DNA of 37,090 nucleotides from IMG/VR virus record IMGVR_UViG_3300008954_000132, positions 1 to 37,090 of that record; one strand, 5' to 3'. The DNA is from a virus. Positions 1 to 37,090 of this stretch are shown one piece after another (positions within the stretch are counted from its first letter, which is position 1; every line of letters starts with the position of its first letter). The translations under genes were made by a program, and so were the position numbers. Below the pieces are notes generated by a model. It was not told the origin of the DNA. It saw nothing but the letters and a program-made list of their open reading frames with translations, and ran no database searches.

Positions 1-269
1 GGTGTTTTAGAAATAAGTTCCATTGATTGAGCCGTGGGTGTTTGGGCCGTGGCTATTGTTTGATTAACCTTATCTAATGGTTTAGGCACCTGTGATTGAA
101 GTGGTGGTTTAGGTGCAGTTGATTTAGAAATTTTAAATAATTCTCTTAAGAAAGGAATTCGTCTTCTGCCTAAGTATGCAGCTCCCCCGACTAACGCACC
201 AATGCCCAAGGCTCCCGGAACTGCTGAAGGTTCGTATGTTTTATATTCTTCTAATTCTTTTTTAGCCAT
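1..269 (-). CDS. hypothetical protein, 3' end beyond the window
   Basis: Open from an ATG at 269 to the window edge with no stop, so the C-terminus is missing. It begins MAKKELEEYKTYEPSAVPGA and then has a short glycine/alanine-rich hydrophobic stretch (about residues 21-34, a possible membrane segment) and a basic patch LGRRR, followed by a Pro/Gln/Thr-rich region. Its ATG overlaps the stop of the upstream gene as TAATG, and an AGGAG lying inside that gene's C-terminal tag codons serves as its ribosome binding site. It is the fifth member of the post-TerL gene string. I expect, but cannot see, the same C-terminal tag here. Function not recognised. Confidence 0.7.
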   Translation of the reverse strand, partial: MAKKELEEYKTYEPSAVPGALGIGALVGGAAYLGRRRIPFLRELFKISKSTAPKPPLQSQVPKPLDKVNQTIATAQTPTAQSMELISKT

Positions 270-316
270 TACAATAAACTCCTATCCACATTTTTACCTA
301 TAACTACTTCACCCCC
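269..316 (-). repeat. tag repeat copy A (GGEVVIGKNVDRSLL plus stop)
   Basis: 48 nt encoding the 15-residue tag and the stop. From the preceding Asp codon through the VD codons it differs from copy B at a single base, so A and B are recently duplicated or homogenised. The AGG AGT codons (Arg-Ser) double as a Shine-Dalgarno sequence for the following ATG. Confidence 0.9.
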
Positions 317-625
317 ATCATGTACTTCTATAATAGGAATTGCTTTACCATCTTTGAAAATGGACTCTCCTCTAGGTAATCCATCAGGGGCTAATACTGT
401 TCCTGTTTTTGAATCCCACGGATGATCTTTACTGCCAATACGAGGCATCTTACTTTTAGGATCTCCTATTACTTTAGGGTGAATTATTCCTGTTTCTTTT
501 GACTGCTTTGTTAAAAGTTCTTTTTCTTTTTTCTTTATACGTTCTCTGAGCGCTTTCTTTTTTTCCAATTCTTTTAGTTTTTGTTCTTTCCACGCTTCAG
601 GTTTATGTATTGGTAATCCAGCCAT
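269..625 (-). CDS. small charged protein with shared C-terminal tag
   Basis: 118 residues. The N-terminal half (about residues 10-45) is very rich in Lys and Glu, with runs such as KEKELLTKQ, and should form a charged helix or coiled coil. The second half has short Gly/Pro-containing segments. It ends with the tag GGEVVIGKNVDRSLL, which also ends the next three upstream-transcribed genes although the bodies are unrelated. Start ATG at 625 overlaps the previous stop (TAATG), with AAGGAT inside the preceding tag codons as ribosome binding site. No family recognised. From its place right after TerL I infer a minor virion or packaging-associated protein, with low certainty. Confidence 0.8.
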   Translation of the reverse strand: MAGLPIHKPEAWKEQKLKELEKKKALRERIKKKEKELLTKQSKETGIIHPKVIGDPKSKMPRIGSKDHPWDSKTGTVLAPDGLPRGESIFKDGKAIPIIEVHDGGEVVIGKNVDRSLL

Positions 626-672
626 TACAATAAATCCTTATCAACATTTTTACCTATAACTACTTCACCCCC
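625..672 (-). repeat. tag repeat copy B (GGEVVIGKNVDKDLL plus stop)
   Basis: Second copy of the tag module. AAG GAT (Lys-Asp) replaces AGG AGT (Arg-Ser), which keeps a purine-rich ribosome binding site before the next ATG while changing two residues. Confidence 0.9.
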
Positions 673-879
673 ATCATTAAGTGTTTGAGGGAATTCATAC
701 TTAATACTCCATAGGTTTTCAATATCGGGAACGCCTATATGTTTAACAGAAACTGGTATAGTTTTTACGGTAGCACCCGTAAGAGTTTTAGGAGTACCTA
801 AACGACTTGCCCCATATAGTGCAGCTCCTGTAAGAGCAAATTTACCTAATTTTTTTATTATTTTTTTAAATCTAGACAT
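625..879 (-). CDS. small basic/amphipathic protein with shared C-terminal tag
   Basis: 84 residues. The N-terminus is strongly basic (MSRFKKIIKKLGK) and runs into a hydrophobic Gly/Ala stretch (FALTGAALYGASRLG, about residues 14-28). This looks like an amphipathic or membrane-inserting helix and resembles the hydrophobic stretch of the gene at the left window edge. The C-terminus is GGEVVIGKNVDKDLL, nearly identical in DNA to the tag of the next gene. Starts at an ATG in a TAATG overlap, with AGGAG in the upstream gene's tag codons. Function unknown. A membrane-active or ejected virion peptide would fit, but this is inference. Confidence 0.75.
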   Translation of the reverse strand: MSRFKKIIKKLGKFALTGAALYGASRLGTPKTLTGATVKTIPVSVKHIGVPDIENLWSIKYEFPQTLNDGGEVVIGKNVDKDLL

Positions 880-926
880 TACAATAAACTCCTATCCACA
901 TTCTTTCCAATTACTATTTCCCCACC
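879..926 (-). repeat. tag repeat copy C (GGEIVIGKNVDRSLL plus stop)
   Basis: Third copy. The peptide is nearly the same as A, but many codons differ at the third position (for example ATT GGA AAG against ATA GGT AAA). It shares the downstream DRSLL-stop-ATG stretch with copy A. Confidence 0.9.
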
Positions 927-1757
927 AGTACTATGTTTGGTTGCACTCTTAGATTTAATTTTATTTATGTAAGTTTCTAATTTAGTATAATCTTTAAAAA
1001 ACTTATCTAATTTTCTTTCTGTTCTTGGTTTGTTATATTTATCTAATTTATAAACTTGTCTTAAATTTTTAGCTTTGCCCCACAATAAGGGCATAGCTTT
1101 TTTATTATGCTTTAAAGCTATCTTTGCTTGATTTTGAATTTTTATTTTTAAACCCTGAGCAATAGTTAATTTTCTTAAATCATCAGGTTTAATTTTATGA
1201 ACTCCTAAAGGAGCTAGTTCGGGAGTTTTAATATACTTAGGATCTTGTTTTAATTTTAATCTAGCCCGCGTGTGCATTTTATGCCCAGCTGTTGCTTTTT
1301 TAAATTGTTTAAATCCTGTTTTAATCGCTTTAGTTAATAAGCCTCCTTTTAATTTCTTTTTAATTTTTCTTTTCTTTTTTCCTAGTAAAATTCTAACGCT
1401 TTTTTTAACGTCTGCTGGGTTTTGGCTCATATGAACTCCACCATACATTCTAGACATTTCTTCGCCCCAGGTTTCTCTAGAACCAACATAAGGCATTCTT
1501 TTTATAATAGCACCAAAACCTCCAGGATTAACTTTTAGTGTCAAACCTCTTCTGCCATAATGAGTTCCTTTTTGAGTTTTAATTTCTATTCCTGAATGAG
1601 TGGTAGGTTTTTGTTTGAAATTATATTTAGCTTCTGTTTTTTTACCTTTTACATAAATATTACGTCTAGATAAAGATTTATATATTTGATTATATTTTTT
1701 TTGTGACGCTTTTCTTCTAGCTAATTTCATAGCTCTTGTCAGAAGTTTTCTTTTCAT
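879..1757 (-). CDS. large, very basic protein with shared C-terminal tag
   Basis: 292 residues, extremely rich in Lys and Arg throughout (for example KKKRKIKKKLKGG near residues 128-140), so likely a nucleic-acid or phospholipid binder. No catalytic motif is visible. It ends TGGEIVIGKNVDRSLL. The start ATG overlaps the previous stop as ATGA (stop at 1754-1756), and AAGGAT of the upstream tag lies about 8 nt before it. Its basic composition and its place beside the terminase would suit a virion DNA-binding or ejected protein. A chance lysine-rich reading frame is unlikely given the tag and the tight overlaps on both sides. Confidence 0.8.
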   Translation of the reverse strand: MKRKLLTRAMKLARRKASQKKYNQIYKSLSRRNIYVKGKKTEAKYNFKQKPTTHSGIEIKTQKGTHYGRRGLTLKVNPGGFGAIIKRMPYVGSRETWGEEMSRMYGGVHMSQNPADVKKSVRILLGKKKRKIKKKLKGGLLTKAIKTGFKQFKKATAGHKMHTRARLKLKQDPKYIKTPELAPLGVHKIKPDDLRKLTIAQGLKIKIQNQAKIALKHNKKAMPLLWGKAKNLRQVYKLDKYNKPRTERKLDKFFKDYTKLETYINKIKSKSATKHSTGGEIVIGKNVDRSLL

Positions 1758-1801
1758 AACAAATCCTTATCTACATTCTTACCAATGACAATTTCTCCAC
1801 C
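1754..1801 (-). repeat. tag repeat copy D (GGEIVIGKNVDKDLL plus stop)
   Basis: Fourth copy and the most diverged at DNA level (GTC ATT, TTG TTA). The stop is TGA, overlapping the next start as ATGA rather than TAATG. Confidence 0.9.
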
Positions 1802-2020
1802 TTCAACTCTATTAAGAACTTCTCCTCTATTATTAACTTTAAGTTTAAATTTCTTAATGAGTTCTTTTTTCGAAGCATCATAAGCTGAATATCGACTTAA
1901 GCCTGCCGCTTGGTTCTCTCCATAAATCTTTTCAAATATCTTTTGGGCACGCTTTCCTACTCTTGCTTTTTTAAAGGCAAGGTTTAATAAAGGAGTCCCA
2001 AATCTACTAAATACAGCCAT
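1754..2020 (-). CDS. small basic protein with shared C-terminal tag, directly after TerL
   Basis: 88 residues. The body (residues 1-72) is basic and helical-looking, with a middle segment QKIFEKIYGENQAAGLSRYS. The last 15 residues are GGEIVIGKNVDKDLL. The ATG lies 2 nt after the TerL stop with no Shine-Dalgarno sequence in front, so translation probably depends on coupling to TerL. This is the first of the four tagged genes in the direction of transcription. Its tag uses different synonymous codons from the other copies, which argues for selection on the peptide. No family recognised. Confidence 0.75.
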   Translation of the reverse strand: MAVFSRFGTPLLNLAFKKARVGKRAQKIFEKIYGENQAAGLSRYSAYDASKKELIKKFKLKVNNRGEVLNRVEGGEIVIGKNVDKDLL

Positions 2021-2022
2021 AA

Positions 2023-3498
2023 TTAATAATACACTATTCTTAATCCTTTGTTTTTCTTCTCTTCCTCTTCCCAGTCTGAGTAAGTAGAAACAAAAGAACC
2101 TTGTCGATATCTTAACATAGCTTGGGTGGTGCTATCTACATAGTCGTCATTTGCGCCGTGAGGGAAAGCAGCACATTCCTCGATTACTTCATAAGCAAAT
2201 CGCTCTCCTTCTGGATAGAAGACTTGTCCTGATTCAAACATAGGAGCACACGCATTAACCCTGGTATGCTTGTCTTTTCCTTTAGAGGGGACAAAATCTA
2301 TAACAGGAATACCCATTCTCCTAAACTCTTGAGTGAGTGGTTGGCCCGTGGCTTTTTGTTCGATCACCACAGATTCAGGTTCCCAGTATTTATATTGATC
2401 TAACGCGACTACTTTTAATTCAGGAAAGTCCCACTTACCACGGACCGCGTCTAATAAAATAATAGCTTCGGGTTCATCCTCGAAAGGTTTAAATATTCCC
2501 CATGTGGTAATAGCTGAATAGTCAGCTGTTTCCTGTTTAGAGAATGCAGTGTCATAAGATTGGATAACATGTTTTAAAGTGGGCAATCCCCCTTTCCATA
2601 CTTGCCACCAATCTCTTTTAATGATTGCTCCTTCTTCTGATGTAGGCTCTTGCATATATTGAGCCGACCAATTTCTAATTGTTAAGGAAGCTTTTACTTT
2701 TTCTAATTCTTCAAACGACCAATACTCTGGCCAGACTGGATCACCACTCGGCATAATTGCAGGAAAGGAAATTTGTTTCCACCTATCTGCTTTAGGTTCT
2801 TTTTGAGCTTTGATTAAACGACCAGTCAAATCATCTTCTGCCCATCGAGTCATAACTAATACAATCGAACCACCAGGTTGCAAACGCTGTCTGGGTCCAG
2901 ATGTATACCAGTCATATGCACGCTCCATGGCCCCCTCGGACAAAGAATCCTGCTCTGTGTGTGGGTCGTCAATTATCAACAGATCCGCACCACGTCCAGT
3001 AATTGCTCCTCCTACTCCAGCTGCGAAATATTCGCCACCGTGATTGGTTTCCCACTTACCTTTGGCCTTTGCGTCTTCTCTGAGTCTAACATCTCCAAAG
3101 ATCTGTGAATACTCTGGAGAAGCTAATAAATTTCTAACCTTACTACCAAACCTAGTAGCTAATTCTGTATTGTGGGAAACTTGCATAAGTTTCATTTTAG
3201 GATTTCTTCCCATCATCCACGCAGGAAAATAAACAGAAGCAAATTCCGATTTTGTATGTCTAGGAGGCATATTAACAATTAATCTTCCTTTATTATCATT
3301 CGATATTTTTGTAAATTCATTGGCAATGATTTGATGATGGCCCCATCGAGAGGAATCATTAGTTTTTCTAAATATAAAGTCTGGCCATACTTCTTTAACA
3401 AAATATAGAAAATTATCTTGGCAAAGCTTGATATGTTGTAACCAGGTCTTTTCTACACGGTCTCTTAATTGTTCTGTTGATAGTAAATCAGTATTCAT
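2023..3498 (-). CDS. terL: terminase large subunit (TerL)
   Basis: 491 residues, full length for the family. It is the ATP-driven DNA packaging motor and headful/cos nuclease. Visible motifs: a deviant Walker A, PPRHTKS, at 78-84; Walker B LLIIDD at 173-178; the coupling motif VMTRWAEDDLTGRL near 215-228; and an RNase H-like nuclease domain with Asp316 in IQSYDTAFS, VVIEQKATGQP near 377-387 and a late acidic cluster NDDYVDS at 450-456. Start ATG at 3498, 4 nt after the stop of a 47-residue gene, with a weak AGGA just upstream. The tagged genes follow. TerS lies about 4.7 kb upstream instead of adjacent. Confidence 0.95.
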   Translation of the reverse strand: MNTDLLSTEQLRDRVEKTWLQHIKLCQDNFLYFVKEVWPDFIFRKTNDSSRWGHHQIIANEFTKISNDNKGRLIVNMPPRHTKSEFASVYFPAWMMGRNPKMKLMQVSHNTELATRFGSKVRNLLASPEYSQIFGDVRLREDAKAKGKWETNHGGEYFAAGVGGAITGRGADLLIIDDPHTEQDSLSEGAMERAYDWYTSGPRQRLQPGGSIVLVMTRWAEDDLTGRLIKAQKEPKADRWKQISFPAIMPSGDPVWPEYWSFEELEKVKASLTIRNWSAQYMQEPTSEEGAIIKRDWWQVWKGGLPTLKHVIQSYDTAFSKQETADYSAITTWGIFKPFEDEPEAIILLDAVRGKWDFPELKVVALDQYKYWEPESVVIEQKATGQPLTQEFRRMGIPVIDFVPSKGKDKHTRVNACAPMFESGQVFYPEGERFAYEVIEECAAFPHGANDDYVDSTTQAMLRYRQGSFVSTYSDWEEEEKKNKGLRIVYY

Positions 3499-3502
3499 TT
3501 TC

Positions 3503-3646
3503 CTAGACTTTTAAAAATTTTAAAATTTTTTTTTCAGGAGTCCCATAAGTATTTGGGGCCCCGTACGTGTTTCTAACTCGCTTAAAGTTCACGCGTTGTT
3601 GTTCAACTCGTGGTTGTAAGCGATACCAGATATTGTGGGTCATCAT
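3503..3646 (-). CDS. 47-residue basic protein immediately upstream of terL
   Basis: Short open frame beginning MMTHNIWYRLQPRVEQQR and ending KKILKFLKV, with a small internal repeat TYGAPNTYGTP. The TAG stop lies 4 nt before the terL ATG, which suggests translational coupling. Two adjacent ATG codons (3646 and 3643) are possible starts, and only a weak AAGA precedes them. It is rich in Arg/Gln/Tyr/Lys. It is the best explanation for most of the gap upstream of terL. Family not recognised. The composition and coupling make a chance frame less likely but do not exclude one. Confidence 0.6.
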   Translation of the reverse strand: MMTHNIWYRLQPRVEQQRVNFKRVRNTYGAPNTYGTPEKKILKFLKV

Positions 3647-3673
3647 TCTTATTTGTACTACATATTGAGCCTT

Positions 3674-3687
3674 CCTTCAACTGAAGG
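3674..3687. other. small hairpin in the gap upstream of terL
   Basis: CCTTC-AACT-GAAGG, a perfect 5-bp stem. It lies in a GC-richer 135-bp gap (3647-3781) that also contains the near-tandem GGAGATGGT repeat (3728-3748). There is no T-tract on either side, so it is not a standard terminator. Confidence 0.4.
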
Positions 3688-3746
3688 GCGTGGATCATCT
3701 ACCTTCAGGCAGGTGGAACTGGTACTGGAGATGGTGGTGGAGATGG

Positions 3747-3774
3747 TAGCCACGCGTGGTTAAACGCGTGGCTA
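3747..3774. terminator. strong 11-bp hairpin, possible terminator or processing site
   Basis: Perfect inverted repeat TAGCCACGCGT with loop GGTTAA and ACGCGTGGCTA. It lies just after the stop of the minus-strand gene at 3782-4039, where a terminator or RNA-processing hairpin for that short operon would be expected. Neither side has a run of T, so it would be factor-dependent or only a pause or protection element. It could instead be a protein-binding site, since it contains ACGCGT twice. Confidence 0.5.
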
Positions 3775-3781
3775 TTAGTAA

Positions 3782-4039
3782 TTATTCAGTAGGTAGTATC
3801 TGTTTAATTACAGGCTTAAGATTAGTTAAAAGTTTTTCTTTTAACTTAACAACGATAGGGTCATCTGGATATTCTAAAAGAATTTCCTCAACTGAACTTT
3901 CAACCATTTTATATAAAAGTTGATAGTTTATTTTTTTTTCTATCGGTGTTTGTGCGTGTGTTGGGCGTTCAACTTCACGCCCAACATTATTAGTTGTTAG
4001 GTCAGTACCTAACAAAGTTATTAAACTATTATTGGGCAT
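3782..4039 (-). CDS. hypothetical protein, 85 residues
   Basis: Acidic helical C-terminal half (residues 36-85: paired Leu/Glu/Lys heptad-like pattern around EEILLEYPDD and KLKEKLLTNLKP). The N-terminal 30 residues are polar and probably flexible. It overlaps the upstream gene by 11 bp (4029-4039), so it is co-translated with it, and it is followed by the 3747-3774 hairpin. No family recognised. Downstream position in a two-gene unit with its own promoter region (4404-4480). Confidence 0.65.
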   Translation of the reverse strand: MPNNSLITLLGTDLTTNNVGREVERPTHAQTPIEKKINYQLLYKMVESSVEEILLEYPDDPIVVKLKEKLLTNLKPVIKQILPTE

Positions 4040-4373
4040 TAACTACCTCAATAGGTTTAACATCTACTTTTATTTCAACACTCTCACTATCTACTAAATA
4101 ACTAGCATATAGTTTAGGGTTTTGCTCTTTGAATTTAGCAAGATTAAATCTCTTACTATTTCTTTGAACTCTTTGAGCATAACCCTCATACTTATCTAAA
4201 CCAACTAACATAATGGCATTAGTTTTTTCAAAGTATGGAAGTATCTCACTTTTAATTAAATCTTTTTGTTTAGTTAAAGATTTAATCTGTTGTTTTATTA
4301 AACCATAATTAAGAATAGTTGTCTTAACTTTTTTGTCTATTCTTAAACTAGGTTTAGTTTTTGTCTTTGTCAT
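4029..4373 (-). CDS. conserved-looking phage protein of unknown function, 114 residues
   Basis: I chose ATG 4373 over an in-frame GTG at 4379 because AAGGAG lies 5 nt upstream of the ATG. The protein is basic. Residues about 20-50 form a predicted helix with heptad character (LIKQQIKSLTKQKDLIKSEI), followed by a segment ending RFNLAKFKEQNPKLYASYL and a beta-like tail SVEIKVDVKPIEV. The pattern is familiar from small phage early proteins, but I cannot name the family. It starts a short unit with the gene at 3782-4039. A promoter and an inverted repeat lie just upstream. Confidence 0.7.
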   Translation of the reverse strand: MTKTKTKPSLRIDKKVKTTILNYGLIKQQIKSLTKQKDLIKSEILPYFEKTNAIMLVGLDKYEGYAQRVQRNSKRFNLAKFKEQNPKLYASYLVDSESVEIKVDVKPIEVVNAQ

Positions 4374-4403
4374 AAACACTCCTTTTGTTTTTTATTTAGA
4401 CAA

Positions 4404-4480
4404 TGACAAATCTATATCTTATCAAGATAGGATACAACAATTATTTTAACTTTTTTATTCACACAACCTATAGTTGTATC
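4404..4480 (-). promoter_or_regulatory. candidate promoter with 8-bp inverted repeat (operator-like)
   Basis: On the minus strand TTGTTG (4435-4440) is followed after 18 nt by TATAGA (4411-4416), which would give a start near 4404 and a short leader with AAGGAG for the gene at 4373. The promoter is flanked by GATACAAC (4431-4438) and its inverse GTTGTATC (4473-4480). A smaller palindrome, ACAAC-CTATA-GTTGT, sits inside the distal arm. Another symmetric element, ATCTT-ATC-AAGAT, overlaps the -10. This looks like a repressor-controlled promoter. By eye only. Confidence 0.45.
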
Positions 4481-4551
4481 AATACCCCAGCTACCACTGT
4501 GGGTGCATGTGTACCATAGTTTATTTAATAAACACCCAACCCCACCACGCA

Positions 4552-4571
4552 CGAGGCGAGGCGAGGCAAGG
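4552..4571 (+). repeat. CGAGR pentamer array 1
   Basis: Three perfect CGAGG units plus one CAAGG in tandem, in the gap between the genes ending at 4585 and starting at 4373. This is the leftmost of the arrays scattered from here to 6826. The rest of the 4374-4584 gap holds the promoter and inverted repeat described separately and no convincing gene. Confidence 0.85.
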
Positions 4572-4584
4572 CACACTATCCCCA

Positions 4585-5229
4585 TTAGTGTCTTGTATGT
4601 TCTTTATCGTCTTTGAACAAATTCGAGAATCGACCAACCGACACATCAGCTTTTGTGGTTTGATAATCTCCGTCCCCTGTCAACTTATTATCTTCTATAT
4701 CTTTCATAGTCATAATATTTTGCGTAGGGTCAGATGTGCAGATGATTAGCTTTTCCATTCTATCAGGGTGTTCGGACGGCATGCCGTCTTGCTCACGGTC
4801 GTAGGGCTTTTTTTGTTTAACCACCCAAGTTTCCGAGACAAACGAATAGTAGGGCGAGGACATATCTTTCAACATACCCGTAATGATAGGCACCATAATA
4901 TCTTTCGAGAATGTTGTTGTGAACTCACAAATGATATGCAACGCACCGTAGCGAGAAGATTTATCTTCATCAATTACCAAATCAGCTTTCTCCCCGTGCG
5001 TAAGAAATAGTTTAAATCTATCGTTGATAAGTTTTCTATCAAACGGCAGTAGGAATAGTGCTGGTGTGTCGTGCTTGTTTTCTTTACTAAACTGAAATAA
5101 ATCTATCGCAGTCCAGCAACCGAGAGAGTGCATATCGTGTATGCTTTCTAATGGTGTTTTCAATGGAACAATCTTACTATATTTAATAGGCATGTTCTTT
5201 AGTAGTTCTTCTTTAAAGTCATCAAACAT
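4585..5229 (-). CDS. hypothetical protein, 214 residues
   Basis: Mixed alpha/beta composition without signal peptide or membrane segment. Recognisable stretches are WTAIDLFQFSKENKHDTPAL (39-58), a beta-rich centre around YGALHIICEFTTTFSKDI and a polar C-terminus. A good Shine-Dalgarno (AAAAGGAG, 9 nt before ATG 5229) supports the start. Codons are less AT-biased than in the replication genes. Downstream it runs into array 1 (its TAA is part of TAATG). I do not recognise the family. Its position in the accessory region between TerS and TerL suggests a host-takeover or moron-type gene, which is inference only. Confidence 0.75.
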   Translation of the reverse strand: MFDDFKEELLKNMPIKYSKIVPLKTPLESIHDMHSLGCWTAIDLFQFSKENKHDTPALFLLPFDRKLINDRFKLFLTHGEKADLVIDEDKSSRYGALHIICEFTTTFSKDIMVPIITGMLKDMSSPYYSFVSETWVVKQKKPYDREQDGMPSEHPDRMEKLIICTSDPTQNIMTMKDIEDNKLTGDGDYQTTKADVSVGRFSNLFKDDKEHTRH

Positions 5230-5320
5230 ATATTTTCTCCTTTTCTATTGTCTTATCATATCCCAAATCATTTGCAACAAGAAAATAAAGAAACAATTTT
5301 GCTAATTAAACCTGTCTGGA

Positions 5321-5337
5321 AGCTGCTGCCAGCAGCT
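5321..5337. other. 17-nt palindrome AGCTGCTG-C-CAGCAGCT
   Basis: Perfect hairpin in the gap 5230-5417, followed by CTCCGGAGGGAG. It begins the module GAGCTG-ATGCTATTTA-CGAG array that recurs at 6186, 6647 and, diverged, 6016. It could terminate the minus-strand genes at 5418-5938 in a factor-dependent way. No T-tract. Confidence 0.5.
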
Positions 5338-5371
5338 CCGGAGGGAGCTGATGCTATTTACCAAACGCGCG

Positions 5372-5399
5372 CGAAGCGAGCGAGGCGAGCGAGGCGAGA
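5372..5399 (+). repeat. CGAGR pentamer array 2
   Basis: CGAAG-CGAG-CGAGG-CGAG-CGAGG-CGAGA, preceded by ACGCGCG. Lies 3' of the GAGCTG-ATGCTATTTA module at 5345-5360. Confidence 0.85.
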
Positions 5400-5417
5400 A
5401 GGCAGATTAGAATGATT

Positions 5418-5507
5418 CTAGAGTAGACACATGCCGATGGCGCACAGCCACATTGCGTGGTATGGGTAAAAGAAGGCAAACAGTAGCAACAGGGAAATGA
5501 GCAGCAT
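5418..5507 (-). CDS. 29-residue membrane peptide
   Basis: MLLISLLLLFAFFYPYHAMW followed by LCAIGMCLL: almost wholly hydrophobic, a single membrane helix or hairpin. Its ATG overlaps the stop of the upstream gene as TGATG, the coupling style used throughout this phage, and GGGAAG lies upstream. Candidate roles are a holin-like or membrane-associated peptide partner of the upstream protein. It is too short for family recognition. The overlap and the hydrophobicity are the support. Confidence 0.55.
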   Translation of the reverse strand: MLLISLLLLFAFFYPYHAMWLCAIGMCLL

Positions 5508-5833
5508 CACGCTGCTTCCCGTTGATCCAGGAGCTGCTGTGCCCGGACCTCGACGGCCCACCAAACGAGGTTGTTCTTGAACTGACGTAGCGAACCGGCA
5601 TCCCGTGCTACCTGTTGTACCTTTTGACCAAGCTTCAGACCTTCGTTCTCTGCGTAATCCTCCAGCTGCTCAAAAATCTCTTCCTCATGCGCTGCATAGA
5701 ATGCTACCGTTTCGTTGTAGTAAATTATACCGGGGACTCCGCCCTGGCATCCGTGGTGCGCGATGTCCTTGATCAGGGTTGAACCGACACCTTCTTCTTT
5801 TTCTTTGGCTAAGAGCCATTCTTGTATTTTCAT
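5507..5833 (-). CDS. DUF7222-like conserved phage protein (tentative)
   Basis: 108 residues starting MKIQEWLLAKEKEEG. The core DIAHHGCQGGVPGIIYYNET (about 23-42) and the following acidic helix AFYAAHEEEIFEQLEDYAEN resemble a small protein family seen in phages and some bacteria that I associate with the DUF7222 label. Function is unknown. Strong Shine-Dalgarno AAAAGGAG before ATG 5833. Base and codon use are clearly more GC-rich than in the surrounding phage genes (for example GCC TGG, GTG CGC GAT), a sign of recent acquisition together with the island around it. It is followed by the coupled membrane peptide at 5418-5507. Confidence 0.75.
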   Translation of the reverse strand: MKIQEWLLAKEKEEGVGSTLIKDIAHHGCQGGVPGIIYYNETVAFYAAHEEEIFEQLEDYAENEGLKLGQKVQQVARDAGSLRQFKNNLVWWAVEVRAQQLLDQREAA

Positions 5834-5854
5834 TTGTTTCTCCTTTTGTTGGGC

Positions 5855-5938
5855 TCACCAGCCTGACCTCCAGTCTCCCTTCGGCTCGGCTGTGATGGTG
5901 GCATTATGAAAGTTAATCCATCCGTAACGCATATGCAT
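5855..5938 (-). CDS. possible 27-residue leader peptide
   Basis: Short frame MHMRYGWINFHNATITAEPK ending DWRSGW, with GGGGG a few bases before its ATG. It lies in the leader between the candidate promoter at 5959-5986 and the gene at 5507-5833. The composition (Trp, Tyr, Asn) looks protein-like, but the length allows chance. Confidence 0.3.
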   Translation of the reverse strand: MHMRYGWINFHNATITAEPKGDWRSGW

Positions 5939-5958
5939 GCCCCCGTGAGCTTCAGGTA

Positions 5959-5986
5959 TATATATCCCATCTTTCTGGGAAGTCAA
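5959..5986 (-). promoter_or_regulatory. sigma70-type promoter with symmetric spacer (copy 1)
   Basis: On the minus strand TTGACT (5981-5986), 16-nt spacer, TATATA (5959-5964). The spacer itself is an inverted repeat TCCCA-N6-TGGGA, as expected for an operator. The -35 lies in the stretch ATTTAGGGCTTGAC, which is repeated exactly at 6520-6533. It would drive the genes at 5418-5938. Confidence 0.55.
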
Positions 5987-6073
5987 GCCCTAAATGAATT
6001 TATTTTTCACAGCAGGAGCTGCCTGGATCCAGAGTCCTGTAGTTTAGTTGGAAGCCCAAGCACCAGCTTGGTG

Positions 6074-6098
6074 CGAGGCGAGGCGCGAGAACGAAAGG
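6074..6098 (+). repeat. CGAGR pentamer array 3
   Basis: CGAGG-CGAGG-CG-CGAGA-A-CGAAAGG. Directly preceded by the hairpin GCACCA-GCT-TGGTGC (6060-6074) and, 58 bp earlier, by GAGCTG at 6016 in a diverged copy of the module. Confidence 0.8.
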
Positions 6099-6215
6099 AA
6101 AAAGTTAACAAAATAAAATTCCCACGCCTCACACAAACCTTACTTCAGGGTATGAGCTGTGTCTACCCCCGTGCGAAGCACAGGTGAGCTGCAGATGCTA
6201 TTTAGTTTAAAGAAA

Positions 6216-6250
6216 CGAGGCGAGCGGGACGAGGCGAGACGAGACGAGAC
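6216..6250 (+). repeat. CGAGR pentamer array 4
   Basis: CGAGG-CGAGCGGGA-CGAGG-CGAGA-CGAGA-CGAGA, the longest clean pentamer run. Preceded by GAGCTG (6186-6191) and ATGCTATTTAGTTTAAAG (6195-6212). Confidence 0.85.
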
Positions 6251-6336
6251 CAGCTTGGCGCGGTTCGAAAGAGCAAATTAATAACCGGTGTTTCTCTTAC
6301 GCTACTTATCCAAGTTTCCTTTATCGCGCAGTCCCA

Positions 6337-6376
6337 CGCGCGAAGACTGATCCGAATAACTCCGTCGCTTCGCGCG
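6337..6376. ncRNA. 9-bp GC hairpin in possible noncoding RNA region
   Basis: CGCGCGAAG (6337-6345), 22-nt loop, CTTCGCGCG (6368-6376), a perfect stem in an otherwise AT-rich phage. It sits in the unique 6270-6480 stretch about 120 nt downstream of the candidate minus-strand promoter at 6497-6524, so a structured RNA is possible. No known RNA family recognised; tRNA was considered and not supported. Confidence 0.3.
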
Positions 6377-6487
6377 AATTTCGTTGCACCTTCGTTTAAC
6401 CTAGTGGCTCAACTAAATCGTCCGTAACATCGAGATCAAACCAATAGCCGAACGATCTAATCCCACAACACGTATTTTTGCGAATGG

Positions 6488-6509
6488 GATATCTTATATA
6501 TAAGATATC
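6488..6509. repeat. perfect 22-bp palindrome flanked by 7-bp inverted repeats
   Basis: GATATCTTATA-TATAAGATATC, an uninterrupted palindrome. It is enclosed by ATCCCAC (6460-6466) and GTGGGAT (6510-6516). The palindrome covers the -10 of the minus-strand promoter at 6497-6524, so an operator for a dimeric regulator is the simplest reading. A recombination or resolution site is an alternative. Confidence 0.8.
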
Positions 6510-6524
6510 GTGGGATAATGTCAA
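6497..6524 (-). promoter_or_regulatory. sigma70-type promoter (copy 2) under a palindrome
   Basis: Minus strand: perfect TTGACA (6519-6524), 16-nt spacer, TATATA (6497-6502), start expected near 6489. The -35 side shares the 14-mer GTCAAGCCCTAAAT (plus-strand sense) and the 16-nt spacer with copy 1 at 5959-5986. The next reading frame downstream is more than 550 nt away, so it may make a long leader or a separate RNA. Confidence 0.6.
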
Positions 6525-6602
6525 GCCCTAAATTTTCCTGAAGCACGGTACGCATCCAGCTCCTGATGAGCACAAGAATTTATTTCCCACGCGCCTTTCA
6601 AA

Positions 6603-6622
6603 CGAGGCGAGGCGAGACGAGA
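6603..6622 (+). repeat. CGAGR pentamer array 5
   Basis: CGAGG-CGAGG-CGAGA-CGAGA, four uninterrupted units. Preceded by CCCACGCGCCTTTCAAA, which resembles CCCACGCCTCACAC before 6140. Confidence 0.85.
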
Positions 6623-6682
6623 AGCGTGAGCTTCCACCTGCATCCTGAGCTGCTGGATCCCGGACCAGTGCTGTTTAGTTAA

Positions 6683-6720
6683 CGAGGGCGCGAGGGAAAC
6701 GAGGCGAGAACGAGGACGAG
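6683..6720 (+). repeat. CGAGR pentamer array 6 (degenerate)
   Basis: CGAGG units separated by GCG, GAAA and A: a decayed array. Preceded by GAGCTG (6647-6652) and TGCTGTTTAGTTAA (6669-6682), the module also seen at 6186-6212. Confidence 0.75.
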
Positions 6721-6733
6721 CAAACCAGAACCA

Positions 6734-6751
6734 GTTCAGGTTCAGGTTCAG
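6734..6751 (+). repeat. GTTCAG tandem repeat, three copies
   Basis: Three perfect 6-bp units directly before the end of the VRR-NUC gene (stop at 6748-6750). Confidence 0.85.
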
Positions 6752-7185
6752 GAGGCAGCTGGTCCCAGGGCCCGGAGAATTAGTTTACGTAATCCAACTT
6801 CATCATCCGAGGCAACCGAGACGAGGCCCACGGATCCCCTTCCCTTAATCTCTAGAAGTTTAAGGGCTCGGTGCTTGACCCCCGAGCCCAAGATATACGC
6901 TGTGCCACCATTTCTCAAGTGCGTTAAATGCCAATTGATTTGCCACTTACTCAAACCATAATTCTTGAGATCATTTGATTTCAGTTCTATCCAAATAGTA
7001 CGACCTTTATACAAAATATAAACATCCGGTATTCCATTAATTGTATTAGATTCTATGCGGAAAATTTGTGCATCCAGGTTTAATTTTTTTATTCTTTGCC
7101 AGAGCTTTGATTCTCTTTTTTGTGCCACGCGAAACAAATCAAGTTTTGATTTTGGCGGGCTTCTCCCCATACCCATCCACCACAT
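6748..7185 (-). CDS. VRR-NUC-type nuclease (PD-(D/E)XK fold)
   Basis: 145 residues. Residues about 30-75 match the VRR-NUC pattern: KRESKLWQRIKKLN, then RIESNTINGIPDVYILYKG with the key Gly-Ile-Pro-Asp, then TIWIELKSN carrying the catalytic Glu-x-Lys, followed by LSKWQINWHLTHLRNGG. Such small stand-alone phage VRR-NUC proteins are thought to be structure-specific or Holliday-junction-type endonucleases. The start is uncertain (MWWMGMGRSPPK, several Met); the ORF overlaps the upstream gene by 47 bp. The C-terminal 40 residues (SVGLVSVASDD... onwards) read through CGAGR repeat DNA and look unlike the family, so the original end may have been replaced. Confidence 0.8.
   Translation of the reverse strand: MWWMGMGRSPPKSKLDLFRVAQKRESKLWQRIKKLNLDAQIFRIESNTINGIPDVYILYKGRTIWIELKSNDLKNYGLSKWQINWHLTHLRNGGTAYILGSGVKHRALKLLEIKGRGSVGLVSVASDDEVGLRKLILRALGPAAS
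6808..6826 (+). repeat. CGAGR repeat fragment inside a coding region
   Basis: CGAGG-CAAC-CGAGA-CGAGG on the plus strand, lying within the C-terminal codons of the minus-strand nuclease gene (6748-7185). It suggests the repeat spread into, or was captured by, the end of this gene. Confidence 0.6.
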
Positions 7186-7846
7186 TTATACTCATATCTG
7201 GTGGTGCTGCATGTAATGGTAAATCAACTAAAATATTGCCAGAAACCGATACTCTTTCACAATTTGACTTAAATGGACACACATAATGGGTCAAACTAGA
7301 AGGAAAAATAAATATATCTCTCTCCTCTGGGAAATAAGATTGATAGGTAATATATTCTTTAGGGCCGTCCCCATAAGTAAACATTAAACTCCCTGGACCA
7401 GTTGAAGTACTTACACAATTTTTATTTTCTTCTTTTAATTCCTCTGGAATAGATAAATAAGTAACAAAAGAATATTTATCACTATGATTATGTGGTGGAT
7501 TAAATTCATTTTGTTTTTGGTAGTTAACCCACATAGATTTTAAAAAATATTTATTATAAGGCTCATCCTTCCCGGAGTTACGCCACTCTCTCAGCGCTTG
7601 TTCATAAGCTCTCATCATACCGGCTACATAAGGAGTATATGTATTTAAGTCATTGTAAGCATATTCTTCTCTAATATGCCCGGCTAATCTTGTGCGATAA
7701 TCTCTGTCTGCAATCCTAGCCTGTTTAGCCCCTTCTAATAACAATTTATGGAACTTTTCACTAATTTTAAAATGGAGAACAAAGGGCCCCCAATTTAAAA
7801 TGTTTACATGAACATTCGGCTGCTTTTTTTTCTTTTCTTCACTCAC
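7139..7846 (-). CDS. 2OG-Fe(II) oxygenase, phage TIGR02466-like
   Basis: 235 residues. The cupin core has the iron-binding set: His119 and His121 in NPPHNHSDKYSFVTYLSIP, then a distal SLTHYVCPF with His187, and Arg198 in NCERVSVSGN to hold 2-oxoglutarate. The first pair is HxH-like rather than the classic HxD, as in several marine phage members (Asp123 could also serve). Substrate unknown. Phage enzymes of this type are proposed to modify proteins or nucleic acids. Starts ATG 7846, with 9 nt between this start and the stop of the upstream gene. The window also holds a second oxygenase of another subfamily at 36486-37067. Confidence 0.8.
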   Translation of the reverse strand: MSEEKKKKQPNVHVNILNWGPFVLHFKISEKFHKLLLEGAKQARIADRDYRTRLAGHIREEYAYNDLNTYTPYVAGMMRAYEQALREWRNSGKDEPYNKYFLKSMWVNYQKQNEFNPPHNHSDKYSFVTYLSIPEELKEENKNCVSTSTGPGSLMFTYGDGPKEYITYQSYFPEERDIFIFPSSLTHYVCPFKSNCERVSVSGNILVDLPLHAAPPDMSINVVDGYGEKPAKIKT

Positions 7847-7855
7847 AAAATACTA

Positions 7856-8158
7856 TTACTTTATTTTTTTAATTTTAACAACCACTGAATTAGGTATAAC
7901 AGTAGTATTCCCAATTTCCTCAATTTCCTCCGGGTCTGAATTATTTTTTACAGAAAAATCCCCAAATATTCTAGTTAAACCGTTAGATTGAGATAATAAA
8001 TGTCCCTTAGTTACACACACAGGGAGCTGCGATTTAAGTAAATGAGTAATGCTTTGCCAACTCGAATCACTAACAATATCTTTCCAATGGACTTCCACCA
8101 TAGGATAGCGATCAATCTCTACTTTAGCTTTTTTATTTATATTAATTCTCTTCTTCAT
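7856..8158 (-). CDS. conserved small phage protein, 100 residues
   Basis: Basic N-terminus (MKKRININKKAKVE), then a beta-rich core MVEVHWKDIVSDSSWQSI and PVCVTKGHLLSQS, ending IGNTTVIPNSVVVKIKKI. The order Trp-x-Asp ... Ser-Trp ... Cys-x-x-x-Gly ... Thr-x-Ile-Pro ... Val is a layout I know from small early proteins of marine phages, with no assigned function. Overlaps the upstream frame by 17 bp (8142-8158). Confidence 0.7.
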   Translation of the reverse strand: MKKRININKKAKVEIDRYPMVEVHWKDIVSDSSWQSITHLLKSQLPVCVTKGHLLSQSNGLTRIFGDFSVKNNSDPEEIEEIGNTTVIPNSVVVKIKKIK

Positions 8159-8336
8159 CTATCCTCACCGATACTGATCCCACAGTAGTAGTCATGTGGG
8201 AATTATGTACTTCGTTAAATACCTGAAAGAATTTACTGGGATCAGCCAGCAACTTCTTTTGGCGTAACGTTAATGATCTCTTTACCTTCCCCGATTTTAT
8301 TCTCGAGTTCGGATAATCTTTTCTCCAACGCTTCAC
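8142..8336 (-). CDS. hypothetical protein in long overlap with terS
   Basis: 64 residues from a GTG at 8336, with GGAGGG about 8 nt upstream inside terS. The first 30 residues are strongly basic (KRWRKDYPNSRIKSGKVKRS) because they are read out of frame within the 3' end of terS (95-bp overlap). The later part, KKLLADPSKFFQVFNEVHNS, looks like a genuine amphipathic helix. A shorter protein starting inside the overlap is possible. The stop overlaps the next gene. Real gene more likely than not, start uncertain. Confidence 0.5.
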   Translation of the reverse strand: MKRWRKDYPNSRIKSGKVKRSLTLRQKKLLADPSKFFQVFNEVHNSHMTTTVGSVSVRIDEEEN

Positions 8337-8751
8337 GACTCATGCCCTCCAGACCTGTGTGTTTAATTTCCTTCCTGTCTACAAAGAATCCGGCCATCTG
8401 ACCTTTTCTAAATAAAGCATTAATCGCTGCAGTGTATTGACCGGCTTTAGCAGCACGATCACCTAAATCTTCATACTTTTTATAATCAATCAATTTATCT
8501 TTTTCATATTTTTGTAATTCCTGTTGTAGTCTTTTTTCTAAGTATCTACACACATGTGGATTTTGAGCCGGATTAGTGAGTCTACTCGCTGTCTCGGTGG
8601 GCCCTTCGGCTTTTCTAGATGTATACCCAGCCCGTTGAGCTGCTTCAACCTTGGAGATCTTCCCCCAATTAGCAACCAATATATCTACAAACGTCCTCTG
8701 TTTAGGAGTCAATTCAATAGTAGTTTTCATTACATTCTTTTTTGCTGGCAT
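8242..8751 (-). CDS. terS: terminase small subunit (TerS)-like protein
   Basis: 169 residues. The N-terminal LTPKQRTFVDILVANWGKIS followed by KVEAAQRAGYTS is the helix-turn-helix of phage TerS proteins, which recognise the packaging site. The centre (80-125) is helical and would form the oligomer ring. The C-terminal GFFVDRKEIKHTGLEGMSRE with a terminal helix fits the family. Length is typical. Starts at ATG 8751 behind a TATAGT with an extended TG motif. It is unusual that TerL is not adjacent but 4.7 kb downstream, with accessory genes and the repeat island between. Confidence 0.8.
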   Translation of the reverse strand: MPAKKNVMKTTIELTPKQRTFVDILVANWGKISKVEAAQRAGYTSRKAEGPTETASRLTNPAQNPHVCRYLEKRLQQELQKYEKDKLIDYKKYEDLGDRAAKAGQYTAAINALFRKGQMAGFFVDRKEIKHTGLEGMSREALEKRLSELENKIGEGKEIINVTPKEVAG

Positions 8752-8758
8752 ATACCCT

Positions 8759-8768
8759 CACTATAGCA
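8759..8768 (-). promoter_or_regulatory. extended -10 promoter candidate for terS
   Basis: Minus strand TGCTATAGT: TATAGT (8760-8765) with TGn in front, 8 nt before the terS ATG. No good -35. GAGG lies within the 8 nt and could act as ribosome binding site if the start of transcription is upstream of it. Confidence 0.35.
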
Positions 8769-8814
8769 CAAAATATTTTTTAAGAAATATTTCTATTTTT
8801 TCCCCGTAAGAGAC

Positions 8815-8836
8815 TAGGTTTTGACCTATTTTTTCT
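8815..8836 (+). terminator. weak hairpin with T-run
   Basis: TAGGT-TTTG-ACCTA followed by TTTTTTCTT. Only a 5-bp stem, so low confidence. No plus-strand gene ends just before it. Confidence 0.25.
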
Positions 8837-8908
8837 TACTTTTTAAGAATTTTTCTTAAAACTTTTCTTAAAGAAAGTGAGTATTTAAGCCATTTTCTTA
8901 ATTTCTTA
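8831..8908. promoter_or_regulatory. TTTTCTTA iteron-like region
   Basis: TTTTCTTA at 8831, 8851, 8863 and 8893, plus ATTTCTTA at 8901, within 78 bp. The spacings are 20, 12, 30 and 8. A perfect 9-bp hairpin TTTTAAGAA-TTT-TTCTTAAAA (8841-8861) contains one copy in inverse. It lies in the 276-bp gap (8752-9027) between divergent terS and the RHH-like gene. Candidate operator cluster or replication origin. The AT-rich background raises the chance level. Confidence 0.45.
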
Positions 8909-8910
8909 GT

Positions 8911-8933
8911 AGTTTTGACTAAAACTTTTTTTT
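8911..8933 (+). terminator. AGTTTT-GACT-AAAACT hairpin plus T-tract
   Basis: 6-bp A/T stem followed by a run of T. It also contains TTGACT, so it may instead be part of a promoter for the plus-strand gene at 9028. Low confidence either way. Confidence 0.25.
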
Positions 8934-9027
8934 AAAATTTTTATTTGTATAGAGAGGGTATAGGGGAAATTAAGAATTGACAAACTATCTGAGGAAACTA
9001 GGAAATAGGTATAAAGGAGGTAATTTT

Positions 9028-9252
9028 ATGGACACAAACAAATTTAAATCTCTTGCTCTAACTAAAGAGTGCTACGACCAGCTTCAAGTTCTTTCTAAGC
9101 ATAGATTTGAGCTTCCAATTAGTATGTCGCGGGTTGTTTCATTTTTTATAGGCAAGGCTTATGACGCTTTTGAAGCAGCTCGGATTCAAAGGGAAGCTGA
9201 AGAGTCGTGGGCGTTGATTAAAGATTGGGAACCCCAACTCTTGCATAACTAA
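9028..9252 (+). CDS. ribbon-helix-helix-like regulator, plus strand
   Basis: 74 residues. ATG 9028 is chosen because AAAGGAGGT lies 6 nt upstream; an upstream in-frame ATG at 8977 lacks this. MDTNKFKSLALTKECYDQLQ reads as a basic beta-strand followed by a helix, the layout of RHH DNA-binding proteins. It aligns without gaps over the first 33 residues with the minus-strand protein at 11539-11739 (shared M-D-x-N-K-x-K-S-x-A, Tyr16, Leu19, Lys24, Phe27, Pro30, Met33). The C-terminal 30 residues are acidic. A TTGACA lies at 8977-8982. It faces a strong terminator at 9312. Likely a small transcription regulator acting on the operator-like region in front of it. Confidence 0.75.
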   Translation: MDTNKFKSLALTKECYDQLQVLSKHRFELPISMSRVVSFFIGKAYDAFEAARIQREAEESWALIKDWEPQLLHN

Positions 9253-9311
9253 GGGGAATATGTTAATTCAAGAATAAGTTGTTTTTTATTTTCATAAAAC
9301 AGCTCCTTTCT

Positions 9312-9348
9312 ACCTGGGGGAAAGTCTTAGGCCTTTTTCCCAGGTTTT
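9312..9348 (+). terminator. rho-independent terminator for the RHH-like gene
   Basis: Stem ACCTGGGGGAAAG / CTTTTTCCCAGGT (13 bp with two G-U pairs), 8-nt loop, then TTTTAACTTT. The wobble pairs are G-U only in plus-strand RNA, which supports the plus direction, 60 nt after the stop at 9252. Confidence 0.75.
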
Positions 9349-9485
9349 AACTTTAATTTTCTCTGGATTATATTTTCGACTAAATCTCCGTATTTTCTTC
9401 TACTATCAGTTTGAAAGACAGACTTAATTATATCTTGTTTTAATTTAGGAAGATGCTTTAGGGCTTTTTTATTGTGATTGTCCAT
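9327..9485 (-). CDS. hypothetical 52-residue basic protein
   Basis: Starts MDNHNKKALKHLPKLKQDII and continues as a Lys-rich helix, ending LKLKPGKKA. It overlaps the small lipoprotein gene by 17 bp, in the overlapping style of this operon. Its stop lies inside the plus-strand terminator stem. No clear Shine-Dalgarno sequence. Family unknown; a chance frame remains possible. Confidence 0.45.
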   Translation of the reverse strand: MDNHNKKALKHLPKLKQDIIKSVFQTDSRRKYGDLVENIIQRKLKLKPGKKA

Positions 9486-9594
9486 TTTTTACTATGTGTT
9501 TAATTCCCGCTGTCCATGGATTTAAATCATAATCCATTCTATTACATGATGTAAACATAATAAATATACACACTATTAGGGGTATTAAACGCAT
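9469..9594 (-). CDS. small lipoprotein, 41 residues
   Basis: MRLIPLIVCIFIMFTSCNR: a short basic start, hydrophobic core and a lipobox-like FTSC with Cys17, after which only 24 residues (NRMDYDLNPWTAGIKHIVKN...) remain. A lipoprotein signal peptidase substrate anchored in a membrane is expected. Its ATG overlaps the previous stop by 10 bp. Candidate outer-membrane spanin (Rz1-like) or superinfection-exclusion lipoprotein. No Rz-like partner is recognised next to it, so the role is open. Confidence 0.5.
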   Translation of the reverse strand: MRLIPLIVCIFIMFTSCNRMDYDLNPWTAGIKHIVKNGQSQ

Positions 9595-10067
9595 GGGAGT
9601 AGATTAGGTTTACTGGTTAAATTTTTTACAATAGCGGTCGTAGTTGCCAATACCTGTTTCCTTAATTTTTCTACTTTTTTTCTTAATGCTTTTCTTTTAT
9701 CTTCATTAGCTTCTTTTTTAAGATCTAGGTATAAACGATAATATTCTATCCATTTTAGTTGCCTATGAGTAAAAGTAATATTTCCATTTCGAACAGCTTT
9801 AAAATATTGCTCTTTAACTATTTCAGGATCCCATCCTGATTGCCAGCAAATCCAATTAAAATCTTTATTTTCTTTGGTGATCCATTGATGTGCTTCCATT
9901 TTATGAATACTTGATTTTCTATCGGACTGTAAAATACGTGTATCTTCCACAGCGTTCAACAATACATGACGCCATAGTCTCTGTTCAGGGCAATGATGAT
10001 TTTGAGAAATTAAAGATTCGGCTATTTCAATGCCCATAAGTTTTAATAAGGTTGGTGAATAGTTCAC
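9585..10067 (-). CDS. conserved phage protein, 160 residues
   Basis: Helical protein with CPEQRLWRHVLLNAVEDTRI (about 26-45), an alpha segment with W-I-T-K-E-N-K-D-F and the block FNWICWQSGWDPEIVKEQYF (about 70-89), then a long basic coiled-coil-like tail. The order Arg-Leu-Trp-x-x-Val-Leu-x-x-Ala ... Asp-Phe-x-x-Ile-Cys ... Gly-x-Asp-Pro occurs in small proteins of alphaproteobacterial phages and prophages, with a possible helix-turn-helix in the middle. Function not known. Overlaps the upstream frame by 41 bp (10027-10067). Confidence 0.7.
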   Translation of the reverse strand: MNYSPTLLKLMGIEIAESLISQNHHCPEQRLWRHVLLNAVEDTRILQSDRKSSIHKMEAHQWITKENKDFNWICWQSGWDPEIVKEQYFKAVRNGNITFTHRQLKWIEYYRLYLDLKKEANEDKRKALRKKVEKLRKQVLATTTAIVKNLTSKPNLLPCV

Positions 10068-10248
10068 GATAATGGTGTTTAACCTCCGGTGCTATGTTTA
10101 ACCCAGAAGCGACCTGGTATTGTTTTTCCACATCTTCAATCATCCTGTGGATTTGTGCGCCTGACCATTTTTCCTTTCGTGGTACTATCAAAAGATTAAG
10201 ATTATTTTCAAAGATATTCATAGATGAATTATAACTTAGCATCATCAC
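10027..10248 (-). CDS. hypothetical protein, up to 73 residues
   Basis: Begins with GTG ATG ATG at 10248, overlapping the end of the upstream gene by 20 bp. AAAGG in front best fits the third codon, and an in-frame ATG at 10221 (MNIFENNLNL) is an alternative. Core: KWSGAQIHRMIEDVEKQYQV followed by a helix EVKHHYRELFTNLIKTY. Soluble and helical. No family recognised. Confidence 0.6.
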   Translation of the reverse strand: MMMLSYNSSMNIFENNLNLLIVPRKEKWSGAQIHRMIEDVEKQYQVASGLNIAPEVKHHYRELFTNLIKTYGH

Positions 10249-10498
10249 CTTTCATACCCTTAATCAGCTTGAGTTTTACTACATTATTAGTGTGTTTTTT
10301 CTTCACATGAAATTTATACAAATCATTTGCATCTGTTATCATTTGTGGATCAAACTCTGGTTTGTAGCCAAAGCATACTCCATTATGTAATGCAAACATT
10401 ACACTTGTAATTTTATCATAGTCTGATTTTTTTAGATTGGCCGCAAGAATGACTAGAGCTTTTGTATACTCAGTGATACCATCCTTCGATTTCGCCAT
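10229..10498 (-). CDS. hypothetical protein, 89 residues
   Basis: ATG 10498 is preferred to the TTG three bases earlier; AAGGAT lies 8 nt upstream. Helical: EYTKALVILAANLKKSDYDK, then a short loop with Cys, then DANDLYKFHVKKKH and a basic end. Overlaps the upstream zinc-finger gene by 29 bp. No recognised domain. Confidence 0.65.
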   Translation of the reverse strand: MAKSKDGITEYTKALVILAANLKKSDYDKITSVMFALHNGVCFGYKPEFDPQMITDANDLYKFHVKKKHTNNVVKLKLIKGMKGDDAKL

Positions 10499-10679
10499 CA
10501 ATATATCCTTCTACATATCTAAAAATATTTAAAAATAATTGATTACTGATCCGTGAGCCGTGTTCCTTGTGACCTGAACCATCGCAGTGGATGCAAGTTC
10601 CGGTATTTATTTGTCCTTTAATGTATCCATTCCCTTTACAAAAAGTACAAATCTCATACTTAATTTCTTTCTTATCCAT
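10470..10679 (-). CDS. small DnaJ-type zinc-finger protein
   Basis: 69 residues. Two CxxCxGxG-like knuckles, CTFCKGNG (11-18) and CIHCDGSG (29-36), spaced as in the cysteine-rich domain of DnaJ, would bind one zinc. The rest is an acidic helix (LNIFRYVEGYIDGEIEG). There is no J domain. Stand-alone knuckle proteins of this type occur in phages and may bind unfolded protein or nucleic acid. The start overlaps the upstream gene by 8 bp. Confidence 0.75.
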   Translation of the reverse strand: MDKKEIKYEICTFCKGNGYIKGQINTGTCIHCDGSGHKEHGSRISNQLFLNIFRYVEGYIDGEIEGWYH

Positions 10680-10872
10680 TTTTCACCTTTCTTGCAAGTA
10701 CATTAGATATAACTCTTCCATCAGGTAATCTTACCCTATCTTTCCACTTACAATCAATGACATAAGTTTTTTCTGATGTAGCAATTTTAAATTGAATTCC
10801 CCAGGGCTTATCTTCTCTCCAATAGTTCTTAAAATCCTTGATTTCTGTATGTAAATTAAGCTTTTTTGCCAT
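10672..10872 (-). CDS. hypothetical protein, 66 residues
   Basis: Compact alpha/beta composition: KDFKNYWREDKPWGIQFKIA, then a beta hairpin TYVIDCKWKDRVRLPDGRVI and a basic tail. ATG 10872. AAGAAG precedes it. It is overlapped at its start by a possible broken small gene (10856-10962). Family not recognised. Confidence 0.6.
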   Translation of the reverse strand: MAKKLNLHTEIKDFKNYWREDKPWGIQFKIATSEKTYVIDCKWKDRVRLPDGRVISNVLARKVKNG

Positions 10873-10962
10873 TCTTCTTTTCGTATTTTTTTAAAACATC
10901 TCTCAATTTTTTACTTAATTTTTTTTATTTTTACTCAAATTACCTCCAGGTTCTCCAACCAT
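10856..10962 (-). pseudogene. possible small gene split at an A8 run
   Basis: Frame 1 from ATG 10962 reads MVGEPGGNLSKNKKN and stops. Changing frame within the preceding run of eight A gives a continuing Lys-rich peptide ending VLKKYEKKNGKKA and stopping inside the start of the next gene, as neighbouring genes do. Either a sequencing/assembly indel, programmed slippage or chance. The remainder of the 10873-10993 gap holds nothing I recognise. Confidence 0.25.
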
Positions 10963-10993
10963 TAACCCGTTTATCAGCTTTCAATTAAACTTC

Positions 10994-11317
10994 TCATATA
11001 CACCTCCTTAATTCTGTGGCGTATGCTGTTAAAGGGACCTGTAATTTTTTTGCTATATATACTTGTGCTGGAGTTAAACGTATTCTCTTTTTTCTACCAT
11101 AATTTCTTTTAAGTTTGGCATTCTTGGATATAAAAAGAAACATAACCATATCAATTAAATTATAATATAATTTAGAACGCGGACTAATTCCTAATTTCAC
11201 TAATTCTTCGTGAGTATCCAAAGCAAGATGTGTGAACCCTTTATGTTTACCAAACCAAGGATTCCTTGCTGCCCATTTTTTTGCTTTAGGTTCTATTAAT
11301 TTATCGGTTTTCGCCAT
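10994..11317 (-). CDS. conserved marine-phage protein, 107 residues
   Basis: Two blocks: KKWAARNPWFGKHKGFTHLA, followed by a stretch with THEELVKLGISPRSKLYYNL (about 12-55), and a C-terminal LTPAQVYIAKKLQVPLTAYA (about 81-100). Both block types recur in small proteins of marine phages (Asn-Pro-Trp-Phe-Gly ... Tyr-Tyr; Leu-Thr-x-x-Gln-Val-x-Ile-Ala-Lys-Lys-Leu) whose function I do not know. Start ATG 11317 overlaps the upstream gene by 22 bp. Confidence 0.7.
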   Translation of the reverse strand: MAKTDKLIEPKAKKWAARNPWFGKHKGFTHLALDTHEELVKLGISPRSKLYYNLIDMVMFLFISKNAKLKRNYGRKKRIRLTPAQVYIAKKLQVPLTAYATELRRCI

Positions 11318-11535
11318 GATATAAATAAAGATTTAATCGCACTTAAACATTCTTCGAATTTTGATTCGGGGTCATCTAACTTGATTCGATTTCTCTCAAC
11401 CCCATTAACTAAAAATACTAATTCTTTAGTCTTATGATAAAACCTAACACAAAATTCATCATAACCTGTCTCTTTAAAAATTTTTAGGTTCTCCAAATTA
11501 TGATACTCTTCTATGTCTTTTGGAGTCATTACCAT
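11296..11535 (-). CDS. hypothetical protein, 79 residues
   Basis: ATG 11535 follows the upstream gene by 3 nt, with AAGGGG 6 nt before it; ATG 11529 is an alternative. Acidic helix at the N-terminus, a beta-rich centre (FCVRFYHKTKELVFLVNGVE) and a C-terminal helix. No signal peptide. Family not recognised. Confidence 0.65.
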   Translation of the reverse strand: MVMTPKDIEEYHNLENLKIFKETGYDEFCVRFYHKTKELVFLVNGVERNRIKLDDPESKFEECLSAIKSLFISWRKPIN

Positions 11536-11538
11536 TTA

Positions 11539-11739
11539 TTACCCCTTGGCTCCATTGAGATATTTCTTTTTAAGGGACTCAACACTTATCCCTTCCTTCT
11601 TAGCTACGTGTTTTATGTAATCATTTACCAGTTTAGAAATCATCCCTGCGGGTGCACGGAATTTTTCTTTACACATTCCTTTCAATAGCTTGTAGTCATC
11701 TATCTTTACAGCTACACTCTTCCATTTATTAATGTCCAT
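11539..11739 (-). CDS. ribbon-helix-helix-like regulator, minus strand paralogue
   Basis: 66 residues: MDINKWKSVAVKIDDYKLLK, then FRAPAGMISKLVNDYIKHVA. Basic beta-strand followed by two helices, matching the protein at 9028-9252 on the other strand over the first 33 residues. The C-terminus (KKEGISVESLKKKYLNG) differs and is basic instead of acidic. Overlaps the upstream coiled-coil gene by 11 bp. Probably a DNA-binding repressor, or a partner of the first paralogue in a mixed dimer, which is inference. Confidence 0.7.
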   Translation of the reverse strand: MDINKWKSVAVKIDDYKLLKGMCKEKFRAPAGMISKLVNDYIKHVAKKEGISVESLKKKYLNGAKG

Positions 11740-12082
11740 TTTTATCCTTGTTATTATCGTTTAAGTCGTCTTTCATTTCTTGTAAGCCTACTAAAACTTG
11801 TTTTCTAATTTTTTCAAGTTGATTAACTTGAAGAGTTTTAACTGTTAGTTCGTCATTCGCTGTTCCTAGGTCCGTGTGTAATTGTTTAATTGTACTTCCT
11901 GCTTTTCTCAATTGATCCTGGAGATATCCTTTTTGTTTTTGCAGAGCCTCGATTTCTTCTCGCTGTTCGGCCAGCAGCTTCAGAGACTCTGCATGATGTT
12001 TTTTTTGTTGAGTTATGTCATTGTCAGTATCCTCCATTTTTTTCTGTAAATTTTTTAATTCTGCTACCATTGGGTCATACAT
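11729..12082 (-). CDS. coiled-coil protein, 117 residues
   Basis: Almost entirely heptad repeats (from about 8 to 105), rich in Gln, Lys, Glu and Leu with no Pro after residue 4: a long parallel coiled coil. The start ATG 12082 is reached by a TAATATG junction from the small membrane protein upstream, with GGGGG before it. Could act as a structural spacer or as the soluble partner of the two membrane peptides encoded immediately before it. Function unknown. Confidence 0.7.
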   Translation of the reverse strand: MYDPMVAELKNLQKKMEDTDNDITQQKKHHAESLKLLAEQREEIEALQKQKGYLQDQLRKAGSTIKQLHTDLGTANDELTVKTLQVNQLEKIRKQVLVGLQEMKDDLNDNNKDKNGH

Positions 12083-12083
12083 A

Positions 12084-12230
12084 TTAAAATACCCCCGTTA
12101 TAAAGTTGTTTAGTAATGTTGCTGCTGCAACACCAATTATAAATCCAGCTATACCACAAACAATTTCTGTTTTGTAATAAAAAGAATTTATACATAAATC
12201 TTTTAAAAATTTTTTAATAGAAAATTCCAT
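12084..12230 (-). CDS. 48-residue membrane protein
   Basis: Soluble N-terminal 20 residues (MEFSIKKFLKDLCINSFYYK), then one membrane helix IVCGIAGFIIGVAAATLL with small-residue packing motifs. Ends NNFITGVF. Overlaps the preceding membrane peptide by 17 bp and leads directly into the coiled-coil gene. Holin-like or membrane-anchor role is possible. Confidence 0.55.
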   Translation of the reverse strand: MEFSIKKFLKDLCINSFYYKTEIVCGIAGFIIGVAAATLLNNFITGVF

Positions 12231-12327
12231 AAATCATATATCCTATAAGTAATAAAAATAATTTTGGACTTAGTAACATACCAAGTGCAAATATTATCAT
12301 TAATGCGTTTTTAATTTCCCTTTCCAT
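12214..12327 (-). CDS. 37-residue membrane peptide
   Basis: MEREIKNALMIIFALGMLLS, then PKLFLLLIGYMIYGIFY: hydrophobic through most of its length, two short helices or one long one. The ATG overlaps the end of the upstream gene, and GATGGAAAGGGAAAT shows the two frames. Forms a pair with the 48-residue membrane protein that follows. Confidence 0.5.
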   Translation of the reverse strand: MEREIKNALMIIFALGMLLSPKLFLLLIGYMIYGIFY

Positions 12328-12580
12328 CTTTTTTTCCTTTCTCTAATTTTTGTATTGCTTCATTAATTTTATTTTGATTTATAAAGTCTTCTTTTGGTTT
12401 TTGATTTTTTTTGTGTAATATATCTAACAGATCACCCATTTTCCCTAAATCAGTGTGTGCCTGGTCTATTATTTTTTTTGGAGTTTTTGGATTCTGTAAA
12501 AACTTTGCAATTATTAAAAGAGTTTCCTTAAATGTAGGAATCTCTTTACCACACGCATAACAACCGTATTTATTTTCCAT
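12311..12580 (-). CDS. hypothetical protein with CxxC, 89 residues
   Basis: ATG 12580 (MENKYGCYACGKEIPTFKET) is chosen over 12610, as GAAGGG lies just upstream. A single CYAC pair near the N-terminus could bind metal in a dimer. The rest is a helical, Lys-rich region (KIIDQAHTDLGKMGDLLDIL). Overlaps the upstream gene by 11 bp. No family. Confidence 0.6.
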   Translation of the reverse strand: MENKYGCYACGKEIPTFKETLLIIAKFLQNPKTPKKIIDQAHTDLGKMGDLLDILHKKNQKPKEDFINQNKINEAIQKLEKGKKDGKGN

Positions 12581-12827
12581 TTCCTTCCCTTCTTGTTGCC
12601 AATTCATCATACACTAAATCATTAGCTAGTGTGGTATGAATCGGATTTATTTCTTTGTTCTCTTTTGTTGTAATTTTTAATTCTTTAAGACCATCCTTGT
12701 AATCATCAAATCTAAGTGAATCCTCCAATGGAGTACCATCAACATCATGAGAAGGTATCCTGCTTAATTGTTCATCTACCTGTTCTATGATATTATGCCA
12801 TAAAGAACTTTTACTTTTTATTTTCAT
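12570..12827 (-). CDS. hypothetical protein, 85 residues, first gene of a leftward unit
   Basis: ATG 12827 (MKIKSKSSLWHNIIEQVDEQ) rather than the upstream 12911, because a promoter TTGACT-N17-TATATA ends 6 nt before it; no Shine-Dalgarno, so probably leaderless. Acidic middle part with SRIPSHDVDGTPLEDSLRFD. It heads the leftward run of small genes down to 9327. Its divergent partner starts at 12864, with overlapping promoters. Function unknown. Confidence 0.65.
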   Translation of the reverse strand: MKIKSKSSLWHNIIEQVDEQLSRIPSHDVDGTPLEDSLRFDDYKDGLKELKITTKENKEINPIHTTLANDLVYDELATRREGNGK

Positions 12828-12833
12828 AGTTCT

Positions 12834-12862
12834 TATATATATGGGAGATAATATAAAGTCAA
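12834..12862 (-). promoter_or_regulatory. leftward promoter overlapping a rightward one
   Basis: Minus strand TTGACT (12857-12862), 17-nt spacer, TATATA (12834-12839), AGAACT, ATG. On the plus strand TATAAA (12852-12857), GTCAAG, ATG 12864, with a poor -35. The two promoters share bases, so RNA polymerase cannot occupy both. The spacer contains CTCCCAT, recalling the TCCCA of the island promoters. Confidence 0.6.
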
Positions 12863-12863
12863 G

Positions 12864-13106
12864 ATGAAATTTGTCCTGAGCATGATTATTTGTAGCTCTG
12901 TTTTTCAGCACTGTTTACCGCCTCATCAGATGCCTGATTTATACAACTCTCACTATGAGTGTATGATAGCCGGATACAATGAAGCCATTAAAAAAGCTAA
13001 AGAAATAGGGCCTAAAGAAGTTAATAAATATGGTACTCTTATCAAATTCATGTGTATTGATGAAGCCCTGATATTGCCTCAGCCCAAACCAGGACTAGAA
13101 TCTTAA
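12864..13106 (+). CDS. secreted small Cys protein, plus strand
   Basis: 80 residues. N-terminal hydrophobic segment MKFVLSMIICSSVFQHC looks like a signal peptide. The mature part has SHYECMIAGYNEAIKKAKEI and TLIKFMCIDEA, with conserved-looking Cys33 and Cys63. The next gene has the same layout (signal, C-x-x-[AG], helix, Ile-x-x-Cys-Ile), and I know similar small exported proteins from marine phages without assigned function. Probably leaderless (-10 6 nt before ATG). Could act in the periplasm against superinfection, which is inference. Confidence 0.65.
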   Translation: MKFVLSMIICSSVFQHCLPPHQMPDLYNSHYECMIAGYNEAIKKAKEIGPKEVNKYGTLIKFMCIDEALILPQPKPGLES

Positions 13107-13141
13107 TTGACTTTGTGGCAGAATTTTGGTAGCGCTAGGCT

Positions 13142-13402
13142 ATGAAAGAGGCTGTTACTTACTTGCTATTTGGGAGTATGTGTTGGGCCGTGGAGACTGA
13201 TTCATTGGGCGAAAAATGCGGTAATATCTATGAATATGAGAAATCACGCCATATAAGCCTTGAGAGCTGTCTTGATAGAGCCGAGTACCTTGGTACCCAA
13301 ATACAGCTAAATCTTAAAAATAGAGGGTCCTACGCCACAGAAATGACTATTAATTGTATCCCCTCAGACTATTCTATGAACCACGCAATTCAATGGAAAT
13401 AG
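13142..13402 (+). CDS. second secreted small Cys protein
   Basis: 86 residues. N-terminal MKEAVTYLLFGSMCWAVETD resembles a short signal peptide with cleavage near Ala-Val-Glu. The mature part has Cys26, SLESCLDRAEYLGTQIQLNL and MTINCIPSD. It shares the Cys/helix/Cys layout of the gene before it, so the two are probably diverged paralogues. No Shine-Dalgarno sequence. TTGACT lies at 13107-13112, and the expected -10 position (TAGCGC) is poor but again 6 nt before ATG. Confidence 0.6.
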   Translation: MKEAVTYLLFGSMCWAVETDSLGEKCGNIYEYEKSRHISLESCLDRAEYLGTQIQLNLKNRGSYATEMTINCIPSDYSMNHAIQWK

Positions 13403-13404
13403 CC

Positions 13405-13434
13405 TTGACAAACAACCCTAGCGTGTCTTATATT
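13405..13434 (+). promoter_or_regulatory. strong sigma70-type promoter abutting a start codon
   Basis: Perfect TTGACA (13405-13410), 18-nt spacer, TATATT (13429-13434), then 5 nt and ATG 13440. Transcription would start at the ATG itself. No ribosome binding site. Confidence 0.7.
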
Positions 13435-13439
13435 AACTT

Positions 13440-13775
13440 ATGAAGCTATATCGCATCCAAGCTTTCGTAGATGGCTCTTATTTAAATGGGAATGTGGAAG
13501 CTCCGGACGATAAAGCGGCTCTGTTAAAGTTTGCAGAGCTTGTTGAACAAGGACACATTAAGGTAGATACCTCAAACGAACAAAGTGAAAAAGGGTTCTA
13601 CTCAAATGGAGTCCGGCTAACGTATGAGGAGTTTACCAATGGCGTTACAGGCGATGGTACAAGAAAAGCTAAACTTAGAGCACAAATGGGCTCGGTTGGC
13701 TACGACTGGTCAACAGGACGAGATGAAAGTGGCCTCATTTCGAATAAAAGACCTGAAGACACAGATAGAAATTAA
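13440..13775 (+). CDS. hypothetical protein, 111 residues
   Basis: MKLYRIQAFVDGSYLNGNVE, then APDDKAALLKFAELVEQGHI: a beta-beta-alpha start resembling small phage proteins with a regularly folded N-terminal domain. After about residue 66 it overlaps another frame with its own ribosome binding site and becomes low in complexity of a soluble, polar kind (GRDESGLISNKRPEDTDRN). The conserved part may be only residues 1-65. Leaderless start at a strong promoter. Function unknown. Confidence 0.65.
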   Translation: MKLYRIQAFVDGSYLNGNVEAPDDKAALLKFAELVEQGHIKVDTSNEQSEKGFYSNGVRLTYEEFTNGVTGDGTRKAKLRAQMGSVGYDWSTGRDESGLISNKRPEDTDRN

Positions 13776-13812
13776 AGTGGAACAGGAACAGAAACCTAGT
13801 ATAGCTAGTTAG
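13639..13812 (+). CDS. 57-residue helical protein overlapping the previous gene
   Basis: Starts at ATG 13639, with GAGGAG 8 nt upstream, in the +1 frame relative to the previous gene. MALQAMVQEKLNLEHKWARL followed by a helix with ASFRIKDLKTQIE looks like the short Trp-containing helical-hairpin proteins common in phages. The 137-bp overlap is long for this genome. Either two overlapping genes or one gene joined by a +1 frameshift is possible. It ends just inside the convergent ParB-like gene (8-bp overlap). Confidence 0.5.
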   Translation: MALQAMVQEKLNLEHKWARLATTGQQDEMKVASFRIKDLKTQIEIKVEQEQKPSIAS

Positions 13813-14248
13813 ATACAGGGGCTCCTTTAATTCCTTCCTTAAAAAGGGGTAAAACCTTAAGGGTAAACTCGCGCATATCTTTTTCAAACAAGAATGACAT
13901 ATCAAATATATCCGGGTGTTTCTCATCACACTTACCATTTAAAGCTTTTAAAAAATTTTCTTCATCTACATTTTTAGCTTTATAAACTAACGCATACTGA
14001 GCTATACCTTTAAAGTATTTTAATCGTTTAGCTCCATCAATTAATAAATTATTTTCATCAATTACAATAGGAGTAAGCATTCCATTTTTTTCAAAATGTT
14101 TTTTCTCTTCTTCACTTATACTAATTACAACATTAGGAACCATTATAATTTTATCTAAATTAATATGGGCTAATCGCGTTTTAAATAGTTGATACCAAGG
14201 GTGAACCGTGGTCGTTGATCCTTGGGTCGTGGTTAATAATTCAGCCAT
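13805..14248 (-). CDS. ParB/sulfiredoxin-fold N-domain protein
   Basis: 147 residues. ISEEEKKHFEKNGMLTPIVI (about 43-62), then DENNLLIDGAKRLKYFKGI, matches the ParB-N pattern Gly-x-x-x-Pro-Ile ... Leu-Ile-Asp-Gly-x-x-Arg. The classic GERR box is not obvious, so CTPase/nuclease activity is uncertain. There is no DNA-binding HTH, so it is a stand-alone domain. The N-terminal TTTQGSTTTVHP is low in complexity. Start ATG 14248 overlaps the LAGLIDADG gene by 8 bp. Confidence 0.65.
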   Translation of the reverse strand: MAELLTTTQGSTTTVHPWYQLFKTRLAHINLDKIIMVPNVVISISEEEKKHFEKNGMLTPIVIDENNLLIDGAKRLKYFKGIAQYALVYKAKNVDEENFLKALNGKCDEKHPDIFDMSFLFEKDMREFTLKVLPLFKEGIKGAPVSN

Positions 14249-14558
14249 TAGCTACCTCATGAAATTTAAGTTGTCTTCTTTTAGATAGGTATGGTAACAT
14301 TGTTCTTAAAATATCTAAAGCTTTTTCTTTTTTCGTTACTCTCCAGCTATACATTAATTTATGTTTAGGGTCTTTTGGCTGCCTAGAATAGATTGCTCCT
14401 TCTTTAAAAAAAGTGAGAAATCTCAATACTGTATCGCCATCTGACATATCTACACACACTCTTAATTGTCTTGTTTTATTCTTCCCCTTTGACCATATAC
14501 CAAAGGTTCCTTCTCCATCAAATACACCAGCTAAATATCCTAATTCATCATTTGGCAT
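14241..14558 (-). CDS. single-motif LAGLIDADG protein (homing-endonuclease-like)
   Basis: 105 residues. YLAGVFDGEGTFGIW (8-22) is a LAGLIDADG motif with Asp14 and Glu16 and a following basic beta region (KNKTRQLRVCVDMSDGDTVL). YSWRVTKKEKALDIL and KRRQLKFHEVANG fit the second half of the fold. One motif implies a homodimer of I-CreI type. It begins inside the last codons of the polymerase gene (11-bp overlap). It is therefore a free-standing homing endonuclease or a domesticated transcription regulator, since no intron or intein interrupts the polymerase here. Confidence 0.8.
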   Translation of the reverse strand: MPNDELGYLAGVFDGEGTFGIWSKGKNKTRQLRVCVDMSDGDTVLRFLTFFKEGAIYSRQPKDPKHKLMYSWRVTKKEKALDILRTMLPYLSKRRQLKFHEVANG

Positions 14559-16416
14559 TTCCCCAGGAATCTCCTAATTTTTTATCTACCACAAAGGGTA
14601 CTTTAAATTCGATACATCCTTCCATTATTTTCTTGATTTCATCTGCCATTGATTCATCCTTCACATTAAAACATAGTTCATCGTGGATCTGTAAGATAGG
14701 TAAGAAGCCTGCGGTTGCACACGCTAACATTGCCTGTTTAGTTTGATCTGCTGATGATCCTTGTATTAATCTATTTAAGGCCTTATAGGTATAAGCCCTT
14801 TTAATATTGTCTCTTCCATACTTAGCAACTGCATTATCAAATGTTTCTGCAGTATGTAAGCCAAAATCTCTAGGTTCCCACATATTGAACCTACACTTCC
14901 GACCTTTTTTAGTTCTAATGATACCCTTCTCACTTGCGGTCTGCATACATCTATCAGATAATAGCTTCACAAATGGAACCTTATTGTTATATTTTGATAT
15001 TAGCTGTGTTGCTTCTTCTTTTGATAAGCCGAGAGAATTAGCTAGTTTATTCTTACCCATTCCATACATTAACCCTAGCCCAATAGTCTTAGCTTGAGAT
15101 CTTTCAATTCCTACTAAATCCGCTACAGTTTGGTGGAAATCTGCACTAGCTTCATGATAAGCCTGTACTAATTCATTACTTCCTTCGTAGCCATCCCCTA
15201 TAGATGCTGCATAGTGAACCGTCATTCGTGGTTCTTGCTGCGAATAATCAAAGCTACCCCACTTACATCCCTCTTCAGGAATGAATAAAGATCTAATCAT
15301 AGGACCAAACTCCTTGTTCCTAGCTGGTACCTGCTGCAGGTTAGGATGAGACATTGATAATCTCCCCGACACAGTTCCACCATTATCCGATCTCAGTTGA
15401 TTTATTTCACCGTGTATTCTTCCATCCACCTGGTATTTCATGATAGAAGATAAGAAGGTGTTATGAAATTTATTTATTTCTCGCGCTTTAACAATTAACT
15501 TTGCAATTTTATGTTTACAGTTGAACAACCAGTTTTGGGTAAATGATGGCTCGCCTGTTTTTGCAGTCCGTGGATACTCTATCTTCAACTTATCAAAAGC
15601 TATGGCAATCTGGCGTGCTGCCCAAATGTCTATGTCTGTTCCTGATTCTTTTTTTATTGCCATCAACAATTCTTTTTCTTGGTGTTGCATTTTTGTTTGT
15701 AATTGTTGAGCTAATTCCACTTGTACTCTTACCCCTCTTTGACGCATTTTTATAAGCACTGGTAATAAATTAGATTCTAATTCCCATACGGTTCCTAAAC
15801 TTTGTTGAACAATTTCTTTTTTAAGTTGCTGCCACAATAGGTACGTGAGTCGTGCATCTTGTTCAGCATAAAATCCAACATGCTCCGCAGGTAACTTCCA
15901 CATCTCGGCTTTGGGATCTACGCCATGATCTTTAGCTGCTAAGATTAAATCTGTTTCTGCTTTAATTTCCCCCAGGTAATCTTTAGATAAAGCATTTAAA
16001 GAATAAGAGAATCTATTTTCATCAACGATAGCTGCAGCTACCATTGTATCAATTATCTCTCCATTAATTTTATAGCCTTCCTTTTCTAACCAGCCCACAT
16101 CATACTGAGCATTATGAAAAATTTTAGTACAAGGTAAAGCACACACATCTTTAATATAATTTTGTACTTGTTCCGGTATCATGTTACCACCACCGAAATG
16201 TTTAAAGGGATAGTATCCTTGCCAGCCCTCGGTCGCTACTGCAAAACCTATAATGTTACCATTACCTGTAGCCCATCCTGCCCCTAGGCCAGATGCAATG
16301 CCATCGTCTCGAGTTTCTAAATCAATTGCTATTTCTTTTGCGTGTGAAAGATCTTTATATTCTGCAGGACAAGACCAAATATGTTTTTTAAAGTTCATTG
16401 ATAATTGTAAACTCAT
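14548..16416 (-). CDS. polA: family A DNA polymerase (Pol I type) with 3'-5' exonuclease
   Basis: 622 residues, the replicative polymerase of T7-like phages. Exonuclease residues are all present: Asp32/Glu34 (AIDLE), Asp106 (HNAQYD), Tyr183 and Asp187 (YAEQD). Polymerase motif A SFDYSQQEPRM (Asp390); motif B RSQAKTIGLGLMYG (439-452; Lys443, Tyr451); motif C QIHDEL (His578, Asp579, Glu580). The position equivalent to E. coli Phe762 is Leu447. This Leu variant is known in marine viruses and has been linked with slower, more accurate synthesis and temperate or slow infection. ATG 16416 overlaps the upstream gene by 4 bp. Shares an operon with primase and helicase. Confidence 0.95.
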   Translation of the reverse strand: MSLQLSMNFKKHIWSCPAEYKDLSHAKEIAIDLETRDDGIASGLGAGWATGNGNIIGFAVATEGWQGYYPFKHFGGGNMIPEQVQNYIKDVCALPCTKIFHNAQYDVGWLEKEGYKINGEIIDTMVAAAIVDENRFSYSLNALSKDYLGEIKAETDLILAAKDHGVDPKAEMWKLPAEHVGFYAEQDARLTYLLWQQLKKEIVQQSLGTVWELESNLLPVLIKMRQRGVRVQVELAQQLQTKMQHQEKELLMAIKKESGTDIDIWAARQIAIAFDKLKIEYPRTAKTGEPSFTQNWLFNCKHKIAKLIVKAREINKFHNTFLSSIMKYQVDGRIHGEINQLRSDNGGTVSGRLSMSHPNLQQVPARNKEFGPMIRSLFIPEEGCKWGSFDYSQQEPRMTVHYAASIGDGYEGSNELVQAYHEASADFHQTVADLVGIERSQAKTIGLGLMYGMGKNKLANSLGLSKEEATQLISKYNNKVPFVKLLSDRCMQTASEKGIIRTKKGRKCRFNMWEPRDFGLHTAETFDNAVAKYGRDNIKRAYTYKALNRLIQGSSADQTKQAMLACATAGFLPILQIHDELCFNVKDESMADEIKKIMEGCIEFKVPFVVDKKLGDSWGNAK

Positions 16417-16637
16417 GCAGTTTTTACTTCCGCTGTAGTTTCAATCCATACTCTAGCGCCACAACTTAAAGGTTTAGTAGGTTTATAAACAACTTTACTA
16501 GGTCCTAAAATACTAACTTCATGAGCATACGTATTAGACTTACTGGTTTTAATTGTAATAACAGGGTCGTTAGTGCCGTGTTTTTTATTAGCTTTAATCT
16601 TATGCATATTTACATGTATTCTTTTAAGTAAACTCAT
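16413..16637 (-). CDS. conserved marine-phage small protein, 74 residues
   Basis: LKRIHVNMHKIKANKKHGTN (4-23), a beta-rich core with DPVITIKTSKSNTYAHEVSI, then GPSKVVYKPTKPLSCGARVW. This block structure (Arg-Ile-His-Val-Asn, Tyr-Ala-His-Glu-Val, Leu-Ser-Cys-Gly-Ala) is familiar from marine phages next to the polymerase. It has no known function. It is likely a beta-barrel-like small protein. Overlaps neighbours by 4 bp at both ends. Confidence 0.75.
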   Translation of the reverse strand: MSLLKRIHVNMHKIKANKKHGTNDPVITIKTSKSNTYAHEVSILGPSKVVYKPTKPLSCGARVWIETTAEVKTA

Positions 16638-16873
16638 GCGTAGTCTCTCTCTTTAATCATTTCTAAATAATGGATTGCTTTGTCTATATCTTTTTCTTTT
16701 CCTTTCTTTTTATGTCGGCAAATATATTTAATTGCATTCCCCTCGGCGAAGGGAAGGTTATTTTCATTTATGAATTCTGCTGGCTGAATTTTCATTCCTC
16801 TGTAATGATCACCATCGACCTGCTTATTTAAACTATCATAAGTGGTTGATTTAAAGAGGTTTTTGTCCGTCAT
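16634..16873 (-). CDS. DUF3310 protein
   Basis: 79 residues. QVDGDHYRGMKIQPAEFINE (18-37), then GNAIKYICRHKKKGKEKDID and a C-terminal HYLEMIKE, the full DUF3310 (PF11753) pattern with the Gly-Asp-His-Tyr and Ile-Lys-Tyr-x-x-Arg-His-Lys signatures. It is a widespread phage protein, often filed as nucleotide kinase-like, but biochemical proof is lacking. Sits between replication genes, as is common. Confidence 0.9.
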   Translation of the reverse strand: MTDKNLFKSTTYDSLNKQVDGDHYRGMKIQPAEFINENNLPFAEGNAIKYICRHKKKGKEKDIDKAIHYLEMIKERDYA

Positions 16874-17015
16874 TCTTTTTCTCTTTCCTATTCAATCGGA
16901 TCTGAGCTTCTTCTGTTATTTTTAATATATCTTTCCACCCAGTTTCTTTTTTTATTTTCTTTATCATATTTTTTAAGTCTTGATAATACTGTTTATCTGG
17001 TTTGTTCTTGGACAT
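16851..17015 (-). CDS. hypothetical 54-residue basic protein
   Basis: MSKNKPDKQYYQDLKNMIKK, then ETGWKDILKITEEAQIRLNR: a basic helical peptide. It overlaps the end of the helicase gene by 23 bp and the start of the DUF3310 gene by 23 bp, so it fills the gap between them exactly as neighbouring genes do. No clear ribosome binding site, so coupling is likely. No family. Confidence 0.5.
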   Translation of the reverse strand: MSKNKPDKQYYQDLKNMIKKIKKETGWKDILKITEEAQIRLNRKEKKNDGQKPL

Positions 17016-18630
17016 AAACTAAATAATCTGCTCCCAATGGATAGTTATATTTGTAATCCGTTGTTAACAAATGAATCGTATCTCTAGCACGAGTTGCACC
17101 TGTATACCAGACTTTTTTTTCATCAATTTTTTCTTGTTTTGTTTTACTTTTAAAGTTGGATGGAAAATTTCCTTTTCCATATAAAACCACATGATTGGCT
17201 TCTCCACCTTTTACTGAATGAATGGTATCAATAATAATCTGAGGATCTTCATCTAGTTGTTTTTGACCATACCGACGAAGAAGTCTTAAAAAATAAATAA
17301 TTTGTCGTGGAGTAAAATTTCTTCTTAAAATCCACCACCATTGTTTCTGCTGCGCTTCATCAGGTAGATCTAATCCACACCATTCTTTTAAATCTTTAAA
17401 ATTATACTCTTTAAAATCAGGTTCATTAATCCAAAATTTAGTAGCTCTGTAGTCTGGACTTTTAAGTTCTCTAATATACTTATACATTTTTTCTGCTTGA
17501 CGTTTATCTATTTTTTTACCGGAAGATATTCTGGTCCAAGCTTTAATGGCTTCCCATTGAGAAGGATCAAAACATTTATTATTATCATTATCGGAATAAT
17601 ATAATCCTGCATCTTTGGCTACCATTCTTAATTCATTTACTGTGCTATTAATTCTTCCTAAGATGTACCAAGTTCCTTCTAATTGAGAAAAAGGAATCTC
17701 CTTAAAATTTAAATATCTTTTTACAAATCCTTTTTTATCTACATGTTCGTAATCTTTTTCTTCACTATCTAATATTCCTCGTCTAATAATTTGAGAGAAG
17801 TGATGCACAGCTTCGCCAAACCTTTTTGTTTTTCTTAATTTAACTTTTCGACCTGGGAAGAAAGTAGTGAAATATTTAGGATCAGCACCATTCCATTTAT
17901 ATATTCCTTGGTCATCATCTCCTGCTAAATAAATTCTATCTATCTTATCTGCCATTTTGTAAATGACAGACCATTGTAATGGAGTACAATCCTGAGCTTC
18001 ATCCAGTATTAATATTTTAAGGGGTGGAAAATTTACTTCATCAATTGCTCTTTCAATCATATCATCAAAATCTATAAAGGATCTTTCCCCTCCAGACTTC
18101 TTATAATTTTCATAAGTTTTTATTTTTCTTATAAATACATCTAATGAATCTCTTTTGTATGATTCTCTTTTATAGATGTCAGTTGGGTTGGCTAACATAT
18201 TTCGGGCTTTACTATAAATAGACAAAGACCAGTCTTTATAAGTAAAGTTATCATCAGCTAATCTTTTATCACTACTCTTAACAATTTTAGTTTGTAATGC
18301 ATAATCAATCATACAATCTTTAGGATCAAAAACTTCCTCTTCAAAATATCTTCTGCAATATTTGTGAAGTGTTTTAAATCTTTCAAAATCGTTAGTGTTG
18401 TATTTAGGAAAAGCTTTTAATGCTCTTTCCACAGCGGTGTTAACTGCTTTATTAGTAAAAGAAATAAAAGCTATTTCATTTGGATTAATTCCTTTTCTTA
18501 AATATTTTTTAAGAACGCGTTCGATTAAAGTATGAGTCTTACCTGTACCTGGGGGTCCAAAAATTTTAATCGTTTTGTGGTATAGGCTTTTTAGATTCTT
18601 TAGTTCTGAATTTTCCGGTATGGAATTCAT
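16993..18630 (-). CDS. UvrD/Rep-like superfamily 1 helicase
   Basis: 545 residues. Walker A GPPGTGKT (25-32); motif Ia FISFTNKAVNTA (55-66); motif II ILDEAQD (208-214); motif III GDDDQGIYKWNGA (237-249); motif V DTIHSVKGGEANHV and motif VI YTGATRARDTI near the C-terminus. A DNA-unwinding motor, 3'-5' by family. Shorter than cellular UvrD (about 720). It starts inside the 3' end of the primase gene (65-bp overlap), so the two are translated together and probably act together at the fork. Confidence 0.9.
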   Translation of the reverse strand: MNSIPENSELKNLKSLYHKTIKIFGPPGTGKTHTLIERVLKKYLRKGINPNEIAFISFTNKAVNTAVERALKAFPKYNTNDFERFKTLHKYCRRYFEEEVFDPKDCMIDYALQTKIVKSSDKRLADDNFTYKDWSLSIYSKARNMLANPTDIYKRESYKRDSLDVFIRKIKTYENYKKSGGERSFIDFDDMIERAIDEVNFPPLKILILDEAQDCTPLQWSVIYKMADKIDRIYLAGDDDQGIYKWNGADPKYFTTFFPGRKVKLRKTKRFGEAVHHFSQIIRRGILDSEEKDYEHVDKKGFVKRYLNFKEIPFSQLEGTWYILGRINSTVNELRMVAKDAGLYYSDNDNNKCFDPSQWEAIKAWTRISSGKKIDKRQAEKMYKYIRELKSPDYRATKFWINEPDFKEYNFKDLKEWCGLDLPDEAQQKQWWWILRRNFTPRQIIYFLRLLRRYGQKQLDEDPQIIIDTIHSVKGGEANHVVLYGKGNFPSNFKSKTKQEKIDEKKVWYTGATRARDTIHLLTTDYKYNYPLGADYLVYVQEQTR

Positions 18631-20155
18631 CGTCTAGCTCCGTTGTGGTTTTCTTCTTTGTAGTTTGTTTTATCTTAACATGGTTTACAAACTCAGGCAT
18701 GGTTACATACCATACATTTTGTACACCTTCAAAATAGTCATGTCTTTGGCAGCCTAATAATTGAAAGGCTTCCATAGTATTTTTAAATTTTTTATTTCCT
18801 GGACGCGATAACCAATTATTAAGTGTACTTCTTTTGAAATAACACATATTAGTTTTAGAATCTAAAACTACATATCCATCTTTAAGTTTTTCAAAATCAT
18901 CTTGTTCAATTGTTTGTTCAAAAAAAGCTTTTAGCACATCATATTTTTCTTCTTCTATAGTATCTGTATATTTAGCCTGTTCATTTTCAATGGCTCTTTT
19001 AGTAAGTTCCTGTAACATTAACTCAAACAAGGGGGGACCTTTTCTTTGTCTTGGAAGAGTCATCCAATATAATCCATACTTTAATAATTTAATTCTCCAA
19101 CATTTCTCATCTCGCATGTCTTCGGGTTCCACCGTGATCCGTTGTTCTTTATAAGTGAAACTAAAATAAATAGTCTTAGAGTCTCGGGTATAAATAATAT
19201 CTTCAAACTCATCCATAATGTCAGGAACCTGCGGTCCTATCCCTAGTTTACGAAGTTTACATAAATCTTTATTACAAATAGGTGCTAACTCATTATGTTT
19301 AGGGGGACATTTATAATGATAGCTACTTTGCTTAACTGATTTAGCTACCGCTTTAGCCTCATTAATACTTAAAGGTTTAAGAAAACATTGTTTATTTCTT
19401 TGAATTGCTATCTCTTGGAATGTCTTAAGATCTAAGTTTCCATCTGTTTTTTTATTCTCTAAAATCATTACATTAAATAAGAAATTATTACGATTGTTAG
19501 ATGGCCAAGGTTCTGTTATAAGTTTTTGAACACAAGGAGGATAGTGTTGCCAATCAGCTTCGGGTTCATATGCATTTGTTTTTAAGTTATACAATTCTTT
19601 TACTGTTAGTCTTCGTTGTTCTGCTAGATCTAAGAATGCTCCTATCATCAGTGGATTTGAATTATCATCAAAGGCAAATTCTACTGTTGCGTTCATTTTG
19701 TAGTATGGCATTGTTACTGCTTTATTCATCGGAAATACTTCATTAGCCATAAAGAAAGTATCATTCCATTCATCTAGTTTTTTACGGACATCATCTACCG
19801 ATGCCCAATCTTTTAAAAATAAAAATAAGTGTAGTCCTCCAGATTTAGATTTAACTGGAACTAAAGGAAGTTGATACTCTTTTATAATATCAACATATTT
19901 TTTTTGAGAATAATTTTTATAAGTGCCGGGATCTACATCAATACAACCCCATTTAACTTTATCGTTGTTTTCTGGACGGAGGCCCATACGAGTTACTCCG
20001 TCCAAATGGGATTGCCAAACCTTTTTCGTCACAGGTTCGTGAACCGTGCGATATTCAGCTTGGCGTTTCCCTCGTTCATCGACTTCCCCTGTCAGAGAAG
20101 TCGTAATGAACTTGTCAGGATCCCCTTCAAAAAGATCTACTAACCGTTGGAGCAT
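18566..20155 (-). CDS. archaeo-eukaryotic-type primase (AEP/prim-pol)
   Basis: 529 residues. Motif I KWGCIDVDPG with Asp73 and Asp75; motif II KSKSGGLHLFLF with His109, the AEP metal and nucleotide sites. Motif III is less clear (possibly the acidic AFDDN near 161-165). Residues about 205-305 resemble a PriCT-like region with HYPPCVQKL and RNNFLF, followed by four cysteines (208, 283, 294, 299; CNKDLC) that may bind zinc or an iron-sulphur cluster. The C-terminal 200 residues are basic and unassigned. No DnaG- or T7 gp4-type primase is seen in the window, so this is the likely primer maker. ATG 20155 directly follows the ssDNA-binding-type gene. Confidence 0.85.
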   Translation of the reverse strand: MLQRLVDLFEGDPDKFITTSLTGEVDERGKRQAEYRTVHEPVTKKVWQSHLDGVTRMGLRPENNDKVKWGCIDVDPGTYKNYSQKKYVDIIKEYQLPLVPVKSKSGGLHLFLFLKDWASVDDVRKKLDEWNDTFFMANEVFPMNKAVTMPYYKMNATVEFAFDDNSNPLMIGAFLDLAEQRRLTVKELYNLKTNAYEPEADWQHYPPCVQKLITEPWPSNNRNNFLFNVMILENKKTDGNLDLKTFQEIAIQRNKQCFLKPLSINEAKAVAKSVKQSSYHYKCPPKHNELAPICNKDLCKLRKLGIGPQVPDIMDEFEDIIYTRDSKTIYFSFTYKEQRITVEPEDMRDEKCWRIKLLKYGLYWMTLPRQRKGPPLFELMLQELTKRAIENEQAKYTDTIEEEKYDVLKAFFEQTIEQDDFEKLKDGYVVLDSKTNMCYFKRSTLNNWLSRPGNKKFKNTMEAFQLLGCQRHDYFEGVQNVWYVTMPEFVNHVKIKQTTKKKTTTELDDEFHTGKFRTKESKKPIPQND

Positions 20156-20157
20156 CT

Positions 20158-20976
20158 TTAGAACGGTGTAGCAGTTTTCTTAGTTTCCTGATTTATATCC
20201 GTTGACGAATAATCAACCTTACCAAAGATATCCATTGCTTTCGCGGTGTTATAAAACTCGCGAGTAATCTCAAGAGACTTAGCATGTTTTTCAGTAGTTA
20301 AAAAGTCGTTAAACTCTACTACCCATCCATACCAATGGTTTTGAGAATTGGATTCCTTAGTAGTTGTCAACTTATAAGTAGTCGCCCATGTAGGCGGTCT
20401 AAAGAAACCTTTAGCACCTTTCATTCGACGAGTTTGCATCATCGAATTCCAAGTTTTAGATTTCTTCTTTTGAGTTGACTTCATGCTAATTAATGCCTGC
20501 TCTTGAGGAATATAATCTTTATCTAAGATAAAGACAAAATGATTCCCTGTGTCTTCGACATAATTACCATTAGGCAGCCTATCCTTATTATCATCACCTC
20601 TGGAAGTTTCAGACATAATCGCTGGATCGGTATGTATTTTTACAGGTCGTCCAGGACTGTCGCCTCTGTCTTTCCACTCATTGAAAGTGTTGATATATAA
20701 ACAAGGAACTACAATGATACCTGATTTTCCTTTCCACAGATTACCTGTAACTTCATTGTAGATATCACCTTGTTTGGCTGACTCAATATACTTACCATCA
20801 TCTTCGTTTAATACCGGAGAGTTGGCATAAAGTATTTTGAGTATTGGAAGCTTAGTGTCTCGAGCCGTTATAAACTCTTGACCCTCGCCAGCGGATCCTT
20901 CCAAATCTATTGCTTGTGGCAAGTTTTGCTTTTTTTTCTCTAGCTCTTTAGCTTGAGCCGTGTTTGCTTGTTGCAT
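20158..20976 (-). CDS. putative ssDNA-binding protein
   Basis: 272 residues. The N-terminal 15 are Gln/Lys-rich. The core DTKLPILKILYANSPVLNED (40-59), a GIIVVPCLYINTFNEWKDRG block and a beta-rich C-terminal half (HWYGWVVEFNDF) agree with a protein that marine phages encode between the primase and the gene at 20976-21521. It is often labelled single-stranded-DNA binding, which I adopt as inference; OB-fold identity cannot be shown here. Shares one base with the upstream gene (ATG at 20976). Confidence 0.65.
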   Translation of the reverse strand: MQQANTAQAKELEKKKQNLPQAIDLEGSAGEGQEFITARDTKLPILKILYANSPVLNEDDGKYIESAKQGDIYNEVTGNLWKGKSGIIVVPCLYINTFNEWKDRGDSPGRPVKIHTDPAIMSETSRGDDNKDRLPNGNYVEDTGNHFVFILDKDYIPQEQALISMKSTQKKKSKTWNSMMQTRRMKGAKGFFRPPTWATTYKLTTTKESNSQNHWYGWVVEFNDFLTTEKHAKSLEITREFYNTAKAMDIFGKVDYSSTDINQETKKTATPF

Positions 20977-21521
20977 TATTCCTCCTTCGTGGTTAGTTTA
21001 GTTTTACTAGCAACATACACACCGAAAACGTCAGACGGAACGTTCTTACCATTTTGAATTTGTTCTTTTACAAACGCCTTCAAAGTCATAGGTTCCACTT
21101 TTTCGGTTTGTTTAACGGTATGCCCTTTGGATCTCAAGTCTTCAACTAAAGATTTCGCTTCGTTATCTTGATTTCTTCCAAATGAAAGCATAACATTATT
21201 TTTGATTAAATCCCCATGACCATTACTTCGAAGCCAAGTAAAGGCTTCTTCGGTTCTGGATATAGGAATTCTTGCAGAGTAGAATGGTTTAACTTCTACC
21301 TTTGTACCATCAACAAGTTTAATTGCTGTGGTACCTGCTTTGTGCATTAAGTCTGGAATAGTTTGCTCAGAAAGAGTAGTTTCAGTATTTTTCAACCATT
21401 TAAGTTTTTCTTCAAACGCTGATATTTCATTCTGAGTTTCCAATAACTTATTGCAAGACTTTGCGATGTCTATTATCATCGCTGTATCAACCTGTATGGT
21501 TGATTCTGCCTCTAAGTCCAT
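20976..21521 (-). CDS. conserved replication-region protein, 181 residues
   Basis: N-terminal coiled coil (about 12-55), then TAIKLVDGTKVEVKPFYSAR, FTWLRSNGHGDLIKNNVMLS and EPMTLKAFVKEQIQNGKNVP, ending FGVYVASKTKLT. The blocks are typical of a protein in marine podoviruses that accompanies the ssDNA-binding and polymerase genes. No biochemical function known to me; a recombination mediator or primase accessory is conceivable. First gene of the leftward replication operon, with a strong AAAGGAGG Shine-Dalgarno sequence and its own promoter. Confidence 0.75.
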   Translation of the reverse strand: MDLEAESTIQVDTAMIIDIAKSCNKLLETQNEISAFEEKLKWLKNTETTLSEQTIPDLMHKAGTTAIKLVDGTKVEVKPFYSARIPISRTEEAFTWLRSNGHGDLIKNNVMLSFGRNQDNEAKSLVEDLRSKGHTVKQTEKVEPMTLKAFVKEQIQNGKNVPSDVFGVYVASKTKLTTKEE

Positions 21522-21541
21522 AAGATCCTCCTTTTCCCATG

Positions 21542-21570
21542 TTCATACAATTTCTGTTTGACGAATGCAA
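21542..21570 (-). promoter_or_regulatory. leftward promoter of the replication operon
   Basis: Minus strand TTGCAT (21565-21570), 17-nt spacer, TATGAA (21542-21547), start near 21534, then AAAGGAGG and ATG 21521. Back to back with the rightward helicase promoter in a 71-bp gap. Confidence 0.5.
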
Positions 21571-21586
21571 GAAAAAAATATAAATA
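21558..21586 (+). promoter_or_regulatory. rightward promoter of the SNF2-type helicase
   Basis: TTGACG (21558-21563), 17-nt spacer, TAAATA (21581-21586; TATAAA at 21579-21584 is an alternative), then TTTTTT and ATG 21593. No Shine-Dalgarno sequence, so a leaderless start is expected. Confidence 0.55.
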
Positions 21587-21592
21587 TTTTTT

Positions 21593-23014
21593 ATGCAAAA
21601 ATATGAGTATAAAACTCAACCCTATGAACACCAAAGAAAAGCGTTGAATAATGGAGGACTTCTTAAAAACTATGCTTATTTTATGGAAATGGGTACTGGT
21701 AAAACAAAAGTTGCAATAGATAATGTAGCTTATTTATGGCAAAATAAAGAAATTAAAGAATGTGTGGTTATAGCACCTAATTCTGTTTATACCAATTGGG
21801 TTCAAGAAATAGTAAATCATTGTCCTCTTCCTACTAATATTTGGTGTTGGAAAATAAGTAAAGATAAAGAATTAATTAAATCAGATAAAGAAAATAAACT
21901 TTTATTTACTTTAATGAATGTTGAAGCTTTATCTCACAAATCTGGACAAAAATGGTTGCAAAATAGAATCAATCTAAATGGAAAATCAATGATGATGATT
22001 ATTGACGAAAGCACAACCATAAAAAACCCAACAGCACTACGCACCAAAGCAATCTGTAAATTAGGTACAGCGGTAAAATACCGAAGAATATTAACGGGAT
22101 CGCCAATAACAAAGTCTCCATTAGACCTTTATACTCAATGTGCCTTTTTAAGTAAAGCATTATTAGGGTTTGAATCTTTCTATACATTCAGAGCTAGATA
22201 TGCTGTGATGCACCAAATCCAAATGGGAGGTAATCAAATATTAGTACCCAAATATTATACTAACTTAGATGAATTGGAGTGGAAATTAAAATCATTTTCT
22301 TACAGAGTTAAAAAAGATGAGTGCTTAGACTTACCACCTAAGTTGTATCAACAACGACAAGTAAATTTATCTACAGAACAAGCAACTATTTATAATCGTT
22401 TAAAAAAAAGAGCTAGAGCACTGATTGAGGATAAAACGGTTAGCTTTAATAATAAACTTACGGAAATATTAAGGCTACACCAGGTCTGCCAAGGGTTTTT
22501 GAAAACAGATGAGGGGACTATTCATGAATTTAAAAATAATCCTAAATTAAAAGAATTAATGGCTCTTCTCGAAGAAAGTGATGGAAAGGTTATTATATGG
22601 GCTAACTATGTGTATAATATAAAACAAATTAAAGCAACCCTGGAGGAACGCTATGGAAAAAATTCAGTGGTTTCAATATTCGGAGAAGTTGATGTTGAAG
22701 GTCGTAAAGATGCTGTTAACAACTTTCAACTTAATGATAGATGCCGTTTCCTTGTTGGTAATCCTGCTACTGGTGGCTATGGTCTTACCCTTACTGCTGC
22801 TCGGTATGTTGTATATTTCAGTAATTCTTACAATCTTGAAGTTCGGTGGCAAAGTGAAGACCGTGCGCACCGAATTGGTCAGAAGGATAAAGTTACTTAT
22901 ATCGATTTAATGGTACCCGAATCATTAGATGTGATGATTATGTCTGCTCTTGATAGAAAAATTAAATTAAGTGCTCAAACTCTTGGAGAAGAAGCAAAGC
23001 GATTTTTGTCGTAA
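21593..23014 (+). CDS. SNF2-family (superfamily 2) helicase/translocase
   Basis: 473 residues. The N-terminal YEHQRKALNN is a Q-like motif; Walker A MEMGTGKT (31-38); motif II IIDEST (136-141, DEST in place of DEAH); motif III LTGSPI (168-173). C-terminal domain has GNPATGGYGLTLTAA, YFSNSYNLEVRWQSEDR and the arginine finger HRIGQ, typical of SNF2-like phage proteins. Probably moves on double-stranded DNA and aids replication, repair or displacement of host proteins. It is the only large plus-strand gene in the window and interrupts the leftward modules, with its own promoter. Confidence 0.9.
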   Translation: MQKYEYKTQPYEHQRKALNNGGLLKNYAYFMEMGTGKTKVAIDNVAYLWQNKEIKECVVIAPNSVYTNWVQEIVNHCPLPTNIWCWKISKDKELIKSDKENKLLFTLMNVEALSHKSGQKWLQNRINLNGKSMMMIIDESTTIKNPTALRTKAICKLGTAVKYRRILTGSPITKSPLDLYTQCAFLSKALLGFESFYTFRARYAVMHQIQMGGNQILVPKYYTNLDELEWKLKSFSYRVKKDECLDLPPKLYQQRQVNLSTEQATIYNRLKKRARALIEDKTVSFNNKLTEILRLHQVCQGFLKTDEGTIHEFKNNPKLKELMALLEESDGKVIIWANYVYNIKQIKATLEERYGKNSVVSIFGEVDVEGRKDAVNNFQLNDRCRFLVGNPATGGYGLTLTAARYVVYFSNSYNLEVRWQSEDRAHRIGQKDKVTYIDLMVPESLDVMIMSALDRKIKLSAQTLGEEAKRFLS

Positions 23015-23146
23015 GGAAAAAATTGTCGCGGCTAGAATTAAACCTGTCACACAGTCCTCCTTCTAGAATTCAATAAACATATTTTTTTCTAAAATTTTTA
23101 AAAACTCAATTTGATATAATAGGGAAATATAAAAAAAGGAGCAAGA

Positions 23147-23284
23147 ATGACATTTGAATGGAAACACCCTAAATACTATAAAGAGTTAGCCAGAATAAGA
23201 AAGGAAGAAGAAGAAAAAGAAAAAGCTAAAGAAGAAAGAGATGGGAAACAATGGGATGAGGAGTTTGAATCGGAAAAAATTTAA
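23147..23284 (+). CDS. 45-residue highly charged protein
   Basis: MTFEWKHPKYYKELARIRKE, followed by a Glu/Lys-rich helix and ending WDEEFESEKI. ATG 23147 is preceded by AAAAAAGGAGC (ideal Shine-Dalgarno), and TATAAT lies at 23115-23120, so it has its own signals separate from the helicase 132 nt upstream. The TAA overlaps the stop of the convergent exonuclease gene by 4 bp. Acidic coiled-coil-type peptide. May be a small host-takeover or inhibitor protein; unproven. Confidence 0.6.
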   Translation: MTFEWKHPKYYKELARIRKEEEEKEKAKEERDGKQWDEEFESEKI

Positions 23285-24003
23285 GCCCCTTCTTTCTTCA
23301 ATTGATCATAGCGATCCACGCGTTCAAGCCAAAGATTTTCATATTGATTTAAAAGTGCATTGTCCATTTTAAATTCTTGATACAATCCATCTTTAGTACA
23401 AATACAAATTAAACCTTGGTTAATAGGTCCATATTGTTCTTTATGAGCTAGAGAATAAGCAGCTATTTGATAATAATAATCTATGACATACTCTTCTCGT
23501 TTGGGGCGGTTGCTTTGCTTGAAGTCAATAATAGTAGGAATATTATTATATTCTCCTACTGCATCAGTTGAGCCTGCCCATCTATCTTTGTAAGCCAGGT
23601 TAACTTCATTTCCGTAAATAATTTTTAAAGGTCCTAGGTTATTTATTATTTCGTGAGCCATGAGTCGTGCTTGGGCTCCATCTTCAGAAAGATTTAAATA
23701 ACCTTGCCCATTTAGATATTGTTCTAATACATAATGCATCTCTGTTCCTCTAGTGGCTGCTTGCTTAGTTATTCTAGCAGCTTCTTGGTAGCCCACTCTT
23801 TCTCTCCATTTGTCTAGGGATTTTTTCTTTTCTTCTGATTGAGTAGCGCTTAAGATTGTAGTAACACTGGGAACCTTTTTGTCTTTAACAGCATAGGTTC
23901 GTGGACCGTGATCGTCGTCACGTTTATAGGATTCGTATTGATATTTATTCAGACGTCTAAAGTCTTTAATAATAAACTTTTCTTTTTCCTTTATAAGTAA
24001 CAC
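23281..24003 (-). CDS. PD-(D/E)XK exonuclease, RecB-like (Cas4/lambda-exo fold)
   Basis: 240 residues. VPSVTTILSAT (44-54) and TRGTEMHYVLEQYLNG with His90; Glu133; GSTDAVG with Asp147; IIDFKQS with Asp160 and Lys162; and a final Gln-x-x-Ala-Tyr block (YYYQIAAYSLAH, Gln179, Tyr183). The set is complete for the RecB-nuclease family. Degrades DNA ends for recombination or host-DNA breakdown. No CxxC cluster of Cas4 is seen. Starts at ATG 24003, 8 nt after the holin-like gene. Convergent with the plus-strand genes. Confidence 0.85.
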   Translation of the reverse strand: MLLIKEKEKFIIKDFRRLNKYQYESYKRDDDHGPRTYAVKDKKVPSVTTILSATQSEEKKKSLDKWRERVGYQEAARITKQAATRGTEMHYVLEQYLNGQGYLNLSEDGAQARLMAHEIINNLGPLKIIYGNEVNLAYKDRWAGSTDAVGEYNNIPTIIDFKQSNRPKREEYVIDYYYQIAAYSLAHKEQYGPINQGLICICTKDGLYQEFKMDNALLNQYENLWLERVDRYDQLKKEGA

Positions 24004-24011
24004 ACCTACTT

Positions 24012-24218
24012 TTATAAAACTCTAAAGAGTAATGCAACAATTATTCCTAGCATAGAAGTTAATAAAAAACCTGAAGTTCCTATTAGAATTTTCTCTAGCC
24101 TACTAACATCCTTTCGAAGTGCTTCAATTTTATCGTGTGTTTGTTTTTGCATAATTCTGCAGAGCTTTTCGTGGTCCGTGATTCGTTGGTGTGCTAACTC
24201 GTCTACTTTTTTAGGCAT
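24012..24218 (-). CDS. holin-like XhlA-type membrane protein
   Basis: 68 residues. The N-terminal 45 form an amphipathic coiled coil (RIMQKQTHDKIEALRKDVSR), then one membrane helix ILIGTSGFLLTSMLGIIVAL and a short basic end. This is the layout of XhlA/haemolysin-type phage proteins that act as holins or holin partners. No endolysin is recognised in the window. Overlaps the large internal virion gene by 8 bp, so it is expressed with the late genes. Confidence 0.7.
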   Translation of the reverse strand: MPKKVDELAHQRITDHEKLCRIMQKQTHDKIEALRKDVSRLEKILIGTSGFLLTSMLGIIVALLFRVL

Positions 24219-27200
24219 TTCTATTAGCTATTCCTTGCCCAAGATTATCTTGCGGCCATAAGGATTGGTATTGAGCAGCTTTATTTCCGCCACCCTGGGG
24301 AAGGTTTGCAAACGATCCACCCATAGGATCAGGACCTGTTACCTGTTGGCCTGTTGTTTGTGCTGGAGGTGGAGTACCACCGGCCATTGCTATTCTATCA
24401 TTATTAGTTGCTTGCATTTCTTTTTCTAATCCGTTTCTGACACCCATTAAAAAGTTATCTCCTGCGGCTAACGCAGATGTAGAAGATTTACCTAATGCAT
24501 TTTCAAGATTATAAGATCGTTGTCTCACAGAAGGAATTAATGCATTCTTATTCCACACTGGAGAGGGTACTTTTTCTGGAGATGTATTTAAATAATTCTG
24601 TATCTCTTCAAAATCTATTTTATTTGGATTAACTTTTGGCATATCTTTATCTTCATCTGCCATAGCATTCCACCACTTAGCAAATAGACTTCTTAAAGTT
24701 TTTCCTCCTTCAACTGAAGGATTAAGTAGCATTCTACTTACTCCTTCTCCTCCAATTTTTTGATCTATTCTTTCCATCTCAGTAAATAAATCATAAGTTC
24801 TTTTTAAAGCAGCCGGGTCTCCTAGCCATCCTCCAATGTGTCTTCCTAAAAGAATTAAAGCAGCAGATCCTGCGAGACCTCCTAAGCCTCCACCTACAGA
24901 ACCCATAAGTAATGTTCCTCTAGCTACTCCTTGTCCTAAACTCATTCCACCAGCCGCTCCTAAAGTTAGTTTTCTTTGTACGAATACAGAAGGATCAGCA
25001 ATTCCTACTTCAGCTTCTCTTCTCATTATTTTAATCATTGTTTCTAAATGATGTAAAGCTTGTTCACCTCCCTTTCCTCCGCCATACAGTTGAATTAATT
25101 TATTCTTGGCTGCAGCAATGTCTGTGTCCTCTCCCACTAGCCCTAAGTTTTTAGCAAATCGTTCTACATTAAATCCTTGTACTTCATTAGGTCCTACCTT
25201 TAATGCTTTCCAAGGCTTATCTCCTAAACCAGATTGTAAAAGTTTATCAGGGTTTATTCCTTTCAACCATGTATCAGAAACAAACTCATCATTAATTTCA
25301 TCAATGTATCTTCGATTCATTAGCCCGCTAGACTTCGCTTCTTCTAATAAACTAAATAAACTTCTTTCTTCTAAAGCTCTTGGTGCATAATCAAAAGAAC
25401 TTTTAAATGCATCATAGATATATAGTTCTCTAAATCTATCAAACATTTCAGTTCCTGTTTTGTTTTTACCATAGCCCATTAAAGTTTTTAAATCTTGTAT
25501 AGCAAAAGGACTTGTAGATCTAAACACAGATCGAATAGCCTTGGCCCACATTTGATCAGGATTAATAGTAGCTCTTCCAGTTATTCCTACTAAACCTAAG
25601 TTAGTAAAAATTTCTGAATCTACTTTACGTATATTTTTTGCAGTCGGAGAGTAGTAAGGCATAATAGAATTATGAAAAAAACTATTAGCTTCTAGTTGAG
25701 CTTTTTGTACTTCATCAATTCCTTTCATTATCTTACCAATGTATTGTTCTCCTGCTTCTGCTCCGCCTTGTGCTACGATACTGTCATAAGATTTTTTAAC
25801 TGCGCTAGTCTTTAATAATTCTTGCATTGGGTTTCCACCACCAATAGATGCCCAGTCTTTTTCTAAAGCAGTTCTTAAAGCTTGAACAAAACTTCTAGGG
25901 TCTTCTAGTTTGGTACTAGGTAAAACTTTAGTTAACATTTTTTGTAAACCTATAGCCTGTTGGGCCGTGATATTACCATCGTTTTGTGTTAACCATTTTA
26001 ATTCTTTTATAAAAGCTACTAACGGATCATCAAATTCTGTTACCGGAGACTGTGCCCCTACTCTAGCAGTTAAACCTTGCGTCTCTCCATACAATTGAGG
26101 GTATTGAGCTTGTAATCTTTTTAATACTTCATCTGCCCATACTCCAACGTGTTTAGTTGGAACAATTTTTAAATCTTCTAGGCCATGATACTTAGTAGCA
26201 TCTAATACTTTTTCATATTTAGTAGAAATAACATTAAACATCTCTTGAAAGTTTCTTCTAAATTGAGGAATTGATCCCAGTGCTAATAGTTGAGTATGTG
26301 ACATAGGAACCGCTGCATTAATATTATCTAAATAATTATTATAGAATTGAACTTCTAACTTGTTTCTAAATTTTTGACGCTTACCTGCTATCCAGGGAAA
26401 TACTCCAACTGATTTATTAAATTGTCTAACAAATCCAGCAAAGGCTCCGTGGTTTTCATTCATGACTGCTGATAAATTAGTATCATAACCATACTTGTAT
26501 GCATTCTTAGCAATAATTTCTGCTTGCTTACCTTTCATACCTAAAATTCCTTTAACCCCACTTCCTATTCCTCCTAACAAAGGCATTAATAAAAAGCCAC
26601 CTGCATTAAATAGCATTGCATTCGACATAGCTTTATTTGCGTGAACAATCTCTTGTTCTACTGGTGAAAGTTTATCTATTTCATTTTCACTTACTCTAGC
26701 TAAATCTTCATGTGTTGCCCCACCGGTATCAGTAAGTGCTTCAGCAACTCCATAGGTAATAGATCCCATTCCAGCTCCTGCCATACCAAGACCTTGTGAT
26801 TTTAATTCTGTTTGTAAAAGCTGACTAGGAGAGTAGTACATTCTACCACCTTTCATTCCCAATCCATACTTAACTTGTTGTTGTGCTTTATCAATTCCTC
26901 TAGCAACTCTATTCCAGACAGCTGCAGTTCTTCCAAGAAGACCTACCATCTTACCTGCGGGAGATCTAATCATTATTTTCGATGCAAGGTTAGACATTTT
27001 GTAAGCGTTGTTTCCTAGATTAACTAATCCATAGTTTGCTCTGCCTCCTGATGAAATAAATGCCTGAGCTATTTTATTTCTATCCTGAATGTAAGGCATT
27101 AAACTTCCAGCTACATCTCCTACTAATTCAAAGTCTAATCTTTTTAATCCTGTTGCTGCTTCAAAAGGTCTAAGCTGTGCCTCTTTATCTCTAGCTAATG

Positions 27201-27369
27201 TTTCAGCTGCAGCTCCTTGCTCTTCCATCATGGCACCTACATTAGGATAGCCTTTTAGCATTCCAGTTTTGAAAGCTTTGTCTAATCCCATTAACTGCTC
27301 TCTATTTAAAGTAGAAACGTCTATTGCATTATTATCTATTGCTTTTTGTAATGCTGCTATTGATGCCAT
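24211..27369 (-). CDS. large internal virion (ejection) protein
   Basis: 1052 residues, the largest protein here. Mostly helical with several hydrophobic Gly/Ala-rich stretches (for example LGMAGAGMGSITYGVAEALT near 195-214 and GSVGGGLGGLAGSAALILLG near 830-850) that could enter a membrane. The C-terminal 60 residues are Gln/Pro/Gly-rich. No transglycosylase motif seen. Size and place after the 766-residue protein match the ejected core proteins of podoviruses (T7 gp15/gp16-like in role, not in sequence). Shares one base with the next upstream gene. Confidence 0.75.
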   Translation of the reverse strand: MASIAALQKAIDNNAIDVSTLNREQLMGLDKAFKTGMLKGYPNVGAMMEEQGAAAETLARDKEAQLRPFEAATGLKRLDFELVGDVAGSLMPYIQDRNKIAQAFISSGGRANYGLVNLGNNAYKMSNLASKIMIRSPAGKMVGLLGRTAAVWNRVARGIDKAQQQVKYGLGMKGGRMYYSPSQLLQTELKSQGLGMAGAGMGSITYGVAEALTDTGGATHEDLARVSENEIDKLSPVEQEIVHANKAMSNAMLFNAGGFLLMPLLGGIGSGVKGILGMKGKQAEIIAKNAYKYGYDTNLSAVMNENHGAFAGFVRQFNKSVGVFPWIAGKRQKFRNKLEVQFYNNYLDNINAAVPMSHTQLLALGSIPQFRRNFQEMFNVISTKYEKVLDATKYHGLEDLKIVPTKHVGVWADEVLKRLQAQYPQLYGETQGLTARVGAQSPVTEFDDPLVAFIKELKWLTQNDGNITAQQAIGLQKMLTKVLPSTKLEDPRSFVQALRTALEKDWASIGGGNPMQELLKTSAVKKSYDSIVAQGGAEAGEQYIGKIMKGIDEVQKAQLEANSFFHNSIMPYYSPTAKNIRKVDSEIFTNLGLVGITGRATINPDQMWAKAIRSVFRSTSPFAIQDLKTLMGYGKNKTGTEMFDRFRELYIYDAFKSSFDYAPRALEERSLFSLLEEAKSSGLMNRRYIDEINDEFVSDTWLKGINPDKLLQSGLGDKPWKALKVGPNEVQGFNVERFAKNLGLVGEDTDIAAAKNKLIQLYGGGKGGEQALHHLETMIKIMRREAEVGIADPSVFVQRKLTLGAAGGMSLGQGVARGTLLMGSVGGGLGGLAGSAALILLGRHIGGWLGDPAALKRTYDLFTEMERIDQKIGGEGVSRMLLNPSVEGGKTLRSLFAKWWNAMADEDKDMPKVNPNKIDFEEIQNYLNTSPEKVPSPVWNKNALIPSVRQRSYNLENALGKSSTSALAAGDNFLMGVRNGLEKEMQATNNDRIAMAGGTPPPAQTTGQQVTGPDPMGGSFANLPQGGGNKAAQYQSLWPQDNLGQGIANRNA

Positions 27370-29669
27370 TATTCCCCCGGTACCGGAATGGTAGTTAAAA
27401 TATCCGCTGTCTCTGCTTGATTTATTTGTTTTGCCGCGTTACCCATTTTCCATTGATTAATATATGGAATGACAACAAATGATTCTAGGAATGCACTATT
27501 GCCTCCAGATTCTAAATAATTATTAGCATCAGTATTAAAGTTTCCAATCAATTGTGCTTGAAGTGCTCTGTATGCAGATTTAATTGTTTTAGCAGTAACG
27601 TTTTGGTTTTTAAATGGTCTAGGAATTATACCTAATGCACCTGTTCTTTCAGCTGCTGCTTCAATATCCCATTTAGTTAAACGGTCTTCATGTTTGTTAG
27701 CGTTTGCAATAATATATTTTAATCTTGTTTCAATTAAAGCTACCTGCATCAGTTGGTCTAGTTGTTGTTGGCTTACTTTACCATTGTACTCTTTCATTAC
27801 TTCTGCTCTAGCTGCCTCCATATCTCTTCCATATTCCCTTTGGATCCATTCTGCGTGGGTCATTTTTTCCTTACCAATACCTAATACACCACCTACTTTT
27901 ACTTCCCTTGTGTCTAAATTGTCAGCAGCTAAAATTGTATTATCAATATAATTACCCATACTCATTCCTTGAGTATATTTATTCTCGTAAGATTGGTAGC
28001 TATCCATAGCTCCTTTGTAATCTTCTGTAATTAGTTTCCATCCCCCTTCCCAACCTAGGACTTCATCAGGAGCGCTTAAGACATAATTTACATATTGTAA
28101 TCCAGTTGCAGCACTACTTAATTTGGTTCTCATTTTATGTTGAGTTGTACCTGAAACTTCCATACTTCGTGGATTTTGACCTTGGAAAGGAATCCAGGCG
28201 ATCGTTCCGTCAGGGTTTTGAGTTTGCATTAACCATTGACCATATTCATCTTCCCTAACTTCTAGCACCCGTTTACCATATAAAGCATCAGGATCATCAA
28301 CCATCACATGTTTAACATCTCCTATTACTTTTTGTGCACCTGGTTTATTGTCTTCTTGAGCTTTTAAGAAAGCAATAGCTAAGTCTTTATCAAATGCTCT
28401 TTGAGATTGGTTTAATGCTATAGCTGTATCAACTACGGGGCCTGTAGACTGTCCTACGACATCTAAGAATCCTTTTAATCCTTTTTCTCCAGACTTATTG
28501 GACATCATTCCAGATGCTAGTTTCATTAGTAATAAATCTCTATCATTACCTTGAGCCCCTGTTAGATCAGTAATTTGGTTTCTAAATTTTAAAAACTTAT
28601 CTTTAGTTCCAAGATCTGCACTATTAAATTCTTCTTTTAAAACTTTAGCTTGTGTCTCTGCATCTTTAAGTTTTTGTGCTTCTAATATTGCGGCTTCATC
28701 TTCATTAAGAGGTGTTCCTCCTGATGGTGGAATAGTTTCAGCCGTTAGAATATTCATTTCATTAGGATTACCTCTATCATAATCTCCTTCTACTCCTGTT
28801 TGTCCTTCTCTTACTGCAAAATCAGTTTGCCAAATCTGTACTGCTTGGTCCACATGCTCTTGAGTAATCTCGTTAGCTCCTGCTTCCAATGCTACTTTCT
28901 GAGCAATGTTCATAATTAAATTTTGTTCGTCATCACTTAGTTGGACTGCTGCTCCAGTCTCTGGGTCTTTCATTGTGGCTGCTCCACCAAACAATAATGG
29001 CATCGAAAGCAATCCCGAACTTAATTTAGATTTTTCCCATCCTTTTTTCATTTTAGTAGATTTTTTAAAAGCTTCGATTCCTTCTTTAGTTCCTTTACCG
29101 CCCCCTTGAAGTGTTTTACCAAAGTTAAAAAGTTGTCTTCCTCTTGTAAATATTCCAGGGCCTATTAATGCTTCTCCAGCTCCTAATGCAACCTTACCAG
29201 GGTCCTTTTCTCTTGCTCCCTCATACATAGTTTTAGCTCCCATACCTACAAAAGCACCTCCTACTCCCATTTTAGTTGCTCCATAAGTTTTTGGAAATTT
29301 TTTAGCTAAGTAATGTGCGCCAGTACCTGTAAAGGAAGGTTTTTGTCCAGTTGCTTCTCTGAATAGCCGAGCAATTCCAGTTTTTTGTAAACCTTTTTTA
29401 ACATAAGGCATTCCAGCTTTAACTGCTGTTTTTCCTACACCCCATGCAAGTTGTCCTTTTTTCCAAGGTGCTGCTAACATTGCAGTATTATAACCGCCCC
29501 CTCTACTGAAATCCCACAGATGTCTTCCCGGTCCTGCTTGCCACGCTCCTTTTAAACCCGCTGGTGTAGAGTACCAAGGAGCACCTCCTTGTTGTAATTT
29601 AGGAATTTGATTATGCTTAATTTGGGCTGCGTGCCTAAACATTTTTCGGTTTAAGACTGGATCATTCAT
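27369..29669 (-). CDS. internal virion protein, 766 residues
   Basis: Begins MNDPVLNRKMFRHAAQIKHN, then PKLQQGGAPWYSTPAGLKGA, a short Gly-Gly region often seen in marine phage virion proteins. Residues 90-210 have hydrophobic Gly-rich segments, and the rest is helical and acidic. Ends TTIPVPGE. It belongs to the ejection module between the polyglycine protein and the 1052-residue protein. No enzymatic motif seen. Function by position and composition only. Confidence 0.7.
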   Translation of the reverse strand: MNDPVLNRKMFRHAAQIKHNQIPKLQQGGAPWYSTPAGLKGAWQAGPGRHLWDFSRGGGYNTAMLAAPWKKGQLAWGVGKTAVKAGMPYVKKGLQKTGIARLFREATGQKPSFTGTGAHYLAKKFPKTYGATKMGVGGAFVGMGAKTMYEGAREKDPGKVALGAGEALIGPGIFTRGRQLFNFGKTLQGGGKGTKEGIEAFKKSTKMKKGWEKSKLSSGLLSMPLLFGGAATMKDPETGAAVQLSDDEQNLIMNIAQKVALEAGANEITQEHVDQAVQIWQTDFAVREGQTGVEGDYDRGNPNEMNILTAETIPPSGGTPLNEDEAAILEAQKLKDAETQAKVLKEEFNSADLGTKDKFLKFRNQITDLTGAQGNDRDLLLMKLASGMMSNKSGEKGLKGFLDVVGQSTGPVVDTAIALNQSQRAFDKDLAIAFLKAQEDNKPGAQKVIGDVKHVMVDDPDALYGKRVLEVREDEYGQWLMQTQNPDGTIAWIPFQGQNPRSMEVSGTTQHKMRTKLSSAATGLQYVNYVLSAPDEVLGWEGGWKLITEDYKGAMDSYQSYENKYTQGMSMGNYIDNTILAADNLDTREVKVGGVLGIGKEKMTHAEWIQREYGRDMEAARAEVMKEYNGKVSQQQLDQLMQVALIETRLKYIIANANKHEDRLTKWDIEAAAERTGALGIIPRPFKNQNVTAKTIKSAYRALQAQLIGNFNTDANNYLESGGNSAFLESFVVIPYINQWKMGNAAKQINQAETADILTTIPVPGE

Positions 29670-29678
29670 CTCTCACCT

Positions 29679-30593
29679 CTATACTTTTCCGATATTAATA
29701 TTACTTGCTGGTCGGTTTACCATGTTGTAGGCAGCATAAGCTCCGATACCTGCACCGGCAGCTTGAGCTAACGGATTAACTCCTGGACCTGTGGTTGCTG
29801 TAATCTGACTTGCTGATGTTGGAAGGTTAGTCATCATACCTTTCATGAATTCCATTCTTTGATATGGCTCGTAAGCTCTTGCCATTTGAGTTTGTCTCTG
29901 AGCGCTTAAAGCTTGTTGTGCTAATTGTTGTTGAACTCCTCCTGCTTGAAGTTGACTTTGAATATCTGCTTGTTGCATTTGTTGTGCTTGTGCTCCTGCT
30001 ACTCCATATTGTTGAGCAGCCTGCATCCCTGTAGTTACCCCTAATCTTTGTTGTGCTTGAGCTGCACCTAAAGCTTGTCCATATATTCCTGCCTGCATTT
30101 GTCCTATTTGTCCTAGTCGGGCTCTATCTAATTCAGCTGATGCTACTCCTTGTCTTGCTCCACCAAAGGCTCCTGATTGAACAGCTTCTGCTGACAATTG
30201 ATTTTGTCTTATTTGAGCTTGTCGGTTGATTTCATCTGTAACATGTTGTGAATATGGATTCATAAAAGAAGCAATACTTCCAGCTCCTGTTGCGGGTAAG
30301 CCGCCCGCTAAAGTTTGAGCGCCGGCAATAGCTCCTAGACCTGCAGATAGTTGAGGAAGTCCTACTCCTGTAGTTCCTGCACCCGTAAAGCCTGCTTGTT
30401 GTAAAGCTGAAGGTTTAGCTGTTTGATAGGCAGGTAAACTGATTGGAGCTTTTGCTAAGTTTAAAGCTTCATCATAGAGTGCTAGTTTACGCGACTCTAC
30501 TCCTGGTGCTTCTCTTGCAATGTTTGTTTGTGTGCCGGTTGTCGAGCCGCCGCCTCCGCCGCCTCCGCCGCCACCCCAGCCAAAGAAACTCAT
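29679..30593 (-). CDS. Ala/Gln/Gly-rich internal virion protein with polyglycine start
   Basis: 304 residues. MSFFGWG is followed by ten Gly in all, encoded by a GC-rich GGC/GGA run (30541-30580) that stands out in the AT-rich genome. Core FMNPYSQHVTDEINRQAQIR and AEAVQSGAFGGARQGVASAE is typical of marine phage ejection-type proteins (Phe-Met-Asn-Pro-Tyr; Gly-Ala-Phe-Gly-Gly). The Gln/Ala-rich coiled part lies at 145-240. Ends PASNINIGKV. Probably part of the internal core. Stop 9 nt before the next gene; ATG overlaps the upstream stop by 4 bp. Confidence 0.8.
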   Translation of the reverse strand: MSFFGWGGGGGGGGGGSTTGTQTNIAREAPGVESRKLALYDEALNLAKAPISLPAYQTAKPSALQQAGFTGAGTTGVGLPQLSAGLGAIAGAQTLAGGLPATGAGSIASFMNPYSQHVTDEINRQAQIRQNQLSAEAVQSGAFGGARQGVASAELDRARLGQIGQMQAGIYGQALGAAQAQQRLGVTTGMQAAQQYGVAGAQAQQMQQADIQSQLQAGGVQQQLAQQALSAQRQTQMARAYEPYQRMEFMKGMMTNLPTSASQITATTGPGVNPLAQAAGAGIGAYAAYNMVNRPASNINIGKV

Positions 30594-31051
30594 ATTAACT
30601 CCTTAACAAAGTGATAATGTTTTACTTTCCAACCGTGCGGAATAACACTTTTTAAATATCCCGGACGACCTTGAACGCTGATTCGTTTACAGCTATTTAA
30701 TTTACCCATCTCTTCAATGACTTTAATAATTTTATCTACCCATAATTTATAATGTTTACCTGTTAATATTAATACTTGGTATTCTTTAAAGTTAGGTAGC
30801 TTCATAAATTGTGTAACCATTACACCAAATACTTTATTCTCTAGGCCGTCATCTGATCCATATATAATAAACAATTGATTAGTATCCTTTTTACAGTTTG
30901 CTTTAATATGAGAAGACTCTGCCCAGCTTCCGCCATATTTTAAAGCTTCTTTAATTTGAAATTCAACTAAAGGCCACATATTATCTACATCCGTGGGTGC
31001 AATAGCTAATACTTCTATTACTTTATTAATGTTCTGTTTTTTTGCTTGCAT
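30590..31051 (-). CDS. GNAT-like/T7 gp13-type internal virion protein (tentative)
   Basis: 153 residues from ATG 31051 (MQAKKQNINKVIEVLAIAPT); a longer frame from 31108 lies fully inside the upstream gene. Core: VDNMWPLVEFQIKEALKYGG, then QLFIIYGSDDGLENKVFGVM, and YQVLILTGKHYKLWVDKIIK, SCKRISVQGRPGYLKSVIPH. The order and the Gly-Arg-Pro-Gly-Tyr block resemble DUF2833/T7 gp13-like and acetyltransferase-fold proteins of phage cores. No acetyl-CoA loop is clear. Overlaps the upstream gene by 26 bp. Medium certainty for the gene, lower for the fold. Confidence 0.6.
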   Translation of the reverse strand: MQAKKQNINKVIEVLAIAPTDVDNMWPLVEFQIKEALKYGGSWAESSHIKANCKKDTNQLFIIYGSDDGLENKVFGVMVTQFMKLPNFKEYQVLILTGKHYKLWVDKIIKVIEEMGKLNSCKRISVQGRPGYLKSVIPHGWKVKHYHFVKELI

Positions 31052-31877
31052 GTAATAAATCAAATATCCTTTTAAATTTTTTCTGTTGATCGTAAAAGAA
31101 AGTTGCACCTTTCTTTCTCATTTCTTTTCTATCAGATATAGAAGCTCCTTCTAAAATACCGGCTCCTAATATAGCATCTGCTCGGGATACAAATTCACCA
31201 TCTGCTAATTGAGCTAGGATAGTATCTTCGTCTTTATCTCCTTGGGGATCCTCTAAATAGCCTCCAGCTCTTATATAATTTTGTGTATCTTTCTCATCGT
31301 GGGTAGTTTTAGATGGAAGATAATTAACTCCTCCTTGATTAAATTTTTGAACACTTGCTAGACCACCAGTGTTATATTTATATACATCTTGATTTGAATA
31401 TAAGGAAGGCACTGCGCTCCAGTTACTAGCATAGTCTCCTATTCCTTTATGTGCCTGGGATTGTTTCTCGTATGCTTTTTTATAATCTTCTTCTGTGAAA
31501 GGTGGTTTAGGATCATCACCTTTAAATACTTCTCCTAGTCCTACAGCTGCTGCTGTTCCATAACCTATCTTAGCGGCAGGCGATTGGTCACTCCACCAAG
31601 GTCCAGCTTTTTGCATAAGGCCTTGAAGACCTGTTGCCTTTACAGGTGTAGCTCCTTTAGCTTGCATGGTAGCTGTGTTAACTCCCGGTGTTCCCCAAAA
31701 AGATTTTATTCCACTAAAAGGTGCGCCTTGTCCTATTCCCATTCCAGCACCACCCATTGCTCCAATAGCAGCAGAACCACCTCCTACTAAGAAGGCATCT
31801 CTAAATGATCTACCTGTTGATTTTCCTCTAAGTTTTTGTACGCCGAATGTAGCTAATGCTAATGTTAATGGATCCAT
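31026..31877 (-). CDS. Gly-rich virion protein with LADGEFV motif
   Basis: 283 residues. N-terminal half is Gly/Ala-rich and hydrophobic (AFLVGGGSAAIGAMGGAGMG). The middle has GGLASVQKFNQGGVNYLP, and near 225 stands LAQLADGEFVSRADAILGAG, a C-terminal signature found in many marine phage structural proteins. The last 40 residues are basic. First gene of the ejection module in transcription order. Probably an internal or tail-associated virion protein. Function not known. Confidence 0.75.
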   Translation of the reverse strand: MDPLTLALATFGVQKLRGKSTGRSFRDAFLVGGGSAAIGAMGGAGMGIGQGAPFSGIKSFWGTPGVNTATMQAKGATPVKATGLQGLMQKAGPWWSDQSPAAKIGYGTAAAVGLGEVFKGDDPKPPFTEEDYKKAYEKQSQAHKGIGDYASNWSAVPSLYSNQDVYKYNTGGLASVQKFNQGGVNYLPSKTTHDEKDTQNYIRAGGYLEDPQGDKDEDTILAQLADGEFVSRADAILGAGILEGASISDRKEMRKKGATFFYDQQKKFKRIFDLLHASKKTEH

Positions 31878-31931
31878 AATAAATATCTATTGTATTTACC
31901 ATTTTACCCATAAGTGAGGCACATATCAATA

Positions 31932-32708
31932 TCATGCCACAGTTAGCTCATCTTTTAATTTACCTATATAAGACTTCTCGCCTGTATGGGTAATATATTC
32001 ATCGACTAAGGCATATATTTTACCACCTACATCAGTCCATAATTTACAGAAATAGAAGTCTTCTCCTAAATAAATTTCTTCTTCTTGATTATAATAAGTA
32101 TCAAAAAAGTTATAAAAATTAGGTCTTCTTACCATCTTACCATCTATAACATGGTCTTGTTTAATGGTAAGTTTAGGGTATTCCTTGACTAACTTCGTAA
32201 ATACAGAACGTTGTATCATCATACATCCCGCTGGTGCTCTGTGTAATTCTATCCAACCATCTTTAATTTTAATATTATCAGGATCTTTAACATGAATGGG
32301 AAAGGTTAATCCCATTGTTTCTACATCATCATCCGGACGACGCTTTAGATCCTCTCTAAATTTGTTTTGATTTATAGTTTTCATCGGATAAGCAATACAG
32401 CTTATCTCATGATCCGAATGTAATAATCTAAAAATAGATCTAGTACTAAAGGAAATGTCCGAATCAATAAATAAAAAATGAGTGCAAGAAGAATTGAGAA
32501 AAGCAGATACAGCTAGATTACGTCCTTGAGTAACTAAACTACTTTTAAGTATTTGAAAAGTAATATGATAACCATTCAATAGACATTCTTTTTGTAAATC
32601 CAAGATGGCTTTACAGTAGTGTAGTTGCACCGTGTCATAACACGGGGTAGCTACCATTAAGCTAATCCTAGATTTCGTTTCTTTTTTTAATGGTTGTTCT
32701 TTTTTCAC
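31932..32708 (-). CDS. GT-A-fold glycosyltransferase
   Basis: 258 residues. Residues 14-90 contain SRISLMVATPCYDTVQLHYC, SSLVTQGRNLAVSAFLNSSC and HFLFIDSDI, with the metal-binding Asp82-Ser-Asp84 of the GT-A fold (GT2/Anp1-like). A later GWIELHRAPAGCMMIQRSVF fits the acceptor side. It overlaps the other glycosyltransferase by 41 bp; ATG 32657 (MVATPCYD) is an alternative start beyond the overlap. Substrate unknown. Could decorate virion proteins, phage DNA or host surface sugars. Confidence 0.8.
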   Translation of the reverse strand: MKKEQPLKKETKSRISLMVATPCYDTVQLHYCKAILDLQKECLLNGYHITFQILKSSLVTQGRNLAVSAFLNSSCTHFLFIDSDISFSTRSIFRLLHSDHEISCIAYPMKTINQNKFREDLKRRPDDDVETMGLTFPIHVKDPDNIKIKDGWIELHRAPAGCMMIQRSVFTKLVKEYPKLTIKQDHVIDGKMVRRPNFYNFFDTYYNQEEEIYLGEDFYFCKLWTDVGGKIYALVDEYITHTGEKSYIGKLKDELTVA

Positions 32709-33627
32709 GATAAGCTCCGAGTAAAAATCGTTTCCAAAACATTCCTATAACATTCCAATCATAGAATTTTTTATAATATGCTTTTTGAAAATCTAATATA
32801 TCATTAATATCATTTTTAAACATGGATTGAACCCCTTGAATACCTGCCGTAAATCTTTCACTTAAAGCTTTATAGTCTGAAGTATAAGGAACATAGATAG
32901 GAAATTCTCCACATGTTTCAGGAATAGCGCCGAGGTCCGTGGTCAATAAGACTAGACCCGCTGCTAGTGATTCCATAGCAGAAATACAAAACGTTTCTTC
33001 CCATATAGAAGGATAAACATTGGCATCATACTCATGAAGTTTGGCTAATAAATCTTTATGCTTACAATAACCCATGTAATTAACATTGGGCAGTTGTTTA
33101 GCTTTTTCATACAATTTAAGGTAGTGCTTATCATTAGCTTCTTTAAAAGCATCTCCATAAATTTGAGTACTGGAATAAACATCTAAAGTAATATTTTTAT
33201 TCTCTTTTAATTGTTCCATTGAATGAAGAAGAACTTCTAGTCCTCGCCATGGAGTAGAGAAATAAACTAATTTAATTTTATCCTTCTTTTCCTGCTTTTT
33301 CTTAATAACAAGTTCATCATAATCAATACCATTTTTAATAACTAGACAATTAGGAGACTCTAATTTGAACATATATCTAAATTTTTCATAATTCCAATGG
33401 GAATTAAATACATACCAATCATATTTTGTGTGGTTTTTAGGATTAGAAAACCAAGGAGCAATGTTAGGTTGGTCAAAAGAATTTTTAAGCCATAGAATAT
33501 TAGATCGAACAGGATGAAGAGGTTCTTTTTCTGGAACCGAAGTGGTAATTTGTACGGAATCCCAATGATTGGAACAATATTTTTTTAGATAATCTAATTG
33601 AATTTCGGTTCCACCGTAGGGTTGCAT
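32668..33627 (-). CDS. GT-B-fold glycosyltransferase (GT4-like)
   Basis: 319 residues. MQPYGGTEIQLDYLKKYC gives the glycine motif Gly-Gly-Thr-Glu, and ETFCISAMESLAAGLVLLTT followed by DLGAIPETCG gives the Glu-x7-Glu nucleotide-sugar site of GT4. The middle has KLVYFSTPWRGLEVLLHSME. Starts at the TAATG junction with the preceding gene. Works probably with the GT-A enzyme encoded next, a two-step glycan addition. Sits among structural genes, so virion glycosylation is a fair guess. Confidence 0.85.
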   Translation of the reverse strand: MQPYGGTEIQLDYLKKYCSNHWDSVQITTSVPEKEPLHPVRSNILWLKNSFDQPNIAPWFSNPKNHTKYDWYVFNSHWNYEKFRYMFKLESPNCLVIKNGIDYDELVIKKKQEKKDKIKLVYFSTPWRGLEVLLHSMEQLKENKNITLDVYSSTQIYGDAFKEANDKHYLKLYEKAKQLPNVNYMGYCKHKDLLAKLHEYDANVYPSIWEETFCISAMESLAAGLVLLTTDLGAIPETCGEFPIYVPYTSDYKALSERFTAGIQGVQSMFKNDINDILDFQKAYYKKFYDWNVIGMFWKRFLLGAYREKRTTIKKRNEI

Positions 33628-33821
33628 TATTTGGTTTTACCAAATACTTCCAAAGATGCAACTGTTATTTCAATGTCCTGTCTAAAATCATCAGAAATAG
33701 TATCTGTACCAGGATTAGCTACATCAGCATCAAATTCTGCTTTATCTGCGTATACCTTACCAGTTCTTTTATTCTTTACTATTTCTTTGACCTTTGCAGG
33801 TATTTTTATTGGGTCTGCCAT
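33627..33821 (-). CDS. hypothetical protein, 64 residues
   Basis: MADPIKIPAKVKEIVKNKRT, then GKVYADKAEFDADVANPGTD and an acidic, beta-like tail EITVASLEVFG. Shares a one-base overlap with both neighbours. Small and soluble, placed between a structural-type gene and glycosyltransferases. No family recognised. Confidence 0.7.
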   Translation of the reverse strand: MADPIKIPAKVKEIVKNKRTGKVYADKAEFDADVANPGTDTISDDFRQDIEITVASLEVFGKTK

Positions 33822-34162
33822 TATGCCGTTCCTTGATCCCCTGTTAATAATGCGTAAGAGATCATTCCTTTTATTACATTACCAGTGCCTGCCTGTAATT
33901 TCAAGGCATCACTTTCTTCTAAAACTATAGGTCCTTTCGCCAAATTTTGGGTAGTCATGGTACTTAATTTTATAGTACTAATTTCAGATGTATTACCAAC
34001 ACTTGAATCATACATATGAGCAGTAACAGTTGTAGTTCCTGAACTTACATTTTGAGTTTGAATATTTTGTAAGATGGCTCTTGAGCTTACACTTAAAGTT
34101 AGAACTGTAGTTTGACCTGTACCTGTTAAACTAAATCGTGCATTTTTATATTGTATTGCCAT
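33821..34162 (-). CDS. small beta-rich structural protein
   Basis: 113 residues with many Thr/Ser/Val: FSLTGTGQTTVLTLSVSSRA, TVTAHMYDSSVGNTSEISTI and LEESDALKLQAGTGNVIKGM. Repeated beta-strands and the Glu-x-Asp-Ala-Leu-Lys-Leu-Gln-Ala block are typical of small marine phage virion proteins (decoration or tail-associated). Neither signal peptide nor membrane segment. ATG 34162 overlaps the previous stop as TAATG. Role by similarity of pattern only. Confidence 0.7.
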   Translation of the reverse strand: MAIQYKNARFSLTGTGQTTVLTLSVSSRAILQNIQTQNVSSGTTTVTAHMYDSSVGNTSEISTIKLSTMTTQNLAKGPIVLEESDALKLQAGTGNVIKGMISYALLTGDQGTA

Positions 34163-34296
34163 TATCTACCTTGTCCTCGATATTTTTTATACGACCGTTT
34201 CTGCGATTTTGAAAGACGCTTTTTATGTCGATGAATTTTTTTTCTACTTTTTTTAACATAAGTATTAACCCCATACAAACCTTTTTTCTTAGCCAT
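34162..34296 (-). CDS. 44-residue Lys/Arg-rich protein
   Basis: MAKKKGLYGVNTYVKKSRKK, then IHRHKKRLSKSQKRSYKKYR. Small proteins starting Met-Ala-Lys-Lys-Lys-Gly-Leu-Tyr occur in many marine phages; the high charge suggests nucleic-acid binding or a virion role. It overlaps the upstream gene by 8 bp and the next by 1 bp (TAATG). Confidence 0.7.
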   Translation of the reverse strand: MAKKKGLYGVNTYVKKSRKKIHRHKKRLSKSQKRSYKKYRGQGR

Positions 34297-34462
34297 AAGT
34301 TACATTAAACCATTGAAACGCTTGGGAATCATTTTCAATTGTTCTTTGATATGATGTATTAAGCTGTGTTTTAAGTTCTTCCATTTTAAATTTAATCTGT
34401 CTTTGATTAGATGCGTCATAATCATCCGTAGGCTCTTGAAATTGTACAGTTACTTTTGCCAT
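34289..34462 (-). CDS. 57-residue small protein
   Basis: MAKVTVQFQEPTDDYDASNQ, then a helix RQIKFKMEELKTQLNTSYQR and FQWFNVTYG. The ATG overlaps the stop of the tail-type gene as TAATG. Beta-strand, turn and helix; common style for small tail-module proteins. Not recognised beyond that. Confidence 0.65.
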   Translation of the reverse strand: MAKVTVQFQEPTDDYDASNQRQIKFKMEELKTQLNTSYQRTIENDSQAFQWFNVTYG

Positions 34463-36384
34463 TATCTTCTCCCGTCTGGTTGTATATCTGCTCTAAAAGT
34501 TCCGAATCTCCAAGTCTCATCCTTACCGTCGTTCTCTACTTTTAAATTAATTAATCTTGCTCTAGCTCTTAAGTCTACTTTAGTAGTAGCAGAAGTAATA
34601 GAGACGGGACTTAATCCCGAAGCTGTTTCACTATCTGCTGGATAATCTTTAAGATTCATTGAAATTTTAGCAGTACCAGTTAAAGTTTTAAAATCAGGAA
34701 TAAATCTTCTAATTTTCATTATATATTCTCCATCTCCATCTACATCTAAATCAAAATCGCCTGATTGTATATAGGCTGCAATAGCAGTAGAAGTACCTGT
34801 AGCAGTGACTGCATTATTTCCTGTTTCGTGTTTATACATTTTTGTTATTCCTTCTGTGTTTCCATAAATTAATGGGGTATCAGAGGTATGAGTAGCAGAT
34901 AAATATTCTATAGCATACGGTTTAGGCTGAACATCAGAGTCTACCCATCCGGTTCTGGCTAAACTTCCTGTAGTCCATACTCCTCCTGGAACTGAGCCAC
35001 TTTCAGTAAAATTAAATGAAACATATCTATCTATTACTGAGCTACTTTCAGTAGGATAAAACCAAGTAATTTCACTAAACAAGTTATTTACACCTGCTGC
35101 AACAACTTGACCTGAAGTATAATTAATATCTTGAAATACATAATCTTCTACATTACATGTTAAATTTTTAACAGTACCATCAAACATAAAGAAACCACCG
35201 GCATCCCCCATCCAAAATACTTTACCATCAGCAAACGCAACTGCATTATGGCCTATGACTCCACAGTTAGTACCTACTTGTCTGACAGAGAAAGTAAAAG
35301 GGGGTCCTACGAACTGCATTACATAAGCAGCTTTATCAGTTAAAACAAATACAAAGTCTCGTCCTTGAATAGCTGCTCTTATTTCTGAACCTGAAGATAA
35401 TCTCATCGTTCCAGCCGTGTTGGTAGATGTAGGAACCCAATCATTTCTATCTTCTTGATCAGAAAATCTTATAAACATTTTATCTTGAGTAGTTGCAGTT
35501 CCTATGGTTGTTTCAGTTCCAAATAAAATAACATGTCTATCTTTTTCTGATACAATCATAGTTTCTGATGCAGTAGGTGCGTTAGTTACCACCGTGGCTC
35601 GTGTAGCAACAGCAGTAGGAACGTCAACATTTTCTGGATCCCATTGAAAAGTTTTACCGCCTCTTATAGTTGCTAATAATAAAGAACCAAAATTATCTAA
35701 TTGCCATTGTCCGGGTTGTAAAATTACTTGTGTTGATGTTGAAGCATCACCCCATCCTCCATTACCCCAGGAGCTTGTTCCCCACCCATAGCCATAAGTT
35801 TGAGTAGAACTTCCTATTCGATAATAAGGTTTAACCGTCATTGATCCACCAGCTGTAATACCTGCTCCAGTTTCGGTAGAAGGCAATTTAATAGTAACAG
35901 TTGTACCTGTGGGAGTAGTTAATACTTCAAATTTTTTATCTTCTAAAGCAGCAGCTGTAATACTGGTACCTGAGCCTGGCATCGTTACATTATCTAACAT
36001 AATAACCATACCATCTTCTAAATTTGTAGTGCTTGAAAAATTGAGAGTAGCATCATCAGAATTATTGCTAGTAGTAATAGTAACTCCAGATTGCTCTAAA
36101 GAACTATCTAAAGGGGTAATGTCATGAAATTCTCCCTCAAACCATACAGCTAAAATTTTATTAGTGCCTACCGCGGTCCATCTATTTCCTTGTGTGTCAA
36201 ACCAAGAAAAGATTTTACGACCAGCGCCGGGAAGTGTGTTTGTTTGACTCTCTTCCCATCCCCCTATCTTTTCCGGTAAACCGTATCTGAATCTGGCATA
36301 GTCCCCACCTATCCATCCTCCTTCAACTCCAGAAGGGGTTAGTTGTTTATTATAGCCAGGAATGAAATTTACTTTTCTAAGCAT
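34462..36384 (-). CDS. tail/stabilisation-type structural protein
   Basis: 640 residues from ATG 36384 (MLRKVNFIPGYNKQLTPSGV). I prefer this to the GTG 84 bases upstream, because similar marine phage proteins begin Met-Leu-Arg-Lys-x-Asn-Phe and because a -10 TATAAT ends 6 nt before it. WIGGDYARFRYGLPEKIGGW follows. The rest is beta-rich with many Thr/Gly/Ser, Trp-Gly repeats near residues 205-215 (YGWGTSSWGNGGWGDAST) and propeller-like strands (VFWMGDAGGFFMFDGTV). Relatives are often named stabilisation (P22 gp10-like) or tail-tubular proteins. Late structural gene heading the left-reading late string visible here. Confidence 0.8.
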   Translation of the reverse strand: MLRKVNFIPGYNKQLTPSGVEGGWIGGDYARFRYGLPEKIGGWEESQTNTLPGAGRKIFSWFDTQGNRWTAVGTNKILAVWFEGEFHDITPLDSSLEQSGVTITTSNNSDDATLNFSSTTNLEDGMVIMLDNVTMPGSGTSITAAALEDKKFEVLTTPTGTTVTIKLPSTETGAGITAGGSMTVKPYYRIGSSTQTYGYGWGTSSWGNGGWGDASTSTQVILQPGQWQLDNFGSLLLATIRGGKTFQWDPENVDVPTAVATRATVVTNAPTASETMIVSEKDRHVILFGTETTIGTATTQDKMFIRFSDQEDRNDWVPTSTNTAGTMRLSSGSEIRAAIQGRDFVFVLTDKAAYVMQFVGPPFTFSVRQVGTNCGVIGHNAVAFADGKVFWMGDAGGFFMFDGTVKNLTCNVEDYVFQDINYTSGQVVAAGVNNLFSEITWFYPTESSSVIDRYVSFNFTESGSVPGGVWTTGSLARTGWVDSDVQPKPYAIEYLSATHTSDTPLIYGNTEGITKMYKHETGNNAVTATGTSTAIAAYIQSGDFDLDVDGDGEYIMKIRRFIPDFKTLTGTAKISMNLKDYPADSETASGLSPVSITSATTKVDLRARARLINLKVENDGKDETWRFGTFRADIQPDGRR

Positions 36385-36390
36385 ATAACC

Positions 36391-36419
36391 ATTATAATAT
36401 TTAGTTATTGACTTGTATA
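36391..36419 (-). promoter_or_regulatory. promoter abutting the tail-protein start
   Basis: Minus strand TATACA (36414-36419), 17-nt spacer, perfect TATAAT (36391-36396), GGTTAT, ATG 36384. No Shine-Dalgarno. The same -10 to ATG distance (6 nt) occurs at 12827, 12864 and 21593. Confidence 0.5.
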
Positions 36420-36435
36420 GATTGCTTAAAGTGCA

Positions 36436-36467
36436 TGGGAGATAGGTGATTGGTGGTGTACCTCCCA
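36436..36467. other. hairpin between oxygenase and tail gene
   Basis: TGGGAG and CTCCCA (6 bp) around a 20-nt loop in the about 100-bp gap after the oxygenase stop. It may be a transcription pause or weak factor-dependent terminator. No T-tract. Confidence 0.3.
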
Positions 36468-36485
36468 CACAGAATTAATTTTATG

Positions 36486-37067
36486 CTATTTTTTAGGTAA
36501 AGTAAAGCCTTTATACCACGCAGGAAGTCCTAGAAATGGACGTTTATCAAATTCATTTTCTTTAGCTACTTTAGAACCTTTTTTATTATAATGTAAAAAT
36601 ACTTGTCCACAGTTTTTACCAGTAAATTCTTCTCTCCAGTGTTCAAGTTCACATCCTGAATAAATAAGCATATCACCTGGTTTTAAATCTACTTTAATAC
36701 CTGCTTGACCTGTTCTTCCAGAAGGTTCTAAATAAATAGGCCAATCATCTCCTCCTAAATTTAAAGTAGTAGATATCTCACATGAGTATCTATCTTTATG
36801 TCGAGCGAGTACATCACCTTTTTTATAAATCCTTGCATAGGAATATGTAGGACTTAATTTAAGTGAGGTATGTTTTTCCATAACAGGTTGAACTTTTTGT
36901 AATAAAGTTTCCATAACTAAATCTGCGTAATGAGAATAAGTATTAGGGACTTGTTGATCATTCCATACACCCCAGTAATCGGTAAAAGGTGATATATATT
37001 TTTGATCAAATAAAAATCTTGCTGCCTTTCTTTTATTTAAGAAATAAGCAAAACAAAAATCAGCCAT
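36486..37067 (-). CDS. 2OG-Fe(II) oxygenase, prolyl 4-hydroxylase-like
   Basis: 193 residues. SYARIYKKGDVLARHKDRYS contains His90-x-Asp92, and GCELEHWREEF contains the distal His143, giving the classic HxD...H iron site. STTLNLGGDDWPIYLEP is the usual strand pair and DLKPGDMLIYSGCE the turn before the distal His. Residues QVFLHY follow. AGGAG lies 14 nt before ATG 37067, a long spacing; an upstream start beyond the window cannot be excluded. Likely hydroxylates Pro or other side chains in virion or host proteins. Differs in subfamily from the oxygenase at 7139-7846. Confidence 0.85.
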   Translation of the reverse strand: MADFCFAYFLNKRKAARFLFDQKYISPFTDYWGVWNDQQVPNTYSHYADLVMETLLQKVQPVMEKHTSLKLSPTYSYARIYKKGDVLARHKDRYSCEISTTLNLGGDDWPIYLEPSGRTGQAGIKVDLKPGDMLIYSGCELEHWREEFTGKNCGQVFLHYNKKGSKVAKENEFDKRPFLGLPAWYKGFTLPKK

Positions 37068-37090
37068 TTCTCTATTAATAGCTCCTTTTA

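Follow-up and report, generated by a model that had tools for sequence, protein, structure and literature searches.

The analysed DNA, hereafter the window, comprises the 37,090 bases of a virus record, with genes located mostly on the minus strand. The terminase large subunit (TerL) encoded in the window was 76.9% identical to that of Pelagibacter phage HTVC023P and 62.5% identical to that of HTVC027P, and on these TerL identities we place the window as a fragment of an HTVC023P-type genome within the SAR11 podophage lineage. After the TerL gene, the genes designated D, C, B, and A followed in this order, succeeded by the start of a gene encoding a homologue of a 764-aa protein (Table 1). An earlier, sequence-only reading had described A to D as four open reading frames bearing a common C-terminal tag directly after TerL; their lengths and coordinates were verified, the gap between TerL and the first tagged gene was 2 nt, and the tagged genes then overlapped by 1 or 4 nt. 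The tag consensus in A–D is GGE[VI]VIGKNVD[RK][SD]LL, and a degenerate DNA pattern for it returned exactly 4 matches in the window and 0 in 100 dinucleotide shuffles.

Table 1. Features of the tagged-gene region of the window (RBS, ribosome-binding site).
Feature	Position	Strand	Details
Homologue of the 764-aa protein, N-terminal part	3..269	-	89 aa, cut by the window end; other slot border
Gene A	269..625	-	118 aa, pI 9.7 without tag; Pfam/PHROG: no match
Gene A C-terminal tag	272..316	-	GGEVVIGKNVDRSLL; next gene's RBS AGGAGT at 278-283, in the tag's last codons
Gene B	625..879	-	84 aa, pI 10.1; Lys-rich N-terminus, then Ala/Gly-rich stretch
Gene B C-terminal tag	628..672	-	GGEVVIGKNVDKDLL; gene A RBS AAGGAT at 634-639
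Gene C	879..1757	-	292 aa, pI 10.8; predicted mostly helical, low confidence
Gene C C-terminal tag	882..926	-	GGEIVIGKNVDRSLL; gene B RBS AGGAGT at 888-893
Gene D	1754..2020	-	88 aa, pI 10.4
Gene D C-terminal tag	1757..1801	-	GGEIVIGKNVDKDLL; gene C RBS AAGGAT at 1763-1768
TerL, terminase large subunit	2023..3498	-	One border of the slot; phrog_38 E 1.4e-114

Several other features were observed in the window. A gene encoding a group-1 glycosyltransferase (32668-33627, minus strand; PF00534, E 1e-14) and a second gene with no Pfam match (31932-32708, minus strand) formed a pair, 31932-33627, flanked by structural-type genes. A putative 2OG-Fe(II) oxygenase gene was located at 7139-7846 on the minus strand (PF13759, E 3.4e-15), and the segment at 36486-37067 looked similar by eye, with no Pfam match at E 0.01. 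Approximately 0.9 kb at 5834-6748 contained no convincing gene, and Rfam and ARAGORN found nothing over the window.

When the tags were removed, the bodies of A–D showed no significant mutual match (BLASTP, best E 1.7), and all four were basic, with pI values of 9.7–10.8; the four proteins are thus unrelated rather than paralogous, as had been proposed from the sequence together with their basic character. Pfam and PHROGs searches of A–D yielded no credible match, and a tblastn search of gene C against 50,697 phage records gave chance matches only. The AlphaFold model of the gene C protein was poor (mean pLDDT 52), consisting of helices and disorder at low confidence. Within the gene C family, 9 of the 12 invariant columns fell inside the tag, even though the body has about 18 times its length. 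The bodies were also modular, swapping parts between the genomes of relatives: in locus L003, one gene consisted of the N-terminal half of C joined to the body of B and another of the body of D plus a further module, each with a single tag at its end. Across the related loci, the median pI was 9.9 for tagged bodies and 9.3 for the other small proteins, with values above 9 in 80% and 57%, respectively. Membrane-spanning bodies, considered in view of the Ala/Gly-rich stretch of gene B, were dropped, a strongly hydrophobic 19-residue segment being present in only 1% of tagged bodies.

The same tag was found on unrelated bodies in other phages. The IGKNVD pattern was recovered from 24 IMG/VR stretches, some of which repeat contigs already in the set, and in every copy VD was followed by exactly 4 residues. 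The sister form, GGxVxIGKGKDYIKDL[LI], occurred on 73 stretches with up to four different bodies per contig, and KGxDYIKDL lay 1–2 residues from the C-terminus in 115 of the 115 called genes carrying it. Together, the two forms were present in 141 distinct proteins, always 4 residues or fewer from the C-terminus, and the bodies of these proteins formed at least 25 clusters that did not match one another at E 1e-3; far from being absent elsewhere, the tag recurs in related phages on many other bodies. The two main forms have in common GG-x-[VI]-x-[IV]-x-K...KDL[LI]. An unsupervised comparison of gene pairs within loci returned 66 non-homologous pairs with common C-termini, a set that mixes TerL-fetched and tag-fetched loci and in which several entries are one gene pair recurring in near relatives, while windows placed 20 or 40 residues upstream of the C-termini gave 0 among 12,352 and 8,889 pairs. 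The sister-tag pattern had no match in a collection of 84,980 prokaryote species with one genome apiece, so no host or prophage source was found.

To describe the gene slot between TerL and the portal (or TerL and the 764-aa protein), we used 79 loci fetched by TerL similarity alone. A Gly-Gly-type motif 10–22 residues from the end was present in 132 of 135 small slot genes, compared with 114 of 650 other small genes on the same strand of the same loci, which are related to each other, so that the P value cannot be taken at face value. The tag types in these TerL-fetched loci were xKxTK[LM]Y (77), IGKNVDxxLL (24), RGxxFxGxx (16), KGxDYIKDLL (9), and others; types beyond the two main forms were recognized with hand-written patterns, and most genes left out carried further Gly-Gly variants. 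Locus sets overlapped in contigs, and recognized duplicates were removed. The tags ended in hydrophobic residues (LL, LI, LY, MY), and the slot protein of HTVC023P, gp30, ended in KARGGGMARMKPTKMY. The slot held 1–8 genes, the number and identity of the bodies differing strongly between close relatives. Further tagged genes lay between the portal and GroES genes, beside the adaptor gene in locus L102, and beside a gene for a large internal-type protein in locus L091; none were seen among replication genes, though most loci stop before those. In the loci read, the tag is confined to packaging and head-tail gene neighbourhoods. In the more distant phages Pam1, MinM2, CRP-901, and CRP-810, which have a TerL of the same family, TerL and the portal or portal-like gene that follows it enclose no small genes, and the TerL-portal slot looks like an accessory cargo cassette that is not essential to this assembly type. 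A further recurring C-terminus, ...KKYYKGML or YRKYYKGML, was observed on short proteins in L148, L102, L090, and L109; in L148, it stood on a pair of slot proteins, 123 and 215 aa long.

At the DNA level, the tags of A and B differed at 4 of 45 nt and those of C and D at 10, consistent with the near identity of the former and greater divergence of the latter noted previously. The A tag was an exact recombinant, its nt 1-29 being those of the B tag and its nt 30-45 those of the C tag. Tags therefore recombine within a genome, which fits body swapping at the tag junction; the A tag of locus L001 differed from that of the window at 12 of 45 positions. In loci selected independently of the tag, codons 1-11 showed a pS of 0.69 and a pN of 0.10, i.e., a pN/pS of 0.14 (tag-selected sets gave 0.11, biased by that selection), and these codons are under purifying selection at the peptide level. 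Codons 12-13 behaved in the opposite way, with a pN/pS of 1.8. Residues 12-13, the variable [RK][SD] pair, are encoded where the next gene has its Shine-Dalgarno site; the DNA there reads AGGAGT, AAGGAT, AGGGAT, or a like sequence, with TTATTA and TAATG or ATGA after it. These two codons vary as amino acids because their DNA is the ribosome-binding site (RBS) of the overlapping gene. The earlier claim of selection on the peptide thus stood, although part of the variation ascribed to the tag, that in codons 12-13, is an effect of the RBS. In locus L102, where the next gene does not overlap (gap of 6 nt), GGEIIIGRGVDIDLL is kept and ATTGAT stands in the place of the RBS. Where sister-form genes do not overlap the next gene, the RBS is often found past the stop. 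The Lys-Asp codons were AAGGA* in 52 of 74 overlapping genes but in 3 of 22 non-overlapping ones (P 3e-6; background about 12%). The RBS is an addition to the tag and not its cause: non-overlapping genes lose it and keep the tag. This constitutes a clean case in which the same DNA stretch provides a protein signal and the RBS of the next gene, separable by comparing overlapping with non-overlapping genes.

Based on these sequence comparisons, the tag may be a C-terminal docking signal by which small, basic, mostly unstructured proteins are brought into the head or the portal-tail channel, a proposal to which we give an even chance. The slot between the terminase and portal genes holds a changing set of such proteins, each ending in a Gly-Gly hinge followed by a tag of 13-18 residues. 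The tag would bind a repeated site on the growing particle, i.e., the portal, the adaptor/nozzle ring, or the inner shell, and any body carrying it would be incorporated into the head or portal-tail channel, to leave together with the DNA. The last four codons of an IGKNVD-form tag double as RBS and spacer for the overlapping gene, so that the tag, stop codon, and next start make one compact junction; such junctions recombine, and bodies can thereby be exchanged while the tag is retained. No binding surface is proposed, because the model of the gene C protein is poor. The sequence-only reading had likewise suggested a sorting signal, and the unrelated bodies, the selection, the C-terminal recurrence, and the packaging/head-tail neighbourhood all speak for it; its variant of recognition by a protease was not upheld, as the annotation of the stretches read from isolated relatives includes no prohead protease. 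Cleavage at GGE by a phage protease was set aside for the same reason and because most tag types are without Glu. No C-terminal capsid targeting tag came up in literature searches. More tentatively, and with a probability we would put somewhat below even, the Gly-Gly types could form an address code for virion loading in tailed phages, marking nearly all products of a hypervariable terminase-portal cargo slot, each type having its own docking site, with unrelated cargo swapped freely and injected into the host; IGKNVDKDLL, KGKDYIKDLL, KxTKLY, RGxxFxGxF, and others are equally tentative as the types of such a code.

Other roles of a common C-terminus, such as turnover control or binding of TerL or a host protein, would fit the sequence data about as well as docking. 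Among the specific alternatives, the tagged proteins could be not variable cargo but portal-tail channel or core parts comparable to gp7.3 and gp6.7 of phage T7; the tag would fix them to a ring of identical sites, and the particle would need them to retain or eject its DNA. The T7 genes 6.7 and 7.3 are found shortly before the portal gene, gp7.3 combines a Lys-rich N-terminus with a Gly-rich stretch and a Gly-Gly directly before its anchored C-terminus, an anatomy close to that of gene B, and the position of the L102 tagged genes beside the adaptor gene would suit such a part. However, gene B has no sequence match to gp7.3, and a fixed component is hard to reconcile with slots of variable gene number whose bodies change so strongly between close relatives. 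Accessory cargo is favoured over a fixed structural part because the slot is empty in the more distant phages with a related TerL, and we consider the structural alternative unlikely.

A degradation or regulatory tag is less probable still, and we regard it as quite improbable: the hydrophobic C-terminus would be read by a host protease adaptor, or the tag would bind TerL so that slot proteins regulate packaging. The hydrophobic endings and the adjacency of the slot to TerL agree with this, but a short C-terminal degron leaves the conserved Gly-Gly and the internal motif unexplained, and the tag is also carried by genes distant from TerL, next to the adaptor and the large internal protein. Finally, that the repeat is mainly a DNA-level junction (an RBS/overlap cassette and recombination linker whose translation is incidentally a common C-terminus) is highly improbable and, as a full account, refuted, since the peptide of codons 1-11 is kept at nearly saturated synonymous sites and the tag persists without the RBS, so that the Shine-Dalgarno-like codons 12-13, the recombinant A tag, and the shuffling of bodies at tags leave it standing only for those two codons and the exchange of bodies.

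The docking reading would have practical consequences. Most genes of the abundant SAR11 phages and related freshwater phages have no known function, and a tag by which an entire class of likely virion cargo is recognizable in sequence would allow many of them to be assigned at once; if the tag works, it would also offer a ready route for loading foreign proteins into these particles.

Regarding the other border of the slot, the 764-aa protein (L001, 11230-13524) resembled predicted phage proteins with large-polyvalent-associated domains (E 1.2e-5), and a PDB fold search with it returned nothing significant. In L005, it was split into two ORFs, apparently by a frameshift. Large polyvalent proteins are a class thought to enter the host with the genome. 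The 764-aa neighbour resembles predicted members, and its relatives end in their own conserved Gly-Gly tail, GGLVVDIFKW, similar in kind to that of the tagged proteins, which in contrast are small and have no such domain. In L001, L003, L081, L094, and L098, the gene past the 764-aa protein ended in a further tail, GGSVDIHTKLNGTLKTRTW or GGGAINTRLNGKVKFRTY, and the N-terminus of its bodies was first Lys-rich, then Ala-rich.

When compared to known systems, the cargo-loading peptides of encapsulins offer one likeness: unrelated proteins reach an HK97-fold shell by way of a short peptide at the C-terminus. The phage tag presumably differs in sequence from the encapsulin motif, these genomes encode a full phage head, and the parallel serves as a lead only. 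The capsid targeting sequence (CTS) of phage T4, which is N-terminal and removed by the prohead protease, is the closest case for the logic of one short peptide on otherwise unrelated proteins. In contrast, the tag described here is C-terminal, exists in several types, and overlaps the RBS of the next gene, its role in encapsidation is presumed, and no protease of that kind is annotated in the stretches read of isolated relatives. The T4 internal proteins are small head proteins of great diversity in which one short conserved peptide is the sole common part (PMC3012670). In T7, gp7.3 has 99 residues, its basic N-terminal part is unresolved around the DNA, and six copies are fixed to the nozzle by residues 84-98 (PMC11784390). 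In its sequence, Gly-Gly directly precedes the anchored C-terminal loop, and its gene is upstream of the portal. Gene B, the only one compared, gave no local alignment with gp7.3 at E up to 100, and because of this lack of sequence homology the resemblance is, on present comparison, one of anatomy and not of membership. It consists of a small (about 90-100 residues), basic, largely unresolved body, the short C-terminal anchor loop of gp7.3, and a gene before the portal. The difference is that gp7.3 and gp6.7 are single proteins in T7, whereas here many unrelated bodies would be held by one anchor.
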